Assembly (NCBI RefSeq): GCF_022808815.1
Contig: NZ_JAKZLC010000001.1
Span: forward strand, 1,152,249 to 1,216,248
Source: Geothrix paludis
Lineage (GTDB): Bacteria > Acidobacteriota > Holophagae > Holophagales > Holophagaceae
DNA: 64,000 nucleotides
Reading direction: 5' to 3'
The translations under genes and the position numbers were made by a program. Positions 1-64,000 of the stretch are shown here, in pieces (the stretch's first letter is position 1; each line of letters opens with the position of its first letter). The notes below the pieces were generated by a model that was given only the letters and a program-made list of their open reading frames with translations, had not been told where the DNA came from and made no database searches.

Positions 1-44
1 TTCCCCCTCCCGGATGGCCAGCAAACCTCGCCTCGCCGGGTGCC

Positions 45-79
45 GGCTCGAGGCAGGGCATTCAGCCCTGCCTCGAGCC
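45..79. terminator. Perfect 15-bp hairpin downstream of lepA
   Basis: GGCTCGAGGCAGGGC at 45-59 is the exact reverse complement of 65-79, with a 5-nt loop. It lies 70 nt beyond the lepA stop codon. No T-run follows on the minus strand, so it is either a hairpin that stabilises a 3' end, a Rho-assisted end, or a repeat. The outer flanks (36-41 with 80-85) can extend the stem across a 3-nt bulge. Confidence 0.45.
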
Positions 80-149
80 ACCCGGCTGAGGCTCGGCCTG
101 CGGGATCTCCACGTTGCCGATGGCAGGCCATCGGGGCCGCCGAGGAGGT

Positions 150-1967
<1,818 letters not shown>

Positions 1968-2103
1968 TGAGGAACCTCGAACTGGTCATTGTACTGTTGG
2001 AAACCCTCACTGTCTGCGGGGTTTTACCTACTGGGGCCTCAAGCCGTGGTTGATCCAAGCCGATGGGACCTTTAACCTCAAGGCCGAGAGCCAAGGAGTC
2101 CGC

Positions 2104-2919
2104 TTGTCCCACTTCGCGTCTCCCATGACCATCCTGATGGTAGAGGACAATGCCCTGCAGCGGCGGCTGCTGGAGGCGCAGATCCAGCCGCTGGGGCACC
2201 GCCTGATCGTGGCGGCGAACGGCGAAGAGGCCGTGGCGCGCCTCCGGTCGGACCGGCCCGAGCCAGACATGGTGATCATGGATGTGGTGATGCCGTCCAT
2301 GGACGGCTTCAAGGCCTGCGAGGCCATCAAGTCCGATCCCGCCACGGCGGACATCCCCGTGCTGGTGCTGACGGCCCTGAGCCGGGACGCCAAGGACCGA
2401 AGCTACACCGCCGGGGCCGATGACTTCATCCGCAAGCCCGCCAGCAACCTGCTCCTCCAGATGCGCATCCAGACCCACCTTCGCGTCCGGGCCCTGTCAC
2501 TCCGCACAGGTCCGCTGCCGCCCGCCCGCCCCAGGGTGCTGGTGGCGTCGGCCAATTCCATGGTGCTCACCCAGGTCCAGAACCACTTCGGCAAGGACCA
2601 GGCGATCTTCTTCGAGGCCCAGGGCGAAAGCCAGGCCCGGGCCCAGATTCTCGCCGAATCCCCCGAGGTGCTGGTGCTCGACACGGACCTCGCTGATGGC
2701 AGCGCCCTGAACCTGGTGACGACCTTGGGCCAATCGCAGGATCTGAAGGATCTGCCCATCCTCCTCCTGCACGATCCCGGCGAGCTCGAGGCCTGGTCCC
2801 GCCTCCGCGAGCCCGTGTGCGACGCCCTGGAGAAGCCCCTGACGGCCCCTGAAACCCGCCGCCGGGTGGCCCTCCTGGCCCGGCTGGCCCACCTGCAGAA
2901 ACGCGCCGGTCAGGCATGA
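2104..2919 (+). CDS. Two-receiver response regulator without output domain
   Basis: The protein has 271 residues. The N-terminal half is a canonical CheY-like receiver (LMVEDN acidic pocket, phospho-acceptor Asp in VIMDVVMP, conserved Lys in IRKP). The C-terminal half is a second, more divergent receiver (VLVLDTDL and EKP). There is no GGDEF, HD or DNA-binding domain, so it probably works by protein contact, like the tandem receivers of PleD-type proteins without the effector. I chose a TTG start at 2104 because AAGGAG lies 5 nt upstream; an in-frame ATG at 2125 has no Shine-Dalgarno. Its stop overlaps the start of the M6 peptidase gene (ATGA), so the two are translationally coupled. Confidence 0.85.
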   Translation: MSHFASPMTILMVEDNALQRRLLEAQIQPLGHRLIVAANGEEAVARLRSDRPEPDMVIMDVVMPSMDGFKACEAIKSDPATADIPVLVLTALSRDAKDRSYTAGADDFIRKPASNLLLQMRIQTHLRVRALSLRTGPLPPARPRVLVASANSMVLTQVQNHFGKDQAIFFEAQGESQARAQILAESPEVLVLDTDLADGSALNLVTTLGQSQDLKDLPILLLHDPGELEAWSRLREPVCDALEKPLTAPETRRRVALLARLAHLQKRAGQA

Positions 2920-4454
2920 AGTCACCTAATCGCCGAACGAGAGGGGCCGCCTTCGGGCTCCTGGTCGCCCTCGCCGCCTCCGCTCCTGCCGCCTCCGTGG
3001 AAGGCCGGGTCACGGACGGCCACCGGGGCCTGGCCGGCGTCCGCGTCTACCCGGACCGGCAGCCGAGGGTTTCCCCCGCCGGGGATCCGCCCCTGGCGCT
3101 GACGGACGCGGAGGGCCGCTTCCACCTGGACCTGGAACCCGAGGATGCGGTGCTGGCGGTGGAGAAGGATGGCTGGCGCCGCGACCTGGTGCCGGCCGCC
3201 GAGTGGCGCGGCGACATCACCCTCAGTCCGGAGCCCAGGTTCCGCAAGGAGGCCATCTTCATCGTCCGCCTCGATTTCACGGACGAAGCCTCCAAGCTGC
3301 CGGACGGCGCCCTGCGGGAGCTGATCTTCTCGCGCCGCCCCGGGGTGGCCAGCGCGGCCAACTACCTGTACGAGGTCAGCAAGGGGGCCGTGTCCCTCGT
3401 CGAGGGCCGCTTCCTCAAGCTCCGGAGCGCCGACTTCCCCGCCCCGAGGACCGACGACCGCAAGATGGCCATGGCCGGCTGGGTGCTGGAGCGCCTCCAG
3501 GGCGAGGACCTCGGCGACTGCGACCGCCTCGACAACCGCACCGGCGCGGTGCGACCGGACGGCAAGCCCGACCACCTCTGGATCATCACGCCCGGCAAGC
3601 CCCAGTCGCTGACCGCCGACGAGGCCGACCTCAAGGCCGTGAGCCTCCTCCTGCCCCTGCCCTGGGACAAGACGCGGCGCTGGCCCCTGATCTTCATGAC
3701 CGAGGAAGTGCCCCTGGGGAACATCGTCCACGAGGCCTTCCACTCCATGGGCGAGCACCGCGTGGACGACCTCTACCTGGATTGCGGCGATCCCCTCACG
3801 GCCGGCATCTGGGATCTCATGGACGCTGGCCAGTATCGCGGCTGGGACCGCTCCCACCCCGAAGAGGGCCCCTGGGTGGAGGACACGGGCTACAGCCCCT
3901 CCCATCCCACGGCCTGGGTGCGCTCCGAGCTCTGGTACCGCGGATGGTTCAGGGGCCTGGTCAACCGGCTCGCCGTGAAAGGCCCGTCCTGGGAGGGCTG
4001 GATCGCGCCGGTCTCCCGCGCCCCCGGCGCCGATCCCCAGTGGGTGACCCTGCCTGATCCCCGGAAGAAGGGTCGCTTCTTCAGCCTGGAGGTGCGCCGC
4101 CCCTGGGGCTTCGAGCGCGGCCGCGTGGGCGGGCGCTTCGGGCCGGGCCACGAAGGCCTGGTGGTGGCCACCGTCGATCCCTCCCTGCTCAGCACCGACG
4201 AACCCAAGGGCCCCGTGCGCGTGGTGGACGCCCACCCCGGCAGCCCCGAGCCGCCCAAGCCCCGCTTCCCCTGCGGCCGCTGGGAGCTGGATGACGCGGC
4301 CTTCAACGTGGGCCCCGGCGAGAACCCCAGGGGCCGCAGCGGGCCCCTGTCCTGGGAGGTCCTGGAGACCGATGCCAGCGGCCGCATGCGGGTCCGGGTG
4401 AGCCTGGCCCGGCCCTTGGCAAAAAAATCCCGCCGCCAAACAGCTGCCAAGTAA
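2916..4454 (+). CDS. Secreted M6 (immune inhibitor A-like) metallopeptidase
   Basis: The 512-residue protein has an N-terminal signal peptide (hydrophobic stretch at residues 10-26) and then a carboxypeptidase-regulatory-like beta-sandwich (about 28-100). The catalytic region carries HEAFH at 272-276 followed by G-x-x-x-x-x-DDLY, the zinc signature of the M6/M64-type gluzincin-metzincin peptidases (HExxHxxG...DLY). WDLMDAG near 299 fits the Met-turn. This predicts an exported zinc endopeptidase. The C-terminal about 130 residues are unassigned. The start codon overlaps the preceding regulator gene by 4 nt, and the M28 peptidase follows after 8 nt, so a regulator-peptidase-peptidase operon is likely. 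Confidence 0.8.
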   Translation: MKSPNRRTRGAAFGLLVALAASAPAASVEGRVTDGHRGLAGVRVYPDRQPRVSPAGDPPLALTDAEGRFHLDLEPEDAVLAVEKDGWRRDLVPAAEWRGDITLSPEPRFRKEAIFIVRLDFTDEASKLPDGALRELIFSRRPGVASAANYLYEVSKGAVSLVEGRFLKLRSADFPAPRTDDRKMAMAGWVLERLQGEDLGDCDRLDNRTGAVRPDGKPDHLWIITPGKPQSLTADEADLKAVSLLLPLPWDKTRRWPLIFMTEEVPLGNIVHEAFHSMGEHRVDDLYLDCGDPLTAGIWDLMDAGQYRGWDRSHPEEGPWVEDTGYSPSHPTAWVRSELWYRGWFRGLVNRLAVKGPSWEGWIAPVSRAPGADPQWVTLPDPRKKGRFFSLEVRRPWGFERGRVGGRFGPGHEGLVVATVDPSLLSTDEPKGPVRVVDAHPGSPEPPKPRFPCGRWELDDAAFNVGPGENPRGRSGPLSWEVLETDASGRMRVRVSLARPLAKKSRRQTAAK

Positions 4455-4462
4455 GATGAGGC

Positions 4463-5824
4463 ATGATCCGAACCCGCTGCCTCCTCCTTCTCGTCGCTGC
4501 GTGCCTGGGCGCCCAGGACGCCCCGCAGGCCACGGCGGAACGCCTCCGCGCCGAAGCCTTCCGCACCCACGGTGCCTACGCGGACCTCGCCTGGCTCTGT
4601 GACCGCATCGGGAACCGCCTGAGTGGCTCGCCCCAGCTGGACCAGGCCATCGATTGGGCCCAGGGTCGGCTGAAGGCGGCGGGGCTCGTCAATGTCCATG
4701 CGGAAAAGGTCATGGTGCCCCACTGGGTCCGGGGCCGGGAGTCCGCCGAGCTGCTGCTGCCCACCCACCAGCGGGTGAACCTGCTGGGCCTCGGCGACAG
4801 CGTGGGCACCCCCGAGGGCGGCCTCACGGCGGATGTCGTCGTGGTGGGCTCCTTCGACGAGCTGGACAAGCTCGGCGAAGCCGTGAAGGGGAAGATCGTC
4901 CTCTACGACGTGCCCTTCCAGGGCTACGGCCGCACGGTGGCCTACCGCCACGACGGCGCCTCCCGGGCCGCCAAGTTCGGCGCAGTGGCCGCCCTGGTGC
5001 GGTCCGTGGGCCCCGTCAGCCTGGACACCCCGCACACTGGCGTCATGGGCTACGACCCCGCCTTCCCCAAGATCCCCACCGCCGCCGTCACCATCGAGGC
5101 GTCCACCCAGATGCGGCGCATGCAGGAGCGGGGCGAGCGCATCCGCCTGAAGCTCGAGATGGGCGCGAAGATGCTCCCCGACGCCCCTTCCGCCAACGTG
5201 GTGGCCGAGATCCGCGGCACCGAGAAGCCCGACGAGGTGGTGATCCTCAGCGGCCACCTGGACAGCTGGGATGTGGGCCAGGGCGCCCAGGACGACGGCG
5301 CGGGCACCGTCACCGCCATGGAGGCCGCGCGGCTCATCCAGTCCCTGGGCCTGAAGCCCCGCCGGACCCTCCGCGTGGTGCTCTGGACCAACGAGGAGAA
5401 CGGCCTGCGCGGCGGCCTGGGCTACCGCGACGCCCATCGCCCCGAATTGCGGAACATCGTGGCCGCCTTCGAGACCGACTCCGGCAGCGAGCGCATCAAG
5501 GGCTTCAGCCTGGATCTCCGGAAGGCCACGCCGGAGGCCAAAGCGGGCGCTTTGGCCTCACTGAAAAAGATCGGGAAGGACGCGCTGGAGCCCTTCGGCA
5601 CCATCGACCTCCGCCTGGGCGGCTCCGGCGCGGACGTGGGCCCCATGGTGGCCGAAGGCGTCCCCGGCCTCGGCGTCGGCCACGCTGCCACACACTACTT
5701 CGACATCCACCACACCCAGGCCGACACCGTGGACAAGGTCGACCAGGACGACCTGGCCTGGAACGCCGCCGCCCTCGCCAGCTTCGCCTACGCCCTGGCC
5801 CAGTCGGACGTGCGGTTCAACTAG
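4463..5824 (+). CDS. Secreted M28 aminopeptidase/carboxypeptidase Q-like
   Basis: The protein has 453 residues with a short signal peptide (MIRTRCLLLLVAACLGA). A protease-associated insert (about 100-220) precedes the M28 catalytic domain. Zinc ligands are visible: His in GHLDSWD (about H265), the bridging Asp in QDDGAGT, the catalytic Glu and ligand in NEENG, Asp in ETDSG, and His in HHTQADT. The layout matches plasma glutamate carboxypeptidase/carboxypeptidase Q, which releases amino acids from dipeptides. It lies 8 nt after the M6 peptidase gene and probably shares its operon, so endo- and exopeptidase are made together. Confidence 0.9.
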   Translation: MIRTRCLLLLVAACLGAQDAPQATAERLRAEAFRTHGAYADLAWLCDRIGNRLSGSPQLDQAIDWAQGRLKAAGLVNVHAEKVMVPHWVRGRESAELLLPTHQRVNLLGLGDSVGTPEGGLTADVVVVGSFDELDKLGEAVKGKIVLYDVPFQGYGRTVAYRHDGASRAAKFGAVAALVRSVGPVSLDTPHTGVMGYDPAFPKIPTAAVTIEASTQMRRMQERGERIRLKLEMGAKMLPDAPSANVVAEIRGTEKPDEVVILSGHLDSWDVGQGAQDDGAGTVTAMEAARLIQSLGLKPRRTLRVVLWTNEENGLRGGLGYRDAHRPELRNIVAAFETDSGSERIKGFSLDLRKATPEAKAGALASLKKIGKDALEPFGTIDLRLGGSGADVGPMVAEGVPGLGVGHAATHYFDIHHTQADTVDKVDQDDLAWNAAALASFAYALAQSDVRFN

Positions 5825-5844
5825 GCCAGCCAGCCCAACTGGCC
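5824..5844. terminator. Weak hairpin between convergent genes
   Basis: GGCCAG at 5824-5829 pairs with CTGGCC at 5839-5844 across a 9-nt loop, at the convergent ends of the M28 peptidase and FKBP genes. No T-tract is present on either strand, so its role as a terminator is only suggested by position. Confidence 0.25.
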
Positions 5845-5859
5845 AGGATCACCTGCCGA

Positions 5860-6639
5860 TCATTGGCTGATCCGCACCAGCTCCACATCGAAGACCAGCA
5901 TGCCCGGCGGCATCCCCCGGGCACCCTGGTAGGCGAGCTTTTCGGGAATCCAGAATCGCCTGCGCTCGCCTTCCACCATGAGCTGGAGCCCCTCGACCCA
6001 GCCCGGGATGGTGCCTTTCAACTGCAGCGGCACCGAAACGCCTTTTGTCAGCGAGCTGTCGAACATCTTCCCGTCCGTGGTCCAGCCCGTGTAGTGGACG
6101 GAGACCCAATTGGCCGGAACGGGGTGCGCCTTCCCCGTTCCGGGCCTGAGGACCTTGAAGGCCAGGCCGGAGCGCAGCACCGTCGCGTCCGCGGGCGGGG
6201 CCGCCACCTCCGCCGGGGCCTGCGCGGGAGGTGGCACCGCATCCAGGAGCTCCAGGTCCATCACCACCGTCCCGGCCGGCCGGCCCTTGGCGCCCCCGAA
6301 GGCCTGTGCCTCCGGAAGCCACACCCGCCGCTGTTCGCCCACCACCATGGCCAGCAGCATCTCCCGCATGCCCGGCATCAGCCGGTCCAGACCCAGGTAC
6401 GGCGCCTCATCCAGCGTCCGGGTGTTGGCGAAGACCGCTCCGTCCGCGCCCCACCCCGTGAAATGCACCCGGACGAATCCACCGGGCGCGGGGCGGGCAT
6501 CCCCCTTCCCGGCCTGGATCACCCGGTAGGCCACCCCGCTGGGCGTGCGGAGGGCATCCGCCGGCGGGACCGCCAGGTCCGGTGGCGCGGCGTGGAGGCA
6601 GAGCGCGGGAAGCAGGACAGGGATGGGGCGCAGGGTCAT
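5860..6639 (-). CDS. Exported tandem FKBP-type peptidyl-prolyl isomerase
   Basis: The 259-residue protein has a signal peptide (about 1-18) and two consecutive FKBP domains (about 30-135 and 150-258). Both show the family pattern VHFTGW/VHYTGW, G-x-x-F-D/A, a PG-M/W segment and the W-I/L-P-E strand. The second domain is the more canonical (VHYTGWTTDGKMFDSS, IPGWVEGLQLM, FDVELV). It would catalyse proline isomerisation and chaperone folding of exported proteins in the periplasm. A single-domain Mip/FkpA form is more usual; the tandem arrangement suggests bivalent substrate binding. It converges on the M28 gene. Confidence 0.92.
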   Translation of the reverse strand: MTLRPIPVLLPALCLHAAPPDLAVPPADALRTPSGVAYRVIQAGKGDARPAPGGFVRVHFTGWGADGAVFANTRTLDEAPYLGLDRLMPGMREMLLAMVVGEQRRVWLPEAQAFGGAKGRPAGTVVMDLELLDAVPPPAQAPAEVAAPPADATVLRSGLAFKVLRPGTGKAHPVPANWVSVHYTGWTTDGKMFDSSLTKGVSVPLQLKGTIPGWVEGLQLMVEGERRRFWIPEKLAYQGARGMPPGMLVFDVELVRISQ

Positions 6640-6697
6640 GGTGACGTTCCAAGGAGGGCCCGGATGGGCCTGATCCAGGATACGGGGGCGGGCCGCG

Positions 6698-7558
6698 TCA
6701 CACGCCCGGCGGAAACCCCACGGCCAGCCTCACGCCGGCGATGGCGGGGTCCACGCTGCCGTCGGCGCGGCGGATGAGGATGGGTGGCTCGACCTCGGGG
6801 CACCGGGCGCGGGCTTCGAAATCCTCGGGGTAGTCCTGGCGGCGGCCGGCGGCGAAGACGTCCAGGCCGTAGGGCTCGCCTGCCTTGAAGACGATCTCCC
6901 GGCGGTGGAGGCACAGCAGGCCGGCCGCGCTCAGGGCGGCCAGGGCGCGGTCGCGCTGGTCGTTGGGGAAGACGCAGGCGAAGATTCCGCCCGGGGCCAG
7001 GATCCGGGCCGCGGTCCTGGCGTAGTCCGCGATGCTGCCGCGCACCTCCAGGCGGGCGGGCACGGACTGGGGATGGGCCGCGGGCAGGCGGTGGCCTTCG
7101 GGCCAGTAGGGCGGCGTGCCCGTCACCAGATCGAAGGGGGCTTCGCCTTCGAACAGGGCGGGGTCGCGGAGGTCGCCCAGGCGCGGCGTGATGCGGGCCT
7201 CCTGCCCGTTGTAGCGGATGCTCTTCCGGGCCAGGCGCAGGCTCGCCTCCTGGGCCTCGACCGTGCGCACCACGGCGCCGGGGCAGCGCCAGGCGGCCAG
7301 GAGAGCCACGCTGCCGATCCCCGAGCCCAGGTCCGCGATGCGGCCCGCCCGGGGGCACCAGGTGGTGCCGTACCAGGCCGTCACCAGGTCGTCCACGCTG
7401 AAGCGGTTGCCCTTCTCCAGCTGGAAGATGCGCCAGCGCCCGCAGAGGCCGTCCAGGGTCTCGCCAGGCTCCGCCTCCACTCCGCCCGGAGGCACAGGCC
7501 CGGGCCGGGTCCAGCCCTTGTAGGCGGAGGCTTCGTCGGGGGCGGAGCGGCGCGGCAT
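6698..7558 (-). CDS. Class I SAM methyltransferase, TrmN6/YfiC-like
   Basis: The protein has 286 residues. The SAM-binding motif I is LGSGIGSVALL (about 95-105), with an acidic motif II (RTVEAQE). The catalytic motif reads TGTPPYW, where base N6-methyltransferases have N/D-PP-Y. The fold and the N-terminal segment (FSVDDLVTAWY) resemble TrmN6, which methylates A37 of tRNA1(Val). The Asn to Thr change at the first catalytic position makes the chemistry or target uncertain. I took the ATG at 7558; the reading frame extends upstream across the relA gene but without homology. It is divergent from the RelA/SpoT gene. Confidence 0.75.
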   Translation of the reverse strand: MPRRSAPDEASAYKGWTRPGPVPPGGVEAEPGETLDGLCGRWRIFQLEKGNRFSVDDLVTAWYGTTWCPRAGRIADLGSGIGSVALLAAWRCPGAVVRTVEAQEASLRLARKSIRYNGQEARITPRLGDLRDPALFEGEAPFDLVTGTPPYWPEGHRLPAAHPQSVPARLEVRGSIADYARTAARILAPGGIFACVFPNDQRDRALAALSAAGLLCLHRREIVFKAGEPYGLDVFAAGRRQDYPEDFEARARCPEVEPPILIRRADGSVDPAIAGVRLAVGFPPGV

Positions 7559-7616
7559 CCCATGAGTGTCCGATAAACCGCCTGGATTCAGAAGCGCCCC
7601 TGCGCGACACTCAACC

Positions 7617-9842
7617 ATGGCCGTGCCTGGGAAAACCCTGGAGCCCGTCCTCCGCGAGGGGGAAGGCTCGGCCTGCGAAGGGGACAGTTGCCTCACCCTG
7701 GATGGAGCCTTCGATCGGGTGAAGGCGGCCTTCCTCCAGCACCACCCCAAGGGGGACGTGGCCCTGCTCCGCCGGGCCTTCACCGTGGGCCGCGACATGC
7801 ACGCCACCCAGCTCCGGAAAAGCGGCGAGCCGTACTTCTTCCACCCCCTGGCCGTGGCCCAGAGCCTGGCGGACTGGCGGCTGGACGCCGTGAGCGTGGC
7901 CTGCGGCCTCCTCCACGACGTGGTGGAAGACACCCTCATGACCCTGCCCCAGGTGAAGGCGCAGTTCGGGGACGAGATCGGCGAGATCGTGGACGGCCTC
8001 ACCAAGATGAGCAAGCTGGCCTTCACGGACAAGCACCTGCTCAACGCCGAGAACGTCCGCAAGCTGCTGGTGGCCATGGGCAAGGATGTGCGCGTGCTGC
8101 TGGTGAAGCTGGCGGACCGCCTGCACAACATGAAGACCCTGGGCGTCATGGAAGAGGAGAAGCGCCGCCGCATCTCGCGCGAGACGCTGGAGCTCTACGC
8201 GCCCCTGGCCAACCGCCTGGGCATGGGCGTGGTGCGCCTGGAACTGGAGGACCTGGCCTTCCGCCAGCTGGAGCCCGAGCAGTACGACTACCTGAAGAAC
8301 GCGGTGGAAGCCAAGCGCGCCAAGCTCTCCGGCACCATCCAGGAGATCCACGGCTCGCTCCAGGCCATCCTCCGCCAGCAGGGCATCAACGCCCACGTCA
8401 CCGGCAGGGTCAAGCACCTCTACGGCATCTGGAAGAAGATGGGCGCCCAGGCCAAGGGCTTCGAGGACATCCACGACTGGCTGGCCTACCGCATCATCTG
8501 CCCGGACCGCGCCAGCTGCTACACGGCCCTGGGCCTCGTGCACGGCCTCTACCGGCCCGTGCCCGGCAAGTTCAAGGACTACATCAGCCTGCCCAAGGAG
8601 AACGGCTACCAGAGCATCCACACCACGGTGCTGATGAGCTCCGGCGACATCTTCGAGGTGCAGATCCGCACGGAGGAGATGCACCTTCATGCCGAGGCCG
8701 GCATCGCCAGCCACTGGACCTACAAGGACGGTCGCATCGCCAACCGCCTGGAGATCAACCAGGTGGCCTTCCTCCGCCGCATGGTGGAGCTGCACCAGGA
8801 CGCCCAGGACAGCCGCGACCTGGTGGCCAACCTGCGCGGCGAGCTGACCTTCAACCGCATCCAGGTCTTCACGCCCAAGGGCGACCTCCGCAGCCTGGTG
8901 GAGGGCAGCACGCCCGTGGATTTCGCCTACGCCATCCACACCCAGGTGGGCCACCGCTGCGTGGGCGCCAAGGTGAACGGGCGCATGGTGCCGCTGAAGC
9001 ACACGCTCCAGAACGGCGACCGCGTGGAGATCCTCACCCGGCCCGACCACAAGCCCAGCCGCGACTGGCTGGGCTTCGTCAAATCCGCCGGCGCCAAGAG
9101 CCGCATCCAGGCCTTCATCCGCGAGGAGGAGCGCGCCCACGCCGTCACCCTCGGCCGGGAACGGCTCGAGCGGGAGGCCCGCGTCCTGGGCGTGCGCCTG
9201 GACGACCCCGAGTCCCAGGCCAAGCTCGAGGCGCGGCTGGTGGAGCTGAAGCTGGCGAACTGGGACGCGGCCCATGCCGCCCTGGGGTTCGGCCGCATCA
9301 CGGTCCACAAGCTCCTCGAACCCCTGATCCCCGAGCCCGAGCGCGCCAAGCCCAAGGAGAACGTCTCCAACCTCATGGATTCGGTGGTGGTGGGCGACAC
9401 CGCCGGCATCCTCTACGCCCTGGCCGCCTGCTGCAAGCCCATCTGGGGCGACGAAGTGGTGGGCTACATCACCCGCACCCGCGGCACCGCCATCCACCGG
9501 GCCGACTGCCCCCAACTCACGAAGGGGACCATGCACCCCGAGCGCCGCGTGAACGTGGCCTGGGGCAAGCACGGGACGGAGCTCTACGACACGGAGATCG
9601 CCCTCACCACCGAGGACCGTCCCGGCATGGTAGCCGCCATCTCCGAGGGCATCCAGCGCGTGGGCATCAACGTGCAGCGCTTCCACGGCTCGGCCACGGA
9701 GGAGGGCGCCGGCCTCTTCCACATCGCCCTGCGGGTGCGCGACCGCACGCACTTGGTGGAGCTCATGGCCGGTCTGCGGCGCATCCGCGGTGTCTACACG
9801 GTGGAGCGGGTGAAGGGCTCCGTGTTCGGGAAAGTGAAATAG
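7617..9842 (+). CDS. relA/spoT: Bifunctional (p)ppGpp synthetase/hydrolase, RelA/SpoT
   Basis: The protein is about 741 residues from the ATG at 7617; an in-frame GTG at 7566 is an alternative, and neither start has a clear Shine-Dalgarno. The order is typical of a long Rel: an HD hydrolase domain with an intact HDxxED (LLHDVVEDT, about residues 98-106), a synthetase domain (RIICPD, then GKFKDYISLPKENGYQSIHTT near 320-340), TGS (about 415-475), a helical/zinc-finger region and a C-terminal ACT domain (DRPGMVAAISEGIQ). Both catalytic sites look intact, so it should make and break (p)ppGpp in the stringent response. An inverted-repeat element follows. Confidence 0.95.
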   Translation: MAVPGKTLEPVLREGEGSACEGDSCLTLDGAFDRVKAAFLQHHPKGDVALLRRAFTVGRDMHATQLRKSGEPYFFHPLAVAQSLADWRLDAVSVACGLLHDVVEDTLMTLPQVKAQFGDEIGEIVDGLTKMSKLAFTDKHLLNAENVRKLLVAMGKDVRVLLVKLADRLHNMKTLGVMEEEKRRRISRETLELYAPLANRLGMGVVRLELEDLAFRQLEPEQYDYLKNAVEAKRAKLSGTIQEIHGSLQAILRQQGINAHVTGRVKHLYGIWKKMGAQAKGFEDIHDWLAYRIICPDRASCYTALGLVHGLYRPVPGKFKDYISLPKENGYQSIHTTVLMSSGDIFEVQIRTEEMHLHAEAGIASHWTYKDGRIANRLEINQVAFLRRMVELHQDAQDSRDLVANLRGELTFNRIQVFTPKGDLRSLVEGSTPVDFAYAIHTQVGHRCVGAKVNGRMVPLKHTLQNGDRVEILTRPDHKPSRDWLGFVKSAGAKSRIQAFIREEERAHAVTLGRERLEREARVLGVRLDDPESQAKLEARLVELKLANWDAAHAALGFGRITVHKLLEPLIPEPERAKPKENVSNLMDSVVVGDTAGILYALAACCKPIWGDEVVGYITRTRGTAIHRADCPQLTKGTMHPERRVNVAWGKHGTELYDTEIALTTEDRPGMVAAISEGIQRVGINVQRFHGSATEEGAGLFHIALRVRDRTHLVELMAGLRRIRGVYTVERVKGSVFGKVK

Positions 9843-9870
9843 GCCTCTCCCATGCCAGGCGTCAAGGATC

Positions 9871-9990
9871 TCCACGAAGGACACGAATGAAGATCGCAGG
9901 ACACGAAGAAAGCACTGGGAGGAAGGGGTCTTCCCCTTCGGGAACGGGCATTTCTTCGTGCCCTTTGGACGCCTTCGTGTCCTTCCTGGA
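9871..9990. repeat. Intergenic inverted-repeat element (CACGAAGGACACGAA type)
   Basis: The 40-bp arms (about 9871-9911 and 9951-9990) are imperfect reverse complements and each contains two copies of a GGACACGAAG-like unit. About 40 bp of unique sequence forms the loop, itself with a small GGAAGGGG/CCCCTTCGG hairpin. It fills most of the gap between the co-directional relA/spoT and Nudix genes. The same design, with other sequences, recurs elsewhere in the window. Confidence 0.75.
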
Positions 9991-10014
9991 GGCCTTTTCA
10001 AAGAAGAACAAAGC

Positions 10015-10656
10015 ATGAGCGCCTGGCGCCCCCCCGACGAAGCCCCGCCGGTCCCCTGGGCCCGCATCGCCGAGAGCCTGCGGCGGCCCCAGCTCGGGCC
10101 CGATCCGCACAAGATCAGCGCCCGCATCCCCGAGGATCCGCGCCGCGCGGCGGTCGGGGTCATCCTCTGGGGCGATCTCGCGGGCGCGCGCAAGATCATC
10201 CTGGTCCAGCGGGGCTACGGCGCGCCGCACCACCCCGGCGAGATCGCCTTCCCGGGGGGCATGGTGGAGCTGCGGGACCGGGACCTGCCCGCCACCGCCC
10301 GGCGGGAGGTGGCCGAGGAGATCGGCGTGTCCACGGGCCTATGGGAGCTGGGGTGCTTCCCCGACGGCGTGGCCAAGGCCCGGGTGCGGTTCACCCCGGT
10401 GTTCTTCCGCTGGGAGGAGCCGAAGCCCAGCTTCCACCTGGACCACGAGCTCGAGCAGGTCCTCCTGCTCCCCCTGGCGCCGCTGATGGAAGCTCCCTGG
10501 ACCATCGAGCGCCTCGAACGGCACGGCCTGGCCCTCGACGTGCCCAGGCTCGAGCTGCCCCAGGCGCCGCTCTGGGGGGCGACGGCCTTCGTGTTGAAGG
10601 CCTGGCTGGATGTGCTGAAGGCCTGCGCCGACCCGGTGAAGCCGACGCAGGCCTGA
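10015..10656 (+). CDS. Nudix hydrolase, CoA pyrophosphatase (NudL)-like
   Basis: The protein has 213 residues. It contains the extended CoA-hydrolase signature HHPGEIAFPGG directly joined to a full Nudix box (GGMVELRDRDLPATARREVAEEIG, GX5EX7REUXEEXGU), about residues 75-105. Family members hydrolyse CoA and acyl-CoA to phosphopantetheine and 3',5'-ADP with Mg2+. The ATG at 10015 is preceded by only a weak GAAGAA-like ribosome site; upstream alternatives run into the inverted-repeat element. The stop codon touches the 272-bp element that follows. Confidence 0.88.
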   Translation: MSAWRPPDEAPPVPWARIAESLRRPQLGPDPHKISARIPEDPRRAAVGVILWGDLAGARKIILVQRGYGAPHHPGEIAFPGGMVELRDRDLPATARREVAEEIGVSTGLWELGCFPDGVAKARVRFTPVFFRWEEPKPSFHLDHELEQVLLLPLAPLMEAPWTIERLERHGLALDVPRLELPQAPLWGATAFVLKAWLDVLKACADPVKPTQA

Positions 10657-10927
10657 GAGTGCCTAACAAAACCCCCACGGGGTCGCGCGAGGGCCGCCGG
10701 GCGAGCGAGGCGAGGAACGCGAGTCAAAGCGTAGCGGGTACTACGCGCGACGAGCGTGACGCGGCATCGCGATGCCCGCCGGCCCTCGCCCGGAGGGAGA
10801 AAGCCAGGTGGGCGCCCCGCGGCGTCAGGGCCCTTGAACGATGTCCCGCATCGCCCCGCGGGCCCATCCTTGCGGTGCATCCCACCTGGCTTTCTCGCGG
10901 CCTCGTCGGGGTTTTGTTAGGCACTCT
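10656..10927. mobile_element. 272-bp MITE-like element with perfect 20-bp inverted ends
   Basis: AGAGTGCCTAACAAAACCCC at 10656-10675 is repeated as its exact reverse complement at 10908-10927, and imperfect pairing continues inward for about 15 bp. Inside are a second inverted pair (AGAAAGCCAGGTGGG at 10798-10812 with 10881-10895) and a third (GAGGGCCGCCGGGC-like near 10692 with GCCCGCCGGCCCTC near 10778). There is no credible ORF and no obvious target duplication. It sits between convergent Nudix and M4 peptidase genes, and its left end includes the last base of the Nudix stop codon. It could be a non-autonomous transposon remnant or a large structured terminator. The GCCTAAC/GTTAGGC ends resemble integron core sites, but the element is too long for an attC. 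Confidence 0.65.
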
Positions 10928-10933
10928 AAGCAG

Positions 10934-12577
10934 CTACTTCACATTCACCGCCAGCCAGGCGGTGTTCACGGTGTCGTATTCGGTGGAGGTGGCACCGTAG
11001 AGATCCGCGGCCGCGTTCAGGGTCGCCACGCGCGCCCCGGCATAGTCTGTGCGCTTGGTCATGTAGGTGGTGAGGGCCCGGTACCAGATGCGGCCCGCCT
11101 TGTCGTTGCCGATGCCGGTGATGCTGGTGACGCCGTTGGTCATGGGCGAGGCGATGTTGCCGGAGAGATCATCCACCTGGCTGCCATGGGCCAGGAGGAA
11201 GAAGAAGTGGTTGGCCACGCCGGAGCTGTAGTGGACATCCAGGCGGCCCAGCGTCTTGCTGTAGAAGTCCGGGCTGCGGCCGTCGAGGCTGGGCTTGTAC
11301 ATCCACCGTAGGGGCGTGCCGCCATGGCCCCAGCTGTTCTCGAACAGCTTGTAGTTGGCGGTGATGGGGCCGGATCCCGCCGTACTGGGGATGAAGCTGC
11401 CGGTGCTGTTGTTCAGGGTGTAGAACTCCACCAGGGTGCCGAAGATGTCCGAGTTGGCCTCGTTGAGGCCCCCGGACTCGCGCCGGTACTGGAGGTTGGC
11501 GGTGGCGGAACACACGCCGTGGCTCATCTCGTGGCCGGCCGTATCAAGGTCCGCCTCGCCCACGGAGCCGCCCACCTGGCCGTCCCCGTAGGTCATGCAG
11601 AAGCAACTATCCGACCAGAAGGCGTTGTCGTACTGGCTGCTGTAGTGCATGCGGCTGAAGGTGGCGCTGCCGGCATCGTCGATGCCGTCCCGGCTCAAGG
11701 CGTTCAGGTAGAAGTCCCAGGTGGCCTGCATGCCCCGGTGGCCGTCCACCCCGGCAGTCTGGGCGTTCGCGCTCATGCCCGCCGTGCCGTTGTACTGCAG
11801 GCCGTCGCCCCAGACGTTGTCGGCGTCCGTGAAGATCGAGCCCGTGCCGGAGGTGCCATTGAGCAGGTTGGTGGTGACGTTGTTGCCGAAGGTGCCGCCG
11901 GTGCCCCGCGTCATATCCCGCAGCTCGTAGCCGGTGGCGGTGCTGTTGGTGCTGAGGCTCACGGTCCCGTACCACTGGGACTGGCCGGTACCGGTGGCGC
12001 CGGCGGTGCGGAGGGTATCCCAGGATTCGAGGATCCGGCCCGTGTGGGCGTCCACCAGGAAGTCCGTGTGCTTCGTCTCCTGGGCCCCGTTCTCGAGCTC
12101 CGTGTGGACGTGGTAGGCCAGGACGTATCGCGTGGCCCGGCCGGGACCCTCCGGCTCGAGGCCCGCCACGACCAGGGTGGCGGTCGGTTCGTAGGCGTAG
12201 GCGCCGCGGGGGGTCAGGGCCGCATGGGCCACCGCCAGGACCTCGGCCCGGCCCATGGTGGGCTCCACGTTGAGGGCCAGGCCGCGCGCCAGGTCATCGG
12301 TCACCGCCCGCACCCGGCCGTTCCGGAAGTGGACGATGGCCTCGCCCTCGAACACGGGCACGCCCTTGTAGGTCTGTTCCAGCCGGACGTGGTCCTCGCC
12401 AAGGGCATCGGAGACGAGGTTCCGGAAGGTGAAGTCGGCCTGCGGCCCAAGGCCCATCTGGAAGGCCCGGGCGACCAGGTGGCCCCGGGCTTCGCGGACC
12501 AGGGCATCGGTGCGGGCCTGGTCCGGCGGCGCGGCCAGGAGGCAGGCTGGGAGGAGGAAGGGGACCACATGGCGCAT
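10934..12577 (-). CDS. Secreted M4 thermolysin-like neutral metallopeptidase
   Basis: The preproprotein has 547 residues: a signal peptide (1-18), FTP and PepSY-type propeptide (about 30-210) and an M4 catalytic domain. The zinc motif HEMSH is near residue 349, the third ligand Glu is in GGLNEANSDIFG, and the transition-state His is in VHYSSGVANHFFF. The start is ATG 12577, because GGAGGT lies just upstream on the minus strand. Total length fits a typical thermolysin precursor with no added C-terminal domain. It would be an extracellular zinc endopeptidase activated by autoprocessing. It adds to the M6, M28 and S46 enzymes of this window. Confidence 0.95.
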   Translation of the reverse strand: MRHVVPFLLPACLLAAPPDQARTDALVREARGHLVARAFQMGLGPQADFTFRNLVSDALGEDHVRLEQTYKGVPVFEGEAIVHFRNGRVRAVTDDLARGLALNVEPTMGRAEVLAVAHAALTPRGAYAYEPTATLVVAGLEPEGPGRATRYVLAYHVHTELENGAQETKHTDFLVDAHTGRILESWDTLRTAGATGTGQSQWYGTVSLSTNSTATGYELRDMTRGTGGTFGNNVTTNLLNGTSGTGSIFTDADNVWGDGLQYNGTAGMSANAQTAGVDGHRGMQATWDFYLNALSRDGIDDAGSATFSRMHYSSQYDNAFWSDSCFCMTYGDGQVGGSVGEADLDTAGHEMSHGVCSATANLQYRRESGGLNEANSDIFGTLVEFYTLNNSTGSFIPSTAGSGPITANYKLFENSWGHGGTPLRWMYKPSLDGRSPDFYSKTLGRLDVHYSSGVANHFFFLLAHGSQVDDLSGNIASPMTNGVTSITGIGNDKAGRIWYRALTTYMTKRTDYAGARVATLNAAADLYGATSTEYDTVNTAWLAVNVK

Positions 12578-12720
12578 GGGACCTCCAGGCGAAAGGGGGG
12601 TCGGGGTGTCCACCCGACCTGGGGCCACGATGCTACTCCCGGCGGTTAAGTTGTGTTAATTTTTCGACCATCTTTGTTTTGCATGACCAATTATTCCCGA
12701 TACTGGACTTGTGCAACCAC
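12578..12720. other. Upstream region of the M4 peptidase, AT-rich
   Basis: This gap holds the 5' region of the M4 gene. It has an AT-rich block (about 12645-12700) that stands out from the surrounding high-GC sequence and probably contains the promoter. I could not assign -10/-35 boxes with confidence. Confidence 0.3.
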
Positions 12721-12755
12721 GAAAAGGCCCGGACGCGCACTTGCGCGTCCGGGCC
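12721..12755 (-). terminator. Intrinsic terminator of the copper-efflux operon
   Basis: A perfect 13-bp GC-rich stem (12726-12738 with 12743-12755) closes a 4-nt loop and, read on the minus strand, is followed by TTTT. It lies 20 nt after the stop of the last YHS gene, as expected for the end of the leftward operon. Confidence 0.85.
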
Positions 12756-12774
12756 CTCCGGATCGAGATTGGGA

Positions 12775-13014
12775 CTACTTCTTCTCGGCCTTCACCGAGC
12801 CGTCCTTGTCCAGGTACTTGTCGGGATCCTTCAGGAGGGCCTCGCCGCAGTACTTGCTGCACACGCGGTACTCGCGGCCCCGGACGGCGACGGCGGCGGA
12901 CTTCGCGTCCACCGTCATCTTGCAGACGGGATCCTTGGTGTTGACGGCGGGCTTGGCCTTCTGGGGCGCCGGGGCGGCCAGGACGGCGAGGCTGAGCAGG
13001 GCGGTGTGCAGCAT
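12775..13014 (-). CDS. Small secreted YHS-domain protein 2
   Basis: The protein has 79 residues: a signal peptide (about 1-18), then a YHS-like metal-binding fold with DPVCKMTVD at its start and VCSKYCGEALLKDPDKYL later. YHS domains often accompany copper- and silver-handling proteins and bind metal through the Cys and His/Tyr residues. AAGGAGG lies upstream of the ATG. It is the last gene of the efflux operon and a paralogue of its neighbour (shared LLKDPDKYL-KDG ending). A periplasmic copper-binding or donor role is inferred from context. Confidence 0.75.
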   Translation of the reverse strand: MLHTALLSLAVLAAPAPQKAKPAVNTKDPVCKMTVDAKSAAVAVRGREYRVCSKYCGEALLKDPDKYLDKDGSVKAEKK

Positions 13015-13045
13015 GGGGTCCTCCTTCGGGACTTCAGTTTATCCG

Positions 13046-13273
13046 CTACTTCTTGGCGTTCTTCGGCGTGCCGTCCTTCTCGAGGTACTTGTCGGGGTCC
13101 TTGAGCAGCGTGGCGTCGCAGCCGCCGCAGCAGAGGCGGTATTCCTGACCGCGGACCACCACGGTCTTGGACTTTTCGCTGACCTTGCCGCCGAGGACGG
13201 GGCACTTGGTGTTGGTGGCGGGCTTGGCGTGCGGCGTGGCCGCGACGGCCAGCGTGAGCAGGAGGTTGAGCAT
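13046..13273 (-). CDS. Small secreted YHS-domain protein 1
   Basis: The protein has 75 residues from the ATG at 13273 (the frame is open 7 codons further upstream). A signal peptide is followed by NTKCPVLGGKVSE and YRLCCGGCDATLLKDPDKYLEKDG, a YHS-like fold with an unusual CCGGC cluster instead of the CSKYC of its paralogue. It lies between the RND pump gene and the second YHS gene. The different Cys arrangements suggest the pair may bind metal with different affinity. The role is inferred from the operon. Confidence 0.75.
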   Translation of the reverse strand: MLNLLLTLAVAATPHAKPATNTKCPVLGGKVSEKSKTVVVRGQEYRLCCGGCDATLLKDPDKYLEKDGTPKNAKK

Positions 13274-13366
13274 GGGGAATCCTATCGGTATCACGGCCCT
13301 GGGTTGGCCGGCGGTCCCTGGGCCGTGGACGGGACCGCCGGGGTGCGGATGAGCGTCAGCCTGGGA

Positions 13367-16300
13367 TCAGGCCGGCAGCGGGGTGACCGGGCCTTCCACC
13401 ACCTCCCGGCGCTTCCAGAGGTAGTAGATGGAGGGGTAGACCAGCAGCTCCAGCACGAAGCTGGTGGCCAGGCCACCCACCATGGGCGCGGCGATGCGCT
13501 TCATGACGTCGGCGCCGGTGCCCGTGCTCCACATGATGGGGAGCAGGCCCATGAAGGCCGCGAAGACGGTCATGGCCTTGGGTCGCACGCGCTTCACGGC
13601 CCCGTGGATGATGGCCTCCACCAGGTCGCCCGTGGTGTGCAGGCGGCCCTCCCGCTTCGCCTCGTCGTGGCTGAGGTCCAGGAAGAGCAGCATGAACACG
13701 CCGGTCTCGGCGTCCAGGCCCATGAGGGCGATGAGGCCCACCCACACGGCGATGCTCATGTTGTAGCCCAGGGCCCACAGCAGCCAGAAGGCGCCGATGG
13801 CGCTGAAGGGCACGGCCAGCATCACCACGGATGCCTTGAAGGCGCTCTTGGTGTTGGCGTAGAGCAGGCCGAAGATCAGCACCAGCGTGATGGGCAGGAT
13901 GACCTTCAGCCGCTCCTTCACGCGGATCATGTTCTCGTACTGGCCCGACCAGGTGAGGCTGTAGCCCGGCGGCAGCTTGAGGTCCTTCTCCACGGCGGCC
14001 TTGGCATGCTGGACGTAGGTGCCCACGTCGAACTTCGAGGTGTCGAAGTCCACCAGCACGTAGCCGTTCATCTGGCCGTTCTCGTCGCGGATCATGGCGG
14101 GGCCGTTGGCCCACGTGAGCTCCGCGATCTCCTCCATGGGGATCATGGCGCCGCTGGGCGTGGGAACGAGCACCCGCCTGAGGGCATCCGGGCTCTCGCG
14201 GAAGTCGCGGGCGTAGCGGACGTTCACGGGATAGCGGGCCCGGCCGTCGAAGACCGTGCTCTGGTTGTCGCCGCCGATGGCGGTCATCACCAGCATGTTG
14301 GCCTGCTCCACGCTGAGTCCGTACCGGGCGAGCTGATCACGCTTGAGGACGAAGTCCAGGAAGTAGCCCTGGGCGGTGCGTTCCGCGAAGGCGCTGCGGG
14401 TGCCCGGCACGCCGGCGAGGATGCGCTCGGCGTCCACGGCCACCTTCTCGATGGTGGCCAGGTCCGCGCCGTTGATCTTCAGGCCCACGGGCGTGCGGAT
14501 GCCCGTGGAGAGCATGTCCTGGCGGGCCTTGATGGGCATGGTCCAGGCGTTGGGAATGGCCGGGAGCCGCACCACCCGGTCCAGGTCCGCCACGATCTCC
14601 TCCTCGGTGATCCGGTCCCGCCAGATGGGGCGCAGGGCGGCCTTGAGGAAGTCCGGCGCCCAGGAGCTGAACCAGCGGGGCTTCTCGCGCCACTGGTCCT
14701 CGGGCTTGAGGACGATCACTGTCTCCATCATGGAGAAGGGCGCCGGGTCCGTGGCCGTGTCGGCACGGCCGGCCTTGCCGAACACGCGCTCCACCTCGGG
14801 CACGGTGCGGATGAGGCGGTCCTGCACCTGGAGGATGCGCTGGGCCTCGGTCTGGCTGAGGCCCGGCAGGGTCGAGGGCATGTAGAGGAGCGTGCCCTCG
14901 TTGAGGGGCGGCATGAACTCGCTGCCCAGGCTCACGAACGCGGGAATGGTGGCGGCCACCATCAGCACGGCCACGGCGATGGTCGCCTTGGCGTGCTTCA
15001 CCACGAAGCGGCAGGGCCCTTCGTAGATGCGGTGGAGGAAGACGCTGATGGGGTGCTTCTCCTCGGCGTAGTACTTGCCCACGGCGAGCTGGGTGAAGGT
15101 CCAGGCCAGCCACTTGGGCTTGAACATGAAGGGCTCCACCCGCGCGAAGAGCATGCGCATGGCGGGGTCCAGCGTCAGCGCCAGGATGGCAGCGATGGCC
15201 ATGGCCAGGTTCTTGGAGTAGGCCAGGGGCTTGAAGAGGCGTCCCTCCTGATCCAGCAGGGTGAAGATGGGCATGAAGCTCACCGCCACCACCAGCAGGG
15301 AGAAGAACACCGATGGCCCCACTTCCATGAGGGCTTCCAGGCGCACGTGGTGGAAGTCTCCGGGTTTCCCCGCCTCGATCCACTTCTCGATCTTCTTGTA
15401 GGCGTTCTCCACCTCCACGATGGCGCCGTCCACCAGCACGCCGATGGAGATGGCGATGCCCGCCAGGCTCATGAGGTTGGCGTTCTGGCCGATGCCGTAC
15501 ATCGGGATGAACGCCAGGGCCACGCTCACCGGGATGGTGATGATGGGCACGATGGCCGAGGGCACGTGCCACAGGAAGATGAGGATGATGATGGAGACGA
15601 CGATCATCTCCTCGATGAGCTTGTGCTTCACGGTGCTGATGGCGTTGTGGATCAGCTCGGAGCGGTCGTAGACCGTGATGACGTCCACGCCTTCGGGCAG
15701 GCCCTGCTTCAGCTCGCCGATCCGGGCCTTCACGCGCTCGATGACGTTCAGGGCGTTCTCGCCTTGGCGCATGACCACGATGCCGCCCACCACGTCGCCC
15801 TGGCCGTCCAGGTCCGCGAGGCCCCGGCGCATCTCGGGCCCCAGGGTCACGGTAGCCACGTCGCCCAGCCGCACGGGGGTGCCGTTCTCGGCCTTGAGCA
15901 CGGCCGACTCCAGGTCCTTCGTGGCCTTCACGTAGCCCCGGCCCCGGACCATGTACTCGCGGCCGCTGTATTCAACGAGGCGGCCGCCCACTTCGGCGTT
16001 CGCCCCCTTCACCGCCCCGATGACCGACTCGATGGGGATGCGGTAGGCCGCCAGCTTGTTGGGATCCACCTGCACCTGGAACTGCCGGGCCTGGCCACCC
16101 ACGGTGGCCACCTCGGCCACACCGGGCGTGCTCTGGAGGCCGTAGCGGAGGAACCAGTCCTGGAGGGAGCGCAGCTCATCCGAGCTGTGCTTGCCGCTCT
16201 TATCCACCAGGGCGTACTGGTAGACCCAGCCCACGGAGGTGGCATCGGGGCCGAGGGAGGTCTGCACGCCCGGCGGCAGGTTGGCGGTGATCTTGGAGAG

Positions 16301-16675
16301 GTATTCCATCACCCGGCTGCGGGCCCAGTAGATGTCCGTGCCGTCTTCGAAGATCACGTAGACGTAGGAGAATCCGAAGTCCGAGAGGCCGCGCACGGCC
16401 TTCACCTTCGGCGCCCCCAGCAGGCTGGTGACGATGGGGTAGGTGACCTGGTCCTCGACGATGTCGGGGCTCCGGTCCCACTTGCTGTAGACGATGACCT
16501 GGGTGTCGCTGAGGTCCGGCAGCGCGTCCAGGGGGATGTTCCGCATGGTCCAGAAGGACATGGCCAGCAGCACCGCCGAGGCGGCGATGACCAGCCAGCG
16601 GTTCTCCGCCGAGAAGCGGATGATCCGCTGGAGGAAGGTCGGGTTCTGGGGATCGTAGGCCGTGGTTCCGCTCAT
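13367..16675 (-). CDS. cusA: Copper/silver RND efflux pump, CusA-like inner-membrane subunit
   Basis: The protein has 1102 residues with the HME-RND layout: 12 membrane helices in two halves with large periplasmic loops after TM1 and TM7. TM4 carries the proton-relay segment GVLVDGAIVEVENAYKK. WTMPIKARQDMLSTGI matches the CusA periplasmic metal-binding region with its methionines, which favours Cu(I)/Ag(I) over Zn/Co. It forms a tripartite complex with the CusB- and CusC-like proteins encoded just upstream (7 nt from the adaptor gene). It exports metal from the periplasm and possibly the cytoplasm by proton antiport. Confidence 0.93.
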   Translation of the reverse strand: MSGTTAYDPQNPTFLQRIIRFSAENRWLVIAASAVLLAMSFWTMRNIPLDALPDLSDTQVIVYSKWDRSPDIVEDQVTYPIVTSLLGAPKVKAVRGLSDFGFSYVYVIFEDGTDIYWARSRVMEYLSKITANLPPGVQTSLGPDATSVGWVYQYALVDKSGKHSSDELRSLQDWFLRYGLQSTPGVAEVATVGGQARQFQVQVDPNKLAAYRIPIESVIGAVKGANAEVGGRLVEYSGREYMVRGRGYVKATKDLESAVLKAENGTPVRLGDVATVTLGPEMRRGLADLDGQGDVVGGIVVMRQGENALNVIERVKARIGELKQGLPEGVDVITVYDRSELIHNAISTVKHKLIEEMIVVSIIILIFLWHVPSAIVPIITIPVSVALAFIPMYGIGQNANLMSLAGIAISIGVLVDGAIVEVENAYKKIEKWIEAGKPGDFHHVRLEALMEVGPSVFFSLLVVAVSFMPIFTLLDQEGRLFKPLAYSKNLAMAIAAILALTLDPAMRMLFARVEPFMFKPKWLAWTFTQLAVGKYYAEEKHPISVFLHRIYEGPCRFVVKHAKATIAVAVLMVAATIPAFVSLGSEFMPPLNEGTLLYMPSTLPGLSQTEAQRILQVQDRLIRTVPEVERVFGKAGRADTATDPAPFSMMETVIVLKPEDQWREKPRWFSSWAPDFLKAALRPIWRDRITEEEIVADLDRVVRLPAIPNAWTMPIKARQDMLSTGIRTPVGLKINGADLATIEKVAVDAERILAGVPGTRSAFAERTAQGYFLDFVLKRDQLARYGLSVEQANMLVMTAIGGDNQSTVFDGRARYPVNVRYARDFRESPDALRRVLVPTPSGAMIPMEEIAELTWANGPAMIRDENGQMNGYVLVDFDTSKFDVGTYVQHAKAAVEKDLKLPPGYSLTWSGQYENMIRVKERLKVILPITLVLIFGLLYANTKSAFKASVVMLAVPFSAIGAFWLLWALGYNMSIAVWVGLIALMGLDAETGVFMLLFLDLSHDEAKREGRLHTTGDLVEAIIHGAVKRVRPKAMTVFAAFMGLLPIMWSTGTGADVMKRIAAPMVGGLATSFVLELLVYPSIYYLWKRREVVEGPVTPLPA

Positions 16676-16682
16676 GGCCGCC

Positions 16683-18167
16683 TCAGTGCTGGTGGCCGGA
16701 CGGAGCCGGCTGGGAGGCGCCTGCGGGGGCCCCGGTCTGCGCGTTCTTCTGGCTCATGTGGGCCAGAGCGGCCTTCAGGCGGGATTCGGAGTCCACCAGG
16801 AAGTTGGCGCGGACGACCACCTCGTCGCCGGCCTTCAGGCCCGAGCGGACCTCCACCTGCTCGCCCACGGTGGCGCCGGTGGTGACTGCCCGGGGCTCGA
16901 ACTTGCCTTCGCCCAGGGAGACGAACGCCACCTTGGTGGTGCCGGCGTCCAGCACCGCGTCCAGGGGGACGAGGAGGCCCTTGCGGCCCGGACCGTGGAT
17001 CACCACGTCGCCGAACATCTCGGGCTTGAGGAGGCCGCCAGGGTTCGGGAACTCCAGGCGGGCCTTGGCGGTGCGGGTCTTGGGATCCATGACCGGATCC
17101 ACGAAGGCGATGCGCCCCTTGAAGGTCCTGCCCGGGGCGGCCTGGACGGTCAGCTCGGCGGGAAGGCCCACCTTCACGCGGCTCAGCTCCGCCTCGTAGA
17201 CATCCACCTGCACCCAGACGCGGCTCAGGTCTGTGATCTCGAAGGGGATGTCCGCCGGCGTGAGCCGGGCCCCCTCCACCACGTTCTTCACCGTCACGAT
17301 GCCGGAGATGGGGCTGCGTAGCGTGAGGGCCCGCTGGACTTCGCCCGTCTTCTCCAGGCGGTCCACGGCTTCCGCGGGCACGTCCCAGAGCAGCAGGCGC
17401 CGTTTCGCGGCTTCCAGCAGCTCGCCGCCGGACTGCTGGAGCGAGCCGCTGCTCAGGGCTTTCTGGGTCTTCAGGGCCAGCAGGTACTCCCGCTGGGCGC
17501 TGACGAACTCGGGGGCGTAGAGGCTGAACAGGGGCTGACCCTTGACCACGGACTTGCCCACGTAGTCCACGAAGAGCTTCTCCACGAAGCCCTCCACCTT
17601 CACGTTCACCTTGCGAACGCGGGTCTCGTCGATGGCCACGCGACCCAGGGCCCGCAGCTCACCGCTGACGGTCCCCTCCACCACCTTCTCCGTGCGCAGC
17701 CCGATGAGCTGCTGGCGCTCGTGGTCGATCTTCACCGTGGCGTGGGATTCGATCCCCGCGCCTTCGCCCTTCAGGTCGCCTTCATAGACGGGGACATAGT
17801 CCATCCCCATCTCGTCCTTCATGGGGACCGGGGAGGTCTGGCTCGGGTTCATGGGGGAGCGGTAGTAGACAACCTTGCCCTTGTCCTTGGGGGCCTCGCC
17901 CTCCATGGGCACCAGGTCCATGCCGCAGATGGGGCAGGTGCCCGCGTGGTCCTGGATGATCTGCGGGTGCATGGGGCACTGGTACATCTGCTTCTTGGGC
18001 GCCGCGGCGCTGGCGGCCTCGTGCTCGTGGTCGTGTTTCGGGGCGGGCCGCAGCATCAGCGTTCCGCCGATGCCGGCCACCAGCCCCAGGGCCACCAGGC
18101 CGAGGGTGCGGAGGCGCGGGGCCCGGGTCGGCGCCGGGGAATCGAAATCGGGTCGTTCGGTGGTCAT
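16683..18167 (-). CDS. cusB: Copper/silver efflux periplasmic adaptor, CusB-like
   Basis: The protein has 494 residues. One N-terminal membrane anchor (about 20-40) is followed by a His-rich stretch and a heavy-metal-binding domain (YQCPMHPQI...CPICGMDLVPM, about 62-90). A second motif of the same kind lacks the cysteines (YYRSPMNP...MGMDYVPVYEG). Then come the barrel-sandwich/lipoyl, alpha-hairpin and beta-barrel domains of a membrane fusion protein. The C-terminus is Gln/His-rich (SGHQH). It links the CusA-like pump to the outer-membrane channel and may hand metal over through its N-terminal domain. Confidence 0.92.
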   Translation of the reverse strand: MTTERPDFDSPAPTRAPRLRTLGLVALGLVAGIGGTLMLRPAPKHDHEHEAASAAAPKKQMYQCPMHPQIIQDHAGTCPICGMDLVPMEGEAPKDKGKVVYYRSPMNPSQTSPVPMKDEMGMDYVPVYEGDLKGEGAGIESHATVKIDHERQQLIGLRTEKVVEGTVSGELRALGRVAIDETRVRKVNVKVEGFVEKLFVDYVGKSVVKGQPLFSLYAPEFVSAQREYLLALKTQKALSSGSLQQSGGELLEAAKRRLLLWDVPAEAVDRLEKTGEVQRALTLRSPISGIVTVKNVVEGARLTPADIPFEITDLSRVWVQVDVYEAELSRVKVGLPAELTVQAAPGRTFKGRIAFVDPVMDPKTRTAKARLEFPNPGGLLKPEMFGDVVIHGPGRKGLLVPLDAVLDAGTTKVAFVSLGEGKFEPRAVTTGATVGEQVEVRSGLKAGDEVVVRANFLVDSESRLKAALAHMSQKNAQTGAPAGASQPAPSGHQH

Positions 18168-18176
18168 GGGGATCTC

Positions 18177-19577
18177 CTACATCTTCGACATGGCGGGGCC
18201 GCTGTCCTGGGCCTGGCCCGGGGCTTTGGCGGAGGAGGCGGACGTGGCCGGGGAGGCGGCCGCGCCGGCGGACAGGCTCGCTGAAGCCAGGGAGCCTCCG
18301 GTGATGGACGGCGTGGCGCCGAGGGTCGCTTCGCCCAGAGCGATGTGCTGGGCCTGGAGCTGGGCCAGGGTCTGCAGGTAGGCCCCCTGGTCGCCCACCC
18401 AGCCGTTGAGGGCTTCGAGGGCGCCCAGGAAGGGCGCGCGGCCGGCCTCGTACTGGGCCAGAGCGGCCTTGAACGTGGCCTCGCTCTGCACCAGGAGGCC
18501 CTCGCGGTAGAGGTCCCGGGTGCGGCGCAGGGTCTCGATCTGGATGGCCCGCTCCTCGGTCCGCTGGCGCAGGAGCGTTCGCACGGATTCCACCTCAGCG
18601 CCCTGGCCGAGGCGGTGGTGCTCATGCTCGGCGATGGCCCGCTGCTGCTTGGAGCGGCCGTAGATGGGCAAGGAGATGCTCACGCCCACCTGCCACATGG
18701 GATCCAGGCTGCCCCGGGGCATGATGCCGGCGGTGACGGCGAAATCCGGGCGGCGATCCAGCTTCGCCAGCTCCACCAGCTTCTCGGTCTGCCGGACGTT
18801 CGCCCGCGCGCCCGCCAGCTCGGGGCTGCGGGCCTCGACCTGGTCCGGCGTGAGGGCCGCAGGCTCCGGCAGGTCCGCCAGCGCCACCGTGGTGGGGATG
18901 GGATCCGCGGGATCGTGCTGGCGCAGCCGGTTCAGGCCGGCGAGGGCGGTCCGCTCCTCGGCCTCCAGGGACCACGTGGCCTGCTTGAGGCGCGTGAGCT
19001 CCAGCTGGGCGCGCAGCAGGTCGCCCTGGCTGCCCTGCCCCACCTCGTAGCGGGTTCGGGCCAGGCGCTCGGCCTGCTCCAGGAAGACCGCCTGCTGGGC
19101 CAGCAGCTCCTTCTGGCCCCGCACCAGCAGGAGGGCCGCATAGCCCCGGCGCACATCGGCCTCCAGGCTCATCTGCACGCGGCTGCGGGTGGCCTCGGAC
19201 ACGCCGACGCCCGCGGCGGCCACTTCCTTCCGCAGGCCGCGCTTGCCCGGCCAGGGGAAGGGCTGGGTGAAGGCCACGCTGTAGAAGCTGGTCTCCATCT
19301 TGCCGATCTGGAGGCCGTTGAAACCGTCGTTCTGGAGGCCCAGGGACAGGGTGGGATCCGGCAGCACGCCCGCCTGGGGAATGCGCTCCTGGTCCATGCG
19401 CACCGTGGCGTCGGCCTTCTGGATGTCGGGATGCTTGCCGAGGGCTTCGGCCAGGAGGTCCGCCAGCACCGGATCGGCCGCTGGGGTCGGCATGGATGTG
19501 GTTGGGTGGTGGGGGGCCTGGGCCAGGGCCGGCGCGGCGAGCACCAAGGCCGGGGCCAGGCGCAGCAGCGTGCGCAT
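18177..19577 (-). CDS. cusC: Outer-membrane efflux channel, CusC/TolC-like
   Basis: The protein has 466 residues from the ATG at 19577 (GGAGA upstream). A signal peptide is followed by two TolC-type repeats of long amphipathic helices (about 50-250 and 260-420) and an Ala/Ser-rich C-terminal tail. The motif TFKAALAQYEAGRAPFLGALEALN is typical of metal-efflux outer-membrane factors. It is the channel for the CusBA-like pump encoded downstream, 9 nt from the adaptor gene. Confidence 0.9.
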   Translation of the reverse strand: MRTLLRLAPALVLAAPALAQAPHHPTTSMPTPAADPVLADLLAEALGKHPDIQKADATVRMDQERIPQAGVLPDPTLSLGLQNDGFNGLQIGKMETSFYSVAFTQPFPWPGKRGLRKEVAAAGVGVSEATRSRVQMSLEADVRRGYAALLLVRGQKELLAQQAVFLEQAERLARTRYEVGQGSQGDLLRAQLELTRLKQATWSLEAEERTALAGLNRLRQHDPADPIPTTVALADLPEPAALTPDQVEARSPELAGARANVRQTEKLVELAKLDRRPDFAVTAGIMPRGSLDPMWQVGVSISLPIYGRSKQQRAIAEHEHHRLGQGAEVESVRTLLRQRTEERAIQIETLRRTRDLYREGLLVQSEATFKAALAQYEAGRAPFLGALEALNGWVGDQGAYLQTLAQLQAQHIALGEATLGATPSITGGSLASASLSAGAAASPATSASSAKAPGQAQDSGPAMSKM

Positions 19578-19648
19578 GGGGATCTCCGGAAACGGGAAAG
19601 AGGGTCGGCCCACTCCCAAGAGCAGGCAAGGCTTCGCTCAGTCCCGGA

Positions 19649-20041
19649 TCAGATCCGGAAGGTGCTCAGGTGCGCCAGATGCCGACCCAGGTCCGGGTCG
19701 CGCCCACCCTCGGCGCGGAGGGGCAGAGATTCCGCTTCGCCCGAGGCCGCGCGGTCCCAGCCGGCGGGCTCGGGTCGGGGCTCGGTCCGCCGCTCGCCCT
19801 GCTCCGCTTCACGGACGGCCTGGGCGGCGGGAGCCTGGCGCTCAGTGCAGGCACCCCGCTGGGGGGCGCGGTTGCTGTCCGGCTTCGGGCAGGGACAGGG
19901 ATCGTCCATGCCGCCAGGCACCATTCCGCAGCAGCACTCGTGAGGCTGGGCCGCCGTCCGGTCCCCCGCCAGCGCCCAGTCCCCGCCCACGCCGCCCAGG
20001 AGCAGCGCGACGGCCAGGATGGCGCGCAGGATCGTCCGCAC
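19649..20041 (-). CDS. Small secreted Cys-rich protein heading the copper operon
   Basis: The protein has 130 residues. I place its start at a GTG (20041) with GGAGGT 7 nt upstream. A clear signal peptide (TILRAILAVALLLGG) is followed by a metal-binding-looking cluster HECCCGMVPGGMDDPCPCP (about 36-54). The remainder is polar and low in complexity and ends LSTFRI. I do not recognise a family. The gene lies 71 nt upstream of cusC on the same strand and is probably the first gene of the operon. A periplasmic Cu(I)/Ag(I) chaperone or sponge is a reasonable inference; it may also be lost in automated annotation because of its GTG start. Confidence 0.6.
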   Translation of the reverse strand: MRTILRAILAVALLLGGVGGDWALAGDRTAAQPHECCCGMVPGGMDDPCPCPKPDSNRAPQRGACTERQAPAAQAVREAEQGERRTEPRPEPAGWDRAASGEAESLPLRAEGGRDPDLGRHLAHLSTFRI

Positions 20042-20179
20042 GGAGAAACCTCCGAATGGAATCCATGATAGGCCTTCCACCCATGTGGCAACACGAAAAG
20101 GTTGACGCCGGTCACACGGGAGCACCCCCGGGCCACCGCCAAACCGAGACCCGGCGCGCATCGGCGCTAGGATGGAAGC

Positions 20180-21247
20180 ATGGGCACGGTTGAAAGAGCG
20201 GACCTGGCGATCATCGGCGGCGGCATCGCCGGCCTCAGCCTCGCCTTCCACCTGGCCCGGGCCGGTCAGCGGAGCATCGTCCTCCTGGAGCGCGAAGACC
20301 AGCCCGGCACCTACGCCAGCGGCCACAACGCCGCCGTGGCCCGGTCCCTGACGGGCCGCGACGAGCATACGGCCCTGACGGTGGAGGGCCGCCGGCGCCT
20401 GGCCGAAGCGGGGCTGATGGCGGCCGGCGGCGGCTATCTTGTGAGCGTGGAGCGCGGCCCCCTGGACGCCTTCGAGGCCGAGGCCAGGCGCCACGGTGTG
20501 GAGGTCCACCGCGGCGCGGGCATCCCCCTGCCCGGCCTCCGGGCCGCGGAGCACTTGGCCATCCCGGGCGATGGCGTCATCGACGCCGCGGGCCTGCTGC
20601 AGGCCTGCGCCGAGGGTGCCCGGGCCGGCGGCGCGGACCTGCGCTTCGGCTGCGGCGTGAGCGAAATCCGCCCGACGCAGGACGGCTTCGACCTGGACAC
20701 GGATCGCGGGCCGCTCCGCGTGAAGGCCCTGGCCATCGCGGCCGGCGCCTGGGCCGGCGAGCTGGGCCGCCAGGCGGGTTCGCAGATCGCCTACACGCCC
20801 CTTCGGCGCTCCCTGGTGTGGAGCGGCGCGGCCCATCCCCAGCGGGATCCCTGGGCCTGGTGGGTGGATCGCCCCTTCTACCTGCGGCCTGAGAGCGGCG
20901 GCGTCCTCATGTGTCCCTGCGAGGAGGTGGCCGTGCCCCTGCCCCCGCGCGGGCGCCAGCCGGACACGGACCCCGCGGTGCTCGAAGGCCTCTTCGCCAG
21001 CCTGCGCGAGCTGGCGCCGGACCTGGCGGAGCGCCCCATCACCCGCTACTGGACTGGCCTGCGCACCTTCGCCCCGGACCGCCGCTTCGTCGTCGGCTGG
21101 GACCCCTGGAACCCGCGCCTCTTCTGGTCTGCCGGCCTGGGCGGCCACGGCATGACCAGCGGCCTCGCCGTCGGCCAGCTCGCCGCCGACTGCTACTTGC
21201 GCAAGACCACCGCCGGGCCGCTGGATCCGCGAAGGTTCAAGAACTGA
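20180..21247 (+). CDS. FAD-dependent oxidoreductase, D-amino acid/glycine oxidase family
   Basis: The protein has 355 residues. The dinucleotide-binding motif IIGGGIAGLSLAFHLA is at residues 10-25, with the acidic residue of the second strand in LLERED. The C-terminal FAD-contact segment is GLGGHGMTSGLAVGQLAA. The arrangement is that of the DAO superfamily (DadA, glycine oxidase, sarcosine oxidase). The substrate cannot be fixed from sequence: many acidobacterial homologues are unassigned. It is divergent from the copper operon and followed by an inverted-repeat element. Confidence 0.85.
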   Translation: MGTVERADLAIIGGGIAGLSLAFHLARAGQRSIVLLEREDQPGTYASGHNAAVARSLTGRDEHTALTVEGRRRLAEAGLMAAGGGYLVSVERGPLDAFEAEARRHGVEVHRGAGIPLPGLRAAEHLAIPGDGVIDAAGLLQACAEGARAGGADLRFGCGVSEIRPTQDGFDLDTDRGPLRVKALAIAAGAWAGELGRQAGSQIAYTPLRRSLVWSGAAHPQRDPWAWWVDRPFYLRPESGGVLMCPCEEVAVPLPPRGRQPDTDPAVLEGLFASLRELAPDLAERPITRYWTGLRTFAPDRRFVVGWDPWNPRLFWSAGLGGHGMTSGLAVGQLAADCYLRKTTAGPLDPRRFKN

Positions 21248-21251
21248 TCGA

Positions 21252-21407
21252 AACCGCGAATGGCGAATGGGCGCGATTGAAAAGGCAGCAGGGGCCATCA
21301 CCACGAAGGTGAGGATCCAAGAAAGACTGGAGCCCTGTCGTACCCCGTTGTGGGCGTCTTGGCGGTGATCAGTTCTTTATTCGCGCCCATTCGCGCCATT
21401 CGCGGTT
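21252..21407. repeat. Intergenic inverted-repeat element (AACCGCGAATGGCG type)
   Basis: The left arm at 21252-21276 and the right arm at 21381-21407 are reverse complements except for a 2-nt insertion. Each arm carries a CGCGAATGG / GAATGGGCGCG double unit. The loop of about 105 bp has no ORF. It is a relative of the elements at 29593 and 35581, which share the GAATGGGCGCGA unit. Confidence 0.75.
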
Positions 21408-21427
21408 CCATCTTTTAGAATCCTTCC

Positions 21428-22228
21428 ATGACTACCCTCCGCGTCGCCCTCGTCCAGCAGGACACGGTCTGGCAGGACCCGGCCGCGAACCTGGCCCGGG
21501 CCCGGGGCTTCGTGGAGCAGGCGGCCCAAGCAGGCGCGCGGGTGGCGGTGTTCCCGGAGCTCTTCACCCTGGGCTTCACCATGGCGCCGGAGCCCTTCGC
21601 GGAGGCCCTGCCCGGGCCCACCACCGAGGCCGTGGCGGCGCTGTCGCGCGAGTTCGACCTTTACCTCGTGGGTTCCGTGGTGGAGGCCCATGCGCCCCAT
21701 CCCCGCAACGCGGCCTTCGTCACGGCGCCGGACGGCTCGCTGGTGGCGGCCTACCGGAAGATCCACCCCTTTTCCTACGGCGAGGAACACCAGCACTACA
21801 GCGGCGGTGAGGACTGTCCCCTCTTCGAGGTGGACGGCATCCCCTGCGGCCTGCAGATCTGCTACGACCTGCGCTTCCCCGAGCCCTTCCGGTCCCTGGC
21901 TGCGCGAGGCGCGGAGGTGGTCTTCGTGCCGGCCAACTGGCCCGTGCGCCGCATCGCCGCCTGGTCCACCCTGCTGGCCGCCCGCGCCATCGAGAACCAG
22001 ATGGCCGTCTGCGGCGCCAACCGCGTGGGCCGCGACGGGGCGGGCCTCGACTACCCTGGCGCCTCCGCGATCCACGACGCCTTCGGCGAGACAGTGACAA
22101 AGGGCGACGCCGCCGAGGGCCTGGTGGTGGGCGACCTCGACCTCGATGCTTTGCGGGCCTGGCGGAAGCGCTTCCCCGCCCTCAAGGACCGCCGGCCGGA
22201 GGTCTACCGGCGCCTGGGGGCGCCCTAA
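21428..22228 (+). CDS. Omega-amidase / nitrilase-superfamily hydrolase (YafV-like)
   Basis: The protein has 266 residues with the Glu-Lys-Cys triad of the nitrilase fold: E44 in VFPELFT, K111 in YRKIHPF and C145 in ICYDLRFPE. The YRKIHPFSYGEE context and RFPEPFR match omega-amidase (YafV/Nit2), which hydrolyses alpha-ketoglutaramate and alpha-ketosuccinamate in methionine salvage and transamination clean-up. It follows the FAD oxidoreductase after an inverted-repeat element. Confidence 0.85.
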   Translation: MTTLRVALVQQDTVWQDPAANLARARGFVEQAAQAGARVAVFPELFTLGFTMAPEPFAEALPGPTTEAVAALSREFDLYLVGSVVEAHAPHPRNAAFVTAPDGSLVAAYRKIHPFSYGEEHQHYSGGEDCPLFEVDGIPCGLQICYDLRFPEPFRSLAARGAEVVFVPANWPVRRIAAWSTLLAARAIENQMAVCGANRVGRDGAGLDYPGASAIHDAFGETVTKGDAAEGLVVGDLDLDALRAWRKRFPALKDRRPEVYRRLGAP

Positions 22229-22244
22229 GCGGCCCGTCGGGCCC

Positions 22245-22832
22245 TCAGGAGATCCACAACATGAGGCTGGCGACCTCGCGCAGCTTCGCGCCTTCCATCC
22301 GGAACACCACCAGGTGCCCCGAGCCGGCCAGCCAGTCGTACTGGGTGCCGAGGTAGATCAGGAGCAGGCGCTGCTCGCGGTCCACCACGGGGATCGAGAC
22401 CGTGGCCATGCCCCCGGCGCCGGGGTGGTCCCGGCGGAGCTTCTCCCACCCGCCGCCCCCGGTCTTGAAATAGGCCGCGTAGGTACCGTCATGGTCCACC
22501 ACGTAGCCGTCCTGGGGCGCCGAGGGGAGGCGCAGCCTCACCGGCGCCGCATTGTGCTCGAACAAGGCGTCGATGAGGGCCGAGGCGTCGTAGCCGGGCA
22601 CCTGGAGGTTCTTCTTGCAGTACTCCAGGCTGCGCGCCCGGTCCCCCGGCGAATCCATCCGGACCATCCCCAGGCGCGTCTCCGGCCGCAGCACGGTGGT
22701 TCCGCCCGGAGCCGCCGCGGCCACCAGCACCCGGGCGATCAGGTCCTCGCCCCCACGCTCGGGAGCGGCCGCCCGCGCAGGGGCGCCGGCGAGCGCGAGG
22801 CAGGCGAGGAGGAGGGGCGCGCGGAACCGCAT
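22245..22832 (-). CDS. Secreted protein of unknown function
   Basis: The protein has 195 residues with a signal peptide (RAPLLLACLALAGAPARA). I recognise no domain. The middle part is mixed alpha/beta (YCKKNLQVPGYDASALIDALFEHN) and the end is beta-rich (GYVVDHDGTYAAYFKTGGGGWEKLRRD, LLLIYLGTQYDWLAGSGHLVVF). It is convergent with the omega-amidase gene and divergent from the MacAB-like operon. Confidence 0.7.
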   Translation of the reverse strand: MRFRAPLLLACLALAGAPARAAAPERGGEDLIARVLVAAAAPGGTTVLRPETRLGMVRMDSPGDRARSLEYCKKNLQVPGYDASALIDALFEHNAAPVRLRLPSAPQDGYVVDHDGTYAAYFKTGGGGWEKLRRDHPGAGGMATVSIPVVDREQRLLLIYLGTQYDWLAGSGHLVVFRMEGAKLREVASLMLWIS

Positions 22833-22966
22833 GGGATCTCCGGATGACGAGGGGCTCCCCGATCCTACCCCGCCCCGGCCGCCTCCGGCCTGCCTCTGGG
22901 TCCACCCCCCTGCGCGTGGTCTGATCTCCTCTACCTGGGCCCCGCTCCGGACCTAGATTGGTATGT

Positions 22967-24124
22967 ATGCGAAAGGTGCCGCGCTGGGCCGCCGTCCTCC
23001 TCGCGATCGGGGCCGGGGCGGTCCTTCTCATGGCGTGGCTCCTCCGGAAGCCGGGCCTGGAGGTCAAGGTCGCCCGCGTCGAGGTGGGGCCGGTGGAGGA
23101 GATCGTCGCCAATACCCGGGCGGGCACCGTGAAGGCCCACCGGCGGGCCAAGCTCTCGCCGCAGATTCCCGGTGTGGTGACCGCCCTGCCCCACCGCAAG
23201 GGCAGCCGAGTGGCCGCCGGGGACCTGCTCCTCCAGATCGAGGATTCGGTCCAGCGGGCCGCGCTGGCCCTGGCGGAGGACCAGGTGCGCACCGCGGAGG
23301 CCCGCACGCGGGAGGCCTGCCTCGCCGCGGACCTGGCGGAGAAGGAGCTGGCCCGGGGCCTGGCCCTGAGCCGGGACGGCGTCCTCAGCCCCCAGGCCCT
23401 GGACGCCCTCCAGAGCGCCCGGGACCGCGCCGCCGCCACCTGCCAGGCCCTGCGCGCCGCCCTGGAGGAGGCCCGCAGCCAAGTGCGGCTCGCCCGGGCC
23501 CAGCTCGCCCTCACCCAGCTGCGGGCGCCCTTCGCGGGGATCGTGGCGGAGTGCTCCGGCGAGGTGGGCGAGTGGATCACGCCCGCGCCCACGGGCATCC
23601 CCATTCCGGCGGTGCTGGACCTCTTCGACCCGGCCACGCTCTACGTCAGCGCGCCCATCGACGAGGTGGACTCCCAGCGGGTGAAGGCCGGCATGCCGGT
23701 GCGGATCGCCGTGGACTCCCACCCCGGCCAGAAGCTGGCGGGCCGCCTCGACCGCGTGGCCCCGTATGTCCTCGATGTCCAGGAGCAGAACCGCACGGTG
23801 GAGATCGAGGTGTCGCCCCTGGATCCCTGGTCGGCCCAGGGCTTCCTGCCCGGCACCTCCAGCGACGTGGAGGTGATCGTGGCGCGGCGGGACGGCGTGC
23901 TCCGCGTCCCCACCGCAGCCCTCGCCGAGGGCGGGAAGGTGCTGGTGCTGGCCGGCGGTCGGCTGGTGGAGCGCACCGTCCAGACCGGCCTGCGCAACTG
24001 GCAGTTCACCGAGGTCCTCTCGGGCCTCGCGGCGGGGGACCGGGTGGTCACGGTGCGGGACTCCCCGGCCATCCGCGCCGGGGTCCGTGCCCGCGCCCAC
24101 GATCAAGGGCGGGAGGGTCCATGA
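22967..24124 (+). CDS. MacA-like periplasmic adaptor
   Basis: The protein has 385 residues from the ATG at 22967 (an in-frame TTG lies 9 nt upstream). One N-terminal membrane anchor (about 7-25) is followed by a barrel-sandwich half motif, a long alpha-helical hairpin (about 95-175) and the second half motif RAPFAGIVAECSGEVGEWI. Beta-barrel and membrane-proximal domains complete the HlyD/MacA layout. Its stop overlaps the ATPase start (ATGA). With the three downstream genes it forms a complete MacAB-type export or lipoprotein/peptide efflux system. Confidence 0.88.
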   Translation: MRKVPRWAAVLLAIGAGAVLLMAWLLRKPGLEVKVARVEVGPVEEIVANTRAGTVKAHRRAKLSPQIPGVVTALPHRKGSRVAAGDLLLQIEDSVQRAALALAEDQVRTAEARTREACLAADLAEKELARGLALSRDGVLSPQALDALQSARDRAAATCQALRAALEEARSQVRLARAQLALTQLRAPFAGIVAECSGEVGEWITPAPTGIPIPAVLDLFDPATLYVSAPIDEVDSQRVKAGMPVRIAVDSHPGQKLAGRLDRVAPYVLDVQEQNRTVEIEVSPLDPWSAQGFLPGTSSDVEVIVARRDGVLRVPTAALAEGGKVLVLAGGRLVERTVQTGLRNWQFTEVLSGLAAGDRVVTVRDSPAIRAGVRARAHDQGREGP

Positions 24125-24801
24125 TCGAACTGCAGGGCGTGTGGCGCACCTACCCCGTGGGGGAGGGCGTGGTCCATGCCCTGCGGGACGTCAGCCTCGC
24201 CATCGCACCGGGCGAGCACGTGGCGCTCATCGGCCCCTCGGGCTCGGGCAAGTCCACCCTCCTGCACATCCTGGGCTGCCTGGACCGCCCCAGCCAGGGC
24301 CGCTACTGCCTCGAGGGCCGGGACGTGGGCACGCTCTCGGAGGCCGAGCGGTCCCTGCTGCGCCGGACGCGCATCGGCTTCGTCTTCCAGTTCTTCCACC
24401 TGCTGCCCCGGCTCACCGCCCAGGGCAACGTGGAGCTGCCCATGCTGTTCGCCGGCGTCCCCCGCGAGGCGCGGCGGACGCGGGCGGCGGAAGTGCTGGC
24501 CTCCGTGGGCCTCCTCCCGCGCGCCGCGCACCGGCCCGACCAGCTCTCCGGCGGGGAGCGCCAGCGGGTGGCCATCGCCCGGGCCGTGGTGATGAACCCC
24601 GCCATGGTGCTGGCGGACGAGCCCACGGGCAACCTGGACCGCGCCTCGGCCCAGGAGGTGATGGGCGTGCTGGAGGCCATGAACCGCCAGGGCCTGACCC
24701 TGGTGGTGGTGACCCACGATCCGATTCTCGCCGCCCGGGCGAAGCGGGTGGTGCACCTGTCGGACGGCATGCTGGCGGACGCGCCCGCCGGGGAGGGCTA
24801 G
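24121..24801 (+). CDS. ABC transporter ATPase, LolD/MacB type
   Basis: The protein has 226 residues with Walker A GPSGSGKST (about 37-45), the Q-loop in FVFQFFHLLP, the ABC signature LSGGERQRVAIARA, Walker B MVLADEP and the H-loop VVTHD. The length and the PTGNLD motif are diagnostic of the MacB/LolD/FtsE family that powers extracytoplasmic mechanotransmission rather than direct transport. It overlaps the adaptor gene by 4 nt and is followed immediately (0 nt gap) by the first permease. Confidence 0.93.
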   Translation: MIELQGVWRTYPVGEGVVHALRDVSLAIAPGEHVALIGPSGSGKSTLLHILGCLDRPSQGRYCLEGRDVGTLSEAERSLLRRTRIGFVFQFFHLLPRLTAQGNVELPMLFAGVPREARRTRAAEVLASVGLLPRAAHRPDQLSGGERQRVAIARAVVMNPAMVLADEPTGNLDRASAQEVMGVLEAMNRQGLTLVVVTHDPILAARAKRVVHLSDGMLADAPAGEG

Positions 24802-26001
24802 GTGGCCTTCCTGGACCTGCTCGGCTTCGCCCTGGGCGCCCTCCGGGGCCACCGGCTCCGCACGGCGCTCTCGGTGACGGGCGTGGCCATCGGCATCACG
24901 GCGGTCCTCGCGCTCACGGCCCTGGGGGAAGGCGCACGGCGCTACATCGTGGACGAGTTCGCCACCCTCGGCTCCAACCTCGTCATCATCCTGCCGGGAA
25001 AGGTGGAGACCACCGGCGGCGTGCCCTTCGGCGGCGTCACCCACGACCTCACCCTGGAGGACCATGCCGCCCTCGCGCGCCTGGGCCGCCTGGCCCGCGC
25101 CGCGCCCATCGCCGTGGCCACCGAGACGCTGCGCCACGGGGACCTGGGCCGCTCGGCCCCCATCCTGGGCACCACCGCCGACTACCAGGAGATCCGCCGC
25201 CTGCGCCTGGCCGCCGGGACCTTCCTGCCCTCCGGCGATCCCGACCGCTCGGGCACGGAGATCGTCCTCGGCACCAAGGTGGCCCAGGAACTGTTCCGCG
25301 GGGAGAGCCCCCTGGGGCAGGTGGTCCGCGTGGGCCCAGACCGCTTCCGCGTGGTGGGCGTCCTCGCGCCCCGGGGCCTCTCCATGCTCGGCTTCGACCT
25401 GGACGAGGCGGCCTTCATCCCGGTGCGCACGGCCATGCGGCTGTTCAACCGCACCAGCCTCTTCCGCGTCGTGGCCGAGGTGCGGATCTTCGCGGAGATG
25501 GACCTGGCCAAGGCCGATGTCCTGGCCCTACTGAAGGACCGTCACCGTGCCGAGGACGTCACCGTCTTCACCCAGGACGCCCTGCTCGCCTCCTTCTCCG
25601 CCATCCTCCGGGTTCTCACGCTCTCGCTGGCGGGCATCGCGTCGGTGTCCCTGGTGGTGGCCGGCGTGGGGATCATGAACGTCATGCTCGTCTCCGTCAC
25701 CGAGCGCCGGGCGGAGATCGGCCTGCTCAAGGCCCTGGGCGCCCCGGCCCCGCGCATCCTCCTGGCCTTCCTGGCCGAGGCGGTGATCCTGGCGGCCCTG
25801 GGCGGCGCGGCGGGGCTGGCGGCCGGCGCCGCCGGCGTGGGCCTCCTGGCGCTGGTCTACCCGGACTTCCCCGTGGCCATCCCCCTCTGGGCCGTGGGCG
25901 CGGCCGTGACCCTCTCGTTCCTCGTGGGCGTGGGCTTCGGCGTGTGGCCGGCTCGGCGGGCCACGCGGCTCGACCCCATCGCGGCCCTGGCGCGGAGGTG
26001 A
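24802..26001 (+). CDS. MacB-family ABC permease 1
   Basis: The protein has 399 residues, starting at a GTG directly after the ATPase stop codon. The topology is MacB-like: TM1 at about 20-42, a large periplasmic domain (about 45-270) and three C-terminal helices with the family signature VMLVSVTERRAEIGLLKALGA and a final PARRATRLDPIAALA. It probably pairs with the second permease to form a heterodimer driven by the ATPase encoded upstream. Confidence 0.9.
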   Translation: MAFLDLLGFALGALRGHRLRTALSVTGVAIGITAVLALTALGEGARRYIVDEFATLGSNLVIILPGKVETTGGVPFGGVTHDLTLEDHAALARLGRLARAAPIAVATETLRHGDLGRSAPILGTTADYQEIRRLRLAAGTFLPSGDPDRSGTEIVLGTKVAQELFRGESPLGQVVRVGPDRFRVVGVLAPRGLSMLGFDLDEAAFIPVRTAMRLFNRTSLFRVVAEVRIFAEMDLAKADVLALLKDRHRAEDVTVFTQDALLASFSAILRVLTLSLAGIASVSLVVAGVGIMNVMLVSVTERRAEIGLLKALGAPAPRILLAFLAEAVILAALGGAAGLAAGAAGVGLLALVYPDFPVAIPLWAVGAAVTLSFLVGVGFGVWPARRATRLDPIAALARR

Positions 26002-26003
26002 GC

Positions 26004-27215
26004 ATGCTGCTGCTGCCGCCCGCCGAGCTGCTGCGCTTCGCCCTGGGGGCCGTCACCGGTCACCGGCTGCGCTCCGCCCTCTCGGTGCTGGGCGTGGGCA
26101 TCGGCGTGGCCGCCGTGGTGCTGCTCACCTCGCTGGGGGAGGGCACGCGCCAGTACATCGTGGCCCAGTTCAGCCAGTTCGGCACCAACCTGCTGGCCAT
26201 CAATCCCGGCAAGGTGAAGACCATGGGCGTGCCCGGCGTGTTCGGCGGCACCACGCACCTGCTCACGCCGCAGGACGCCGAGGCCCTCCGCCGCCTGCCG
26301 GGCGTGGAGGCGGTGATCCCCGTGGCCATGGGCCAGGGGCGGGTGGAGTTCGGCGGGCGGGGCCGCAGCGTCTACATCTACGGCGTCAACCACGAGCTGC
26401 CCCGCGCCTGGGGCGTCGGCACGGCCCAGGGCAGCTTCCTCCCGCCCCTGGACGCGGGGCGGCGCGCTTCCCTCGCCGTCCTAGGCCCCAAGCTGGCCCG
26501 CGAGATCTTCGGGACTGATTCGCCCCTGGGCCAGCGCATCCGCATCGGCTCCGAGAGCCTCGTCGTCATCGGCGTCATGGAGCCCAAGGGCCAGCTCCTG
26601 GGCTTCGACCTGGACGACACCGCCTACATCCCCGTGGGCACGGCCATGGGCCTGTTCAACCTGGCAGAGCTGCAGGAGATCGACCTGCTGGCCTCCACCA
26701 GCGAGGGCATCCCCGCCCTGGCGGACCAGATCAAGGCCACCCTCATGGCGCGGCACCGCGGCGAGGAGGACTTCACCCTCACCACGCAGACCGAAATGCT
26801 CGAGGTCTTCGGCCGCGTGATCGGCATCGTGACCCTGGCCGTCACCGCCATCGCCGCCATCTCCCTCGTGGTGGGCGCCATGGGGATCCTCACGGTGCTG
26901 TGGATCTCCGTGCACGAGCGCACGGCGGAGATCGGCCTCCTCCGGGCCCTGGGCGTGGATGGCCCGACCGTCCAAGCCCTCTTCTTCCTCGAGGCGGTGC
27001 TGCTGGCAGTGGGCGGAGGCGTGGGCGGACTGGCCTTCGGCGTGCTGGTGCAGGCGGTCCTCCGGATGATCGTGCCCGGCCTGCCTCTGGCCACGCCGCC
27101 CGAAGCCGTGGGCGCCGCCCTTCTCATGACCCTCGCCGTGGGCGCCGCCGCGGGGGTCCTCCCCGCGCGGAAGGCCGCCTCCCTGGATCCCATCGAGGCC
27201 CTGCGGGCGGAGTAG
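26004..27215 (+). CDS. MacB-family ABC permease 2
   Basis: The protein has 403 residues, with ATG at 26004 and GGAGG 5 nt upstream. It has the same fold as permease 1 (TM1, a periplasmic domain with core MacB features, three TMs). The conserved coupling loop reads WISVHERTAEIGLLRALG and the C-terminus is PARKAASLDPIEALRAE. Divergence from permease 1 suggests a heterodimer. It is the last gene of the four-gene operon; a weak AGGGCC/GGCCCT hairpin at 27245-27261 follows. Confidence 0.9.
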   Translation: MLLLPPAELLRFALGAVTGHRLRSALSVLGVGIGVAAVVLLTSLGEGTRQYIVAQFSQFGTNLLAINPGKVKTMGVPGVFGGTTHLLTPQDAEALRRLPGVEAVIPVAMGQGRVEFGGRGRSVYIYGVNHELPRAWGVGTAQGSFLPPLDAGRRASLAVLGPKLAREIFGTDSPLGQRIRIGSESLVVIGVMEPKGQLLGFDLDDTAYIPVGTAMGLFNLAELQEIDLLASTSEGIPALADQIKATLMARHRGEEDFTLTTQTEMLEVFGRVIGIVTLAVTAIAAISLVVGAMGILTVLWISVHERTAEIGLLRALGVDGPTVQALFFLEAVLLAVGGGVGGLAFGVLVQAVLRMIVPGLPLATPPEAVGAALLMTLAVGAAAGVLPARKAASLDPIEALRAE

Positions 27216-27274
27216 GTTCGGGGTCGAAGCGGTCTCAGCGCTGAAGGGCCCGGATGGCCCTCGGGGACAGGTGA

Positions 27275-27625
27275 TCAGGATTGACCGGGGGTCTTGGCCT
27301 TGCGCTTGAGCTGATGGGCGAATCCGAACCACTTTCCCGCTTTTCGCAGCCGTGTCACGTAGATCGCAATAAACCCGACACCAACGAGGAGAAAGAGGTA
27401 GTTCTTGGCTCCGGAGGGGTCCCCTCCAAGCCAGGAACGAACGGCCAGCGTCACAAGGAACAAGGCCGGCGTGACCTTGCCGGTGTAGTAGATCCACCGC
27501 CCCGAGGGAGAACCAAGCACGCGTTCGGCCTCCTCCTGGCGGACCAGCCAGAGGGTGGACAGCACCTTGGCGAGCGCCAATAGCCCTGCGATGAAAAGCA
27601 GGATGTTGCTTGCGTTCAGAGGCAT
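27275..27625 (-). CDS. Small membrane protein of unknown function
   Basis: The protein has 116 residues with three predicted membrane helices (about 8-27, 50-67 and 75-92) and a basic C-terminus (HQLKRKAKTPGQS). I recognise no family. It is the leftmost of the run of small minus-strand genes, just beyond the degenerate attC-like site at 27665, and could be the last cassette or old flanking chromosome. Confidence 0.65.
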   Translation of the reverse strand: MPLNASNILLFIAGLLALAKVLSTLWLVRQEEAERVLGSPSGRWIYYTGKVTPALFLVTLAVRSWLGGDPSGAKNYLFLLVGVGFIAIYVTRLRKAGKWFGFAHQLKRKAKTPGQS

Positions 27626-27664
27626 GCGCTTCCCCCGGATGAGTGAAGAAAATCCATTTCGAAG

Positions 27665-27788
27665 GCTTCGTGAGAGCGGCTGACCGGCCCCGCCCGCACT
27701 AAGGCGCTGAGCAGAACCGAGGAAGCGGGAGGATGAGAGAGAACGAGAGGCCGTGCAGGCGGAGTCCGAGTCGAGCGAGCGGTCAGTG
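27665..27788 (-). repeat. attC-like site a (degenerate), 124 bp
   Basis: This copy aligns end to end with the sites at 28839 and 32539. It shares, in the minus orientation, CTCGGACTCCGC near its 5' end, the CTCTCGTTCTCTCTC block, and CAGCGCCTTAGTGCGGGCGGGGCCGG near its 3' end (shown here in part). Its core sites are decayed (CACTGAC and ACGAAGC in place of GCCTAAC and GTTAGGC). It overlaps the last codons and stop of the P-loop kinase gene, the position an attC takes in a cassette. Confidence 0.6.
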
Positions 27789-28382
27789 GGCGTCGCTGGA
27801 GGGAGGGCCGCCGGCTGAGGCGAAGGCCGCCTTCACCTGGCTCGCCAGCGAGGCGATGTCCACCGGCATCGAGGTGTCGACGCGGATCACCACGCCCGCT
27901 CCAACCGGGCCGTCGTATTCCTTGAGCAGGTCCGGCGGCAGCTCGCGGAGCGGGTGCGCCGCGTGCGCTCCGGCGGCCGCGCGAAGGGCGAATCGGCGCG
28001 CCGCCTCCGCGGCTCCGCAGTCGCAGAACACCTCGACGACCTCTGCCGTGAGGGCACGGAGCCGCTCCCTCTCATGGGAGCTGTGCGGCCGGAAGTTGGC
28101 CTCGAGCACCGCGGCCGGCGCGAACGCGGCGAGCTTCCAGAGCAGCTCCATCGCGGCCCCGCCCAGCTGTCGGGAGAAGGCGAGCTCCTGGTTGGGACCT
28201 TCCAGCGCCTCCACCAGCGTCTCCTTGAGGAAGTCCTTCGAGAAGAGCGGCCAGACCAAGGCTGCCGCGAGCGGCACGGCGAGGGTCGTCTTGCCGGCGC
28301 CCGGTGCGCCGGAGACGAGCACGAGCCGCCGACGCGGGGGTGGGATGGACTCCTTGAGCGGCATCGGGTGGGGGTGATCCAT
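27783..28382 (-). CDS. P-loop ATPase/kinase (AAA_33, zeta-toxin-like fold)
   Basis: The protein has 199 residues. Walker A GAPGAGKTT is near residues 24-32, followed by FSKDFLKETLVEAL and a putative lid region. The architecture is that of small P-loop phosphotransferases (AAA_33; relatives of zeta toxin, gluconate kinase and chloramphenicol phosphotransferase). The substrate is unknown. Its stop codon lies inside attC-like site a, and it starts 8 nt after the DUF1801 gene, so both may sit in one two-gene cassette. Confidence 0.75.
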   Translation of the reverse strand: MDHPHPMPLKESIPPPRRRLVLVSGAPGAGKTTLAVPLAAALVWPLFSKDFLKETLVEALEGPNQELAFSRQLGGAAMELLWKLAAFAPAAVLEANFRPHSSHERERLRALTAEVVEVFCDCGAAEAARRFALRAAAGAHAAHPLRELPPDLLKEYDGPVGAGVVIRVDTSMPVDIASLASQVKAAFASAGGPPSSDAH

Positions 28383-28390
28383 GGCAGCGC

Positions 28391-28813
28391 CTATTCGGCA
28401 CCCAACCGTTGATTGGCCAACACGGCGGCCTGGAGCAGGGCCTTGAAGGCCCTGGCATCAAGGGTCTCCCCCTCCCGGAGGTCGATGGCCCTGCGGGTGC
28501 CTCCCCCCAGGCTGGCGTTGAAAAGACCGTCGGGGTCATTCAGGGACGCACCCCGAGCAAAGGTCAGTTTGACGACCTGCTTGTAGGCCTCACCCGTGCA
28601 GATGATCCCGCCGCAGGACCAGGTGGGTACGCCCAGGGGGTTGGTGGGCTTGACCCACTTGCAATCCTCTTCGATGGCGGGGACGGCCTCATGGATGAGG
28701 CGGCGAACCTCCGCCAGCATGTCGGCGCGCCAGCCGCCGATGGACCGGATGGCCTCATCGACCCGGGAAGACGGGCCCGACGGAGGCTTGGACTTGCCAC
28801 CCTTGGTCACCAT
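28391..28813 (-). CDS. DUF1801-family protein
   Basis: The protein has 140 residues. The pattern VDEAIRSIGGWRADMLAEVRRLIHEAVPAIEEDCKWVKPTNP, then W-S-C-GGIICTGEAYKQVVKLTFARGA, fits the DUF1801/YdhG fold, whose biochemical role is not established. The start lies 26 nt downstream of the R' core (GTTCGGC) of attC-like site b, the spacing expected for a cassette gene. It is followed closely by the P-loop kinase gene. Confidence 0.8.
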   Translation of the reverse strand: MVTKGGKSKPPSGPSSRVDEAIRSIGGWRADMLAEVRRLIHEAVPAIEEDCKWVKPTNPLGVPTWSCGGIICTGEAYKQVVKLTFARGASLNDPDGLFNASLGGGTRRAIDLREGETLDARAFKALLQAAVLANQRLGAE

Positions 28814-28838
28814 GGATCACCCCTCAGGTTGTCCTGCT

Positions 28839-28961
28839 GCCGAACGAATGAAGCCAACCGGCCCCGCCTGCGCCGGGATGGCGAGCGGAGCCATGAAGCG
28901 GGAAGGCGAGAGAGAACGGAAGGCCATGCCGGTGGGGTGCGAGCTGGGCGTGAGGTTGGGC
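28839..28961 (-). repeat. attC-like site b, 123 bp
   Basis: On the minus strand it opens with GCCCAAC (28961-28955, matching RYYYAAC) and closes with GTTCGGC (28845-28839, one base off GTTRRRY). Between them lie partly complementary inner arms (CTCGCACCCCACC and GGCGGGGCCGGTTGGC), the CTCTCTCGCCTTCCCGCTTC block and a GCTCCGCTCGCC segment shared with sites a and d. It lies 37 nt downstream of the SnoaL-like gene, as an attC follows its cassette gene. Confidence 0.7.
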
Positions 28962-28998
28962 CGAGTGGGAATGAAGGCGGGAGTGGTCGTCGATCACG

Positions 28999-29409
28999 TC
29001 AGGCCAGGCGCTCTGGAATCGGCTTGAGCTTGTAGATCTCATGGAAAAAGAGATCCGCTTTGTGCTGATCTTCGCAAAAGTTGGTGACCTCTTTGATCTT
29101 TCCGTCTTCAAACCGGAAGACGAGGCACCACATCAGGTCAAGGCCCGACCCGGCCGTGCTCCATCCGCGGTGGTGATCCACGACGAAATCGCCCTGTTCC
29201 ACCACGACGATGGGCTGGGCTTGGAAGGCGGCTTTGCCAAGCTGGTCGAAGAACGCAAGCACTTCAGGAATTCCGCGCTTGTCGCCTGCGAGGGGGTGGT
29301 GGCCGGGAATGCGCCAGATGATGTCTTCGGACATGGCGTCCTTCACGGCCGGGACATTCCTGCTTGCGTAGGCGGTGAAGAAATCCTGGATCTTGGAAAG
29401 ATTCGACAC
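28999..29409 (-). CDS. SnoaL-like (NTF2-fold) protein
   Basis: The protein has 136 residues. The helical start (FFTAYASRNVPAVKDAMSEDIIWRIPGHHPLAG) and the beta-rich half (FVVDHHRGW, WCLVFRFEDGKIKEVTNF) are typical of the SnoaL/NTF2-like fold. This fold includes isomerases, hydrolases and non-catalytic ligand binders, so the activity is open. The gene carries attC-like site b behind it and is probably a single-gene cassette. Confidence 0.8.
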   Translation of the reverse strand: MSNLSKIQDFFTAYASRNVPAVKDAMSEDIIWRIPGHHPLAGDKRGIPEVLAFFDQLGKAAFQAQPIVVVEQGDFVVDHHRGWSTAGSGLDLMWCLVFRFEDGKIKEVTNFCEDQHKADLFFHEIYKLKPIPERLA

Positions 29410-29592
29410 GTGGACTCCGTGGGGGAACTAGGACAAGGCCGGACTTTGGATCAGGCGCCCCGCTGGGATGCAGGCTCACACCCGGTTCGCCAGGGGTGAT
29501 GGGAAAGCATCTTCGAACGGAATCAATGGGGTGTCCACCCTTCATTCGGCCGTCGGATCATTCGTACGGGCCGGCATCGACCAGAAAAGCAG
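29410..29592. other. Gap upstream of the SnoaL gene
   Basis: Together with the adjoining element this is a gene-free stretch of about 420 bp. It contains the promoter side of the SnoaL gene and a 64-bp sequence (29484-29547) that recurs at 33783-33845. I see no ORF. Confidence 0.4.
29484..29547. repeat. Island repeat, copy 1
   Basis: About 64 bp (CGGTTCGCCAGGGGT ... AAGCATCTTC ... TGTCCACCCTTCAT) resemble 33783-33845. The 41-bp core (29505-29545) has roughly three-quarters identity and no gaps. Both copies lie upstream of a minus-strand cassette-like gene (SnoaL and PIN), so they may be shared leaders or remnants of an insertion boundary. Confidence 0.6.
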
Positions 29593-29800
29593 CAACCGCG
29601 AATGACGCGAATGGGCGCGAAACGCGGAGGAGGTAGGCCGCCTGGGCCTTCGGCCCCCAGCCGCGCTTGGCGCGACTGGCCACGCGCGGGGCGGGAATGT
29701 CGGCTCCTGAAGGCCGCCAACCCCGCCCTGCGCGTGGAGGCGGATGCAGGGTCGATCTCCATTCGCGCGCCCGAAGGGCGATTCGCGTCATTCGCGGTTG
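29593..29800. repeat. Intergenic inverted-repeat element (GAATGACGCGAATGGGCGCGA type), copy 1
   Basis: This 208-bp element begins CAACCGCGAATGACGCGAAT and ends with the reverse complement of the same sequence. Long imperfect arms enclose a GC-rich centre with further palindromes (GGCCGCCTGGGCCTTCGGCCCCCAG). It is a copy of the element at 35581-35787, differing mainly by scattered substitutions. No ORF is credible on either strand. Confidence 0.8.
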
Positions 29801-29827
29801 CTGTTTCCCCTGCGGTTCCTCGGGCCC

Positions 29828-30670
29828 TCAGGTGGTGGCCACCAGGAGCTCTTCGGCGGGATCGGGGGGGCGGAGTCCGTCGGTGCGGTTCGCGAAGTAT
29901 CGCTGGGCCAGGGTGCCGGAGGAGACGTGCCGCGCCTCGCGGAAGCCGGCCTCGCGGGCGAGGGCCACGATCTCCGGCGGGTCGAAGAAGCTGAGGAAGG
30001 GCGTGCCGCTGGCCCGCGCGCCCTCCATGGCCCGCGCCATGCCGGGGCGCACCTCGGGATCGGCCATATCCAGGGGCACCAGGAAGGACATCACCAGCGT
30101 GGACCCCGGCGCCAGCGCCGCGACCCGGCCCAGCGTGGCCGCCACCGCCTCCCGGGTGAGGTACATGCTCACGCCCGTGGAGGCCACCACCGCCGGCCGC
30201 GCAGGGTCGAAACCCGCCGCCTCCAGCCGATCCCACTCGCCGTCGCCGGCCTCGAAGTCCACGGGCACGAGCCGCAGCCAAGCCGGGAGGCCGTAGCCCA
30301 GGTCCACCAGCCGCTGGCGCTTCCAGGCCTGGGGCCCGGGCTGGTCCACCTCGAAGACCGTCATGCGGGCGGCGAGGTCGACCCTCCGCTGGGCGAAGGT
30401 GTCCAGCCCCGCGCCCAGGAGCACGTACTGCGCCACCCCCCGTCCCGCCTGCTCCTCCACGCAGTCCTCGATGAACCGCGCCCGCGCCAGGATGGACGCC
30501 CGGAAGGGCCGCGTGAACGGCGCCATGTCCGGCCGCTCCCGCCACCCATCCTCCGGCCCCGCCAGCCGCAGCCCCACCTCATCCCGGAACACCGGCGGCG
30601 GATCGTCCACCTCCAAATGCAGCGCCCGCCACAAGGCCACCCGAACCGCCGTGCTGTCCGGTGAAGCCAT
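29828..30670 (-). CDS. SAM-dependent methyltransferase, LCM/TIGR00027 type
   Basis: The protein has about 280 residues from the ATG at 30670 (a second ATG five codons earlier at 30685 is possible). The motifs are those of leucine-carboxyl-methyltransferase-like O-methyltransferases: ARARFIEDCVEEQ, QYVLLGAGLDTFAQR (SAM motif I), VFEVDQPGPQAWKRQRL (motif II), then STGVSMYLTREAVAATL. Actinobacterial and acidobacterial members of this family act in specialised metabolism, but the substrate is unknown here. No attC-like site is visible next to it. Confidence 0.88.
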   Translation of the reverse strand: MASPDSTAVRVALWRALHLEVDDPPPVFRDEVGLRLAGPEDGWRERPDMAPFTRPFRASILARARFIEDCVEEQAGRGVAQYVLLGAGLDTFAQRRVDLAARMTVFEVDQPGPQAWKRQRLVDLGYGLPAWLRLVPVDFEAGDGEWDRLEAAGFDPARPAVVASTGVSMYLTREAVAATLGRVAALAPGSTLVMSFLVPLDMADPEVRPGMARAMEGARASGTPFLSFFDPPEIVALAREAGFREARHVSSGTLAQRYFANRTDGLRPPDPAEELLVATT

Positions 30671-30719
30671 CGATTCCCCGCCCATCAGGCCCCCGAAAGA
30701 ACCCTCATCATAGGCCCCC

Positions 30720-31091
30720 CTAGAGGGGCCGCAGCTGATCCTCCAGGGACCGTGTCTGGTCGGTGACCTCGTCCCCCGTGTGCCGGGTCGTCTTGCGTTC
30801 CAGCAGCATGACGAGACACTCCTCGTCCGCGATGGGATTGTGCCGGACGCCCTTGGGCACCACGTAGAACTCCCCCGGGCCCACGCGGACCGTCTTGTCT
30901 TCCATCTCCAGGGTCAGCACGCCCTCGAGCACATAGAACAGTTCGTCTTCGCCGACGTGGGCGTGCCAGGCCAGGCGACCGTGAAGCCGCGCCACCTTGA
31001 CATAGGCCTCATCGACCTCGCCGATGACCCGCGGAGACCACAGCTCCGTGAGCGACTGCGCGGCCTGGAGGGGAGAGATCGCGTGATCCAT
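30720..31091 (-). CDS. Single-domain cupin protein
   Basis: The protein has 123 residues with one cupin barrel. Motif 1 is WHAHVGEDELFYVLEGVLTLEME (G-X5-HXH-like, with HxH...E) and motif 2 is VGPGEFYVVPKGVRHNPIADEE. The metal ligands (two His, Glu, His) are present. Such proteins include isomerases, dioxygenases and sugar-binding proteins; no substrate can be named. It lies 35 nt downstream of the PH-like membrane protein gene. Confidence 0.85.
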   Translation of the reverse strand: MDHAISPLQAAQSLTELWSPRVIGEVDEAYVKVARLHGRLAWHAHVGEDELFYVLEGVLTLEMEDKTVRVGPGEFYVVPKGVRHNPIADEECLVMLLERKTTRHTGDEVTDQTRSLEDQLRPL

Positions 31092-31126
31092 GGGCACCTC
31101 GAAAGCAGAAGAAAAGGATGGGGCCC

Positions 31127-31642
31127 CTAGATGGGATTCGGGGCCTCGACCGGGATGCCCGTCCGTTGGCTCACCTTGGCTGCCACCTGGATGGCCCGTT
31201 CCAGTGTGAAGGCGCCGAAGGCGTGTTCGCCCAGGTAGAGCTCGAATCCATCGCGGTCCACCAGGGTGATGTGCCAGTTGGAAGAGCGGATGTATCGTCC
31301 GACCTTGATGCTTTGGAATTCCTGCGGGGCCTTCTCCCATTCCACCCGGCCGTACAGGTTCTTCTTGTGGAACCGGACCGTCTTCCGGCGGCCCGACACG
31401 GTCAGCCACTGATCCGCCGTGGCGCTGTAGACGCTGGAATACACCAGCAGCAGGCCGAACACCCCCACAACCACCAACATCCAGGTCTGGGAGCGGCCCA
31501 AGAGGTACAGGTGCCGAACCAGCCAAAGCAGGGCCACCCCCGGAATCAGGGTTGCCACCGCCCACCGGTGGCCCCGGAAGCGGAACGTGACCTCCTCAGG
31601 CGTTTCTTCCGCCAGCACCATGATGGGCGGGTTTTCTCTCAT
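31127..31642 (-). CDS. Membrane protein with PH-like cytoplasmic domain, unknown function
   Basis: The protein has 171 residues. A beta-strand N-terminus (EEVTFRFRGHRWAV) leads into two membrane helices (about 28-45 and 53-70), then a beta-rich domain (WLTVSGRRKTVRFHKKNLYGRVEWEK..FQSIKVG) resembling bacterial PH domains, and a C-terminal helix. The function is unknown. Its ATG lies 42 nt after the remnant core site GTGAGGT of attC-like site c. Confidence 0.65.
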   Translation of the reverse strand: MRENPPIMVLAEETPEEVTFRFRGHRWAVATLIPGVALLWLVRHLYLLGRSQTWMLVVVGVFGLLLVYSSVYSATADQWLTVSGRRKTVRFHKKNLYGRVEWEKAPQEFQSIKVGRYIRSSNWHITLVDRDGFELYLGEHAFGAFTLERAIQVAAKVSQRTGIPVEAPNPI

Positions 31643-31683
31643 TCAGGCCTCCAGCCGGTCAAAGTCGCGGACCAGGAACATAC

Positions 31684-31750
31684 ACCTCACATGAAGCGAA
31701 CCGGCCCCGCCTGCGCTGAGGCGCTGAGCGAAGCCAGCGAGAGGTCAGGC
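31684..31750 (-). repeat. attC-like site c (truncated), 67 bp
   Basis: On the minus strand it keeps GCCTGAC at one end, then CTCAGCGCCTCAGCGCAGGC and GGGGCCGGTTCGCTTCAT of the right arm, and ends GTGAGGT where GTTAGGC is expected. The left arm present in sites a, b and d (the CTCAACTCGGACCCCGC region) is missing. It directly follows the stop of the class I methyltransferase gene. I read it as a decayed attC. Confidence 0.6.
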
Positions 31751-32497
31751 TCACCGCGGCATCAGCGCGAATACGCCCCAGCCCAGGTATTCACGCGTGT
31801 AAGCAGCGTAGCGCTCGGGTGCCGAGGTCAGTGTGGCTCGAACATCTCTCGCGAACTCGTCATTGGGATTGGCTTCAAGCCATCGGCGCATGGTGAGCCA
31901 TTGAGCCGCCTCGTATCTGTCCCAGCCGTCCTGATCCGTGAGAACCATTTCAACGACGTCGTAGCCGAGGCGACCGAACGACGCGAGAAGCTCCGGGAGC
32001 AGGAGAAAATCCGAGATCGCGTTGGCAAGACACCCCCTGGCCACATCCTCCGTCGGGGGTAGCTGCCGCCAGTAGGGCTCACCGATGAGGATGATCCCTC
32101 CGGTGCGCAGGCTCCTGGCCAGAAGCTCGATCGTGCCGGCGACGCCCCCGCCGATCCAAGTGGCACCAACACAGGCGGCCACGCCGACCTTCTCATCCGA
32201 GGCGAAACCGGAAGCATCGCCATGGATGAACGTGACTCGATCGGCGACGCCAAGTTCTTCAGCACGGCGTTTCGCCTGCTCGGTGAACAGCTGGCTCATA
32301 TCGATGCCGAAGCCGGTGATGCCGTGATCGCGTGCCCAGGTGCACAGCATCTCCCCCGAACCGCTCCCGAGGTCGAGCACTCGGGTCCCCGGTTCCAGAC
32401 GCAGCGCCACGCCGAGCGCGGCCAGTTTTTCCGGTGTGAACGGGTTATGGATGCGATGAGCACTTTCGGTGATGTTGAAGATCCTTGGAATGTCCAT
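31751..32497 (-). CDS. Class I SAM-dependent methyltransferase, cassette-borne
   Basis: The protein has 248 residues. SAM motif I is VLDLGSGSGEMLCTWA (about 40-55), followed by GFGIDMSQLF and FIHGDASGF. The middle and end (GTIELLARSLRTGGIILIGEPYWRQLPP, ERYAAYTREYLGWGVFALMPR) match UbiE/small-molecule methyltransferases found in mobile cassettes. The target is unknown. It is bounded by attC-like core sites at 32545 (upstream) and 31690 (downstream), giving a possible 855-bp cassette. Confidence 0.85.
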   Translation of the reverse strand: MDIPRIFNITESAHRIHNPFTPEKLAALGVALRLEPGTRVLDLGSGSGEMLCTWARDHGITGFGIDMSQLFTEQAKRRAEELGVADRVTFIHGDASGFASDEKVGVAACVGATWIGGGVAGTIELLARSLRTGGIILIGEPYWRQLPPTEDVARGCLANAISDFLLLPELLASFGRLGYDVVEMVLTDQDGWDRYEAAQWLTMRRWLEANPNDEFARDVRATLTSAPERYAAYTREYLGWGVFALMPR

Positions 32498-32538
32498 TCC
32501 TGGAAATCTCCGTACGGGTGTGAGTGGATCTGGTCACG

Positions 32539-32662
32539 GCCTAACGATGGAAGCGAACCAGCCCCGTCTGCACCGAGGCGCTGAGCGGAGCCGAGGAAGC
32601 GTGAGGTTGAAAGAGAGCGAGAGGCAAGGCATGCGGGGTCCGAGTTGAGCGGAGGGTTAGGC
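32539..32662 (-). repeat. attC site d, 124 bp, with perfect core sites
   Basis: On the minus strand it begins GCCTAAC (32662-32656) and ends GTTAGGC (32545-32539), a perfectly complementary pair fitting RYYYAAC/GTTRRRY. The next arms, CCGCTCAACTCGGACCCCG and CGGGGCTGGTTCGCTTCC, pair with two or three unpaired bases on one side, as in attC stems with extrahelical bases. The loop contains the CTCTCGCTCTC block shared with sites a and b. It follows the PIN gene by 32 nt. It is the best-preserved site of the array. Confidence 0.8.
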
Positions 32663-32694
32663 ATTTCTGGAGCGGGAGTTGGAGCAGCTTAAAA

Positions 32695-33726
32695 TTAATA
32701 ATGTCGATATCTTTGAATATAGGGAGCATCTGCAGGCAACTCATCTTGGTCTAGCTCAATAAAAGAGACAGCAAGGGCCTGCCGACCATCTTTATCGATT
32801 TGAATTTTGGCCGTACCAGAAATATCAGACTCCTCTCTAGTTGAATCATGCTCTATATAGTACTCATCACCATCTGGGCCGCCCCATTCTCTCCAGCTAA
32901 ATTTATGCCTAACTTTGAGGCTCGCCTCGAAGACGATTGTGCATTCGGAATCCCCAACGCCAACAATTTGAACATCTCTCAGTTCAACATCTTCTATTTC
33001 AGATTCATCTAGATCAACATCTGAGTCGTTCGTGTAGAAACTCATCTCTTGAGCGCTGTCTGTGACAGCTTCGTTCAAAAGGTCAGACTTGTTGAGCATT
33101 GAATTTCTAATCGGCGCCAAATCGATTTCTTGGGATAACAATTTTTCAACCAATTTTGGCAACGATGGGAAATAGAGCAGGGATGTGAAGTGCTCACAGG
33201 CCGCCTTGAAATCCTGGTCTTCTGAAACAACTGCGATATAGATTTGCTGCTTTAATGCGTATTGAGCAAGAGATTCAACGGCAAATGCATCTGGGAACTC
33301 TTTCCGTTTTTTTCCTTCACGAAATGGAGCTCTAACAGAGTCATACCAACTCATAATTTTATCAATTTTGACATCGTCATAATTTAGCTTTACGACCTTG
33401 AACTGAGCGAGAAAATCCTTCCATTCTTGAATCGCTATGCGCTTGACTTCCCATTCTTGAAATATGTTGGTGGGCTTTTCAGGCCAGTGTTTCCACTTTT
33501 TCAAGAACGGAGCCTTCCTTCGCGCCTCATCGAGGGCCTTCAATGCTTCATCAGAACGGAATTTGATTTGTCGTTCTATCTCGCTTGAGGTTGGGGCAGG
33601 TAGAACTAGCCGGAGCCCCTTTTCCTTGGCGACATCTGAAAATGACGTGAGGGTTGCCGAACCAAAGTTGTACTGCTGACCAGCCAGCACACTCGTGTCT
33701 AAAAAAACATGGCTTGGTAGAGTCAT
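32695..33726 (-). CDS. PIN-domain protein (DUF4935-like) in an AT-rich cassette
   Basis: The protein has 343 residues from the ATG at 33726. The N-terminal PIN nuclease fold starts VFLDTSVL (first acidic residue), continues with TSSEIERQIK, then PDAFAVESLAQYA and VSEDQDFKAAC, which carry the further acidic residues. The C-terminal about 130 residues are acidic and beta-rich (EIEDVELRDVQIVGVGDSECTIVFEASLKVRHK). Base composition is far more AT-rich than all neighbours, a sign of recent transfer. It lies between two GTTAGGC core sites. An RNase role in defence or toxicity is plausible but not shown. Confidence 0.8.
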   Translation of the reverse strand: MTLPSHVFLDTSVLAGQQYNFGSATLTSFSDVAKEKGLRLVLPAPTSSEIERQIKFRSDEALKALDEARRKAPFLKKWKHWPEKPTNIFQEWEVKRIAIQEWKDFLAQFKVVKLNYDDVKIDKIMSWYDSVRAPFREGKKRKEFPDAFAVESLAQYALKQQIYIAVVSEDQDFKAACEHFTSLLYFPSLPKLVEKLLSQEIDLAPIRNSMLNKSDLLNEAVTDSAQEMSFYTNDSDVDLDESEIEDVELRDVQIVGVGDSECTIVFEASLKVRHKFSWREWGGPDGDEYYIEHDSTREESDISGTAKIQIDKDGRQALAVSFIELDQDELPADAPYIQRYRHY

Positions 33727-33735
33727 AGAGGAAAT

Positions 33736-33754
33736 GCCTAACTTTGAATTAGAC
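33736..33754 (-). other. Simple integron-type recombination site upstream of the PIN cassette
   Basis: On the minus strand GTCTAAT (33754-33748) and GTTAGGC (33742-33736) are inverted around a TCAAA spacer, 9 nt before the PIN start codon. It resembles the end of attI1 (CTAAAACAAAGTTAGGC), a comparison from memory. No partner R'' core is found within 150 bp upstream, so it is either an attI remnant, half of a lost attC, or a secondary insertion site. Confidence 0.5.
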
Positions 33755-33782
33755 GAATCGCTGTAATGCAAAGGTGGTCAAC

Positions 33783-33845
33783 GGTCCGTCAGGGGTTTCT
33801 TGACAAGCATCTTCAATCCGAACAGACGGGCTGTCCACCCTTCAT
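33783..33845. repeat. Island repeat, copy 2
   Basis: This is the second copy of the sequence at 29484-29547, lying upstream of the PIN cassette. It is followed at 33860-33905 by a lone arm with TGTTCATCTGTGTTCATCAGTGGC, a type of unit seen in hairpin repeats but here without its partner arm. Confidence 0.6.
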
Positions 33846-33914
33846 CCTTCACCAATATTCATTCGCTTTTATCGGTGTTCATCTGTGTTCATCAGTGGCT
33901 AAATCCTTCTTTTT

Positions 33915-34997
33915 TCATTTCCCAGGATTCGCCGGCGCATCCCGTTTGTACCACTGCGCCTGCCCATAGACGGGCTTCACCTTCTGCTCCAACGCTTCCA
34001 GCTGTGAGGCATTCAGTGGCAGGAACTCGCCCGCGATGCGGACGTTCTCTTCGAGCTGGGCGATGTTGTCCACGCCGATGATGACGGTGCTCACGGGGTG
34101 GCTCAGGGCGTAGCGCATGGCCTCCTTGATGGTGAGGGTGCCGGGGCGGTCATGCTTGGCGGTGCCGCGCTGCTTCTCGGGCGGTGGCGGCTGGACGCCG
34201 GCCAGAAGACGGCCTCGGGCGGGGATCTTCATGCCGATGATGCCCATCTCCTTCTCCACGGCCAGGGGCAGCAGGGTCTTCTTGAAGGGCAGGTGCCAGG
34301 TGTCGGCGGCGTTGAAGGCCATGAGCACCGTGTCGAAGGGGAAGCGGCGGATGGCCTCGGCCAGCACATCGGGATCGGTATGGCCGCTGAGGCCCAGGAA
34401 GCGCACCAGCTTCTGGTCCCGCGCCTTCTGGAAGGCCTCCAGGGCGCCGCCCTTGGCACAAATGCGTTCCACATCGTCCATGGTGCTCATGGCGTGGAGC
34501 TGCCAGAGGTCCACGTGGTCGGTCTGGAGCAGCTTGAGGGAGGTCTCCAGCAGCCGCAGCGAGCCGTCCGCCGTGCGGTCGTGGGTCTTGGTGGCGAGGA
34601 AGGCCTCGGCCCGCCGCCGCTTCATCACCTGCCCGAAGTACTGCTCGCTCCAGCGGGCCTCGCCGCCGTAGCGGGCGGAGGTGTCGCAGTAGTTCACGCC
34701 CAGGTCCAGGGCCCGCTCGATGAGGGGGATGGCCACCTTCTCGTTGTGGGGCTTCTCGATGGAGGCTTGGCCGCCCAGGCTGAAGATCCCCACCTTGTGC
34801 CCCGTGCGCCCCAGGTTGCGCGTGGGCATGGCCGCGGCGGTGGCGGGGTTGAAGGGCGGATGGGGCGCGGGATGGAGGGCCACGGGCTCCAAGCCCAGCA
34901 CCGGTTCCACTGCCGCGAGGCGCGTGGCCACAAGGCCCGCCGCCGCGGCGGCTCCCAGCTTGAACAGGTCGCGTCGGGTGGTGCCGGCCTCGGACAT
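33915..34997 (-). CDS. Tat-exported aldo/keto reductase
   Basis: The protein has 360 residues from the ATG at 34997 (GGAGG upstream). The twin-arginine signal TTRRDLFKLGAAAAAGLVA is at residues 6-24. The AKR barrel has the catalytic Asp in NYCDTSARYGG, the Tyr 5 residues later, Lys in ATKTHDR and His in LWQLHAM; the cofactor loop is in VIIGVDNIAQLEENV. Export by Tat implies folding with NADP(H) in the cytoplasm, unusual for this family. The periplasmic substrate is unknown. Confidence 0.88.
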   Translation of the reverse strand: MSEAGTTRRDLFKLGAAAAAGLVATRLAAVEPVLGLEPVALHPAPHPPFNPATAAAMPTRNLGRTGHKVGIFSLGGQASIEKPHNEKVAIPLIERALDLGVNYCDTSARYGGEARWSEQYFGQVMKRRRAEAFLATKTHDRTADGSLRLLETSLKLLQTDHVDLWQLHAMSTMDDVERICAKGGALEAFQKARDQKLVRFLGLSGHTDPDVLAEAIRRFPFDTVLMAFNAADTWHLPFKKTLLPLAVEKEMGIIGMKIPARGRLLAGVQPPPPEKQRGTAKHDRPGTLTIKEAMRYALSHPVSTVIIGVDNIAQLEENVRIAGEFLPLNASQLEALEQKVKPVYGQAQWYKRDAPANPGK

Positions 34998-35031
34998 GGC
35001 GTCCTCCGTGGGATTCAGGATCTGGTCATCA

Positions 35032-35457
35032 TTATCGCCCCAGGAAGGTCTCCAGGTGCGCCAGGGCTTCATCAACGGCCCCGTAGGTCTGGAAGGCCAC
35101 GCCGTCCTGCCGGATGCCTGTGAGCATCTTGCTGACGCGGACGCCTTCGCGGGCCAGGCAGAGCACGGGCTTGCCGCGCTCCAGCGCGTAGGCGATCTCG
35201 AAGCCCACGCCGTGGGAGGGCGTGCTGACCTCGGCAATGACCGCCTCGCTGGCGCGGAGCCAGGCCGTGTCCCGCTGGTAGACCTCTTCGGGCGCCAGGC
35301 CGCCGTCCGCCGCCACGGCCGATTCGGCGGCCAGGTGCGCCGTCAGCACGCGGTGGCCCAGGGCCTCCATGCGGGCCACCAGCGCCGCCACCACGGGCTG
35401 GTCCTGGCGTCCGCCGGTGAGGGAACACGAAAGATACAGATCCACCTGATGCCTCAT
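35032..35457 (-). CDS. DNPH1/Rcl-like 2'-deoxynucleoside 5'-phosphate N-hydrolase
   Basis: The protein has 141 residues from the ATG at 35457. YLSCSLTGGRQD forms the nucleotide loop. VYQRDTAWLRASEAVIAEVSTPSHGVGFEIAYALERGKPVLCL carries the Asp and the catalytic Glu of the nucleoside deoxyribosyltransferase fold. The pattern closely follows vertebrate DNPH1 (Rcl), which cleaves deoxynucleoside monophosphates and sanitises nucleotide pools. It lies 34 nt upstream of the Tat aldo/keto reductase gene, on the same strand. Confidence 0.82.
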   Translation of the reverse strand: MRHQVDLYLSCSLTGGRQDQPVVAALVARMEALGHRVLTAHLAAESAVAADGGLAPEEVYQRDTAWLRASEAVIAEVSTPSHGVGFEIAYALERGKPVLCLAREGVRVSKMLTGIRQDGVAFQTYGAVDEALAHLETFLGR

Positions 35458-35504
35458 GAAAGAAAAGTGATCCCCAGAGTCACACAGCCCCGGGCACCGG
35501 GGGA

Positions 35505-35880
35505 ATGTCTGAGAGGAAAGGACGAACGCGAAGGACGCCAAGCAAGGAGCGAAGGGCGCGAAGGAAGCTGGAAAAGCGAACAACCGCGAATGACGCGAAT
35601 GGGCGCGAATCGCGGCGGAGATGGGCCGCCTGGGCCTCCGGCCCCCAGCCGCGTGATGCGCGGCTGGCCACGCGCGGGGCGGGCATGTCGGCTCTTGAAG
35701 GCCGCCAGGCCCGCCCCGCGCGTGGAGGCGGAAGCAAGATCGTTCACCATTCGCGCGCCCGAAGGGCGATTCGCGTCATTCGCGGTTCAGGCCTTCCAGG
35801 CGGAGGCTGCCCGGACCCCAGGTCATCCCTTCGTGTGCTTCCGTCCTTCCTTCGCACCCTTCGCGTTCCGTCTTTTGCTG
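35505..35880. repeat. Outer inverted repeat enclosing the 35.6-kb element
   Basis: The left half (about 35518-35560: GACGAACGCGAAGGACGCC ... GCGAAGGGCGCGAAGGA) and right half (about 35840-35872: CCGTCCTTCCTTCGC ... CCCTTCGCGTTC) are imperfect reverse complements. They flank the 207-bp element at 35581-35787, so one repeat family appears to have inserted into another. The whole gene-free gap of 440 bp between the DNPH1-like gene and the S46 cluster is made of repeats; I see no ORF in it. Confidence 0.6.
35581..35787. repeat. Intergenic inverted-repeat element (GAATGACGCGAATGGGCGCGA type), copy 2
   Basis: This 207-bp copy has the same terminal inverted repeats and the same internal palindromes (GGGCCGCCTGGGCCTCCGG and a CGCGCCCGAAGGGCG hairpin) as the element at 29593-29800. 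The two copies are 5.8 kb apart and in the same orientation. Confidence 0.8.
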
Positions 35881-35897
35881 TTTGGATTCCCCGGGCC

Positions 35898-37988
35898 TCA
35901 GCGGCCCAGGAGCTCGTCCGCGAGGTAGCCGCCGTCCATCACCTTCCGCAGGGCCTCGAGGATGGCGCGGGCGTCGGTGGCCACGGCGCGCTTGGTGTCG
36001 GGGTCGTAGACGTAGTAGCCGCCCTGCCCTTCGAACACGCTGTCGAAGTTGATGCCCACGAACTCGCCCTTCACGTTCACCACGGGGCTGCCGCTGTTGC
36101 CGCCCACGGTGTCGCACGCGTAGATGAAGTTGAAGGGCGTGGCCAGGTCCAGCTTCGACTGCCGTTTGAGCCAGCGCTCCGGCAGGGTCCAGGCCCCGTG
36201 CTCCGCGGCGGCGGCATTGCCGCCCCAGCCCAGGTGGCGGTCGTACATCCCCATGAACGTCGTGAAGGGCTGGGCCAGGGTGCCCGTGCCGTTGGCGTAG
36301 GTGGCGACGGGGCCGTAGCCCAGCCGCAGGGTGAAGGTGGCGTCCGGATAGACGGCCCGACCGAAGGCCTTGAAGCGGGCCTCGGCGATGCGCCCGCCGT
36401 GCTCGTTGAAGACGCCCGTGACCTCGGCCTCCATCCGCGTGTGGATGGCACGGCCGAAGGGATCGACCTTCCGCGCCAAGAGGATCATGGGATCCGTGCT
36501 GGCGTCGATGGCGGCCTTGCCGCCTTCGGCCAGCGCCTTCCGCACGGCGGGATCGTCCAGCTTCGTACCCGCCACCGCGGCCTGAGCCACGGCCTCGGGC
36601 GTCTGGCCGCCCAGCAGGGCCTTCACGAAGGGATGCTCCGCGCCCAGCTCGTCCTTCGCCTCCTGCAGCCCCGCCGCCAGCAGCGTGGCGTCGATGGGCT
36701 TCTGCACGGGCCGGGGCGAGAGAATCTGCGCCTTGGTGGCCTTGAGGTTGCCGTCGCTGAACTCGCTGAGCCGCTCGGCCGAGGGCTTGGCCAGCTCGTC
36801 CGCGAGCCGCACCAGCGTGAGGGCGTGGCGCAGGCTGGCCACCCGGCCCACCAGAGTTCCGCGGCCGGCATCGAGGTAGGTGGCTTCCTTCAGCAGCGCC
36901 TTCTGCCGCTCCACGGCCTGGGCCACCCGGTCCCAGCTCCCGCCCACGCGGGCCTGCAGGGCGGGATCCTTGGCCACGGCGGCCTTCAGGGCGGCCTCGG
37001 CCTCGGCCACCTTCTTCAGGTTCTCCGGCTTGGCGAGGCCCAGGAGCTGGCCACTGAGCCGCTTGTGGCCGTTCTCGATGCCGTAGATGGGCTCGGCGGC
37101 GAGGCGGTGCGCCTCGGGCGAGGTGGCCGAATACGCCAGGAGGGCCTGCTTCTGGCGCTCCAGGGTGTGGAGCTGGAAGGGGATGCCGATGTCGCGGGCA
37201 TAGGCCATCTGCGCGTGGGTCTGCTGGCGGTAGGTGACGCCCGGATGCCCCGAGATGAAGGTCAGCTCGCCCATGGCCACGCCCTTGGCGCTGAAGGGCA
37301 GGAGGGCCTCGGGCCGGTAGGGCTTCCCGTCCTCGTAGACGCGGAACAGGGAGAAATCCAGGTTGTGGCGCGGGTAGGTGTAGTTGTCCGGGTCGCCGCC
37401 GAAGGCCGCCACCTGGAGCTCCGGGGCCGCCACCAGCCGCACGTCACTGAACTTCTTGTAGCGGTAGAGCCAGTACTCGCCGCCCTGGTAGAGGGTGACG
37501 GGCTCGCAGGTGAGGCCGGTCCTGGCCTCCTCCGTCCGGCGGAGATCCGCCAAGGCGTTGAGCCGCGCCGCCAGGGCCTCCTGGTCCGTCATGCCGGGCT
37601 TCACGGCATCGTTCACCCGCGCCGTCACGTCCTTCATGGAGACGAGCATCATCAGCTCCAGGCCCGGCACCTTGATCTCTTGGCTCCGCCGGGCCGCCGT
37701 GAAGCCGTTCTTCACCAGGTCGGCCTGGGCCGTGGACACCTGGGCGATGGCGCCCCGGCCCACGTGGTGGTTGGTCACCACCAGACCGTCCCGGCTCACG
37801 AAGGCCCCCGTGCCGCCGGGGAAGCGCACCGTGGCGAGCTGCAGGTTCCTCAGCCAGGTGGCATCGAGGTCCACACCGTACTTGGCCTTGATCTGCTTCA
37901 CGGGGATGTTGTCGAAGGTCCACATGCCCTCGTCCGCGCGCAGGGCGGGCAGGACGGCGAGCAGGAGGGCGAGGGCGGTAAGGCGCAT
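35898..37988 (-). CDS. S46 dipeptidyl-peptidase 1 (DPP7/DPP11 family)
   Basis: The protein has 696 residues: signal peptide (1-18), then the conserved EGMWTFDNIP start of mature S46 enzymes. The catalytic His lies in TNHHVGRG (74-75) and the nucleophile S632 in GGNSGSP; the Asp lies in the DPDNYTYPRHNLDFS region. Family members remove dipeptides from the N-termini of peptides in the periplasm. At 18 residues after the nucleophile, where DPP7 has Gly and DPP11 Arg (from memory), this enzyme has Ser (FDSVFEG), unlike its two neighbours, so its S1 preference probably differs. It is third in a three-gene tandem. Confidence 0.93.
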   Translation of the reverse strand: MRLTALALLLAVLPALRADEGMWTFDNIPVKQIKAKYGVDLDATWLRNLQLATVRFPGGTGAFVSRDGLVVTNHHVGRGAIAQVSTAQADLVKNGFTAARRSQEIKVPGLELMMLVSMKDVTARVNDAVKPGMTDQEALAARLNALADLRRTEEARTGLTCEPVTLYQGGEYWLYRYKKFSDVRLVAAPELQVAAFGGDPDNYTYPRHNLDFSLFRVYEDGKPYRPEALLPFSAKGVAMGELTFISGHPGVTYRQQTHAQMAYARDIGIPFQLHTLERQKQALLAYSATSPEAHRLAAEPIYGIENGHKRLSGQLLGLAKPENLKKVAEAEAALKAAVAKDPALQARVGGSWDRVAQAVERQKALLKEATYLDAGRGTLVGRVASLRHALTLVRLADELAKPSAERLSEFSDGNLKATKAQILSPRPVQKPIDATLLAAGLQEAKDELGAEHPFVKALLGGQTPEAVAQAAVAGTKLDDPAVRKALAEGGKAAIDASTDPMILLARKVDPFGRAIHTRMEAEVTGVFNEHGGRIAEARFKAFGRAVYPDATFTLRLGYGPVATYANGTGTLAQPFTTFMGMYDRHLGWGGNAAAAEHGAWTLPERWLKRQSKLDLATPFNFIYACDTVGGNSGSPVVNVKGEFVGINFDSVFEGQGGYYVYDPDTKRAVATDARAILEALRKVMDGGYLADELLGR

Positions 37989-38040
37989 GGAAGCTCCGAA
38001 AAGGGGCCCCGGAGGGCCCCTGGCGTTCAGTCGTTCAGGT

Positions 38041-40137
38041 TCACTTGCCGGTGAGCTCGGCTGCCAAGTGGGGCGCGTCGTAGACCTTCACGAGCGCCTC
38101 CAGGATGGCCTGGGCGTCCACGGAGACGCTGCGGTTCACCTTCTCGTCGTAGAAGTAGCGGCCGGCGTTGCCCTCGATGTTGCCATCGAAGAGCAGGCCC
38201 ACCAGCTCGCCCTTGCGGTTCACCACGGGGCTGCCGGAGTTGCCGCCGGTGGTGTCCACGGCGTGGGAGAAGTTGAGATGCGTCTTCAGGTCCAGCTTGC
38301 CCATGCGGTCCAGCCAGCGCTGGGGCAGGTGCCAGTCGGTGTAGTCCTTCGCCTCGTTGCCGCCCCAGCCGAAGTGGCGGTCGTAGAGGCCGGCCCAGGT
38401 GGTGAAGGGCTGCTGGAGGGTGCCGTTGGCGGGATAGGTGGCCACGGCGCCGTAGGTGATGCGCAGCGTGCCCGTGGCGTCCGGCGGCAGGGTCTTGCCG
38501 TAGACCGCGAAGCGGGCCTTGGCGATGCGGGCGCCGTGCTCCTCCAGGATGGCCTTCACGTCGTCCTGCTTCTTCCGCTGGGCCAGGAGGATGGGCTCGA
38601 GCTTGCGGGCCAGCACGATCATGGGATCGGCGCTCCCGGCCACGGCCTTCTGGCCGCCGTCGATCAGATCCTTGCGCACGGCCTGGTCGTTCAGCTTCGT
38701 GCCCTCCACGGCGGCCTTGGCCACCTCGGCGGGCGTCTTGCCGCCCAGGACGGCGACGATGTAGGGGTGCTGCGGGCCCAGCTCGCGCCGGGCGTCCTCC
38801 AGGCTTCGGGTGAAGAGGAGGGTCTCCAGCTCGGGGTTGGCGCCCTGCCCCATCATGCCCATGGCGGGGCCGGAGAGGCGGGTCTTCAGGACCTTCAGGC
38901 CGGCCTCGGAGCGGTACTCCGTGAGGCGCTTCTCCACGGGGAGCTCCTGCTGGGCGGCGAGGCGCACCAGGCCGAGGGCCTGGCCCAGGGTGGCGGAGCG
39001 GGCCGCACCCACATAGAGCGATTCCTTGAGGTTGGCCTTCTGGAGCTGCATGGCCTGCTCGACGCGGGCCCAGCTCTTGCCGGTGGTGGCGGCCAGCTTG
39101 GGATCCTTGGCCACGGCGGCCTTCAGGGCCTTCTCGGTGGCCTCGATGCGCTTCATGGCCTCGGCGTCCTTCAGTCCGGCCAGGGAGCCCTCGTTGGCCT
39201 TGGCGCCGTTGTTCACGCCCAGGATCATCGTCTGGACCTGGCGGGCGTGCTCGGCGTCCTGCTTGCCGTACTCCTCGAGGAGGGCGCGGGTGCGGTCCGC
39301 GTTCTTCAGGTAGGTGGGGATGCCGAAGTCGCGGTCGTACTTCATCTGGGCGAAGGTCTGGAGGCGGCTGGTGCGGCCCGGGTGGCCCACCACGAAGGTG
39401 AGGTCGCCGGCCTTCAGGCCCTCGGTGCTCCAGGTGAGGTGGTGGGCCGGATGGTAGGGCTTGTCGTTCTCGTAGACGCGGACCATGGAGAAGTCCAGGT
39501 CGTGGCGGGGGTAGGTGAAGTTGTCGTAGTCGCCGCCGAAGGCCGCCACGGCGATCTCGGGGGCGGCCACGAGGCGGATGTCCTTGAAGACCTTGAAGCC
39601 GTACATCCAGGTCTCGCCGCCCTGGTAGAGGTTCACCACGTCGTAGGTGAGGCCGGTCTGCTTCTCCAGCTCGGCCTTGATGGCGTCCAGCTCCTTGGCG
39701 CGGGCCTCGCCGGCCTGCTTCTCGGTGAGCCCGGGCTTCACGGCCTTGGCCACGCGCCCGGTCACGTTCTCCATGGCCATGAGGGTGCGGTAGGTCAGGC
39801 CGGGGAGCTTGAGCTCCTGGTCGCGGCTCATGGCCACGAAGCCGTCCTTCACCAGGTCGCGGTCCTTGGTGGACAGGCGGGACAGCGAGCCCCGGGTGCA
39901 GTGGTGGTTGGTGACCACCAGGCCGTCCGCGCTCACGAAGGAGCCCGTGCAGCCGCCCAGGGTGAGCGTGGAGAGGCGCACGTGGTCGATCCAGGCCTGG
40001 CCGGGCTCGAAGGCGTACTTCTCCTTGAGCTGCTTCAGGGGCAGGTTGTCGAAGGTCCACATGCCCTCCTCGGCCCGGAGGGCCGGCAGGGCGAGCGTGG
40101 AGACGAGGGCGAGGGCGAGAACGGAAAGGTGTCGCAT
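38041..40137 (-). CDS. S46 dipeptidyl-peptidase 2 (DPP7-like)
   Basis: The protein has 698 residues: signal peptide (about 1-22), EGMWTFDNLP, catalytic His in TNHHCTRG (78-79), and nucleophile S634 in GGNSGSP. The S1-determining position (+18) is Gly (FDGNIEG), as in DPP7-type enzymes that accept hydrophobic residues. It cleaves dipeptides from peptide N-termini, supplying the cell after endopeptidases such as M4 and M6 have acted. It is the middle gene of the tandem, 52 nt upstream of enzyme 1 and 18 nt downstream of enzyme 3. Confidence 0.94.
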   Translation of the reverse strand: MRHLSVLALALVSTLALPALRAEEGMWTFDNLPLKQLKEKYAFEPGQAWIDHVRLSTLTLGGCTGSFVSADGLVVTNHHCTRGSLSRLSTKDRDLVKDGFVAMSRDQELKLPGLTYRTLMAMENVTGRVAKAVKPGLTEKQAGEARAKELDAIKAELEKQTGLTYDVVNLYQGGETWMYGFKVFKDIRLVAAPEIAVAAFGGDYDNFTYPRHDLDFSMVRVYENDKPYHPAHHLTWSTEGLKAGDLTFVVGHPGRTSRLQTFAQMKYDRDFGIPTYLKNADRTRALLEEYGKQDAEHARQVQTMILGVNNGAKANEGSLAGLKDAEAMKRIEATEKALKAAVAKDPKLAATTGKSWARVEQAMQLQKANLKESLYVGAARSATLGQALGLVRLAAQQELPVEKRLTEYRSEAGLKVLKTRLSGPAMGMMGQGANPELETLLFTRSLEDARRELGPQHPYIVAVLGGKTPAEVAKAAVEGTKLNDQAVRKDLIDGGQKAVAGSADPMIVLARKLEPILLAQRKKQDDVKAILEEHGARIAKARFAVYGKTLPPDATGTLRITYGAVATYPANGTLQQPFTTWAGLYDRHFGWGGNEAKDYTDWHLPQRWLDRMGKLDLKTHLNFSHAVDTTGGNSGSPVVNRKGELVGLLFDGNIEGNAGRYFYDEKVNRSVSVDAQAILEALVKVYDAPHLAAELTGK

Positions 40138-40155
40138 GGGGGCTCCTGAGTGGGT

Positions 40156-42243
40156 CTACTTGCCGGTCAGCTCGGCCACGAGCGCGGAGGCGCCGTAGAC
40201 CTTGTCCAGGGCATGCAGGAGGCCGCGGGCATCCACGGAGACGCCGCGGTTGGCCTTGTCGTCGTAGAAGTAGTTGCCGGGCAGCATGTCGATGTCGCCA
40301 TCGAAGATGAGGCCCACCAGCTCGCCCTTGCGGTCCACCACGGGCGAGCCGGAGTTGCCGCCGATGATGTCGACCTTGTGGACGAAGTTGAAGGGCATGG
40401 CGGGATCGAGGGCGCCGCGCTTGTCGATCCAGCGCTGGGGCAGGGTCCAGGCCCCGTCGTGGGCCGCGGCGGCGTTGCCGCCCCACCCGTCGTAGCGGTC
40501 GAAGAGGCCGCCGAAGGTGGTGAAGGGCTGGATGAGCGTGCCGTTGGCCGGGTACTCGGCGACGGGCCCGTAGGTCAGGCGCAGGGTGAAGGTGGCGTCC
40601 GGGTAGGTGCCCTTGCCGTAGGCCGCGAAGCGGGCCTTGGCGATGCGCATGCCGCACTCGGTGAGCACGCTCTGCACCTGATCCACCTGCTTCCGGCGCA
40701 TCTCGCGGGACAGGGGATCCAGCTTCCGGGCCAGGAGGATCATGGGGTCCTGGCACTCGGCCACGGCCTTCTTGCCGCCGGCCAGGAGCGCCTTGCGGAA
40801 CTCGGGATCCGCGAGCTTGGAGCCGGACACGGCCGCCCGGGCGACCTCGGCCGCCGGCTTGCCGCCCAGCATGGCCTGGACGTAGGGATGGGAGCCGCCG
40901 AGCTCCTTCGCGGCGTGCTCCAGCCCCTGAGTGAACAGGAAGATCTCCTGCTCGGCGTAGAAGGGCGCGTGGACGCAGAGGCGGGCCTTGGCGGCCTTCA
41001 GGTTCGCGTCGCTGTATTCGGGCAGGCGCTTGTCGCTGGGGAGGTGTTCCTCATCGGTGATGCGCACCAGGGCGAGGGCGTAGCCCAGGAGGCTGGAATC
41101 CGCGGTGCCGACGATCTGGTTCTCCCGGGCCAGCTGCTCGGAGACCTTGAGCGCCGCCTCGATGCGTCCCCAGGCGTCCCCGACCTCCGCCGCGAGCCGG
41201 GGATCCGCGGCCACCTTGGCGCGAAGGTCCTTCTCGGCCGCGGCGATCCGGGCCATGGCCTCGGGGTTCTTGAGGCCGGACCAGTAGCCGTTGACGGCCT
41301 TCAGGCCGTTCTCGACGCCGAAGATCTGGGTGTTGACCTGGCGGGCGGCCTCCGGGGAGGACTTCCCGTACTCGACCAGGGCTTCCTTCCGCCGCTCCAG
41401 GCCCTTGAGGCGCATGGGAATGGCCACGTCCCGGGAGTAGATCATCTGGGCCAGGGTGTCCTGGCGGCTGGTGCGGCCGGGATGGCCGGTCACGAAGGTC
41501 AGGTCGCCCGCCTTCAGGCCCGTCCGCGTCCAGTGCAGGAACTCCTTCGGGTGGTAGGGCTTCCCGTTCTCGTAGACCCGGAAGATGGAGAAGTCGAGGT
41601 TGTGCCGGGGGTAGGTGAAGTTGTCGTGGTCTCCGCCGAAGAAGGCGATCTGCATCTCGGGCGCGAAGACCAGGCGGACGTCGGTGTGCTTCTTGTAGCT
41701 GTAGATCCAGTGCTCGCCGCCCTGGTAGAGGGTCACGTGCTCGCAGGTGAGGCCGCTCTTCTCCTGCATCTCCTTCTTGATCCGCTCGATCTCCGCCCCG
41801 CGGAGCTTGTGGGCCTCGGACTCCGGCGTGCCGGCCTTCACGGCCTTGGCCAGCCGATCGGTGATGTTGTCCATGGCCATGAGCGTCAGCAGCTCGAGCC
41901 CCGGGACCTTGATCTCATGCTCGCGGTCCTGGGCGGCGAAGCCGTTCTTCACGTAGTCGTGGTCCTTGTCGCTGACCCGCTGGATCCAGCCCCGGCCCAC
42001 ATGATGGTTGGTGAGCACCAGGCCGTCCGCGCTCACGAAGGAGCCGGAGCCGCCCGGGAAGCGCAGGGCCGACAGGCGCACATGGTCCAGCCAGGCCTGG
42101 TCCGGCGCCCAGCCGTAGGCCGCCTGGATCTTCTTCGTCGGCAGGTTGTCGAAGGTCCACATGCCCTCCTCGGCCTTCGCCGACCCGGAGGCCAGGGCGA
42201 GGACGAGCAGGGGGAAGGTCAGGCGTCGGGCTCGGAACGACAT
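40156..42243 (-). CDS. S46 dipeptidyl-peptidase 3 (DPP7-like)
   Basis: The protein has 695 residues from the ATG at 42243 (GGAG upstream). Signal peptide (about 1-24), EGMWTFDNLP, catalytic His in TNHHVGRG (80-81), nucleophile S631 in GGNSGSP, Gly at +18 (FDGDIDM). It is the promoter-proximal gene of the S46 operon. The overall similarity of the three proteins in every block, with clear divergence between them, points to old tandem duplication followed by specialisation. Confidence 0.94.
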   Translation of the reverse strand: MSFRARRLTFPLLVLALASGSAKAEEGMWTFDNLPTKKIQAAYGWAPDQAWLDHVRLSALRFPGGSGSFVSADGLVLTNHHVGRGWIQRVSDKDHDYVKNGFAAQDREHEIKVPGLELLTLMAMDNITDRLAKAVKAGTPESEAHKLRGAEIERIKKEMQEKSGLTCEHVTLYQGGEHWIYSYKKHTDVRLVFAPEMQIAFFGGDHDNFTYPRHNLDFSIFRVYENGKPYHPKEFLHWTRTGLKAGDLTFVTGHPGRTSRQDTLAQMIYSRDVAIPMRLKGLERRKEALVEYGKSSPEAARQVNTQIFGVENGLKAVNGYWSGLKNPEAMARIAAAEKDLRAKVAADPRLAAEVGDAWGRIEAALKVSEQLARENQIVGTADSSLLGYALALVRITDEEHLPSDKRLPEYSDANLKAAKARLCVHAPFYAEQEIFLFTQGLEHAAKELGGSHPYVQAMLGGKPAAEVARAAVSGSKLADPEFRKALLAGGKKAVAECQDPMILLARKLDPLSREMRRKQVDQVQSVLTECGMRIAKARFAAYGKGTYPDATFTLRLTYGPVAEYPANGTLIQPFTTFGGLFDRYDGWGGNAAAAHDGAWTLPQRWIDKRGALDPAMPFNFVHKVDIIGGNSGSPVVDRKGELVGLIFDGDIDMLPGNYFYDDKANRGVSVDARGLLHALDKVYGASALVAELTGK

Positions 42244-42404
42244 GGAGGCTCCACTTAGGGGGGATAACCATCGTATCACTACGTATCCTTGGATCCGCCT
42301 GCCATCCGGCTCGGGACCCGGGATCTGGCCAGCCTGGCTAGACTGGGACCCGCAGCGGATCTTCAGCCTGGTGACAGCCATCACTTCTTAACCCCGAGGT
42401 CTTG

Positions 42405-42437
42405 AATTATAATTTTTTGAGACTCAATATCACAATT
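42405..42437 (+). promoter_or_regulatory. AT-rich putative promoter of the outer-membrane protein gene
   Basis: A perfect TATAAT lies in the AT-rich block just before the ATG at 42438, in otherwise high-GC sequence. No convincing -35 box is seen at 17 nt, so the -10 assignment is tentative. Confidence 0.35.
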
Positions 42438-43259
42438 ATGACGACGCCCATCCGCCTCCTCCCGCGCCTCCTCCCTGGCCTCCTGCTCGCCACGTCCCTG
42501 GCGGCCCAGGAGACGAAGGAAGGCCCCATCCAGGACAACTCCTTCCTCGTGGAGGAGGCCTACAACCAGGAACCGGGCGTGGTGCAGCACATCAGCACCT
42601 TCACCCGCTACCGGGAGAGCCGGGACTGGATCTATACCTTCACCCAGGAGTGGCCCGTGGGCGGGCTGAAGCACCAGTTCAGCTTCACCCTGCCCTGGCA
42701 GCGGCTGGGCGCCTCGCTGGACGGCAGGCAGGCCTTCGGGGACGTGGCCCTGAACTACCGCTACCAGCTGCTGGGCGACGGCGATGCCCCGGTGGCCATC
42801 GCCCCGCGGTTCAGCGTGCTGCTGCCCACGGGCGACGAGAAGACCGGCTACGGCAAGGGCGGCACGGGCTTCCAGGTGAACCTGCCCGTGAGCTTCACCC
42901 TGGGCCGCGCCTTCGTGGGCCACTTCAACGCCGGCGCCACCCATACGCCCCGTGCCCTCAGCCCGGACGGCGACCGGGGCTTCACCCAGGACTACAACCT
43001 GGGCCAGAGCTTCATCTGGCTGGCGGCCCCGCGCTTCAACGTGATGCTGGAATACGTCTACACCAGCGGCGAGACCGTGACGGGCCCCGGCCAGACCGAT
43101 CGGCAGAGCACGTCCTACATCTCCCCCGGCATCCGCTGGGCCTACAACTTCCCCAGCGGGCTCCAGATCGTCCCCGGCATCGCCGTGCCCATCGGCGTGG
43201 GCGCAAGCCGGGGCGAGAAGGCCATCTTCCTCTACCTGAGCTTCGAGCACCCGTTCTGA
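42438..43259 (+). CDS. Outer-membrane beta-barrel protein, putative transporter
   Basis: The protein has 273 residues from the ATG at 42438. After the signal peptide (TTPIRLLPRLLPGLLLATSLAAQ) come alternating amphipathic beta strands (FSFTLPWQRL, FGDVALNYRYQLL, APRFSVLLPTGDEKTGYG, ISPGIRWAYNFPSGLQIVPGIAVPIG). It ends FLYLSFEHPF, an aromatic C-terminus typical of BAM substrates. It resembles the MetA-pathway/transporter outer-membrane family. Cargo unknown. It is convergent with the TonB receptor gene. Confidence 0.75.
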   Translation: MTTPIRLLPRLLPGLLLATSLAAQETKEGPIQDNSFLVEEAYNQEPGVVQHISTFTRYRESRDWIYTFTQEWPVGGLKHQFSFTLPWQRLGASLDGRQAFGDVALNYRYQLLGDGDAPVAIAPRFSVLLPTGDEKTGYGKGGTGFQVNLPVSFTLGRAFVGHFNAGATHTPRALSPDGDRGFTQDYNLGQSFIWLAAPRFNVMLEYVYTSGETVTGPGQTDRQSTSYISPGIRWAYNFPSGLQIVPGIAVPIGVGASRGEKAIFLYLSFEHPF

Positions 43260-43272
43260 GAAGCGAGTAGGG

Positions 43273-45684
43273 CTAGAACGTCCACTTCACCCGCGCCGCC
43301 AAGGTTCGTGGCGGGATGACGTGGGTGCCGCCGAAGGCGCTGAGGAAGTTGTAGAGGCCCTTCTCGTCCGTGGCGTTCAGCAGGTCCAGGCCCACCGACA
43401 GCTTCTGCCCGTTCTTGAGCGTCCACGCCTGCCCGGCGTTGAGGTTCAGGATGGTGCGGGACTTGATGCGGTGGTTGAGGCCCACCAGGCTGTCGGTCTC
43501 CGTCCGGACGTAGGGGATGCCGAAGGCGTAGTCCGGATTCCCGGCGACGGTGGCGGGGTCGCCCGCCTCCAGGCCCGAGTCGTACCGGCCCGAGGCCTGG
43601 GCGAAGAAGCCGCCCTGCTCGTACCGCACGCCCAGCTGGGCGGTGAGCTTCTGGTCGTGGTCGATGAGGTACGGCGTTCCGGCGGGCCCGTTCACCGTGG
43701 GATCGGCGGAGTCCAGGCCCCCGAGGGTCGGGCTGTAGTAGAGCGTCCGGACGGTGCCCGCGCTCAGGTAGGCGGACCAGCCCCGGATGGGGACCGTGTC
43801 CACGCGCAGGTCCAGGCCGTGGAAGCGCCCCTTCCACGCGCTGATGGGGAAGAGGATGCCCGTGTTCATGAACTGGCTGTTGTCGGCGGAGTTCCGGCTG
43901 TCCTTCCACCAGTAGTCGAGGCTGACGCGGGCCACCTGCCCCAGCTGCTGCTCCAGGCCCACCAGGTAGCTGTCCTGGGTCTCGGCCCGGAGCCGGGGCA
44001 CGGGCGTGGCGGACTGGGTGACCAGGTTCCAGGCGGTCTGGGAGGTGGAGAAGGCCAGGTTCTCGTTCTCCGGCGTGATGAGCAGCCGGTCGTAGACCAC
44101 CCGCACCAGGGTGCCGATCCCGGGCAGCGCGTAGGTGACGCCCAGCCTCGGCTGGAGCTCGTTCTGGGTGAAGTCCCGCCCCTGGTAGCTGTCGAAGCGG
44201 AGGCCCATGGCGAAGGTCCAGCGCCCGGCCTTCAGGTCGTCCTGGACGTAGGCCGAGGCCAGGGAGGGCGCGAAGCCGTCCGCGAAGCGGAGGATGTTCC
44301 CGCCCCCGGCGGGGGTGTAGGGATACAGTGGATCCGAGGGCCCAGACGCCTGGGCCTGGTCGGTGATGGCCATGTCGAAGCGCTCGTGCAGGGGGTAGCG
44401 CACGACCTGGAGGCCCACCTTGAAGGTGTTGTCGCCGTTCCGCTGGGTGTAGCCCGCCTGGGCGCCCTGGTTGTCCAGGCGCCGGTCCGAGCGGATCCAC
44501 ACGGGCGTGTCCGGCCCGCCGCCGCCGAAGCCCGGCTGGAGGTCGCGGGTGGGGTCCAGGCGCGCGGTGGCGCCGCGGTAGTAGACCGCCACATCCAGGC
44601 TGCGGTCCGCGCCCAGCAGGTGGGTCCAGCCCAGGTTCAGGTTCACGTCCGTGGTGTGGACCCGCTGGTCCTGCCCGGCCGCCTGCTGGGAGGCCAGGTT
44701 CACCACGTCCCGGTCCGTGCTGCCCCCGCTGGCGGAGAACCGGAGAATGTCGCTGGCGCCCAGCAGCCAGTCGAAGCGGGTGAAGAGCCTGCTCGTGGTG
44801 CCGTGGTTGTGCAGGTTCTCGAAGTTCACGGGGTCGAGGAACCGGTCGCTCTCGGAGGCGGCGCCGGTCACGAAGTAGCCGAAGGAAGCCGTCCCGCCGC
44901 GGGCCCCGAAGCCCAGCTCGCGGGTGCTGAACCGCGAGGCGCCCAGGGACAGCTCACCCTGGAAGGGCCGGGGCGAACCCAGGCCGGATTTGCTGGTGAG
45001 GTTCACCACGGCCGCCGGCTTCCCGCCGTACTCAGCGCTCACCCCGCCGGTGATGACCTCCATGCTCTCCACCTGGGAGGGGTCCAGGGAGTTCGAGAAG
45101 GTGGACTGCACCTGGTCGGTGACGGGCACCCCATCCACCACGTAGGTCACCTGCCCGTGGCTGCCGCGGAAGTGGAAGCGGCCGTTCTCGTCCTGGATGA
45201 AGCCCGGCGTGGCGAGCAGGATGCTCTCCATGGCCCGGCTCTGCACGGCAGTGGGGATCTTCTCGATGGTGGAGCGGTCGATGTCGATGTGGGCCGAGGG
45301 ATGGGCCTCCACCAGGGACACCGTGTCCTCCACCGCCACCATGGCGGAGGCCTGGGCTGCCTTCAGCCGCAGGTCGAGCTGGGTGGGCAGGTTGGAGCGG
45401 ACCGAGATGTTCTGGTGGAGGTCCTGCATCCCCGGCGCCACCACCTCCAGGTGGTAGTCGCTGAAGGGGATGTTGTAGGCGGCGTAGGTGCCCGAGGCGT
45501 CCGTGACGACCGTCTGGCGGAATCCGGAGACCCGGTTCTCCAGGCGGACCTGGGCCTGGGCCACCGGCCTTCCCTGGTCGTCCAGCACCCGTCCGGCGAG
45601 GGCTCCGCTGCCCGCAGCCGCGGCAAATGCAGGCCCAGCCGCAAGAAGGGCTAGGATGGTGGGGCCGAAGGGAGCATGGGACAA
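43273..45684 (-). CDS. TonB-dependent receptor with carboxypeptidase-regulatory-like domain
   Basis: The protein has about 803 residues. I place the start at a TTG (45684) with GGAGGA 6 nt upstream; a longer frame begins at another TTG (45732) without a ribosome site. Signal peptide, then a carboxypeptidase-regulatory-like/SusC-type domain (about 30-110), plug domain (about 115-230: RAMESILLATPGFIQDENGRFHFRGSHGQ, then VDGVPVTD) and a 22-strand barrel ending VKWTF. Family members import large or scarce nutrients across the outer membrane. The substrate is unknown; the S46 and barrel-protein neighbours hint at peptides. It is divergent from the second efflux operon. Confidence 0.9.
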   Translation of the reverse strand: MSHAPFGPTILALLAAGPAFAAAAGSGALAGRVLDDQGRPVAQAQVRLENRVSGFRQTVVTDASGTYAAYNIPFSDYHLEVVAPGMQDLHQNISVRSNLPTQLDLRLKAAQASAMVAVEDTVSLVEAHPSAHIDIDRSTIEKIPTAVQSRAMESILLATPGFIQDENGRFHFRGSHGQVTYVVDGVPVTDQVQSTFSNSLDPSQVESMEVITGGVSAEYGGKPAAVVNLTSKSGLGSPRPFQGELSLGASRFSTRELGFGARGGTASFGYFVTGAASESDRFLDPVNFENLHNHGTTSRLFTRFDWLLGASDILRFSASGGSTDRDVVNLASQQAAGQDQRVHTTDVNLNLGWTHLLGADRSLDVAVYYRGATARLDPTRDLQPGFGGGGPDTPVWIRSDRRLDNQGAQAGYTQRNGDNTFKVGLQVVRYPLHERFDMAITDQAQASGPSDPLYPYTPAGGGNILRFADGFAPSLASAYVQDDLKAGRWTFAMGLRFDSYQGRDFTQNELQPRLGVTYALPGIGTLVRVVYDRLLITPENENLAFSTSQTAWNLVTQSATPVPRLRAETQDSYLVGLEQQLGQVARVSLDYWWKDSRNSADNSQFMNTGILFPISAWKGRFHGLDLRVDTVPIRGWSAYLSAGTVRTLYYSPTLGGLDSADPTVNGPAGTPYLIDHDQKLTAQLGVRYEQGGFFAQASGRYDSGLEAGDPATVAGNPDYAFGIPYVRTETDSLVGLNHRIKSRTILNLNAGQAWTLKNGQKLSVGLDLLNATDEKGLYNFLSAFGGTHVIPPRTLAARVKWTF

Positions 45685-45755
45685 GGCGAGTCCTCCAGAT
45701 GAAATTATTTTCCAACTGGAGCGTATGATCAATAGAAAACAATTCCATTTATGAC

Positions 45756-45780
45756 GTCCAAGGCCACTAAACCCTTGGAC
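45756..45780. promoter_or_regulatory. Dyad GTCCAAGG-N9-CCTTGGAC, candidate operator
   Basis: Perfect 8-bp inverted arms are separated by 9 bp, in the 146-bp gap between the divergent TonB-receptor and efflux-adaptor genes. The size and symmetry suit a dimeric repressor. No regulator gene lies next to it. Confidence 0.4.
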
Positions 45781-45830
45781 CGCCTGAGCGAAGATTGAGA
45801 TGCGATCAGCCCGTTGGGGAGGCCTTTGAC

Positions 45831-47063
45831 ATGAAGCGGAAGCAGATGTGGATCCTCGGCGGAGGTCTGGCGATCTTCGTGATCGCCGGCCTGAGCATCG
45901 CCGGCATGCGGGACAAGGGCATCGCCATCCAGGTGGCCACCGTGGCCCGGGAGAACCTGCAGGCCAAGGTGAGCGCCAACGGCAAGATCCAGGCGGTGAC
46001 GAAGGCGGACATCTCCGCGAGCATCATGGGCCAGGTCACCCGCCTGGCGGTCAAGGAGGGCGACCGGGTCCACAAGGGCCAGTTCCTCATGGAGATCGAT
46101 CCCCGCAGCGCCCGGGCCAACTCCGAGGCCATGCAGGCCAGCCTGCACGCGGCCCAGTCGGACCTGACCTCCGCCACCGCCAACCTCGCCCAGGCCAAGT
46201 CCGACTTCGACCGGGCCAAGGCCAACCGGGACGCGGGCATCATCTCCGCGGCGGATTTCGAGCGGGCGAAGACCGCCCTCGAGACCGCCCAGGCCGCGCA
46301 GGAGACGGCCCGCCGCCGCACGGACCAGGCCAAGGCCAACCTGAGCCAGTCCCATGTGGGCCTCGGCTTCTCCACCATCGCCGCGCCCATGGACGGCGTC
46401 GTCACCGCCCGCCGCATCGAGCTGGGCGAGACCGCTGTGCCCGGCCTCCAGAACCAGGCCGGCACCGTGCTCCTCACCGTCTCCGACATGAGCAAGGTGG
46501 AGGCCGAGATGGAGGTGGACGAGGCCTCCATCCCCACCGTGAAGCTGGGCCAGGAGGCGCAGATCCGCATCGACGCCTATCCCAACCAGGTCTTCCAGGG
46601 CCAGGTCACGGAAGTGGGCGGCAGTCCCATCCTGAAGACCAGCGTGAACGACGCCACCAAGTTCAAGGTGAAGGTGTGGATCAAGGATCCGCCCATCACC
46701 ATCAAGCCCGGCCTCTCCGCCCAGGCGGACATCTTCACCGGCAGCCGCGACCAGGCCCTGGCCATCCCCTTCCAGGCCCTCGTCATGCGCGAGATCAAGC
46801 TGAAGCCCGGCGAGACCCACAAGCCCGGCGCGCCGCGCGAGGAGGAGGGCGTCTTCGTCATGGAATCGGGCAAGGCCAAGTTCGTGGCCGTGAAGACCGG
46901 CCTCATGGGCGACCTCTCCGTGGAGGTGCTCTCCGGCCTCAAGGGCGGTGAGTCGCTCATCACCGGCCCCAACCGGGCGCTCCGCGACCTCAAGGGCGGC
47001 GAGGCGGTCCGGGTGGAGAAGGCGAAGAAGAAGGACAAGGACAAGGACGAGACCAAGTCCTGA
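45831..47063 (+). CDS. MacA/HlyD-type periplasmic adaptor
   Basis: The protein has 410 residues, ATG at 45831 with GGGGAGG upstream. One membrane anchor (about 6-24), a barrel-sandwich domain split around a helical hairpin (about 95-180), TIAAPMDGVVTARRIELGE, then a beta-barrel and membrane-proximal domain. The C-terminus is a Lys/Asp-rich tail (KAKKKDKDKDETKS). It is the first gene of an operon with two MacB-type permeases, but no ATPase gene is present. Confidence 0.9.
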   Translation: MKRKQMWILGGGLAIFVIAGLSIAGMRDKGIAIQVATVARENLQAKVSANGKIQAVTKADISASIMGQVTRLAVKEGDRVHKGQFLMEIDPRSARANSEAMQASLHAAQSDLTSATANLAQAKSDFDRAKANRDAGIISAADFERAKTALETAQAAQETARRRTDQAKANLSQSHVGLGFSTIAAPMDGVVTARRIELGETAVPGLQNQAGTVLLTVSDMSKVEAEMEVDEASIPTVKLGQEAQIRIDAYPNQVFQGQVTEVGGSPILKTSVNDATKFKVKVWIKDPPITIKPGLSAQADIFTGSRDQALAIPFQALVMREIKLKPGETHKPGAPREEEGVFVMESGKAKFVAVKTGLMGDLSVEVLSGLKGGESLITGPNRALRDLKGGEAVRVEKAKKKDKDKDETKS

Positions 47064-47070
47064 GGCTCCC

Positions 47071-48297
47071 ATGAACCCCACTGAACTCCTCCGCGCCTCC
47101 TTCCGGGCGATCCGGGCCCACACCCTGCGCAGCTTCCTCACGCTGCTGGGCGTCATCATCGGCGTGGCCACCATCGTGGCCGTAGTGGGCGTGATCTCCG
47201 GCCTGAACACCTACGTGAAGGAGAAGATCATCGTCCTGGCCCCGGACGTCTACGTCGTCCAGAAGTTCGGGATCATCCGGAGCCGACGGGAGTTCATCGA
47301 CGCCCTCAAGCGCCCGCCCATCACCTGGCAGGAGTACCAGCGCCTCTCCAGCGGCATCCTCAAGGAGTCCTCCCAGGTCTCCGCCGCCGCCGGCAACTCC
47401 ATGCCGGTGCAGAGCGGCGACCGCCACCTGGACAGCATCGCCGTCATCGGCATCACCTCCAACTTCGCAGACCTGTTCAACCTGGAGTTCGAGGCCGGGC
47501 GGTTCTTCACGGACAACGAGGACCAGGGCGCCCTGAACGTCGCCGTCATCGGGGCCAACACCCGGGAGGAGCTGTTCCCCCACCTGGATCCCGTGGGCCG
47601 GACGATCCTGATCCGCGGCCTCCCCTTCCGCGTCATCGGGCTCATGCCCAAGCAGGGCCGGAGCATCGGCTTCAACCAGGACGGGCGCATCTACATCCCC
47701 CTCCAGGTCTACCGGAAGAACTTCATGGCCTCGAACGAGAGCCTGGAGCTGCAGATCAAGGCCCGGAACGGGGTGGAGGGCCTGGACGCCTCCATGGACG
47801 AGGTGCGGGCCCTGTTCCGCGCCATGCGGCACACCAGCTTCCGCAGCCCCGACCCCTTCGGCCTCCTCACCCAGGAGAGCCTGCAGGAGCTCTGGAAGAC
47901 CATCAGCAGCGCCGCCTTCATCCTGCTGATGCTCATCTCCAGCGTGAGCCTCGGCGTGGGCGGCATCGTGATCATGAACATCATGCTGGTGAGCGTGGTG
48001 GAGCGGACCCAGGAGATCGGCGTCCGCATGGCCCTGGGCGCCCGCAAGCGCGACATCCGGTACCAGTTCCTCCTGGAGGCCGCCCTGCTCTCCGCCGCCG
48101 GCGGCGTCATCGGCGTGCTGGTGGGCTCCCTCGGGGCCTTCACCGTGCGGGCCGTGGCGGACTTCCCGGCCCAGATCACGCCGGGCATCGTCCTCGTGGG
48201 CATCCTCCTCAGCACCCTCGTGGGCCTGGCCGCGGGCTTCCTGCCCGCCTACCGCGCCTCCAACCTCGTCGTCATCGACGCGATCCGGGCGGAGTGA
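47071..48297 (+). CDS. MacB-family ABC permease 3
   Basis: The protein has 408 residues. TM1 is RSFLTLLGVIIGVATIVAVVGVISG (in part), followed by a periplasmic domain (about 50-280) and three C-terminal helices with IMNIMLVSVVERTQEIGVRMALGARKRD, and a final PAYRASNLVVIDAIRAE. It lacks a nucleotide-binding domain of its own, unlike E. coli MacB. It starts 7 nt after the adaptor gene and overlaps or abuts the second permease. Confidence 0.9.
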   Translation: MNPTELLRASFRAIRAHTLRSFLTLLGVIIGVATIVAVVGVISGLNTYVKEKIIVLAPDVYVVQKFGIIRSRREFIDALKRPPITWQEYQRLSSGILKESSQVSAAAGNSMPVQSGDRHLDSIAVIGITSNFADLFNLEFEAGRFFTDNEDQGALNVAVIGANTREELFPHLDPVGRTILIRGLPFRVIGLMPKQGRSIGFNQDGRIYIPLQVYRKNFMASNESLELQIKARNGVEGLDASMDEVRALFRAMRHTSFRSPDPFGLLTQESLQELWKTISSAAFILLMLISSVSLGVGGIVIMNIMLVSVVERTQEIGVRMALGARKRDIRYQFLLEAALLSAAGGVIGVLVGSLGAFTVRAVADFPAQITPGIVLVGILLSTLVGLAAGFLPAYRASNLVVIDAIRAE

Positions 48298-48299
48298 CC

Positions 48300-49583
<1,284 letters not shown>

Positions 49584-49640
49584 GCCACCGCGGGGGCCGG
49601 AACGACATGAAGGTCGCTGCCAACTCGGGCGAATTTTTTT

Positions 49641-49851
49641 GCCACCGATTTCAGTGATTCCGGTGATTGAAAACCGTTGGACCCCGCTTCAGGCCAGCAT
49701 GGGCTCCATGGGAGGCGCCAGGGTCGCGACCCCTTGGAAGGCCGCGGCCCTGACGCCCCCCATGACTTCCGGCGAAGCCGGAAGCGGCCTCCGGCCGGCC
49801 CATGCGACGATCCTCCGAGTCGCAATCACCGCAATCGGCGAAATCGGTGGC
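49641..49851. repeat. Intergenic inverted-repeat element (GCCACCGATTTC type)
   Basis: The left arm GCCACCGATTTCAGTGATTC... (49641-49668) and right arm (49824-49851) are imperfect reverse complements; each has two ATT/GAT-spaced sub-units (CACCGATTTC, CGGTGATT). The 150-bp centre contains further palindromes (CTTCCGGCGAAGCCGGAAG). It lies between the convergent permease and OsmC genes. Confidence 0.75.
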
Positions 49852-49868
49852 TAGAAGCAGCTTTCCCC

Positions 49869-50267
49869 TCAGCCCTCCACGACCGTCTTCACGTTGAACG
49901 CCGGGGGGTGCTCGATGTGCTTCTTCACGGTGCACTGGCTGGCGGTGCGCACGAGGGCGTCGTGGTACTTCTCGGGAAAGGTGGGCGGCACCAGGATCTC
50001 CAGCTCCACGCGCCCCACCATGCCCGTGGCGGGATCGGGGACGGTCCGCTGGACCAGCCGGATGCCCTCGGTCGGAAGCTCCCGCTGACGGCAGAAGTTC
50101 AGCACGTAGATGCCGGCGCAGGTGGCGAGGGAGGCCTGGAAGAGGGCGAAGGGACTGGGCGCGGAGCCTTCCCCGCCGCCCTGGACGGGCTGGTCCGTCT
50201 TCACGGTGTAGGGCCCGAAGTGCGCGTCCACCCGCGCACCGCCCGGAAAATCGATGACCATGTCCAT
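49869..50267 (-). CDS. OsmC/Ohr-family protein
   Basis: The protein has 132 residues from the ATG at 50267, chosen because GAGGAG lies 6 nt upstream; two in-frame ATGs further upstream (50294, 50321) lack a ribosome site. The two redox cysteines are present in SLATCAGIYVLNF and TASQCTVKKH. GSAPSPFALFQASLATC matches the OsmC pattern. Members reduce organic hydroperoxides; the sequence also fits the OsmC subgroup of unknown substrate. Confidence 0.85.
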   Translation of the reverse strand: MDMVIDFPGGARVDAHFGPYTVKTDQPVQGGGEGSAPSPFALFQASLATCAGIYVLNFCRQRELPTEGIRLVQRTVPDPATGMVGRVELEILVPPTFPEKYHDALVRTASQCTVKKHIEHPPAFNVKTVVEG

Positions 50268-50421
50268 GCCCGGCTCCTCATCGCAGAACCCCATGGTCCC
50301 ACAATATTCTATCATAATCAAATAGGACTATTTGGTAGCCCCCTGGAAGAAACACACCGCACCGCAGGATGACAGGGGCTCCGCGACGCACGACCATGGG
50401 GGAAGATCCCCGGAGCACGAC

Positions 50422-51333
50422 ATGACCCAGGCTGAGGTGCAAGGCCCCGTGACGCTGCTGGACCTGAAGTTCCAGGCGGAAGGCACCGTGGGGGCCTTCC
50501 TCATCCGCACCTCCGAAGGGCCCGTCCTCGTGGAGACGGGGCCGGAGTCCCTCTACGACCATCTCCGTGAGGCCGTGGCGGCGGAGGGCTTCGCGCTGGA
50601 GGACATCCGGCACGCCTTCATCACCCACATCCACCTGGACCATGGGGGTGCCGCCTGGCGGCTGGCGCGGCACGGCACGAAGATCCACGTCCATCCCAAG
50701 GGGGCGCGCCACCTCCAGGATCCGGCCAAGCTGCTGGATTCGGCCCGGCGCATCTACGGCGACGCCATGGACCGCCTGTGGGGGCGGCTCGAGCCCATCG
50801 ACGCGGACCGGATCGTTCCCATGGAGGATGGCGCGACGGCGCGCCTCGGCGACGTGGCCATTCAGGCCATCCACACACCGGGCCACGCCTTCCACCACAT
50901 CACCTACCGGCTGGATGACGGCCTCTTCACCGGCGACGTGGGCGGCATCCGCATCGGGCACGGGCCCACCATCCCGCCCTTCCCGCCGCCGGACATCGAC
51001 CTGGAGGCCTGGCGGGACTCCATCGAGCGCATGCGCGCCACCCGTCCCGCCTTCATCTATCCGACCCACTTCGGCATCAAGCGCGATGGTGTGGCCCACT
51101 TCGACTCGCTGGAGGAGAACCTCCACCGCATCGCCGAGTGGGTGCGCCTGCAGCTCGCGGCGGGGACCACGGAAGCGGCCATGGTCCCCCGCTTCCAGGC
51201 CTTCCTGAACGGCCTGCTGGCCGGGTACGGGCTGGACGACCAGGCCATCCAGGACTACGAGATCGCCGATCCCGCCTTCATGAGCGTCTACGGCCTGGCG
51301 CGCTACTGGCGGAAGCGGGAGGCGCGGGGCTGA
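50422..51333 (+). CDS. Metallo-beta-lactamase-fold hydrolase
   Basis: The protein has 303 residues from the ATG at 50422. The dinuclear metal motif is THIHLDHGG (HxHxDH), followed by HTPGHAFHHITY, GDVGG and a C-terminal His in YPTHFG. This is the MBL superfamily; the extended helical C-terminus (about 200-300) is like that of hydrolases acting on thioesters, lactones or nucleotides. No specific substrate is visible. Confidence 0.85.
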   Translation: MTQAEVQGPVTLLDLKFQAEGTVGAFLIRTSEGPVLVETGPESLYDHLREAVAAEGFALEDIRHAFITHIHLDHGGAAWRLARHGTKIHVHPKGARHLQDPAKLLDSARRIYGDAMDRLWGRLEPIDADRIVPMEDGATARLGDVAIQAIHTPGHAFHHITYRLDDGLFTGDVGGIRIGHGPTIPPFPPPDIDLEAWRDSIERMRATRPAFIYPTHFGIKRDGVAHFDSLEENLHRIAEWVRLQLAAGTTEAAMVPRFQAFLNGLLAGYGLDDQAIQDYEIADPAFMSVYGLARYWRKREARG

Positions 51334-51347
51334 AGGGGCACGGGCGC

Positions 51348-51713
51348 CTACGGCTGGAGATCGAGAACGCCCGCGAGGGCCGCGGCTAGGGCCCTCATCT
51401 GGGCCGGCGTGGCCTTCCCCAGGCGCTTCGCGAGACGTGACTTGTCCACGGTGAACACCTGGGTGGCGTTGACCCAGGAATCAGCGGGCAGCCCATTCTC
51501 CTTCCCGCGGGGGATGGGAACGTAGAAGGCGTAGGCGCGGCCCTGGGCGGTGAGGGGCACGACGATCGTGGTGCGGGCCCCCATCGCATGGTTGCCGAGG
51601 TCGGACTGGATGACGAGGCCGGGCCGGAAGCCGCCCTGACCGGATCCCCGCCGGGGGTTCCAGTCCAGCAGCCAGATCTCGCCCCGGCTGCACCGCGGCA
51701 GGTCCATCGTCAT
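51348..51713 (-). CDS. mazF: MazF/PemK-type endoribonuclease toxin
   Basis: The protein has 121 residues. The family pattern is RGEIWLLDWNPRRGSGQGGFRPGLVIQSD with the conserved Gly-rich and Arg-Pro residues, IVVPLTAQGR, and Thr/Asp in FTVDKSRLAKRLG. It would cleave mRNA at short specific sequences and stop translation. The start codon overlaps the antitoxin stop (ATGA), as usual for such pairs. Confidence 0.92.
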   Translation of the reverse strand: MTMDLPRCSRGEIWLLDWNPRRGSGQGGFRPGLVIQSDLGNHAMGARTTIVVPLTAQGRAYAFYVPIPRGKENGLPADSWVNATQVFTVDKSRLAKRLGKATPAQMRALAAALAGVLDLQP

Positions 51714-51976
51714 TTCGGTTTCCTCGCCCGGTAGCTGCGCCGCCGCGGTTCGGCCGCCACCTCGGCCTGCGCTTCGAAGGCATAGGCCACATCCTGGGCC
51801 TCCGCATCCTTCCCGTAGGCCGCCCAGTCTGCTGCCAGCTTGCGCCGGGCGGCCGCCGCCTGCTCGCGCCGCAGCAGCTCCGCCAGCCAGCCGTTCACGC
51901 TCATGGCATGGGCCTCCGCCGCCTCCCGAAGGAAGCGCCCGAGGTCGTCGTCGAGGCGAAGCGTAGTGCTGAACAT
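51710..51976 (-). CDS. Ribbon-helix-helix antitoxin of the MazF pair
   Basis: The protein has 88 residues from the ATG at 51976. The N-terminus TTLRLDDDLGRFLREAAEAHAMSVNGWLAELLRRE is a ribbon-helix-helix DNA-binding fold. The C-terminal half is charged (RRRSYRARKPK) and probably wraps the toxin. It precedes and overlaps mazF, so the pair is autoregulated by inference. Confidence 0.85.
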   Translation of the reverse strand: MFSTTLRLDDDLGRFLREAAEAHAMSVNGWLAELLRREQAAAARRKLAADWAAYGKDAEAQDVAYAFEAQAEVAAEPRRRSYRARKPK

Positions 51977-52068
51977 GATCTCATCCTTTACTATCATTTT
52001 ATGATTTCGCCCGAAAATGGCAAGCCTGTATCACGCTGGTTCCCGGATTCATAAGGTATCGTTCATCG

Positions 52069-52103
52069 ATTAATATTTATTGTTTATCAATAAAAAAATA
52101 TTG
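52069..52103. promoter_or_regulatory. AT-rich dyad upstream of the DUF2975 gene
   Basis: AATATTTATTG and CAATAAAAAAATATT form an imperfect inverted repeat in a very AT-rich segment about 50 bp before the ATG at 52149. It may contain the promoter and an operator for the small XRE protein encoded downstream. Confidence 0.35.
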
Positions 52104-52148
52104 ACTTTCGATCTTATTGCCCTAGCTTCTCCTTCAAGGAGAATCGCC

Positions 52149-52700
52149 ATGGACCGCATGCAACGCCTCAGCCGGATTTTGCGCCGTTATGCCTCGGTGG
52201 TCTTCTGGCTGTGTCTCATCATCTTGATCCTCTCCCCGGGGATGGTCTTCATCCGCGGTTTCACCCTGGATATCGCCAATCACCTTCTGCGCGTGCTGGA
52301 TGTGGATGGATTCCGCTTTAACGCAAGCCATTCGGGATGGATGCTCAGGACTCTGGTTGGGGCCGTGACTGCCACCAACTTCACGATGGCCGTCTTATCT
52401 CTGGGCGCCCTGATCCGGCTGCTGCACCAGTTTGAGCAGGGTACGGCCTTCTCTCTGGAGAGCATCCATCTGGTGCGCTTCCTGGGTTGGGTCCAGGTCG
52501 CCATGGCCCCCATCGGATTTCTGTTGTTCTGGGGTCTGGCGGCCGCCACCAAAGCCCTCACCGCCCAGGCGATCCACCCATGGAGGTATGCGAGCAGTTC
52601 CTCGCTGAACTACCTGTTCTTCGGCGGCGTCGTACTGTTGATCGCCTATGTGCTGGAAGAAGGCTTCCGTTTGAAAACCGAACAAGACCTGGTCATCTGA
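52149..52700 (+). CDS. DUF2975 membrane protein
   Basis: The protein has 183 residues; the ATG at 52149 has AAGGAG 7 nt upstream. Four membrane helices (about 15-35, 65-85, 110-130 and 150-170). The pattern (GALIRLLHQFEQGTAFSLESIHLVRFLGW) fits DUF2975/YoaS, nearly always encoded with a small XRE regulator as here. The function is unknown. Confidence 0.82.
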   Translation: MDRMQRLSRILRRYASVVFWLCLIILILSPGMVFIRGFTLDIANHLLRVLDVDGFRFNASHSGWMLRTLVGAVTATNFTMAVLSLGALIRLLHQFEQGTAFSLESIHLVRFLGWVQVAMAPIGFLLFWGLAAATKALTAQAIHPWRYASSSSLNYLFFGGVVLLIAYVLEEGFRLKTEQDLVI

Positions 52701-52709
52701 GCCGTTCTC

Positions 52710-52925
52710 ATGCCCATCATCGTGACCCTCGACGTGGTGCTCGCCCAGCGCAAGATGAAGCTGGGCGACCTGGCGGAGCGCGTGGATCTGACTCCCCCCA
52801 ACCTGTCCATCCTCAAGACTGGCAAGGCCAAGGCCATTCGGTTCTCCACCCTGGAGGCCCTCTGCCGCGAGCTGGATTGCCAGCCGGGAGACCTCCTCCG
52901 GTTCGCGCCAGACCCGGATCCCTGA
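52710..52925 (+). CDS. Small XRE/Cro-type DNA-binding protein (YozG-like)
   Basis: The protein has 71 residues, almost entirely one helix-turn-helix domain (LGDLAERVDLTPPNLSILKTGKAKAIRFSTLEALCRELDCQPGDLLRF). It lies 9 nt after the DUF2975 gene. This two-gene pair is common in bacteria, and the regulator probably controls the pair. Confidence 0.9.
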   Translation: MPIIVTLDVVLAQRKMKLGDLAERVDLTPPNLSILKTGKAKAIRFSTLEALCRELDCQPGDLLRFAPDPDP

Positions 52926-52991
52926 GCCCCGCCTTCCTGCTCTTCACATAACCGGATCGCGCAGCGATCCGGTTCCGGCACACTATCGGGC

Positions 52992-54404
52992 ATGGACGCC
53001 AACGAATTCCGCCGCCTCGGTTACCAGCTCGTGGATTGGATCGCGGACTACCGCGAGAACCTCGAGCGACTGCCGGTCATGAGCCGGGTGCAGCCCGGCG
53101 ACATCCGCGCCGCCTTCCCGGACCATCCGCCCCAGCACGGGGGCCGCGTGGCCCAGGCCCTGGCGGCCCTGGACCGGGACGTGCTGCCGGGCATCACCCA
53201 CTGGAACCATCCATCCTTTTTCGCCTACTTCCCCAGCAACACCAGCTACAGCTCGATCCTCGGCGACCTTGCCGCCTCGGGCCTGGGCGCCCAGGGCATG
53301 AGCTGGCAGACCAGCCCCGCGGCCACGGAAGTCGAGGAAGTGGTCATGGACTGGCTGCGCCAGATGGTGGGCCTGAGCACGGCCTTCACCGGCGTCATCC
53401 ACGACACCGCCAGCACCGCCACCTTCACCGCCCTGCTCTGCGCCCGGGAGAAGGTCTCGGGCTACGCCCAGAACGAGGAGGGCCTCCAGAGCGGCGAGGC
53501 GCCGCTGGTGGTCTACGCTTCGGACCAGGCCCACAGCTCCATCGAGAAGGCGGCCCTTCTCGCGGGCTTCGGCCGCAGCTTCCTGCGCCTCATCCCCACG
53601 GATGAGAACCACGCCATCCGGCTTGACCTGCTGCAGGCGGCCATCGAGAAGGATGTCGAGATCGGCCTCCGCCCCTGCGCCCTCGTCGGCGCCGTGGGCA
53701 CCACCGCCACCACGGCCCTGGATCCCCTGCCCGCCCTGGCGAACCTCGCCGAAAAGCACGGCATGTGGCTCCACGTGGACGCCGCCATGGCGGGCACGGC
53801 CATGGTGCTGCCCGAGTGCCGCGGCCTGTGGGAGGGCATCGAGCGGGCCGACAGCCTGGTGTTCAACCCCCACAAGTGGATGGGCGTGGGCTTCGACCTC
53901 AGTGCCTACTACGTGCGCGACCCCCAGCACCTCATCCGCGTCATGAGCACCAACCCCAGCTACCTGCGCACGGCCCAGGACGGCCAGGTGAGCAACTTCC
54001 GCGACTGGCACATCCAGCTGGGCCGCCGCTTCCGGGCGCTGAAGCTGTGGTTCTACCTCATGGACGTGGGCGTGGAGGGCCTCCAGGCCCGCATCCGCCG
54101 CGACCTGGCGAACGCCCAATGGTTCAGGGAGCAGGTGGACGCCACCCTGGACTGGGAGCGCCTGGCCCCCGTGCCCCTCCAGACCATCTGCCTCCGGCAC
54201 CTCAAGCCCGGCCTGGACGAGGCCGCCCTCGCCCAGCACAACCTGGACCTCGCCCGCCGCATCAACGAAGGCGGCGCCGCCTACCTGACCCCTTCCATGC
54301 TCAAGGGCAAGCAGATCCTCCGCGTGAGCATCGGCGCCGAGACCACCGAGCGCCGCCATGTCGAGGCCCTGTGGGAGGCCTTGAAGGCCGCGGCCAACTC
54401 CTAG
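52992..54404 (+). CDS. Aromatic-L-amino-acid/group II PLP decarboxylase
   Basis: The protein has 470 residues. The N-terminus (FRRLGYQLVDWIADYRENLERLPV) and LPGITHWNHPSFFAYFPSNTS are characteristic of DDC-type decarboxylases. HVDAAMAGTA carries the Asp that contacts the pyridine N; the PLP lysine is K295 in NPHKWMG. Members decarboxylate tryptophan, tyrosine, phenylalanine or DOPA. The substrate is not determined by sequence. It is followed by an imperfect hairpin (CGCGAA/TTCGCG, 54420-54445) and then the proBA leader. Confidence 0.9.
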   Translation: MDANEFRRLGYQLVDWIADYRENLERLPVMSRVQPGDIRAAFPDHPPQHGGRVAQALAALDRDVLPGITHWNHPSFFAYFPSNTSYSSILGDLAASGLGAQGMSWQTSPAATEVEEVVMDWLRQMVGLSTAFTGVIHDTASTATFTALLCAREKVSGYAQNEEGLQSGEAPLVVYASDQAHSSIEKAALLAGFGRSFLRLIPTDENHAIRLDLLQAAIEKDVEIGLRPCALVGAVGTTATTALDPLPALANLAEKHGMWLHVDAAMAGTAMVLPECRGLWEGIERADSLVFNPHKWMGVGFDLSAYYVRDPQHLIRVMSTNPSYLRTAQDGQVSNFRDWHIQLGRRFRALKLWFYLMDVGVEGLQARIRRDLANAQWFREQVDATLDWERLAPVPLQTICLRHLKPGLDEAALAQHNLDLARRINEGGAAYLTPSMLKGKQILRVSIGAETTERRHVEALWEALKAAANS

Positions 54405-54497
54405 AAGAAAAGACTGGAGCGCGAATCCGCCCTTCGCGTTCTTCTTTTCCCGTTTTCCGTTGCGTTCGCCAGCCCCCCTGGCCACACTTGGCACAGC

Positions 54498-54569
54498 ATG
54501 ATTCCTGTCGTGACCATCAACCCGCGCCCTAGCCACCCGATCACCGGCCGACCGGTTGGAGGGCTTTGA
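54498..54569 (+). CDS. Candidate proline-rich leader peptide of proBA
   Basis: A 23-codon ORF beginning MIPVVTINPRP has five proline codons (CCT, CCG, CCT, CCG, CCG at codons 3, 9, 11, 14 and 19) and ends 31 nt before an intrinsic terminator that itself precedes proB. This is the layout of ribosome-mediated amino-acid attenuation. A small hairpin (ACCGG/CCGGT, 54543-54556) falls within the ORF after most of the Pro codons. The weak point is the absence of a good Shine-Dalgarno sequence. It is too short for automatic annotation. Confidence 0.5.
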   Translation: MIPVVTINPRPSHPITGRPVGGL

Positions 54570-54599
54570 GCTAGTCACCACGACGATCCGCTCACATCC

Positions 54600-54636
54600 A
54601 CCCCCGGGCCGCACACCGACCCGGGGGTTTTTCTTT
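54600..54636 (+). terminator. Intrinsic terminator/attenuator upstream of proB
   Basis: ACCCCCGGG at 54600-54608 pairs perfectly with CCCGGGGGT at 54620-54628 around an 11-nt loop, followed by TTTTTCTTT. It lies 15-20 nt before the proB start codon, so it must be read through for expression. With the proline-rich ORF it forms a candidate attenuator. Confidence 0.8.
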
Positions 54637-54650
54637 ATGGGCAGCTATCC

Positions 54651-55511
54651 ATGACCCGCAGCACCCACTCCCTCGCCAGCACCGCCCAGCGGGCCAGCCT
54701 TGGCACGGCCAAGAGGATCGTCATCAAGCTCGGCACGCAGGTCGTGCTGGATGAGGAGGGAAGGCCTGCGCTCAGCCGGCTGTACGGATTGATGGAGACC
54801 GTGGCCAGTCTCCGCCGCCGGGGCGGCCAGCCCGTACTGGTCTCCTCCGGCGCCATCGGGCTGGGAGCCCGCCAGCTCGGCATCCACAAGCCGAAGGAAT
54901 TGCCCCAGAAGCAGGCCTGCGCGGCCGCGGGGCAGGGCCAGCTCATGTCCATCTACCAGGAGGGCTTCGCCCGCATGGGGCTCTGCGCCGCCCAGGTGCT
55001 GCTGACGGAGGATGACTTCGCGGATCCCCTCCGCCACGCCAACCTCCGGCGCACCCTGGACACCCTGCTGGAGCTGGGGGCCATCCCCGTGCTCAACGAG
55101 AACGACACGGTCTCCACCCTGGAGCTGGAGCGGCCGTCCCCTGGTCGCCGGCCCATCTTCAGCGACAACGACCACCTCTCCGCTCTGGTGGCCACGCACC
55201 TGGACGCCGATCTCCTGGTGCTCCTCTCGGACGTGAGCGCCCTCCACACCCGCAACCCGGGCCTGCACGCCGACGCCGAGCCCCTGGCGGAGGTCTCCTT
55301 CGGAGCCGATCCTCAGGCCAGGTTCGAGGGCACCTCGGGCCGCGGGCGGGGGGGCATGGTCAGCAAAGTGGAGGCCGCGCGGGCCGCGGCACGGGCCGGG
55401 GTGCCCGTGGTGCTGGCCTCAGGCCTCGCCATCGGCATCCTCGACCAGATCCTCGCGGGCGACCCCGTGGGCACCCTCTTCCTCGCCGGCCCTAGAGGAG
55501 CCCGGCCATGA
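54651..55511 (+). CDS. proB: Glutamate 5-kinase
   Basis: The protein has 286 residues. The amino-acid-kinase fold is clear: RIVIKLGTQVV at the start, LVSSGAIGLGARQLG, NENDTVST, FSDNDHLSALVATHLDADLLVLLSDV, and GRGRGGMVSKVEAA. It phosphorylates glutamate, the first step to proline. It lacks the C-terminal PUA domain of E. coli ProB (367 residues). Stop and proA start overlap (ATGA). Confidence 0.95.
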   Translation: MTRSTHSLASTAQRASLGTAKRIVIKLGTQVVLDEEGRPALSRLYGLMETVASLRRRGGQPVLVSSGAIGLGARQLGIHKPKELPQKQACAAAGQGQLMSIYQEGFARMGLCAAQVLLTEDDFADPLRHANLRRTLDTLLELGAIPVLNENDTVSTLELERPSPGRRPIFSDNDHLSALVATHLDADLLVLLSDVSALHTRNPGLHADAEPLAEVSFGADPQARFEGTSGRGRGGMVSKVEAARAAARAGVPVVLASGLAIGILDQILAGDPVGTLFLAGPRGARP

Positions 55512-56857
55512 CCGACGCGAGCCTCAGCCCCCTCCAGATCCAGGCCATGGCCCAGGCGGCCCGGGAGGCCTCCCGGCGCCTGGCCACCACGTCCGGCGCG
55601 CTCCGCTCGGCGGTGCTGCGGCGGCTGGCGGGCCTGCTGGAAGCCCAGGCGCCCGCCCTCCTCGCGGCCAATGCGGAAGATGTGGCCGCCGGAGGTGCCC
55701 TGCCCCCCGCCACCCTCCAGCGGCTCAAGCTGGACGACGCCAAGCTGGCGGCCATGGCCCAGGGCGTCGGGGCCGTGGCGGACCTGCCGGATCCCCTCCA
55801 CCGGGTGCAGCTTCACCGCGAGCTGGACGAGGGCCTGGAGCTCACCCGCGTGGCCTGCCCCCTGGGCGTGCTCTGCGTGGTGTTCGAGGCGCGCCCGGAT
55901 GCGCTGATCCAGATCAGCGCCCTGGCCCTCAAGAGCGGCAACGCCGTGCTGCTCAAGGGCGGCCGCGAGGCCGCGCGCTCCAATGCCGCGCTGCTGGCCG
56001 CGGTGCGGCAGGCGCTGGCGGAAGAGGGGCTGCCGGAGGACGCGGTCCAGGGCCTGCCGGATCGCGAGGCCGTGGCGGCCCTGCTGCAGCGGCCGGACCT
56101 GGTGGACCTCGTGATCCCCCGGGGCTCCCGGGAGCTGGTGCTGAGCCTCCAGGCCGCCACCCGCATCCCTGTGCTGGGCCACGCGGACGGCATCTGCCAC
56201 ATGTACCTCGACGCGGCCGCCGACACCGCCATGGCCGTGGCCCTGGTGCGCGACGCCAAGCTGCAGTACCCCGCCGCCTGCAACGCCGTGGAGACCGTCC
56301 TCATCCACCGCCGGGCCGCGGCCCGCCTGCTCCCGGCCCTGGTGGCGGACCTGGCGCCCCGCGGCGTGGAGCTGCGCGGCTGCGCCGCCTGCCGGGCGCT
56401 CGAGCCCGCCCTGGCGGAGGCCACGGACGCGGACTGGGACACCGAGTACGGCGCCCCCATCCTGGCCCTGAAGATCGTGGAGGATCTCGACGGGGCCCTG
56501 GCCCACATCCGCGCCCACGGCAGCGGCCACACGGAGGCGATCGTCACCGAGGATCACGCCGCCGCGTCGCGGTTCCTGGCGGAGGTGGACGCGGCGGGCG
56601 TGTTCCACAACGCCTCCACGCGCTTCGCCGACGGGTTCCGGTACGGCTTCGGCGCCGAGGTGGGCATCAGCACCGGGCGGATCCACGCCCGGGGCCCGGT
56701 GGGCCTGGAGGGCCTCCTCAGCTACCGCTACCTCCTGCTGGGCCACGGCCACAGGGTGGAGGACTACTCGGGGCCCGCCGCCCGGCCCTTCCGACACCGC
56801 GATCTGGGCGGCGATCTGGGCAATGATCCGGGCGGCGATCCAGACAGTGGGGTATAA
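55508..56857 (+). CDS. proA: Gamma-glutamyl phosphate reductase
   Basis: The protein has 449 residues, slightly longer than usual (about 415) because of a C-terminal tail with repeated GGD units (GGDLGNDPGGDPDSGV). The ALDH-fold motifs are LGVLCVVFEARPDALIQISALALKSGNAVLLKGG, the catalytic Cys in YPAACNAVETVL, and NASTRFADGFRYGFGAEVGISTGRIHARGPVGLEGL. It reduces gamma-glutamyl phosphate to glutamate semialdehyde. Translationally coupled to proB. Confidence 0.96.
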   Translation: MTDASLSPLQIQAMAQAAREASRRLATTSGALRSAVLRRLAGLLEAQAPALLAANAEDVAAGGALPPATLQRLKLDDAKLAAMAQGVGAVADLPDPLHRVQLHRELDEGLELTRVACPLGVLCVVFEARPDALIQISALALKSGNAVLLKGGREAARSNAALLAAVRQALAEEGLPEDAVQGLPDREAVAALLQRPDLVDLVIPRGSRELVLSLQAATRIPVLGHADGICHMYLDAAADTAMAVALVRDAKLQYPAACNAVETVLIHRRAAARLLPALVADLAPRGVELRGCAACRALEPALAEATDADWDTEYGAPILALKIVEDLDGALAHIRAHGSGHTEAIVTEDHAAASRFLAEVDAAGVFHNASTRFADGFRYGFGAEVGISTGRIHARGPVGLEGLLSYRYLLLGHGHRVEDYSGPAARPFRHRDLGGDLGNDPGGDPDSGV

Positions 56858-56930
56858 ACATCAATTATTGATACATAAGACTCTATAACTTTGAACCCGA
56901 GGCTCGAGGTGTTAGCCTTGTCCCACGTTC
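56858..56930. promoter_or_regulatory. AT-rich region with ATCAATTATTGAT palindrome
   Basis: The first 45 bp after proA are unusually AT-rich and contain ATCAATTATTGAT, a perfect 13-bp palindrome (odd centre) near 56859-56873. It may be the promoter or operator of the aminotransferase gene. Confidence 0.4.
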
Positions 56931-56963
56931 GTCGCTCCTGGATCGCCGCAGGGGCGACTTTTT
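56931..56963 (+). terminator. Intrinsic terminator between proA and the aminotransferase gene
   Basis: GTCGCTCCTG (56931-56940) pairs with CAGGGGCGAC (56949-56958) with one G-U pair and an 8-nt loop, followed by TTTTT. It ends 17 nt before the aminotransferase start codon, so it may terminate proBA transcripts or act as a second attenuator. Confidence 0.7.
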
Positions 56964-56979
56964 CGTATCGGGAGGATCC

Positions 56980-58290
56980 ATGGCTGCCCTGCTCTCCCCT
57001 GAAACGCCCGCCTTCGCCGTGCCTGAGGCCAACCTTGTCCCGGTGAGCGATCACCTGAAACAGCTGGCGCCCATCCCGGCCTCCCGCATGTTCCTCATCA
57101 ACAAGTCGCTGAAAGTCTTCAAGGAGAAGCAGCCGGGCGTGCCCGTCTTCGACGCCAGCCAGGGCGACGGCGGCGCCTCGCTGCCCGGCGTGCCTGCGGA
57201 GCTGCTGGACCGCGCCTTCGAGATGCAGAAGCAGCACGGCACCGCCTACGACATGCCCTACGGCACCGACGCCTACCGGAAGATCGTGGCCGAAAAGTAC
57301 TGGAAGCTGGCCCCCGACACGGGCTGGGGCCCGGCCAACATCATCGGCACCCAGGGCGGCCGCGACGGCCTCCAGAAGGCCTACCAGGCCATGCTGGCGC
57401 TGGGCCACGGCCGCCAGGGCGATGTGGTGGTGGTGAGCCGCGTGCCCTGGATCAGCTACAACTGGGGCCCCTACGGCATCGGCGCCAACGTGATGTGGGC
57501 GCCCGGCCGAGCTGAGGAGGGCTGGGCCTACTCCGAAGAAGGCATCCGCGCCTGCGTGGCCGAGGCCGCACGGCACGGCCGCAAGATCGCGGGCCTCGTC
57601 ATCACCTGCCCCGACAACCCCACGGGCCAGACCATCCCCCTCGAGCGCCAGATCGTCCTGGCCCGCACGGCGCTGGAGGTGGGCGTCGCCTTCGTACTCT
57701 TCGACTGGATGTACCACGCCGTGAGCGATGGCGATCCCTACGACGTGAACGTGCTGCTGCGCGCCTTCGAGCCCGAGCTGCGCAAGCGCCTGATGGTGCT
57801 GGACGGCCTCACCAAGAGCCTCGGCGGTTCCAACATCCGCAACTGCCACCTGCTGGCCGATGCGGACGTGGTCAAGACCATCGTGGCCCAGGCCTCGCAC
57901 ACGGTCATGCCCTCCTTCTTCAGCCTGGCCGTGGCCATGGCCGCCTACGAGAAGGGCTTCCAGAAGGCCGCCGCGCCCATCATCGAGCCCACCCGCGCCA
58001 GCCGCGCCTGGCTGCGCGAGTTCCTCAAGACCCAGGGCCTCACCCACATCATCGGCCAGGGCTACTACGCCTTCATCAAGGTGTCGGACACCTTCCAGGC
58101 CAAGGGTTGGACCGACTCCGAGCCCATGGGCCAGTACCTCGCCGAGGAGCATGGCGTGGCCGTGGTGCCCGGCGCCTTCTTCAGCCCCTACGGCGCCGAG
58201 TGGATCCGCTTCTCCTACGCCACCCCGCCCGAGCGCACCCAGGGCGCCGCCGAGCGGCTGCTCACGGCGCTGAAAAGCCTGAGTTCTTGA
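56980..58290 (+). CDS. Fold-type I (class I/II) aminotransferase
   Basis: The protein has 436 residues, with GGGAGGATCC just before the ATG. YDMPYGTDAYRKIVAEKYW, GTQGGRDGLQKAYQA, CPDNPTGQTIPLERQ, LFDWMYHAVSDGD and the PLP lysine K279 in DGLTKSLGGSN define an aspartate-aminotransferase-like PLP enzyme; the final RFSYA contains the substrate-carboxylate Arg. Substrate unknown. It is encoded between proBA and a ligase/peptidase fusion, which suggests a role in amino-acid synthesis. Confidence 0.9.
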   Translation: MAALLSPETPAFAVPEANLVPVSDHLKQLAPIPASRMFLINKSLKVFKEKQPGVPVFDASQGDGGASLPGVPAELLDRAFEMQKQHGTAYDMPYGTDAYRKIVAEKYWKLAPDTGWGPANIIGTQGGRDGLQKAYQAMLALGHGRQGDVVVVSRVPWISYNWGPYGIGANVMWAPGRAEEGWAYSEEGIRACVAEAARHGRKIAGLVITCPDNPTGQTIPLERQIVLARTALEVGVAFVLFDWMYHAVSDGDPYDVNVLLRAFEPELRKRLMVLDGLTKSLGGSNIRNCHLLADADVVKTIVAQASHTVMPSFFSLAVAMAAYEKGFQKAAAPIIEPTRASRAWLREFLKTQGLTHIIGQGYYAFIKVSDTFQAKGWTDSEPMGQYLAEEHGVAVVPGAFFSPYGAEWIRFSYATPPERTQGAAERLLTALKSLSS

Positions 58291-58303
58291 TCAAAGATTT
58301 TTA

Positions 58304-58407
58304 TCCACAGATTTCACAGATTCTCACAGACCAACACCCGTGACTGTGAGCACCGCCGCCTCATCAAGCGCTTTATCGAATCTGTGAAATCCGTGGAATC
58401 TGTGGAT
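58304..58407. repeat. Intergenic inverted-repeat element (TCCACAGATTTCACAGATT type)
   Basis: The left arm 58304-58330 and right arm 58376-58407 are imperfect reverse complements. Each has three ATCTGTGRAAT-like units in a row. The loop is 45 bp. It fills the gap between the aminotransferase gene and the ligase/peptidase gene. Confidence 0.8.
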
Positions 58408-58432
58408 TGATTCCTTCCGTTCCGGAGCACCC

Positions 58433-61240
58433 GTGTTCGACCTGAACGCCTTCGTCGAGAAGTTCAAGCTGGCGCGCCAGACGGCCCAGGAGACGCGGCC
58501 CGGCGGCGGTCTCTGCGGGCTGGAGCTGGAGTGGAACCTGGTGGATCCGCAGTTCCGCCCCCTGCTCACCGTGGGCACGGGACCGGACCGCATGTCCTTC
58601 GTGGACCACCTGCGGACGAAAGTACTGGCGCCCTGGACCGGGGAGTACCACCAGCTCGAGGTCTTCCACTGGATGATCGAGTGGGTCACCCGGCCCTACC
58701 ACACGCCCCGGGGCGCGGTGTACGAAGGCCGCCTGCTGGAGGCCGCCCTCATCAACGCCCTCTACAAGGCGGGCCGCGCCTTCGGGGAGCCCCTGCACTA
58801 CTGGCACGGGAACCTGCTCGTGCTGCCGGAGATCGGGCCCGACTGCGTGCCCGAGTCCTGGCACCTGGCCAAGCGGCGGTACCTGCAGCGCTGCGTGGAG
58901 ATGTACGGCACCGAGCTGGCCACCGCGGGCACGCACTGCAACCTCAGCCTGCCCGAGCCCATGCTGGCCTGGGACTTCATGCACCTGCCCGCCTCCCAGC
59001 GCGGCGACCACCACCTCGACGACTACAAGAACCAGGTCTACATCACGGGCACGCGGCTCATGCGGGCCTTCGCCGGGCTCTTCATCGCCACCAGCGCCAG
59101 CACGCCCCTCCAGGCCTCCGAAGAGGGCGGCAAGCCCGTGGTCCGCCTTACGCCCTACGAGTCCGTGCGGAACCTCACCTTCCCGAACCCGCCCGCCCTG
59201 GACGTGCCGGACCTGAACCGCAGCCACGCCGACTACCTGCGCCTGTCCTACGACCTAGTGCGCCGCGGTGTGCGCTTCGGCAACAACAACTGGATTCCCG
59301 TGCGCGCCCGCTCCCAGGCCGAGCCCGTGGAGCGCCTCATCCAGGTCACCAGCGACCAGCTCCATGACATCTACGCCCGGGGCCTCTTCGCCGCCGGCGA
59401 GACGCGCAATGTGGAGGACATGGCCGCGCAGATCGAGCGCCAGAACCTCTTCGCCCGCATCGACCTGCCCATGGCCCGCGTGGAGGTCCGCACGGACGAC
59501 CCCGGCCACGAACTGGCCCTGGACGTGGCGAACCTCACCCTCAAGCACCTGCTCCTCCTCCGCTTCTACGCCGATCCCGACTTCGCCCGCGGCTTCCGCT
59601 ATGACGCCGAGGACATCACCCGGGCCCGGCGCAACGAGGACCTGGCCGCCAAGGAAGGCCTCAACGCCGTCATCGAGGACCCCCTCACCGCCAAGCCCGT
59701 GGCCATGCGCGTGTTCCTGGCCTGGACGCTCAACCAGCTGCGGCCCCTGGCCGAGGCCCTGGGCTTCTGGGAGGACCTCCAGCCGCTCCGCGAGATGGCG
59801 GAGGGCGCGCCCAGCACCGCCGAGAAGATGCGCCAGAAGCTGAAGGCCAAGCTCGGCACCTCGGACATCGTGCCGCCGGCCCTGCTCGTGGAGCTGGCCG
59901 AGGCGCGGAAGGTCCAGGTACGGGACGAGGTGGAGGCCATCACCGCCCGCCTGGCGGACCTCGGGCCGGAGCAGGACAAGCTCAAGGACTTCGTGGAGCA
60001 CGCCCGGGACGAGGTGCATCTGGATCCCCGCGCCCCAGTGCGCTTCCGCCCCCGTCCCGAGGCCGTGGTGGAGGGGACCTTCGCGAGCAAGACCGCGGAG
60101 GTGCTGGCCGTGTCCCAGCGCCTCATCCGCATCCCCAGCGTCACCGCCTGCCCCGAGGAGCGCATGCCCGAGATCCACCGGGCGGCCACCTTCATCTACG
60201 ACTACTTGCGCAACCACGGCGTGCCCGTGCGCTACTTCAACCAGGCCACCTTCCCGGCCGTGCTCGCCCACTTCCCCGGCGGCGAGCAGGCCCCGGCCAT
60301 GCTGTGCGGCCACTTCGACGTGGTGGAGCCCGAGCCCGACGACAGTCAGTTCGAGCCGAAGATCGAAGGCGACTACCTCTGGGGCCGCGGCGCCGCGGAC
60401 ATGAAGACCGTGCTCTCCACCTACATGGTGTGGATGAAGGACACCTTCAAGAAGGGCGCGCCCTATCCGCCCGTGAGCCTGCTCATGCTCGGCAACGAGG
60501 AGAACGGCGAGCTGGAGCCCATGGGCACGCCCCACGTGCTGCGGCAGCTCAAGGAGGAGTGGGGCTACGAGCCCTCCTTCTTCGTGGCCGGCGAGCGCAC
60601 CGGCGAGAAGGGCACGGAGCTCTGGGGCGAGGTCTGCACCCAGAACCGCGGCGTCCTGCGCTTCGAGCTGGTGGCCCGGGGCACCCGCGGCCACAGCGGG
60701 CTGGCGGGGGGCAGCGACCTCACCGAGCGCCTCCTGGGCGCCCGCGAGGCCCTGCGCGAGATGTTCGCCAAGCGCCTCACCCTGAAGGCCGCGGATGGCT
60801 GGCAGTCCCTGGCCCGCTTCGCCTACATCCAGGTGGGCACGCCTGGCGTCTACAACATCACGCCGGATCGCGGCGCCCTGGGCGTGGAGATCCGCCCCAT
60901 CCCGCAGGACGACATCTCCGGTCTGCGCGCCGACATCGAGGCCCTGGCCGCGGCGCGGGAGCTGGAGCTGGTGCCCTCCGCCTGGGAGCCGGGCATCGCC
61001 TGCGATCCGGAGAACCCCTACCTCAAGGCCCTGCTGGCGGGCATCGAGGCCGCCGGCGGCGATGTCCGCATCGGCCGCAAGGGCGCCGGCACCTCCGCCC
61101 GCTTCGCCCCCAAGGGTCAGGGCGTGGTCTGGGGCCAGACCGGCATCGGCCCCCACGCCGCCGGCGAGCGCCACTACATCCCCAGCATCGACCCCTACTA
61201 CCGGGCCCTGGACGCCTTCGCGGCCAAGCTGAAGGGCTGA
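58433..61240 (+). CDS. Fusion of GCS2-like carboxylate-amine ligase and M20 metallopeptidase
   Basis: The protein has 935 residues. Residues about 1-430 resemble glutamate-cysteine ligase/carboxylate-amine ligases of the GCS2 superfamily: GLELEWNLVDP near 28-38 (compare GVEEEF.LVDP), WMIEWVTRP, GTHCNLSLPEP and the RVEVRTDD segment. After a helical linker (about 430-540) comes a complete M20 domain: H627 in CGHFDVV, D656 in GAADMK, E689/E690 in GNEENGE, and a lid domain with RGTRGHSGLAGG. One enzyme forms an amide bond using ATP; the other hydrolyses one. A protect-then-release role for an amino acid, or gamma-glutamyl peptide recycling, is inference. Start GTG at 58433; an upstream repeat precludes a longer protein. 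Confidence 0.8.
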   Translation: MFDLNAFVEKFKLARQTAQETRPGGGLCGLELEWNLVDPQFRPLLTVGTGPDRMSFVDHLRTKVLAPWTGEYHQLEVFHWMIEWVTRPYHTPRGAVYEGRLLEAALINALYKAGRAFGEPLHYWHGNLLVLPEIGPDCVPESWHLAKRRYLQRCVEMYGTELATAGTHCNLSLPEPMLAWDFMHLPASQRGDHHLDDYKNQVYITGTRLMRAFAGLFIATSASTPLQASEEGGKPVVRLTPYESVRNLTFPNPPALDVPDLNRSHADYLRLSYDLVRRGVRFGNNNWIPVRARSQAEPVERLIQVTSDQLHDIYARGLFAAGETRNVEDMAAQIERQNLFARIDLPMARVEVRTDDPGHELALDVANLTLKHLLLLRFYADPDFARGFRYDAEDITRARRNEDLAAKEGLNAVIEDPLTAKPVAMRVFLAWTLNQLRPLAEALGFWEDLQPLREMAEGAPSTAEKMRQKLKAKLGTSDIVPPALLVELAEARKVQVRDEVEAITARLADLGPEQDKLKDFVEHARDEVHLDPRAPVRFRPRPEAVVEGTFASKTAEVLAVSQRLIRIPSVTACPEERMPEIHRAATFIYDYLRNHGVPVRYFNQATFPAVLAHFPGGEQAPAMLCGHFDVVEPEPDDSQFEPKIEGDYLWGRGAADMKTVLSTYMVWMKDTFKKGAPYPPVSLLMLGNEENGELEPMGTPHVLRQLKEEWGYEPSFFVAGERTGEKGTELWGEVCTQNRGVLRFELVARGTRGHSGLAGGSDLTERLLGAREALREMFAKRLTLKAADGWQSLARFAYIQVGTPGVYNITPDRGALGVEIRPIPQDDISGLRADIEALAAARELELVPSAWEPGIACDPENPYLKALLAGIEAAGGDVRIGRKGAGTSARFAPKGQGVVWGQTGIGPHAAGERHYIPSIDPYYRALDAFAAKLKG

Positions 61241-61394
61241 CCACGGCCAGACCAAGGCCCAATCAAGGCTGACCGCAGGTAGGTCCGGTGGTCGTGCCCA
61301 AAATCACTGTCAAAACAGTTTCCTGTCCCCACCATCGAAGATGGCCTTCGGAACGGGATCGTCCTGGTCCGCCGGAGGCCGGGAGATAACCTCG

Positions 61395-61655
61395 ATGCGC
61401 CGCACTTCGGGCCGGACAACCTCCGCCCCCTTGAACACCATGCTCCAGCACCCGGCCGCCGCCCGCCTGGCGGCCCTCCGCGCCCAGGACGGCCTCGTCC
61501 ACATCTGCGGCTGGTGCCGGAAGGTCCGGACCGACGAGGGCGAGTGGGTTCCGACGGAGCCAGCGCTCCTGGAGAGTGCCGGCCCCGCCCTCACCCACGG
61601 CGTCTGCCCCGAGTGCGCCAAGGCCATCGTGCAGAAGCGCCCCGCCGTCGCGTAG
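61395..61655 (+). CDS. Small zinc-ribbon protein
   Basis: The protein has 86 residues from the ATG at 61395 (GGGAGA 8 nt upstream); an ATG at 61440 would give 71 residues. The C-terminal half HICGWCRKVRTDEGEWVPTEPALLE...THGVCPECAKAI has two CxxC pairs. The same motif occurs at the end of many bacterial PAS/histidine-kinase and regulator proteins; here it stands alone. Function unknown. Confidence 0.65.
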   Translation: MRRTSGRTTSAPLNTMLQHPAAARLAALRAQDGLVHICGWCRKVRTDEGEWVPTEPALLESAGPALTHGVCPECAKAIVQKRPAVA

Positions 61656-61683
61656 CGCCGGCCTGCATCACAAGCTGGAAAGC

Positions 61684-61822
61684 GGAGACAGGATTAACAG
61701 GATTAGAAGGATTAACAGGATTAAAAGCGCAAGAACTGTTCAGATGCTCGGTAGGCTTTCATCCAGTTCATCTGCTCTTTTATCCTGTTAATCCAGCTTT
61801 TCATCCTGTTAATCCTGTCCCC
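61684..61822. repeat. Intergenic inverted-repeat element (GGATTAACAGGATT type)
   Basis: The left arm 61684-61729 (GACAGGATTAACAGGATT repeated after a short spacer) and right arm 61777-61822 are nearly perfect reverse complements over about 46 bp, with a 47-bp loop. It lies between the convergent zinc-ribbon and malate synthase genes and reaches 10 bp from the latter's stop. Confidence 0.85.
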
Positions 61823-61831
61823 GCTCTTTCC

Positions 61832-63700
61832 TCAGAAGTCCAGGTTCTCGGTGATGCGGGTTCCGTTCTTGCTGAAGGTCTGGAGGAAGGTGGCGATGCG
61901 CGTCTCGGCCTCGGGCAGGCGCTCGACGCCCAGGTTCAGGTTGAGCAGGTCCACGTACCAGGGGGCCTTCACGGGGCTGTTGACGTAGGCCTGGACGATG
62001 GCCCGGGCCACGGGAAGGGTGGTGTCCTTGGAGTCGTCGTGGACGTCGCGGTTGCTGGCTTTGCGGAGCTTGGCGTACTCCTCGTCCACCAACCGGGCGA
62101 AGAGGGCCGGCGTCAGCGTGTCTCCGACGGCCGTGCCCGTGGCGGCATCGGCCTCCGTGAAGGCGGCGCCCTTGTGCAGCCACTCCCAGAGGATGGAGAG
62201 GCGGATCTCGCCCGTGGCCATGTCCTCCATCAGGTAGAGCACGTCGTCGTTGCCGAAGAAGTCTGCGGGCTTCAGCGCCGCGGCCTGGAAGCCACGCAGG
62301 AAGGCGTTGCCGTATTGGAGCGCCACGGAGAGCAGGTCGCGCGCCCCGGCGATGGTGCGAGGGGCCTTCTCCAGCATCATCAGGCCGGCGGCGTCCTCGG
62401 GGGCGTAGGTGAGGGCCGGGAAGGCGCGGCCCATCTGGTTCTCCTGACCCACCTTCTCCCACACAGGCCGCACGATGTGGACCATCTTCCAGTGGGCCAC
62501 CCACTTGCCCGAGGCGCCCTCGCGCTGCTCGCGCTCGGCGCCGGCCACGGCGCGCTTCATGCTGGCGGTAACGCCGGCCTCGCTACCCACGGGGATGTTG
62601 GGCTCCATGCCGCCCTGCCAGAGGGCGAAGCGGCCGTTCCGGTCCGGCGTGTTCATGGCCCGGCGCACGCGGTCCTCGTAGGTCCGCATGTAGCCGTAGG
62701 TCATGGTGATCGAGCTGATGTCCGGATTCACGAAGGCCTTGTCCCAGGCCAGGGCGTCCGAGACGCTGTTGATGTAGTCCCAGCGGCCCGTGTTGAAGCC
62801 CACGAAGTGCGGCGCCAGCGCCGCGCGGATCTCCATGAGCTGGTAGCACTGCTCCAGCTGCTCCACCAGCACGTAGGCCTTGATGGTGCCCACCTCCAGG
62901 CCCAGGTGCTCCTCCAGGGCCACCAGCATGGCGTTGAAGAGGGCCGCGTCCTCGGCGGTCTGGGTCTTGGGGAGGTAAAGCACGAGGCTGCGGCCCACGG
63001 CGCGGAGGCGCGCGTGGTTGTTCACCACGTAGAGCACCATGTCGGCAATGGACGCGGAGAACCCATGGCCGTTCCGCCGGATGTGGCGGTCCTCCAGGTG
63101 CAGGCCCCGCACGCGGTAGATGACGGTGGTGAAGTCCAGCTGCTTCCGCCAGTCCTCGATGATCGGGTGGCCGAAGAACCCCTTCGCCCACTGGTTCATC
63201 TCGCGGCTGACCTCCTCGGCCACCTCCAGGAAGAGCGGGTCCCGGGCGATGGCCAGCTTGAGGTTCCGGTGGTTGTCCAGGGACATGGTGTCCACCTGGC
63301 CCAGGGCGTCCTCGCCGTCGAACATCCAGCCGTCGGCGCCGGAGAGCAGGGCGTAGGCCACGTTGCGGATGCCGGAGCGGGTGTCCGAGCGCGGCTTGGT
63401 GGCCGGGCCCGTGCCCTGGATCCACTGGCGCTGGAGGTCTGGCGGGATCACCGCGCCGTCGAAGTTGCCGACCCGGGCGTCGGCCACCGTGAACGGCTTG
63501 CCCGGGATCAGGGCCGCGGGATCCAGGAAGCCGATGCGCTCGCCGGCCTCGGCCCGCTGCTTGCGCCGGGCCAGCCGGGCGGCCATGCGCTCCCGGCGCT
63601 GGTCATCCAGGGGTGCCAGCGCTTCCATGGCGCGGATCGCCTCCGGCGTGTAGACATCCGGATAGGTGGACAGGACGGCGTCGCGGAATTCGAGGGTCAT
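61832..63700 (-). CDS. aceB: Malate synthase
   Basis: The protein has 622 residues from the ATG at 63700. Family blocks are clear: WMFDGEDALGQ (metal-binding Glu/Asp), YRVRGLHLEDRHIRRNG (catalytic Arg), SLVLYLPKTQTAEDAALFN, and KAYVLVEQLEQCYQLMEIRAALAPHFVGFNTGRWDYI. It condenses glyoxylate and acetyl-CoA to malate in the glyoxylate shunt. It is about 90 residues longer than typical malate synthase A (about 530), with the extra length spread toward the C-terminus. Four TTGACA-type repeats lie upstream. Confidence 0.88.
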   Translation of the reverse strand: MTLEFRDAVLSTYPDVYTPEAIRAMEALAPLDDQRRERMAARLARRKQRAEAGERIGFLDPAALIPGKPFTVADARVGNFDGAVIPPDLQRQWIQGTGPATKPRSDTRSGIRNVAYALLSGADGWMFDGEDALGQVDTMSLDNHRNLKLAIARDPLFLEVAEEVSREMNQWAKGFFGHPIIEDWRKQLDFTTVIYRVRGLHLEDRHIRRNGHGFSASIADMVLYVVNNHARLRAVGRSLVLYLPKTQTAEDAALFNAMLVALEEHLGLEVGTIKAYVLVEQLEQCYQLMEIRAALAPHFVGFNTGRWDYINSVSDALAWDKAFVNPDISSITMTYGYMRTYEDRVRRAMNTPDRNGRFALWQGGMEPNIPVGSEAGVTASMKRAVAGAEREQREGASGKWVAHWKMVHIVRPVWEKVGQENQMGRAFPALTYAPEDAAGLMMLEKAPRTIAGARDLLSVALQYGNAFLRGFQAAALKPADFFGNDDVLYLMEDMATGEIRLSILWEWLHKGAAFTEADAATGTAVGDTLTPALFARLVDEEYAKLRKASNRDVHDDSKDTTLPVARAIVQAYVNSPVKAPWYVDLLNLNLGVERLPEAETRIATFLQTFSKNGTRITENLDF

Positions 63701-63780
63701 GGCGGGTCTCCCTTCGGAACATCGGCAGGACAGGTGCATCCATTCTTGCGGATCGGAGGTGCCTTCACCCCTCGAGTGCG

Positions 63781-63837
63781 TGTCAATCAAGTGCGCGTGT
63801 CAAACGCATGTCAATCACAAGGCATCCGGGTGTCAAT
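63781..63837 (-). promoter_or_regulatory. Four TTGACA repeats upstream of malate synthase
   Basis: On the minus strand TTGACA occurs at 63836-63831, 63814-63809, 63803-63798 and 63786-63781, each preceded by RT/GT and followed by C/T-G/S-C, in a 57-bp segment between the malate synthase gene and the next gene's stop. They may be regulator half-sites and/or -35 boxes. No matching -10 was assigned. Confidence 0.4.
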
Positions 63838-63843
63838 CGGCGT

Positions 63844-64000
63844 TCATGGCCGCAGGGACATGCCCACCTTCACCAGGCGGCAGGCCCGGGCGGCGGCGGC
63901 CTCCACCAAGGCCGCGCCCTGCCCCATGCAGTCTTCGAGGCTCATGGGCTGGGGCACCGTGGTGGCCAGGGCATCGATGCCGTGGCCCAGCACGTCGTCC
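63844..64000 (-). CDS. 3' end of an unidentified gene (partial)
   Basis: The last 51 codons of a minus-strand ORF run in from the window edge: DDVLGHGIDALATTVPQPM ... LVEAAAARACRLVKVGMSLRP, stop TGA at 63846-63844. The codon pattern is strongly coding. The fragment is too short to assign a family. It is upstream of, and in the same direction as, the malate synthase gene. Confidence 0.6.
   Translation of the reverse strand, partial: DDVLGHGIDALATTVPQPMSLEDCMGQGAALVEAAAARACRLVKVGMSLRP

What the first reader, a model, noticed from the sequence alone, without database searches (positions are those of the whole stretch)
54498..54650. Candidate proline attenuator: Pro-rich leader peptide and terminator before proBA
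A 23-codon ORF with five proline codons is followed after 31 nt by a perfect 9-bp stem terminator with TTTTTCTTT, and proB begins just beyond. Known: ribosome-mediated attenuation controls his, trp, thr and ilv operons in enterobacteria, while proBA in Bacillus uses T-boxes and in E. coli feedback inhibition. I do not know of a described proBA leader-peptide attenuator in Acidobacteria. ProB here also lacks the PUA domain.
Basis: partly seen in the sequence, partly recalled or inferred. Interest (0 to 1): 0.75.

Follow-up and report, generated by a model that had tools for sequence, protein, structure and literature searches.

The report
Proline-sensing leader peptide before proBA
Just in front of its proline-making genes this Geothrix bacterium carries a tiny proline-rich gene and an RNA stop signal that together very probably switch the pathway on only when proline runs short, and the same design recurs before other amino-acid genes in its relatives, in a phylum where I found no such switch described.

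Summary
In detail: a 23-codon ORF with 5 Pro codons (54498-54569), 31 nt, then a C5-G5 terminator with a T-run (54601-54636), then proB (54651) and proA. Alone it is weak: 10% of similar short ORFs in this GC-rich window hold 5 or more Pro. Comparison settles it. All 26 distinct proB loci of the genus for which the leader region is held keep the ORF (22-23 codons), a core NPRPSHP whose Pro9 and Pro11 are nearly invariant while third positions vary, a 26-31 nt stop-to-stem distance, and the terminator. The G-rich last codons are predicted to sequester the terminator's 5' arm when a ribosome stalls at the Pro codons (mean probability 0.79, shuffles 0.22), but not when it reaches the stop (0.10). 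A second Pro leader precedes proC. Leaders with matching codons precede asnA/asnB, pheA, DAHP synthase, ilvD, ilvA and hisG. A -10-like box lies 9 nt (proB) or 7 nt (proC) before the ATG, so the leader mRNA is probably leaderless or nearly so. Best reading: ribosome-mediated attenuation by charged tRNA-Pro, a known mechanism in a new phylum and for a new operon. No expression data exist here.

The parts
54460..54465 (+). -35-like hexamer TTGCGT of the leader promoter
   Evidence: TTGCG/TTGCA/TTGTG, 17-18 nt before the -10-like box, recurs in nearly all relatives while the flanking upstream DNA differs; inferred promoter, not in the consensus scan
54483..54488 (+). -10-like hexamer CACACT, exactly 9 nt before the leader ATG
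   Evidence: CACACT, CACAAT or CAGACT with the same 9-nt spacing in all 26 loci; implies a 5' UTR of about 0-3 nt (inference)
54498..54569 (+). leader peptide ORF MIPVVTINPRPSHPITGRPVGGL* (5 Pro)
   Evidence: conserved at 22-23 codons in 26 loci
54519..54539 (+). conserved regulatory core NPRPSHP (Pro9, Pro11, Pro14); also strand 1 of the protector pairing in some clades
   Evidence: Pro9 20/21, Pro11 21/21, Pro14 14/21 non-redundant leaders; synonymous third-position variation; CCT 33% of leader Pro codons against 10 of 177 in six window genes
54549..54571 (+). antiterminator strand (segment 2): GG-rich last codons plus stop codon
   Evidence: predicted pairs 54552-54555 with 54604-54607, 54558-54559 with 54602-54603, 54567-54571 (UGAGC) with 54590-54594 (GCUCA)
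54601..54636 (+). intrinsic terminator CCCCCGGG-loop-CCCGGGGG plus TTTTTCTTT; the 5' arm is segment 3
   Evidence: present in 26/26 loci, stem -12 to -24 kcal/mol
54651..55511 (+). proB, glutamate 5-kinase without PUA domain
   Evidence: Pfam AA_kinase only
55508..56857 (+). proA, glutamate-5-semialdehyde dehydrogenase, overlaps proB by 4 nt (one operon)
   Evidence: Pfam Aldedh; coordinates
54416..54442 (+). terminator of the upstream decarboxylase gene, separating it from the leader promoter

Best explanation
It is a ribosome-mediated transcription attenuator of the proBA operon that senses charged tRNA-Pro. Transcription starts at or within about 3 nt of the leader AUG, so a ribosome begins on the 5' end of the nascent RNA. 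If prolyl-tRNA is scarce, the ribosome stalls at the conserved Pro codons (9, 11, 14). The G-rich last codons then stay free and pair with the C-rich 5' arm of the terminator (antiterminator), and RNA polymerase reads into proBA. If prolyl-tRNA is plentiful, the ribosome runs to the stop codon, covers those codons, the terminator forms and transcription ends before proB. Without a ribosome, in the window sequence and several other clades, the core codons pair with the G-rich segment and the terminator forms by default. Shown: the parts, their conservation, codon-level constraint, predicted mutually exclusive folds. Inferred: promoter and start site, translation, stalling, and the response to proline.
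For: ORF, length, Pro core, stop-to-stem distance (26-31 nt) and terminator kept in 26 distinct same-genus loci with ProB down to 69-71% identity. Pro9/Pro11 first and second positions invariant or nearly so, third positions vary. Rare CCT codon enriched. The 5' arm pairs with the last leader codons in stalled states (mean 0.72-0.79; shuffles 0.22; 26/26 above control), not with the ribosome at the stop (0.10). A separate Pro leader precedes proC in 14 of 14 proC leaders tabulated ([HD]PRPST) with TATA-like boxes about 7 nt before ATG; where proC and proB form one operon the leader precedes proC (L119, L120). Codons match the pathway at other operons: Phe at pheA, Asn at asnA/asnB, Tyr/Trp/Phe at DAHP synthase, Val/Leu/Ile at ilvD, Ile at ilvA, His at hisG. 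Pro-rich leader plus terminator precedes proB in 5 of 6 terminator-bearing loci of a second order, with antiterminator pairing 0.80-1.00.
Against: Covariation between antiterminator strands is only modest (permutation over 11 clades p = 0.02): G-rich and C-rich runs pair almost regardless of detail, and some clades pair no better with their own partner. Residues between the Pro codons (N, R, S, H) are also conserved, which codon sensing alone does not require. The -10-like box is poor and the consensus scan finds no sigma-70 site. Two of the relatives' proB genes have no such leader or no terminator (L072, L073). No expression or ribosome data.
Confidence: 0.87

Rival explanations
1. Regulatory nascent peptide: the NPRPSH sequence itself arrests the ribosome (with free proline, EF-P state or another small molecule as signal), and codon-level tRNA charging is secondary. 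The terminator switch downstream is the same.
For: N, R, S, H next to the Pro residues are also conserved; some relatives have NPPPSQP, a polyproline stall motif.
Against: The core varies (NPIPSQP, NPNPCPA, IQRPSHT) while Pro count and position stay; proC and second-order leaders share little beyond Pro; other operons in the family carry codons of their own product, which points to tRNA charging.
Confidence: 0.06
2. Ordinary terminator and chance ORF: the hairpin is a constitutive terminator or polarity element and the Pro-rich ORF is a by-product of high GC.
For: 10% of short ORFs in the window have at least 5 Pro.
Against: Frame, length, Pro codons and stop position conserved across 26 loci with synonymous third-position changes; independent Pro leaders at proC and in a second order.
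Confidence: 0.02
3. RNA element sensing proline or uncharged tRNA-Pro directly (riboswitch or T-box).
For: T-boxes regulate proBA-type genes in Bacillus (established knowledge); the core CGCCCTAGC is partly conserved at nucleotide level.
Against: No Rfam family reaches threshold in the window and no T-box even at E 5 in the leader; the leader is about 140 nt, with conservation in codon register.
Confidence: 0.03
4. The leader acts mainly on proB translation or through Rho rather than by intrinsic termination.
For: The locus L073 has a Pro-rich ORF (MLNLRPIPRPPFRPTGA) without a clear terminator, so a variant of this kind may exist in one genus.
Against: In the window and its relatives a strong intrinsic terminator with T-run lies upstream of proB.
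Confidence: 0.02

Closest known systems
Classical leader-peptide attenuators of trp, his, phe, thr, ilv operons (Enterobacteria, other Proteobacteria, some Actinobacteria)
   Same: Short leader ORF rich in codons of the product amino acid, terminator just before the operon, competing antiterminator, predicted three-state switch
   Different: Proline specificity at proline biosynthesis genes; phylum Acidobacteriota; probably (near-)leaderless leader mRNA; antiterminator strand overlaps the leader's own last codons and stop
Salmonella mgtP (mgtCBR leader) and the Pro-rich ORF of the mgtA leader, PMC3641672
   Same: Pro-codon-rich leader ORF; low charged tRNA-Pro raises transcription of the downstream genes, shown there by replacing the Pro codons
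   Different: They control Mg2+ transport and virulence genes, not proline synthesis; Shine-Dalgarno-like site upstream of mgtP
Leaderless trpL of Sinorhizobium meliloti (peTrpL, PMC7298713)
   Same: Leader ORF whose ATG is the 5' end of the RNA, with transcription attenuation downstream
   Different: Trp, Alphaproteobacteria; here the leaderless start is inferred from promoter spacing only
T-box riboswitches of proBA-type operons in Bacillus (from general knowledge)
   Same: Same operon, same signal (charging of tRNA-Pro), same output (antitermination)
   Different: RNA binds tRNA directly without translation; no T-box model match here

Membership tests
Ribosome-mediated transcription attenuator | Short leader ORF with regulatory codons for the product amino acid | tested here: met
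   26/26 loci, 3-6 Pro in 22-23 codons; Pro9/Pro11 conserved with synonymous change
Ribosome-mediated transcription attenuator | Intrinsic terminator between leader ORF and structural gene | tested here: met
   26/26 loci
Ribosome-mediated transcription attenuator | Mutually exclusive antiterminator exposed by a stalled ribosome and covered at the stop codon | tested here: met
   In silico only: 0.72-0.79 stalled, 0.10 at stop, shuffles 0.22; covariation weaker, p = 0.02
Ribosome-mediated transcription attenuator | Protector pairing (1:2) when the leader is not translated | tested here: inconclusive
   Clear in the window sequence and about half of the relatives, weak or absent in others
Ribosome-mediated transcription attenuator | Leader is translated and read-through responds to charging of the cognate tRNA | not testable with these tools
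   needs RNA and growth experiments
T-box riboswitch | Stem I with specifier loop and T-box antiterminator motif | tested here: not met
   no Rfam match at gathering; no T-box among hits up to E 5
mgtP / mgtA-leader proline ORFs | Located in leaders of mgtA or mgtCBR | tested here: not met
   downstream genes are proB-proA
Leaderless leader-peptide attenuator (trpL type) | RNA 5' end at the leader AUG | tested here: inconclusive
   -10-like box at a fixed 9 nt (proB) or about 7 nt (proC) from ATG; start site not mapped

The most novel reading that the evidence does not exclude
Holophagaceae, and probably other Acidobacteriota, run much of their amino-acid biosynthesis through a network of (near-)leaderless leader-peptide attenuators. 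It includes proline (two unlinked leaders, proBA and proC) and asparagine (asnA, asnB), specificities for which I found no described biosynthetic leader-peptide attenuator.
Probability: 0.65. Interest if true: 0.72.

Novelty: new variant of a known kind. Interest (0 to 1): 0.62.

Why it matters
Leader-peptide attenuation is a textbook mechanism known mainly from Proteobacteria and Actinobacteria, with some Firmicutes cases; [quoted passage not shown] Here function can be read from the codons, since the leader's codons match the downstream pathway at several operons. It adds proline and asparagine to the biosynthetic specificities, suggests that leaderless or nearly leaderless leader ORFs are common in this family, and gives ready comparative material on how attenuators move between operons (proB alone, proC alone, proC-proB).

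Tried and rejected
Riboswitch/T-box: Rfam gathering and E-value scans gave nothing credible. The promoter/terminator consensus scan missed both the promoter and this terminator. The strand-swap covariation test between clades gave only p = 0.02, so I do not claim strong covariation. The RNA model R1 has only the terminator as structure and picked up other operons because they share C5-G5 terminators and similar leaders; weak hits (E above about 1e-4) were mostly not interpreted. Antiterminator predictions for asnB, asnA, DAHP synthase and the G070 proC leader were no better than shuffles, so for those the claim rests on codons and terminator only. Other terminator-pattern hits, for example one before a carbamoyl-phosphate-synthase-like gene and several two-way terminators, were set aside as ordinary terminators. 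Literature: 10 searches; one comparative survey of attenuators (Lopatovskaya 2010) is cited in PMC4833913 but could not be read, so prior prediction of such leaders cannot be excluded.

Full report
What is there. The window lies in a Geothrix-lineage genome (nearest named loci Geothrix sp. SG200 and G. terrae, ProB 94-95% identical; the window genome itself is unnamed). Upstream of proB (54651-55511) and proA (55508-56857, 4-nt overlap) is an ORF at 54498-54569, MIPVVTINPRPSHPITGRPVGGL, then 31 nt, then a terminator 54601-54627 with TTTTTCTTT. The upstream gene ends with its own terminator at 54416-54442. ProB has only the AA_kinase domain. Whether a missing PUA domain affects feedback inhibition was not tested.

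Is it more than chance. In this 68.6% GC window 24 of 244 short ORFs carry at least five Pro, so the ORF alone would not justify a claim. Comparison does. I extracted the proB upstream region from 26 distinct same-genus loci, with ProB identity down to 69-71%. In all of them there is a 22-23 codon ORF ending 26-31 nt before a C5-G5 stem with a T-rich tail. Its core reads NPRPSHP or a near variant; among 21 non-redundant leaders Pro11 is kept in 21 and Pro9 in 20, with codons CCT/CCC and CCG/CCT respectively, that is, variation almost only at third positions. The DNA upstream of the promoter is not visibly homologous among the more distant loci, so the conservation is local. CCT is 33% of leader Pro codons (40 of 121) against 10 of 177 in six window genes.

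Promoter and 5' end. A -10-like CACACT (or one mismatch) lies exactly 9 nt before the ATG in all 26, with TTGCG/TTGCA-like -35 boxes 17-18 nt further up in nearly all. In 14 proC leaders a better -10 (TATAGT, TATATT, TATGCT) lies about 7 nt before ATG in nearly all. With usual start-site spacing this leaves 0-3 nt of 5' UTR and no room for a Shine-Dalgarno site. This is inference; no start site was mapped. A leaderless leader ORF has a precedent in trpL of S. meliloti (PMC7298713). The pheA and asnB leaders have their -10-like boxes somewhat further from the ATG, so not every leader need be leaderless.

The switch. With the ribosome stalled at Pro14, the C5 arm of the terminator is predicted to pair with the last seven codons plus stop (mean probability 0.79; 25 of 26 at least 0.5; 0.72 for stalls at Pro9 or Pro11); with the ribosome at the stop it is 0.10; with no ribosome 0.43 on average and 0.00 in the window sequence, where core codons pair with the G-rich segment. 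Shuffling the stretch from codon 15 to the arm lowers the stalled-state value to 0.22, and all 26 exceed their control (the sequences are related, so the Wilcoxon p of 3e-8 overstates independence). In the window the antiterminator includes UGAGC (stop codon included, 54567-54571) with GCUCA (54590-54594), which a terminating ribosome would break. A test whether strands fit their own partner better than those of other clades gave p = 0.02: supportive but modest.

Elsewhere in the family. A covariance model of the 26 leaders, searched over 93 genomes of the class, hit further loci in the same genomes. In the window's own genome: proC (MILILAIHPRPSTLRAGGSRMIG), asnB (MTFPSLRTNRNFNNPLPRANRAWAGEGLT), pheA (MTASRAFFFSFRTSGARVGGV) and DAHP synthase (MTPRFHRYYWFPRADRAWHGEGPA), each with a terminator 12-20 nt before the gene; a terminator pattern search added ilvD (MSPAVVRPVADLVAIPAVLIISGEVGAS). 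In relatives: ilvA (MTPSARLIPAAIAIISREGA), asnA (MLKTSLTRQNNRNNANPSTDRAWGGEALV) and hisG (MTTFTFHHHHAHPPPPG). Gene names here are read from the protein sequences, not from a family search, except proB and proA. This match of codons to pathway is a natural codon-swap experiment and is the strongest argument that the Pro codons are the sensor. The antiterminator prediction beats shuffles for pheA, ilvD, ilvA, hisG and most proC leaders but not for asnA, asnB or DAHP synthase.

Variation of context. In another genus of the family proB has a leader MTSAAVRPASPRPSHLGAPERVPSA plus terminator (L077); in two genomes proB follows proC in one operon and a Pro leader precedes proC (L119, L120); one proB has a Pro-rich ORF without a clear terminator (L073), one has none (L072). 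Several near-complete same-genus genomes without a ProB match keep a Pro leader before proC (L121, L123, L124). In a second order of the phylum (handle G105) six proB loci have a terminator; five of the six have ORFs with 4-9 Pro ending 28-35 nt before it, and the sixth has only 2 Pro; antiterminator pairing is 0.80-1.00 against 0.10-0.29 for shuffles. Most other Acidobacteriota proB genes inspected show no such leader.

Comparison with the known. It works like the classical trp/his/phe attenuators and meets their testable defining features. Pro-codon leaders that sense charged tRNA-Pro are known at mgtA and mgtCBR of Salmonella (PMC3641672), for other genes. T-boxes, known at proBA-type genes of Bacillus, are not found here. 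An earlier survey of Actinobacteria found leader peptides or RNA elements for Trp, Leu, BCAA and Cys, with no mention of proline or asparagine (PMC1262725), and another noted that almost no predicted attenuator in Acidobacteria had an assigned function (PMC2965389). I found no paper on a proBA or proC leader-peptide attenuator, nor on one for asnA/asnB, in the library searched; subscription papers, including Lopatovskaya 2010, were not readable.

Verdict. Observation confirmed; interpretation supported and extended. The kind of mechanism is known; operon, amino acid, phylum and probable leaderless form make it a new variant. The regulatory response itself is untested.

Noticed in passing
G000:C7:55691-55831 (L115), G000:C1:523837-523945 (L116), G000:C4:72688-72830 (L117), G000:C3:471804-471879 (L118), G000:C1:875200-875229 (L161): Further leader-peptide + terminator units in the same genome before proC, asnB, pheA, DAHP synthase and ilvD, with codons matching each pathway.
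   Followed up: partly
L057, L058, L059, L061, L063: In one subclade proB and proA are fused into a single ORF of about 748-818 aa (like the eukaryotic P5C synthase; read in full for L059), still preceded by the Pro leader.
   Followed up: partly
G008, G010, G017, G020, G028, G029, G032: Near-complete same-genus genomes without a credible ProB match; at least three (G008, G017, G028) keep proC with a Pro leader, so they may make proline another way or import precursors.
   Followed up: no
L152, L154, L128, L118, L151: asnB and DAHP synthase leaders share a C-terminal stretch PRANRAWAGEG / PRADRAWHGEG (DNA CGCGCGGATCGCGCGTGG), suggesting that leaders for different amino acids descend from one another or share an RNA element.
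   Followed up: no
window 58433-61240: A 935-aa ORF: Pfam finds only an M20 peptidase domain at 623-928; the N-terminal 600 residues look like a glutamate-cysteine-ligase-type enzyme (impression from the sequence, untested), possibly a fusion.
   Followed up: no
L073 (G073), upstream of proB: Pro-rich 17-codon ORF MLNLRPIPRPPFRPTGA before proB without a clear intrinsic terminator; downstream GGGCGGGC could pair with its GCCCGCCC, hinting at a translational or Rho-type variant.
   Followed up: no
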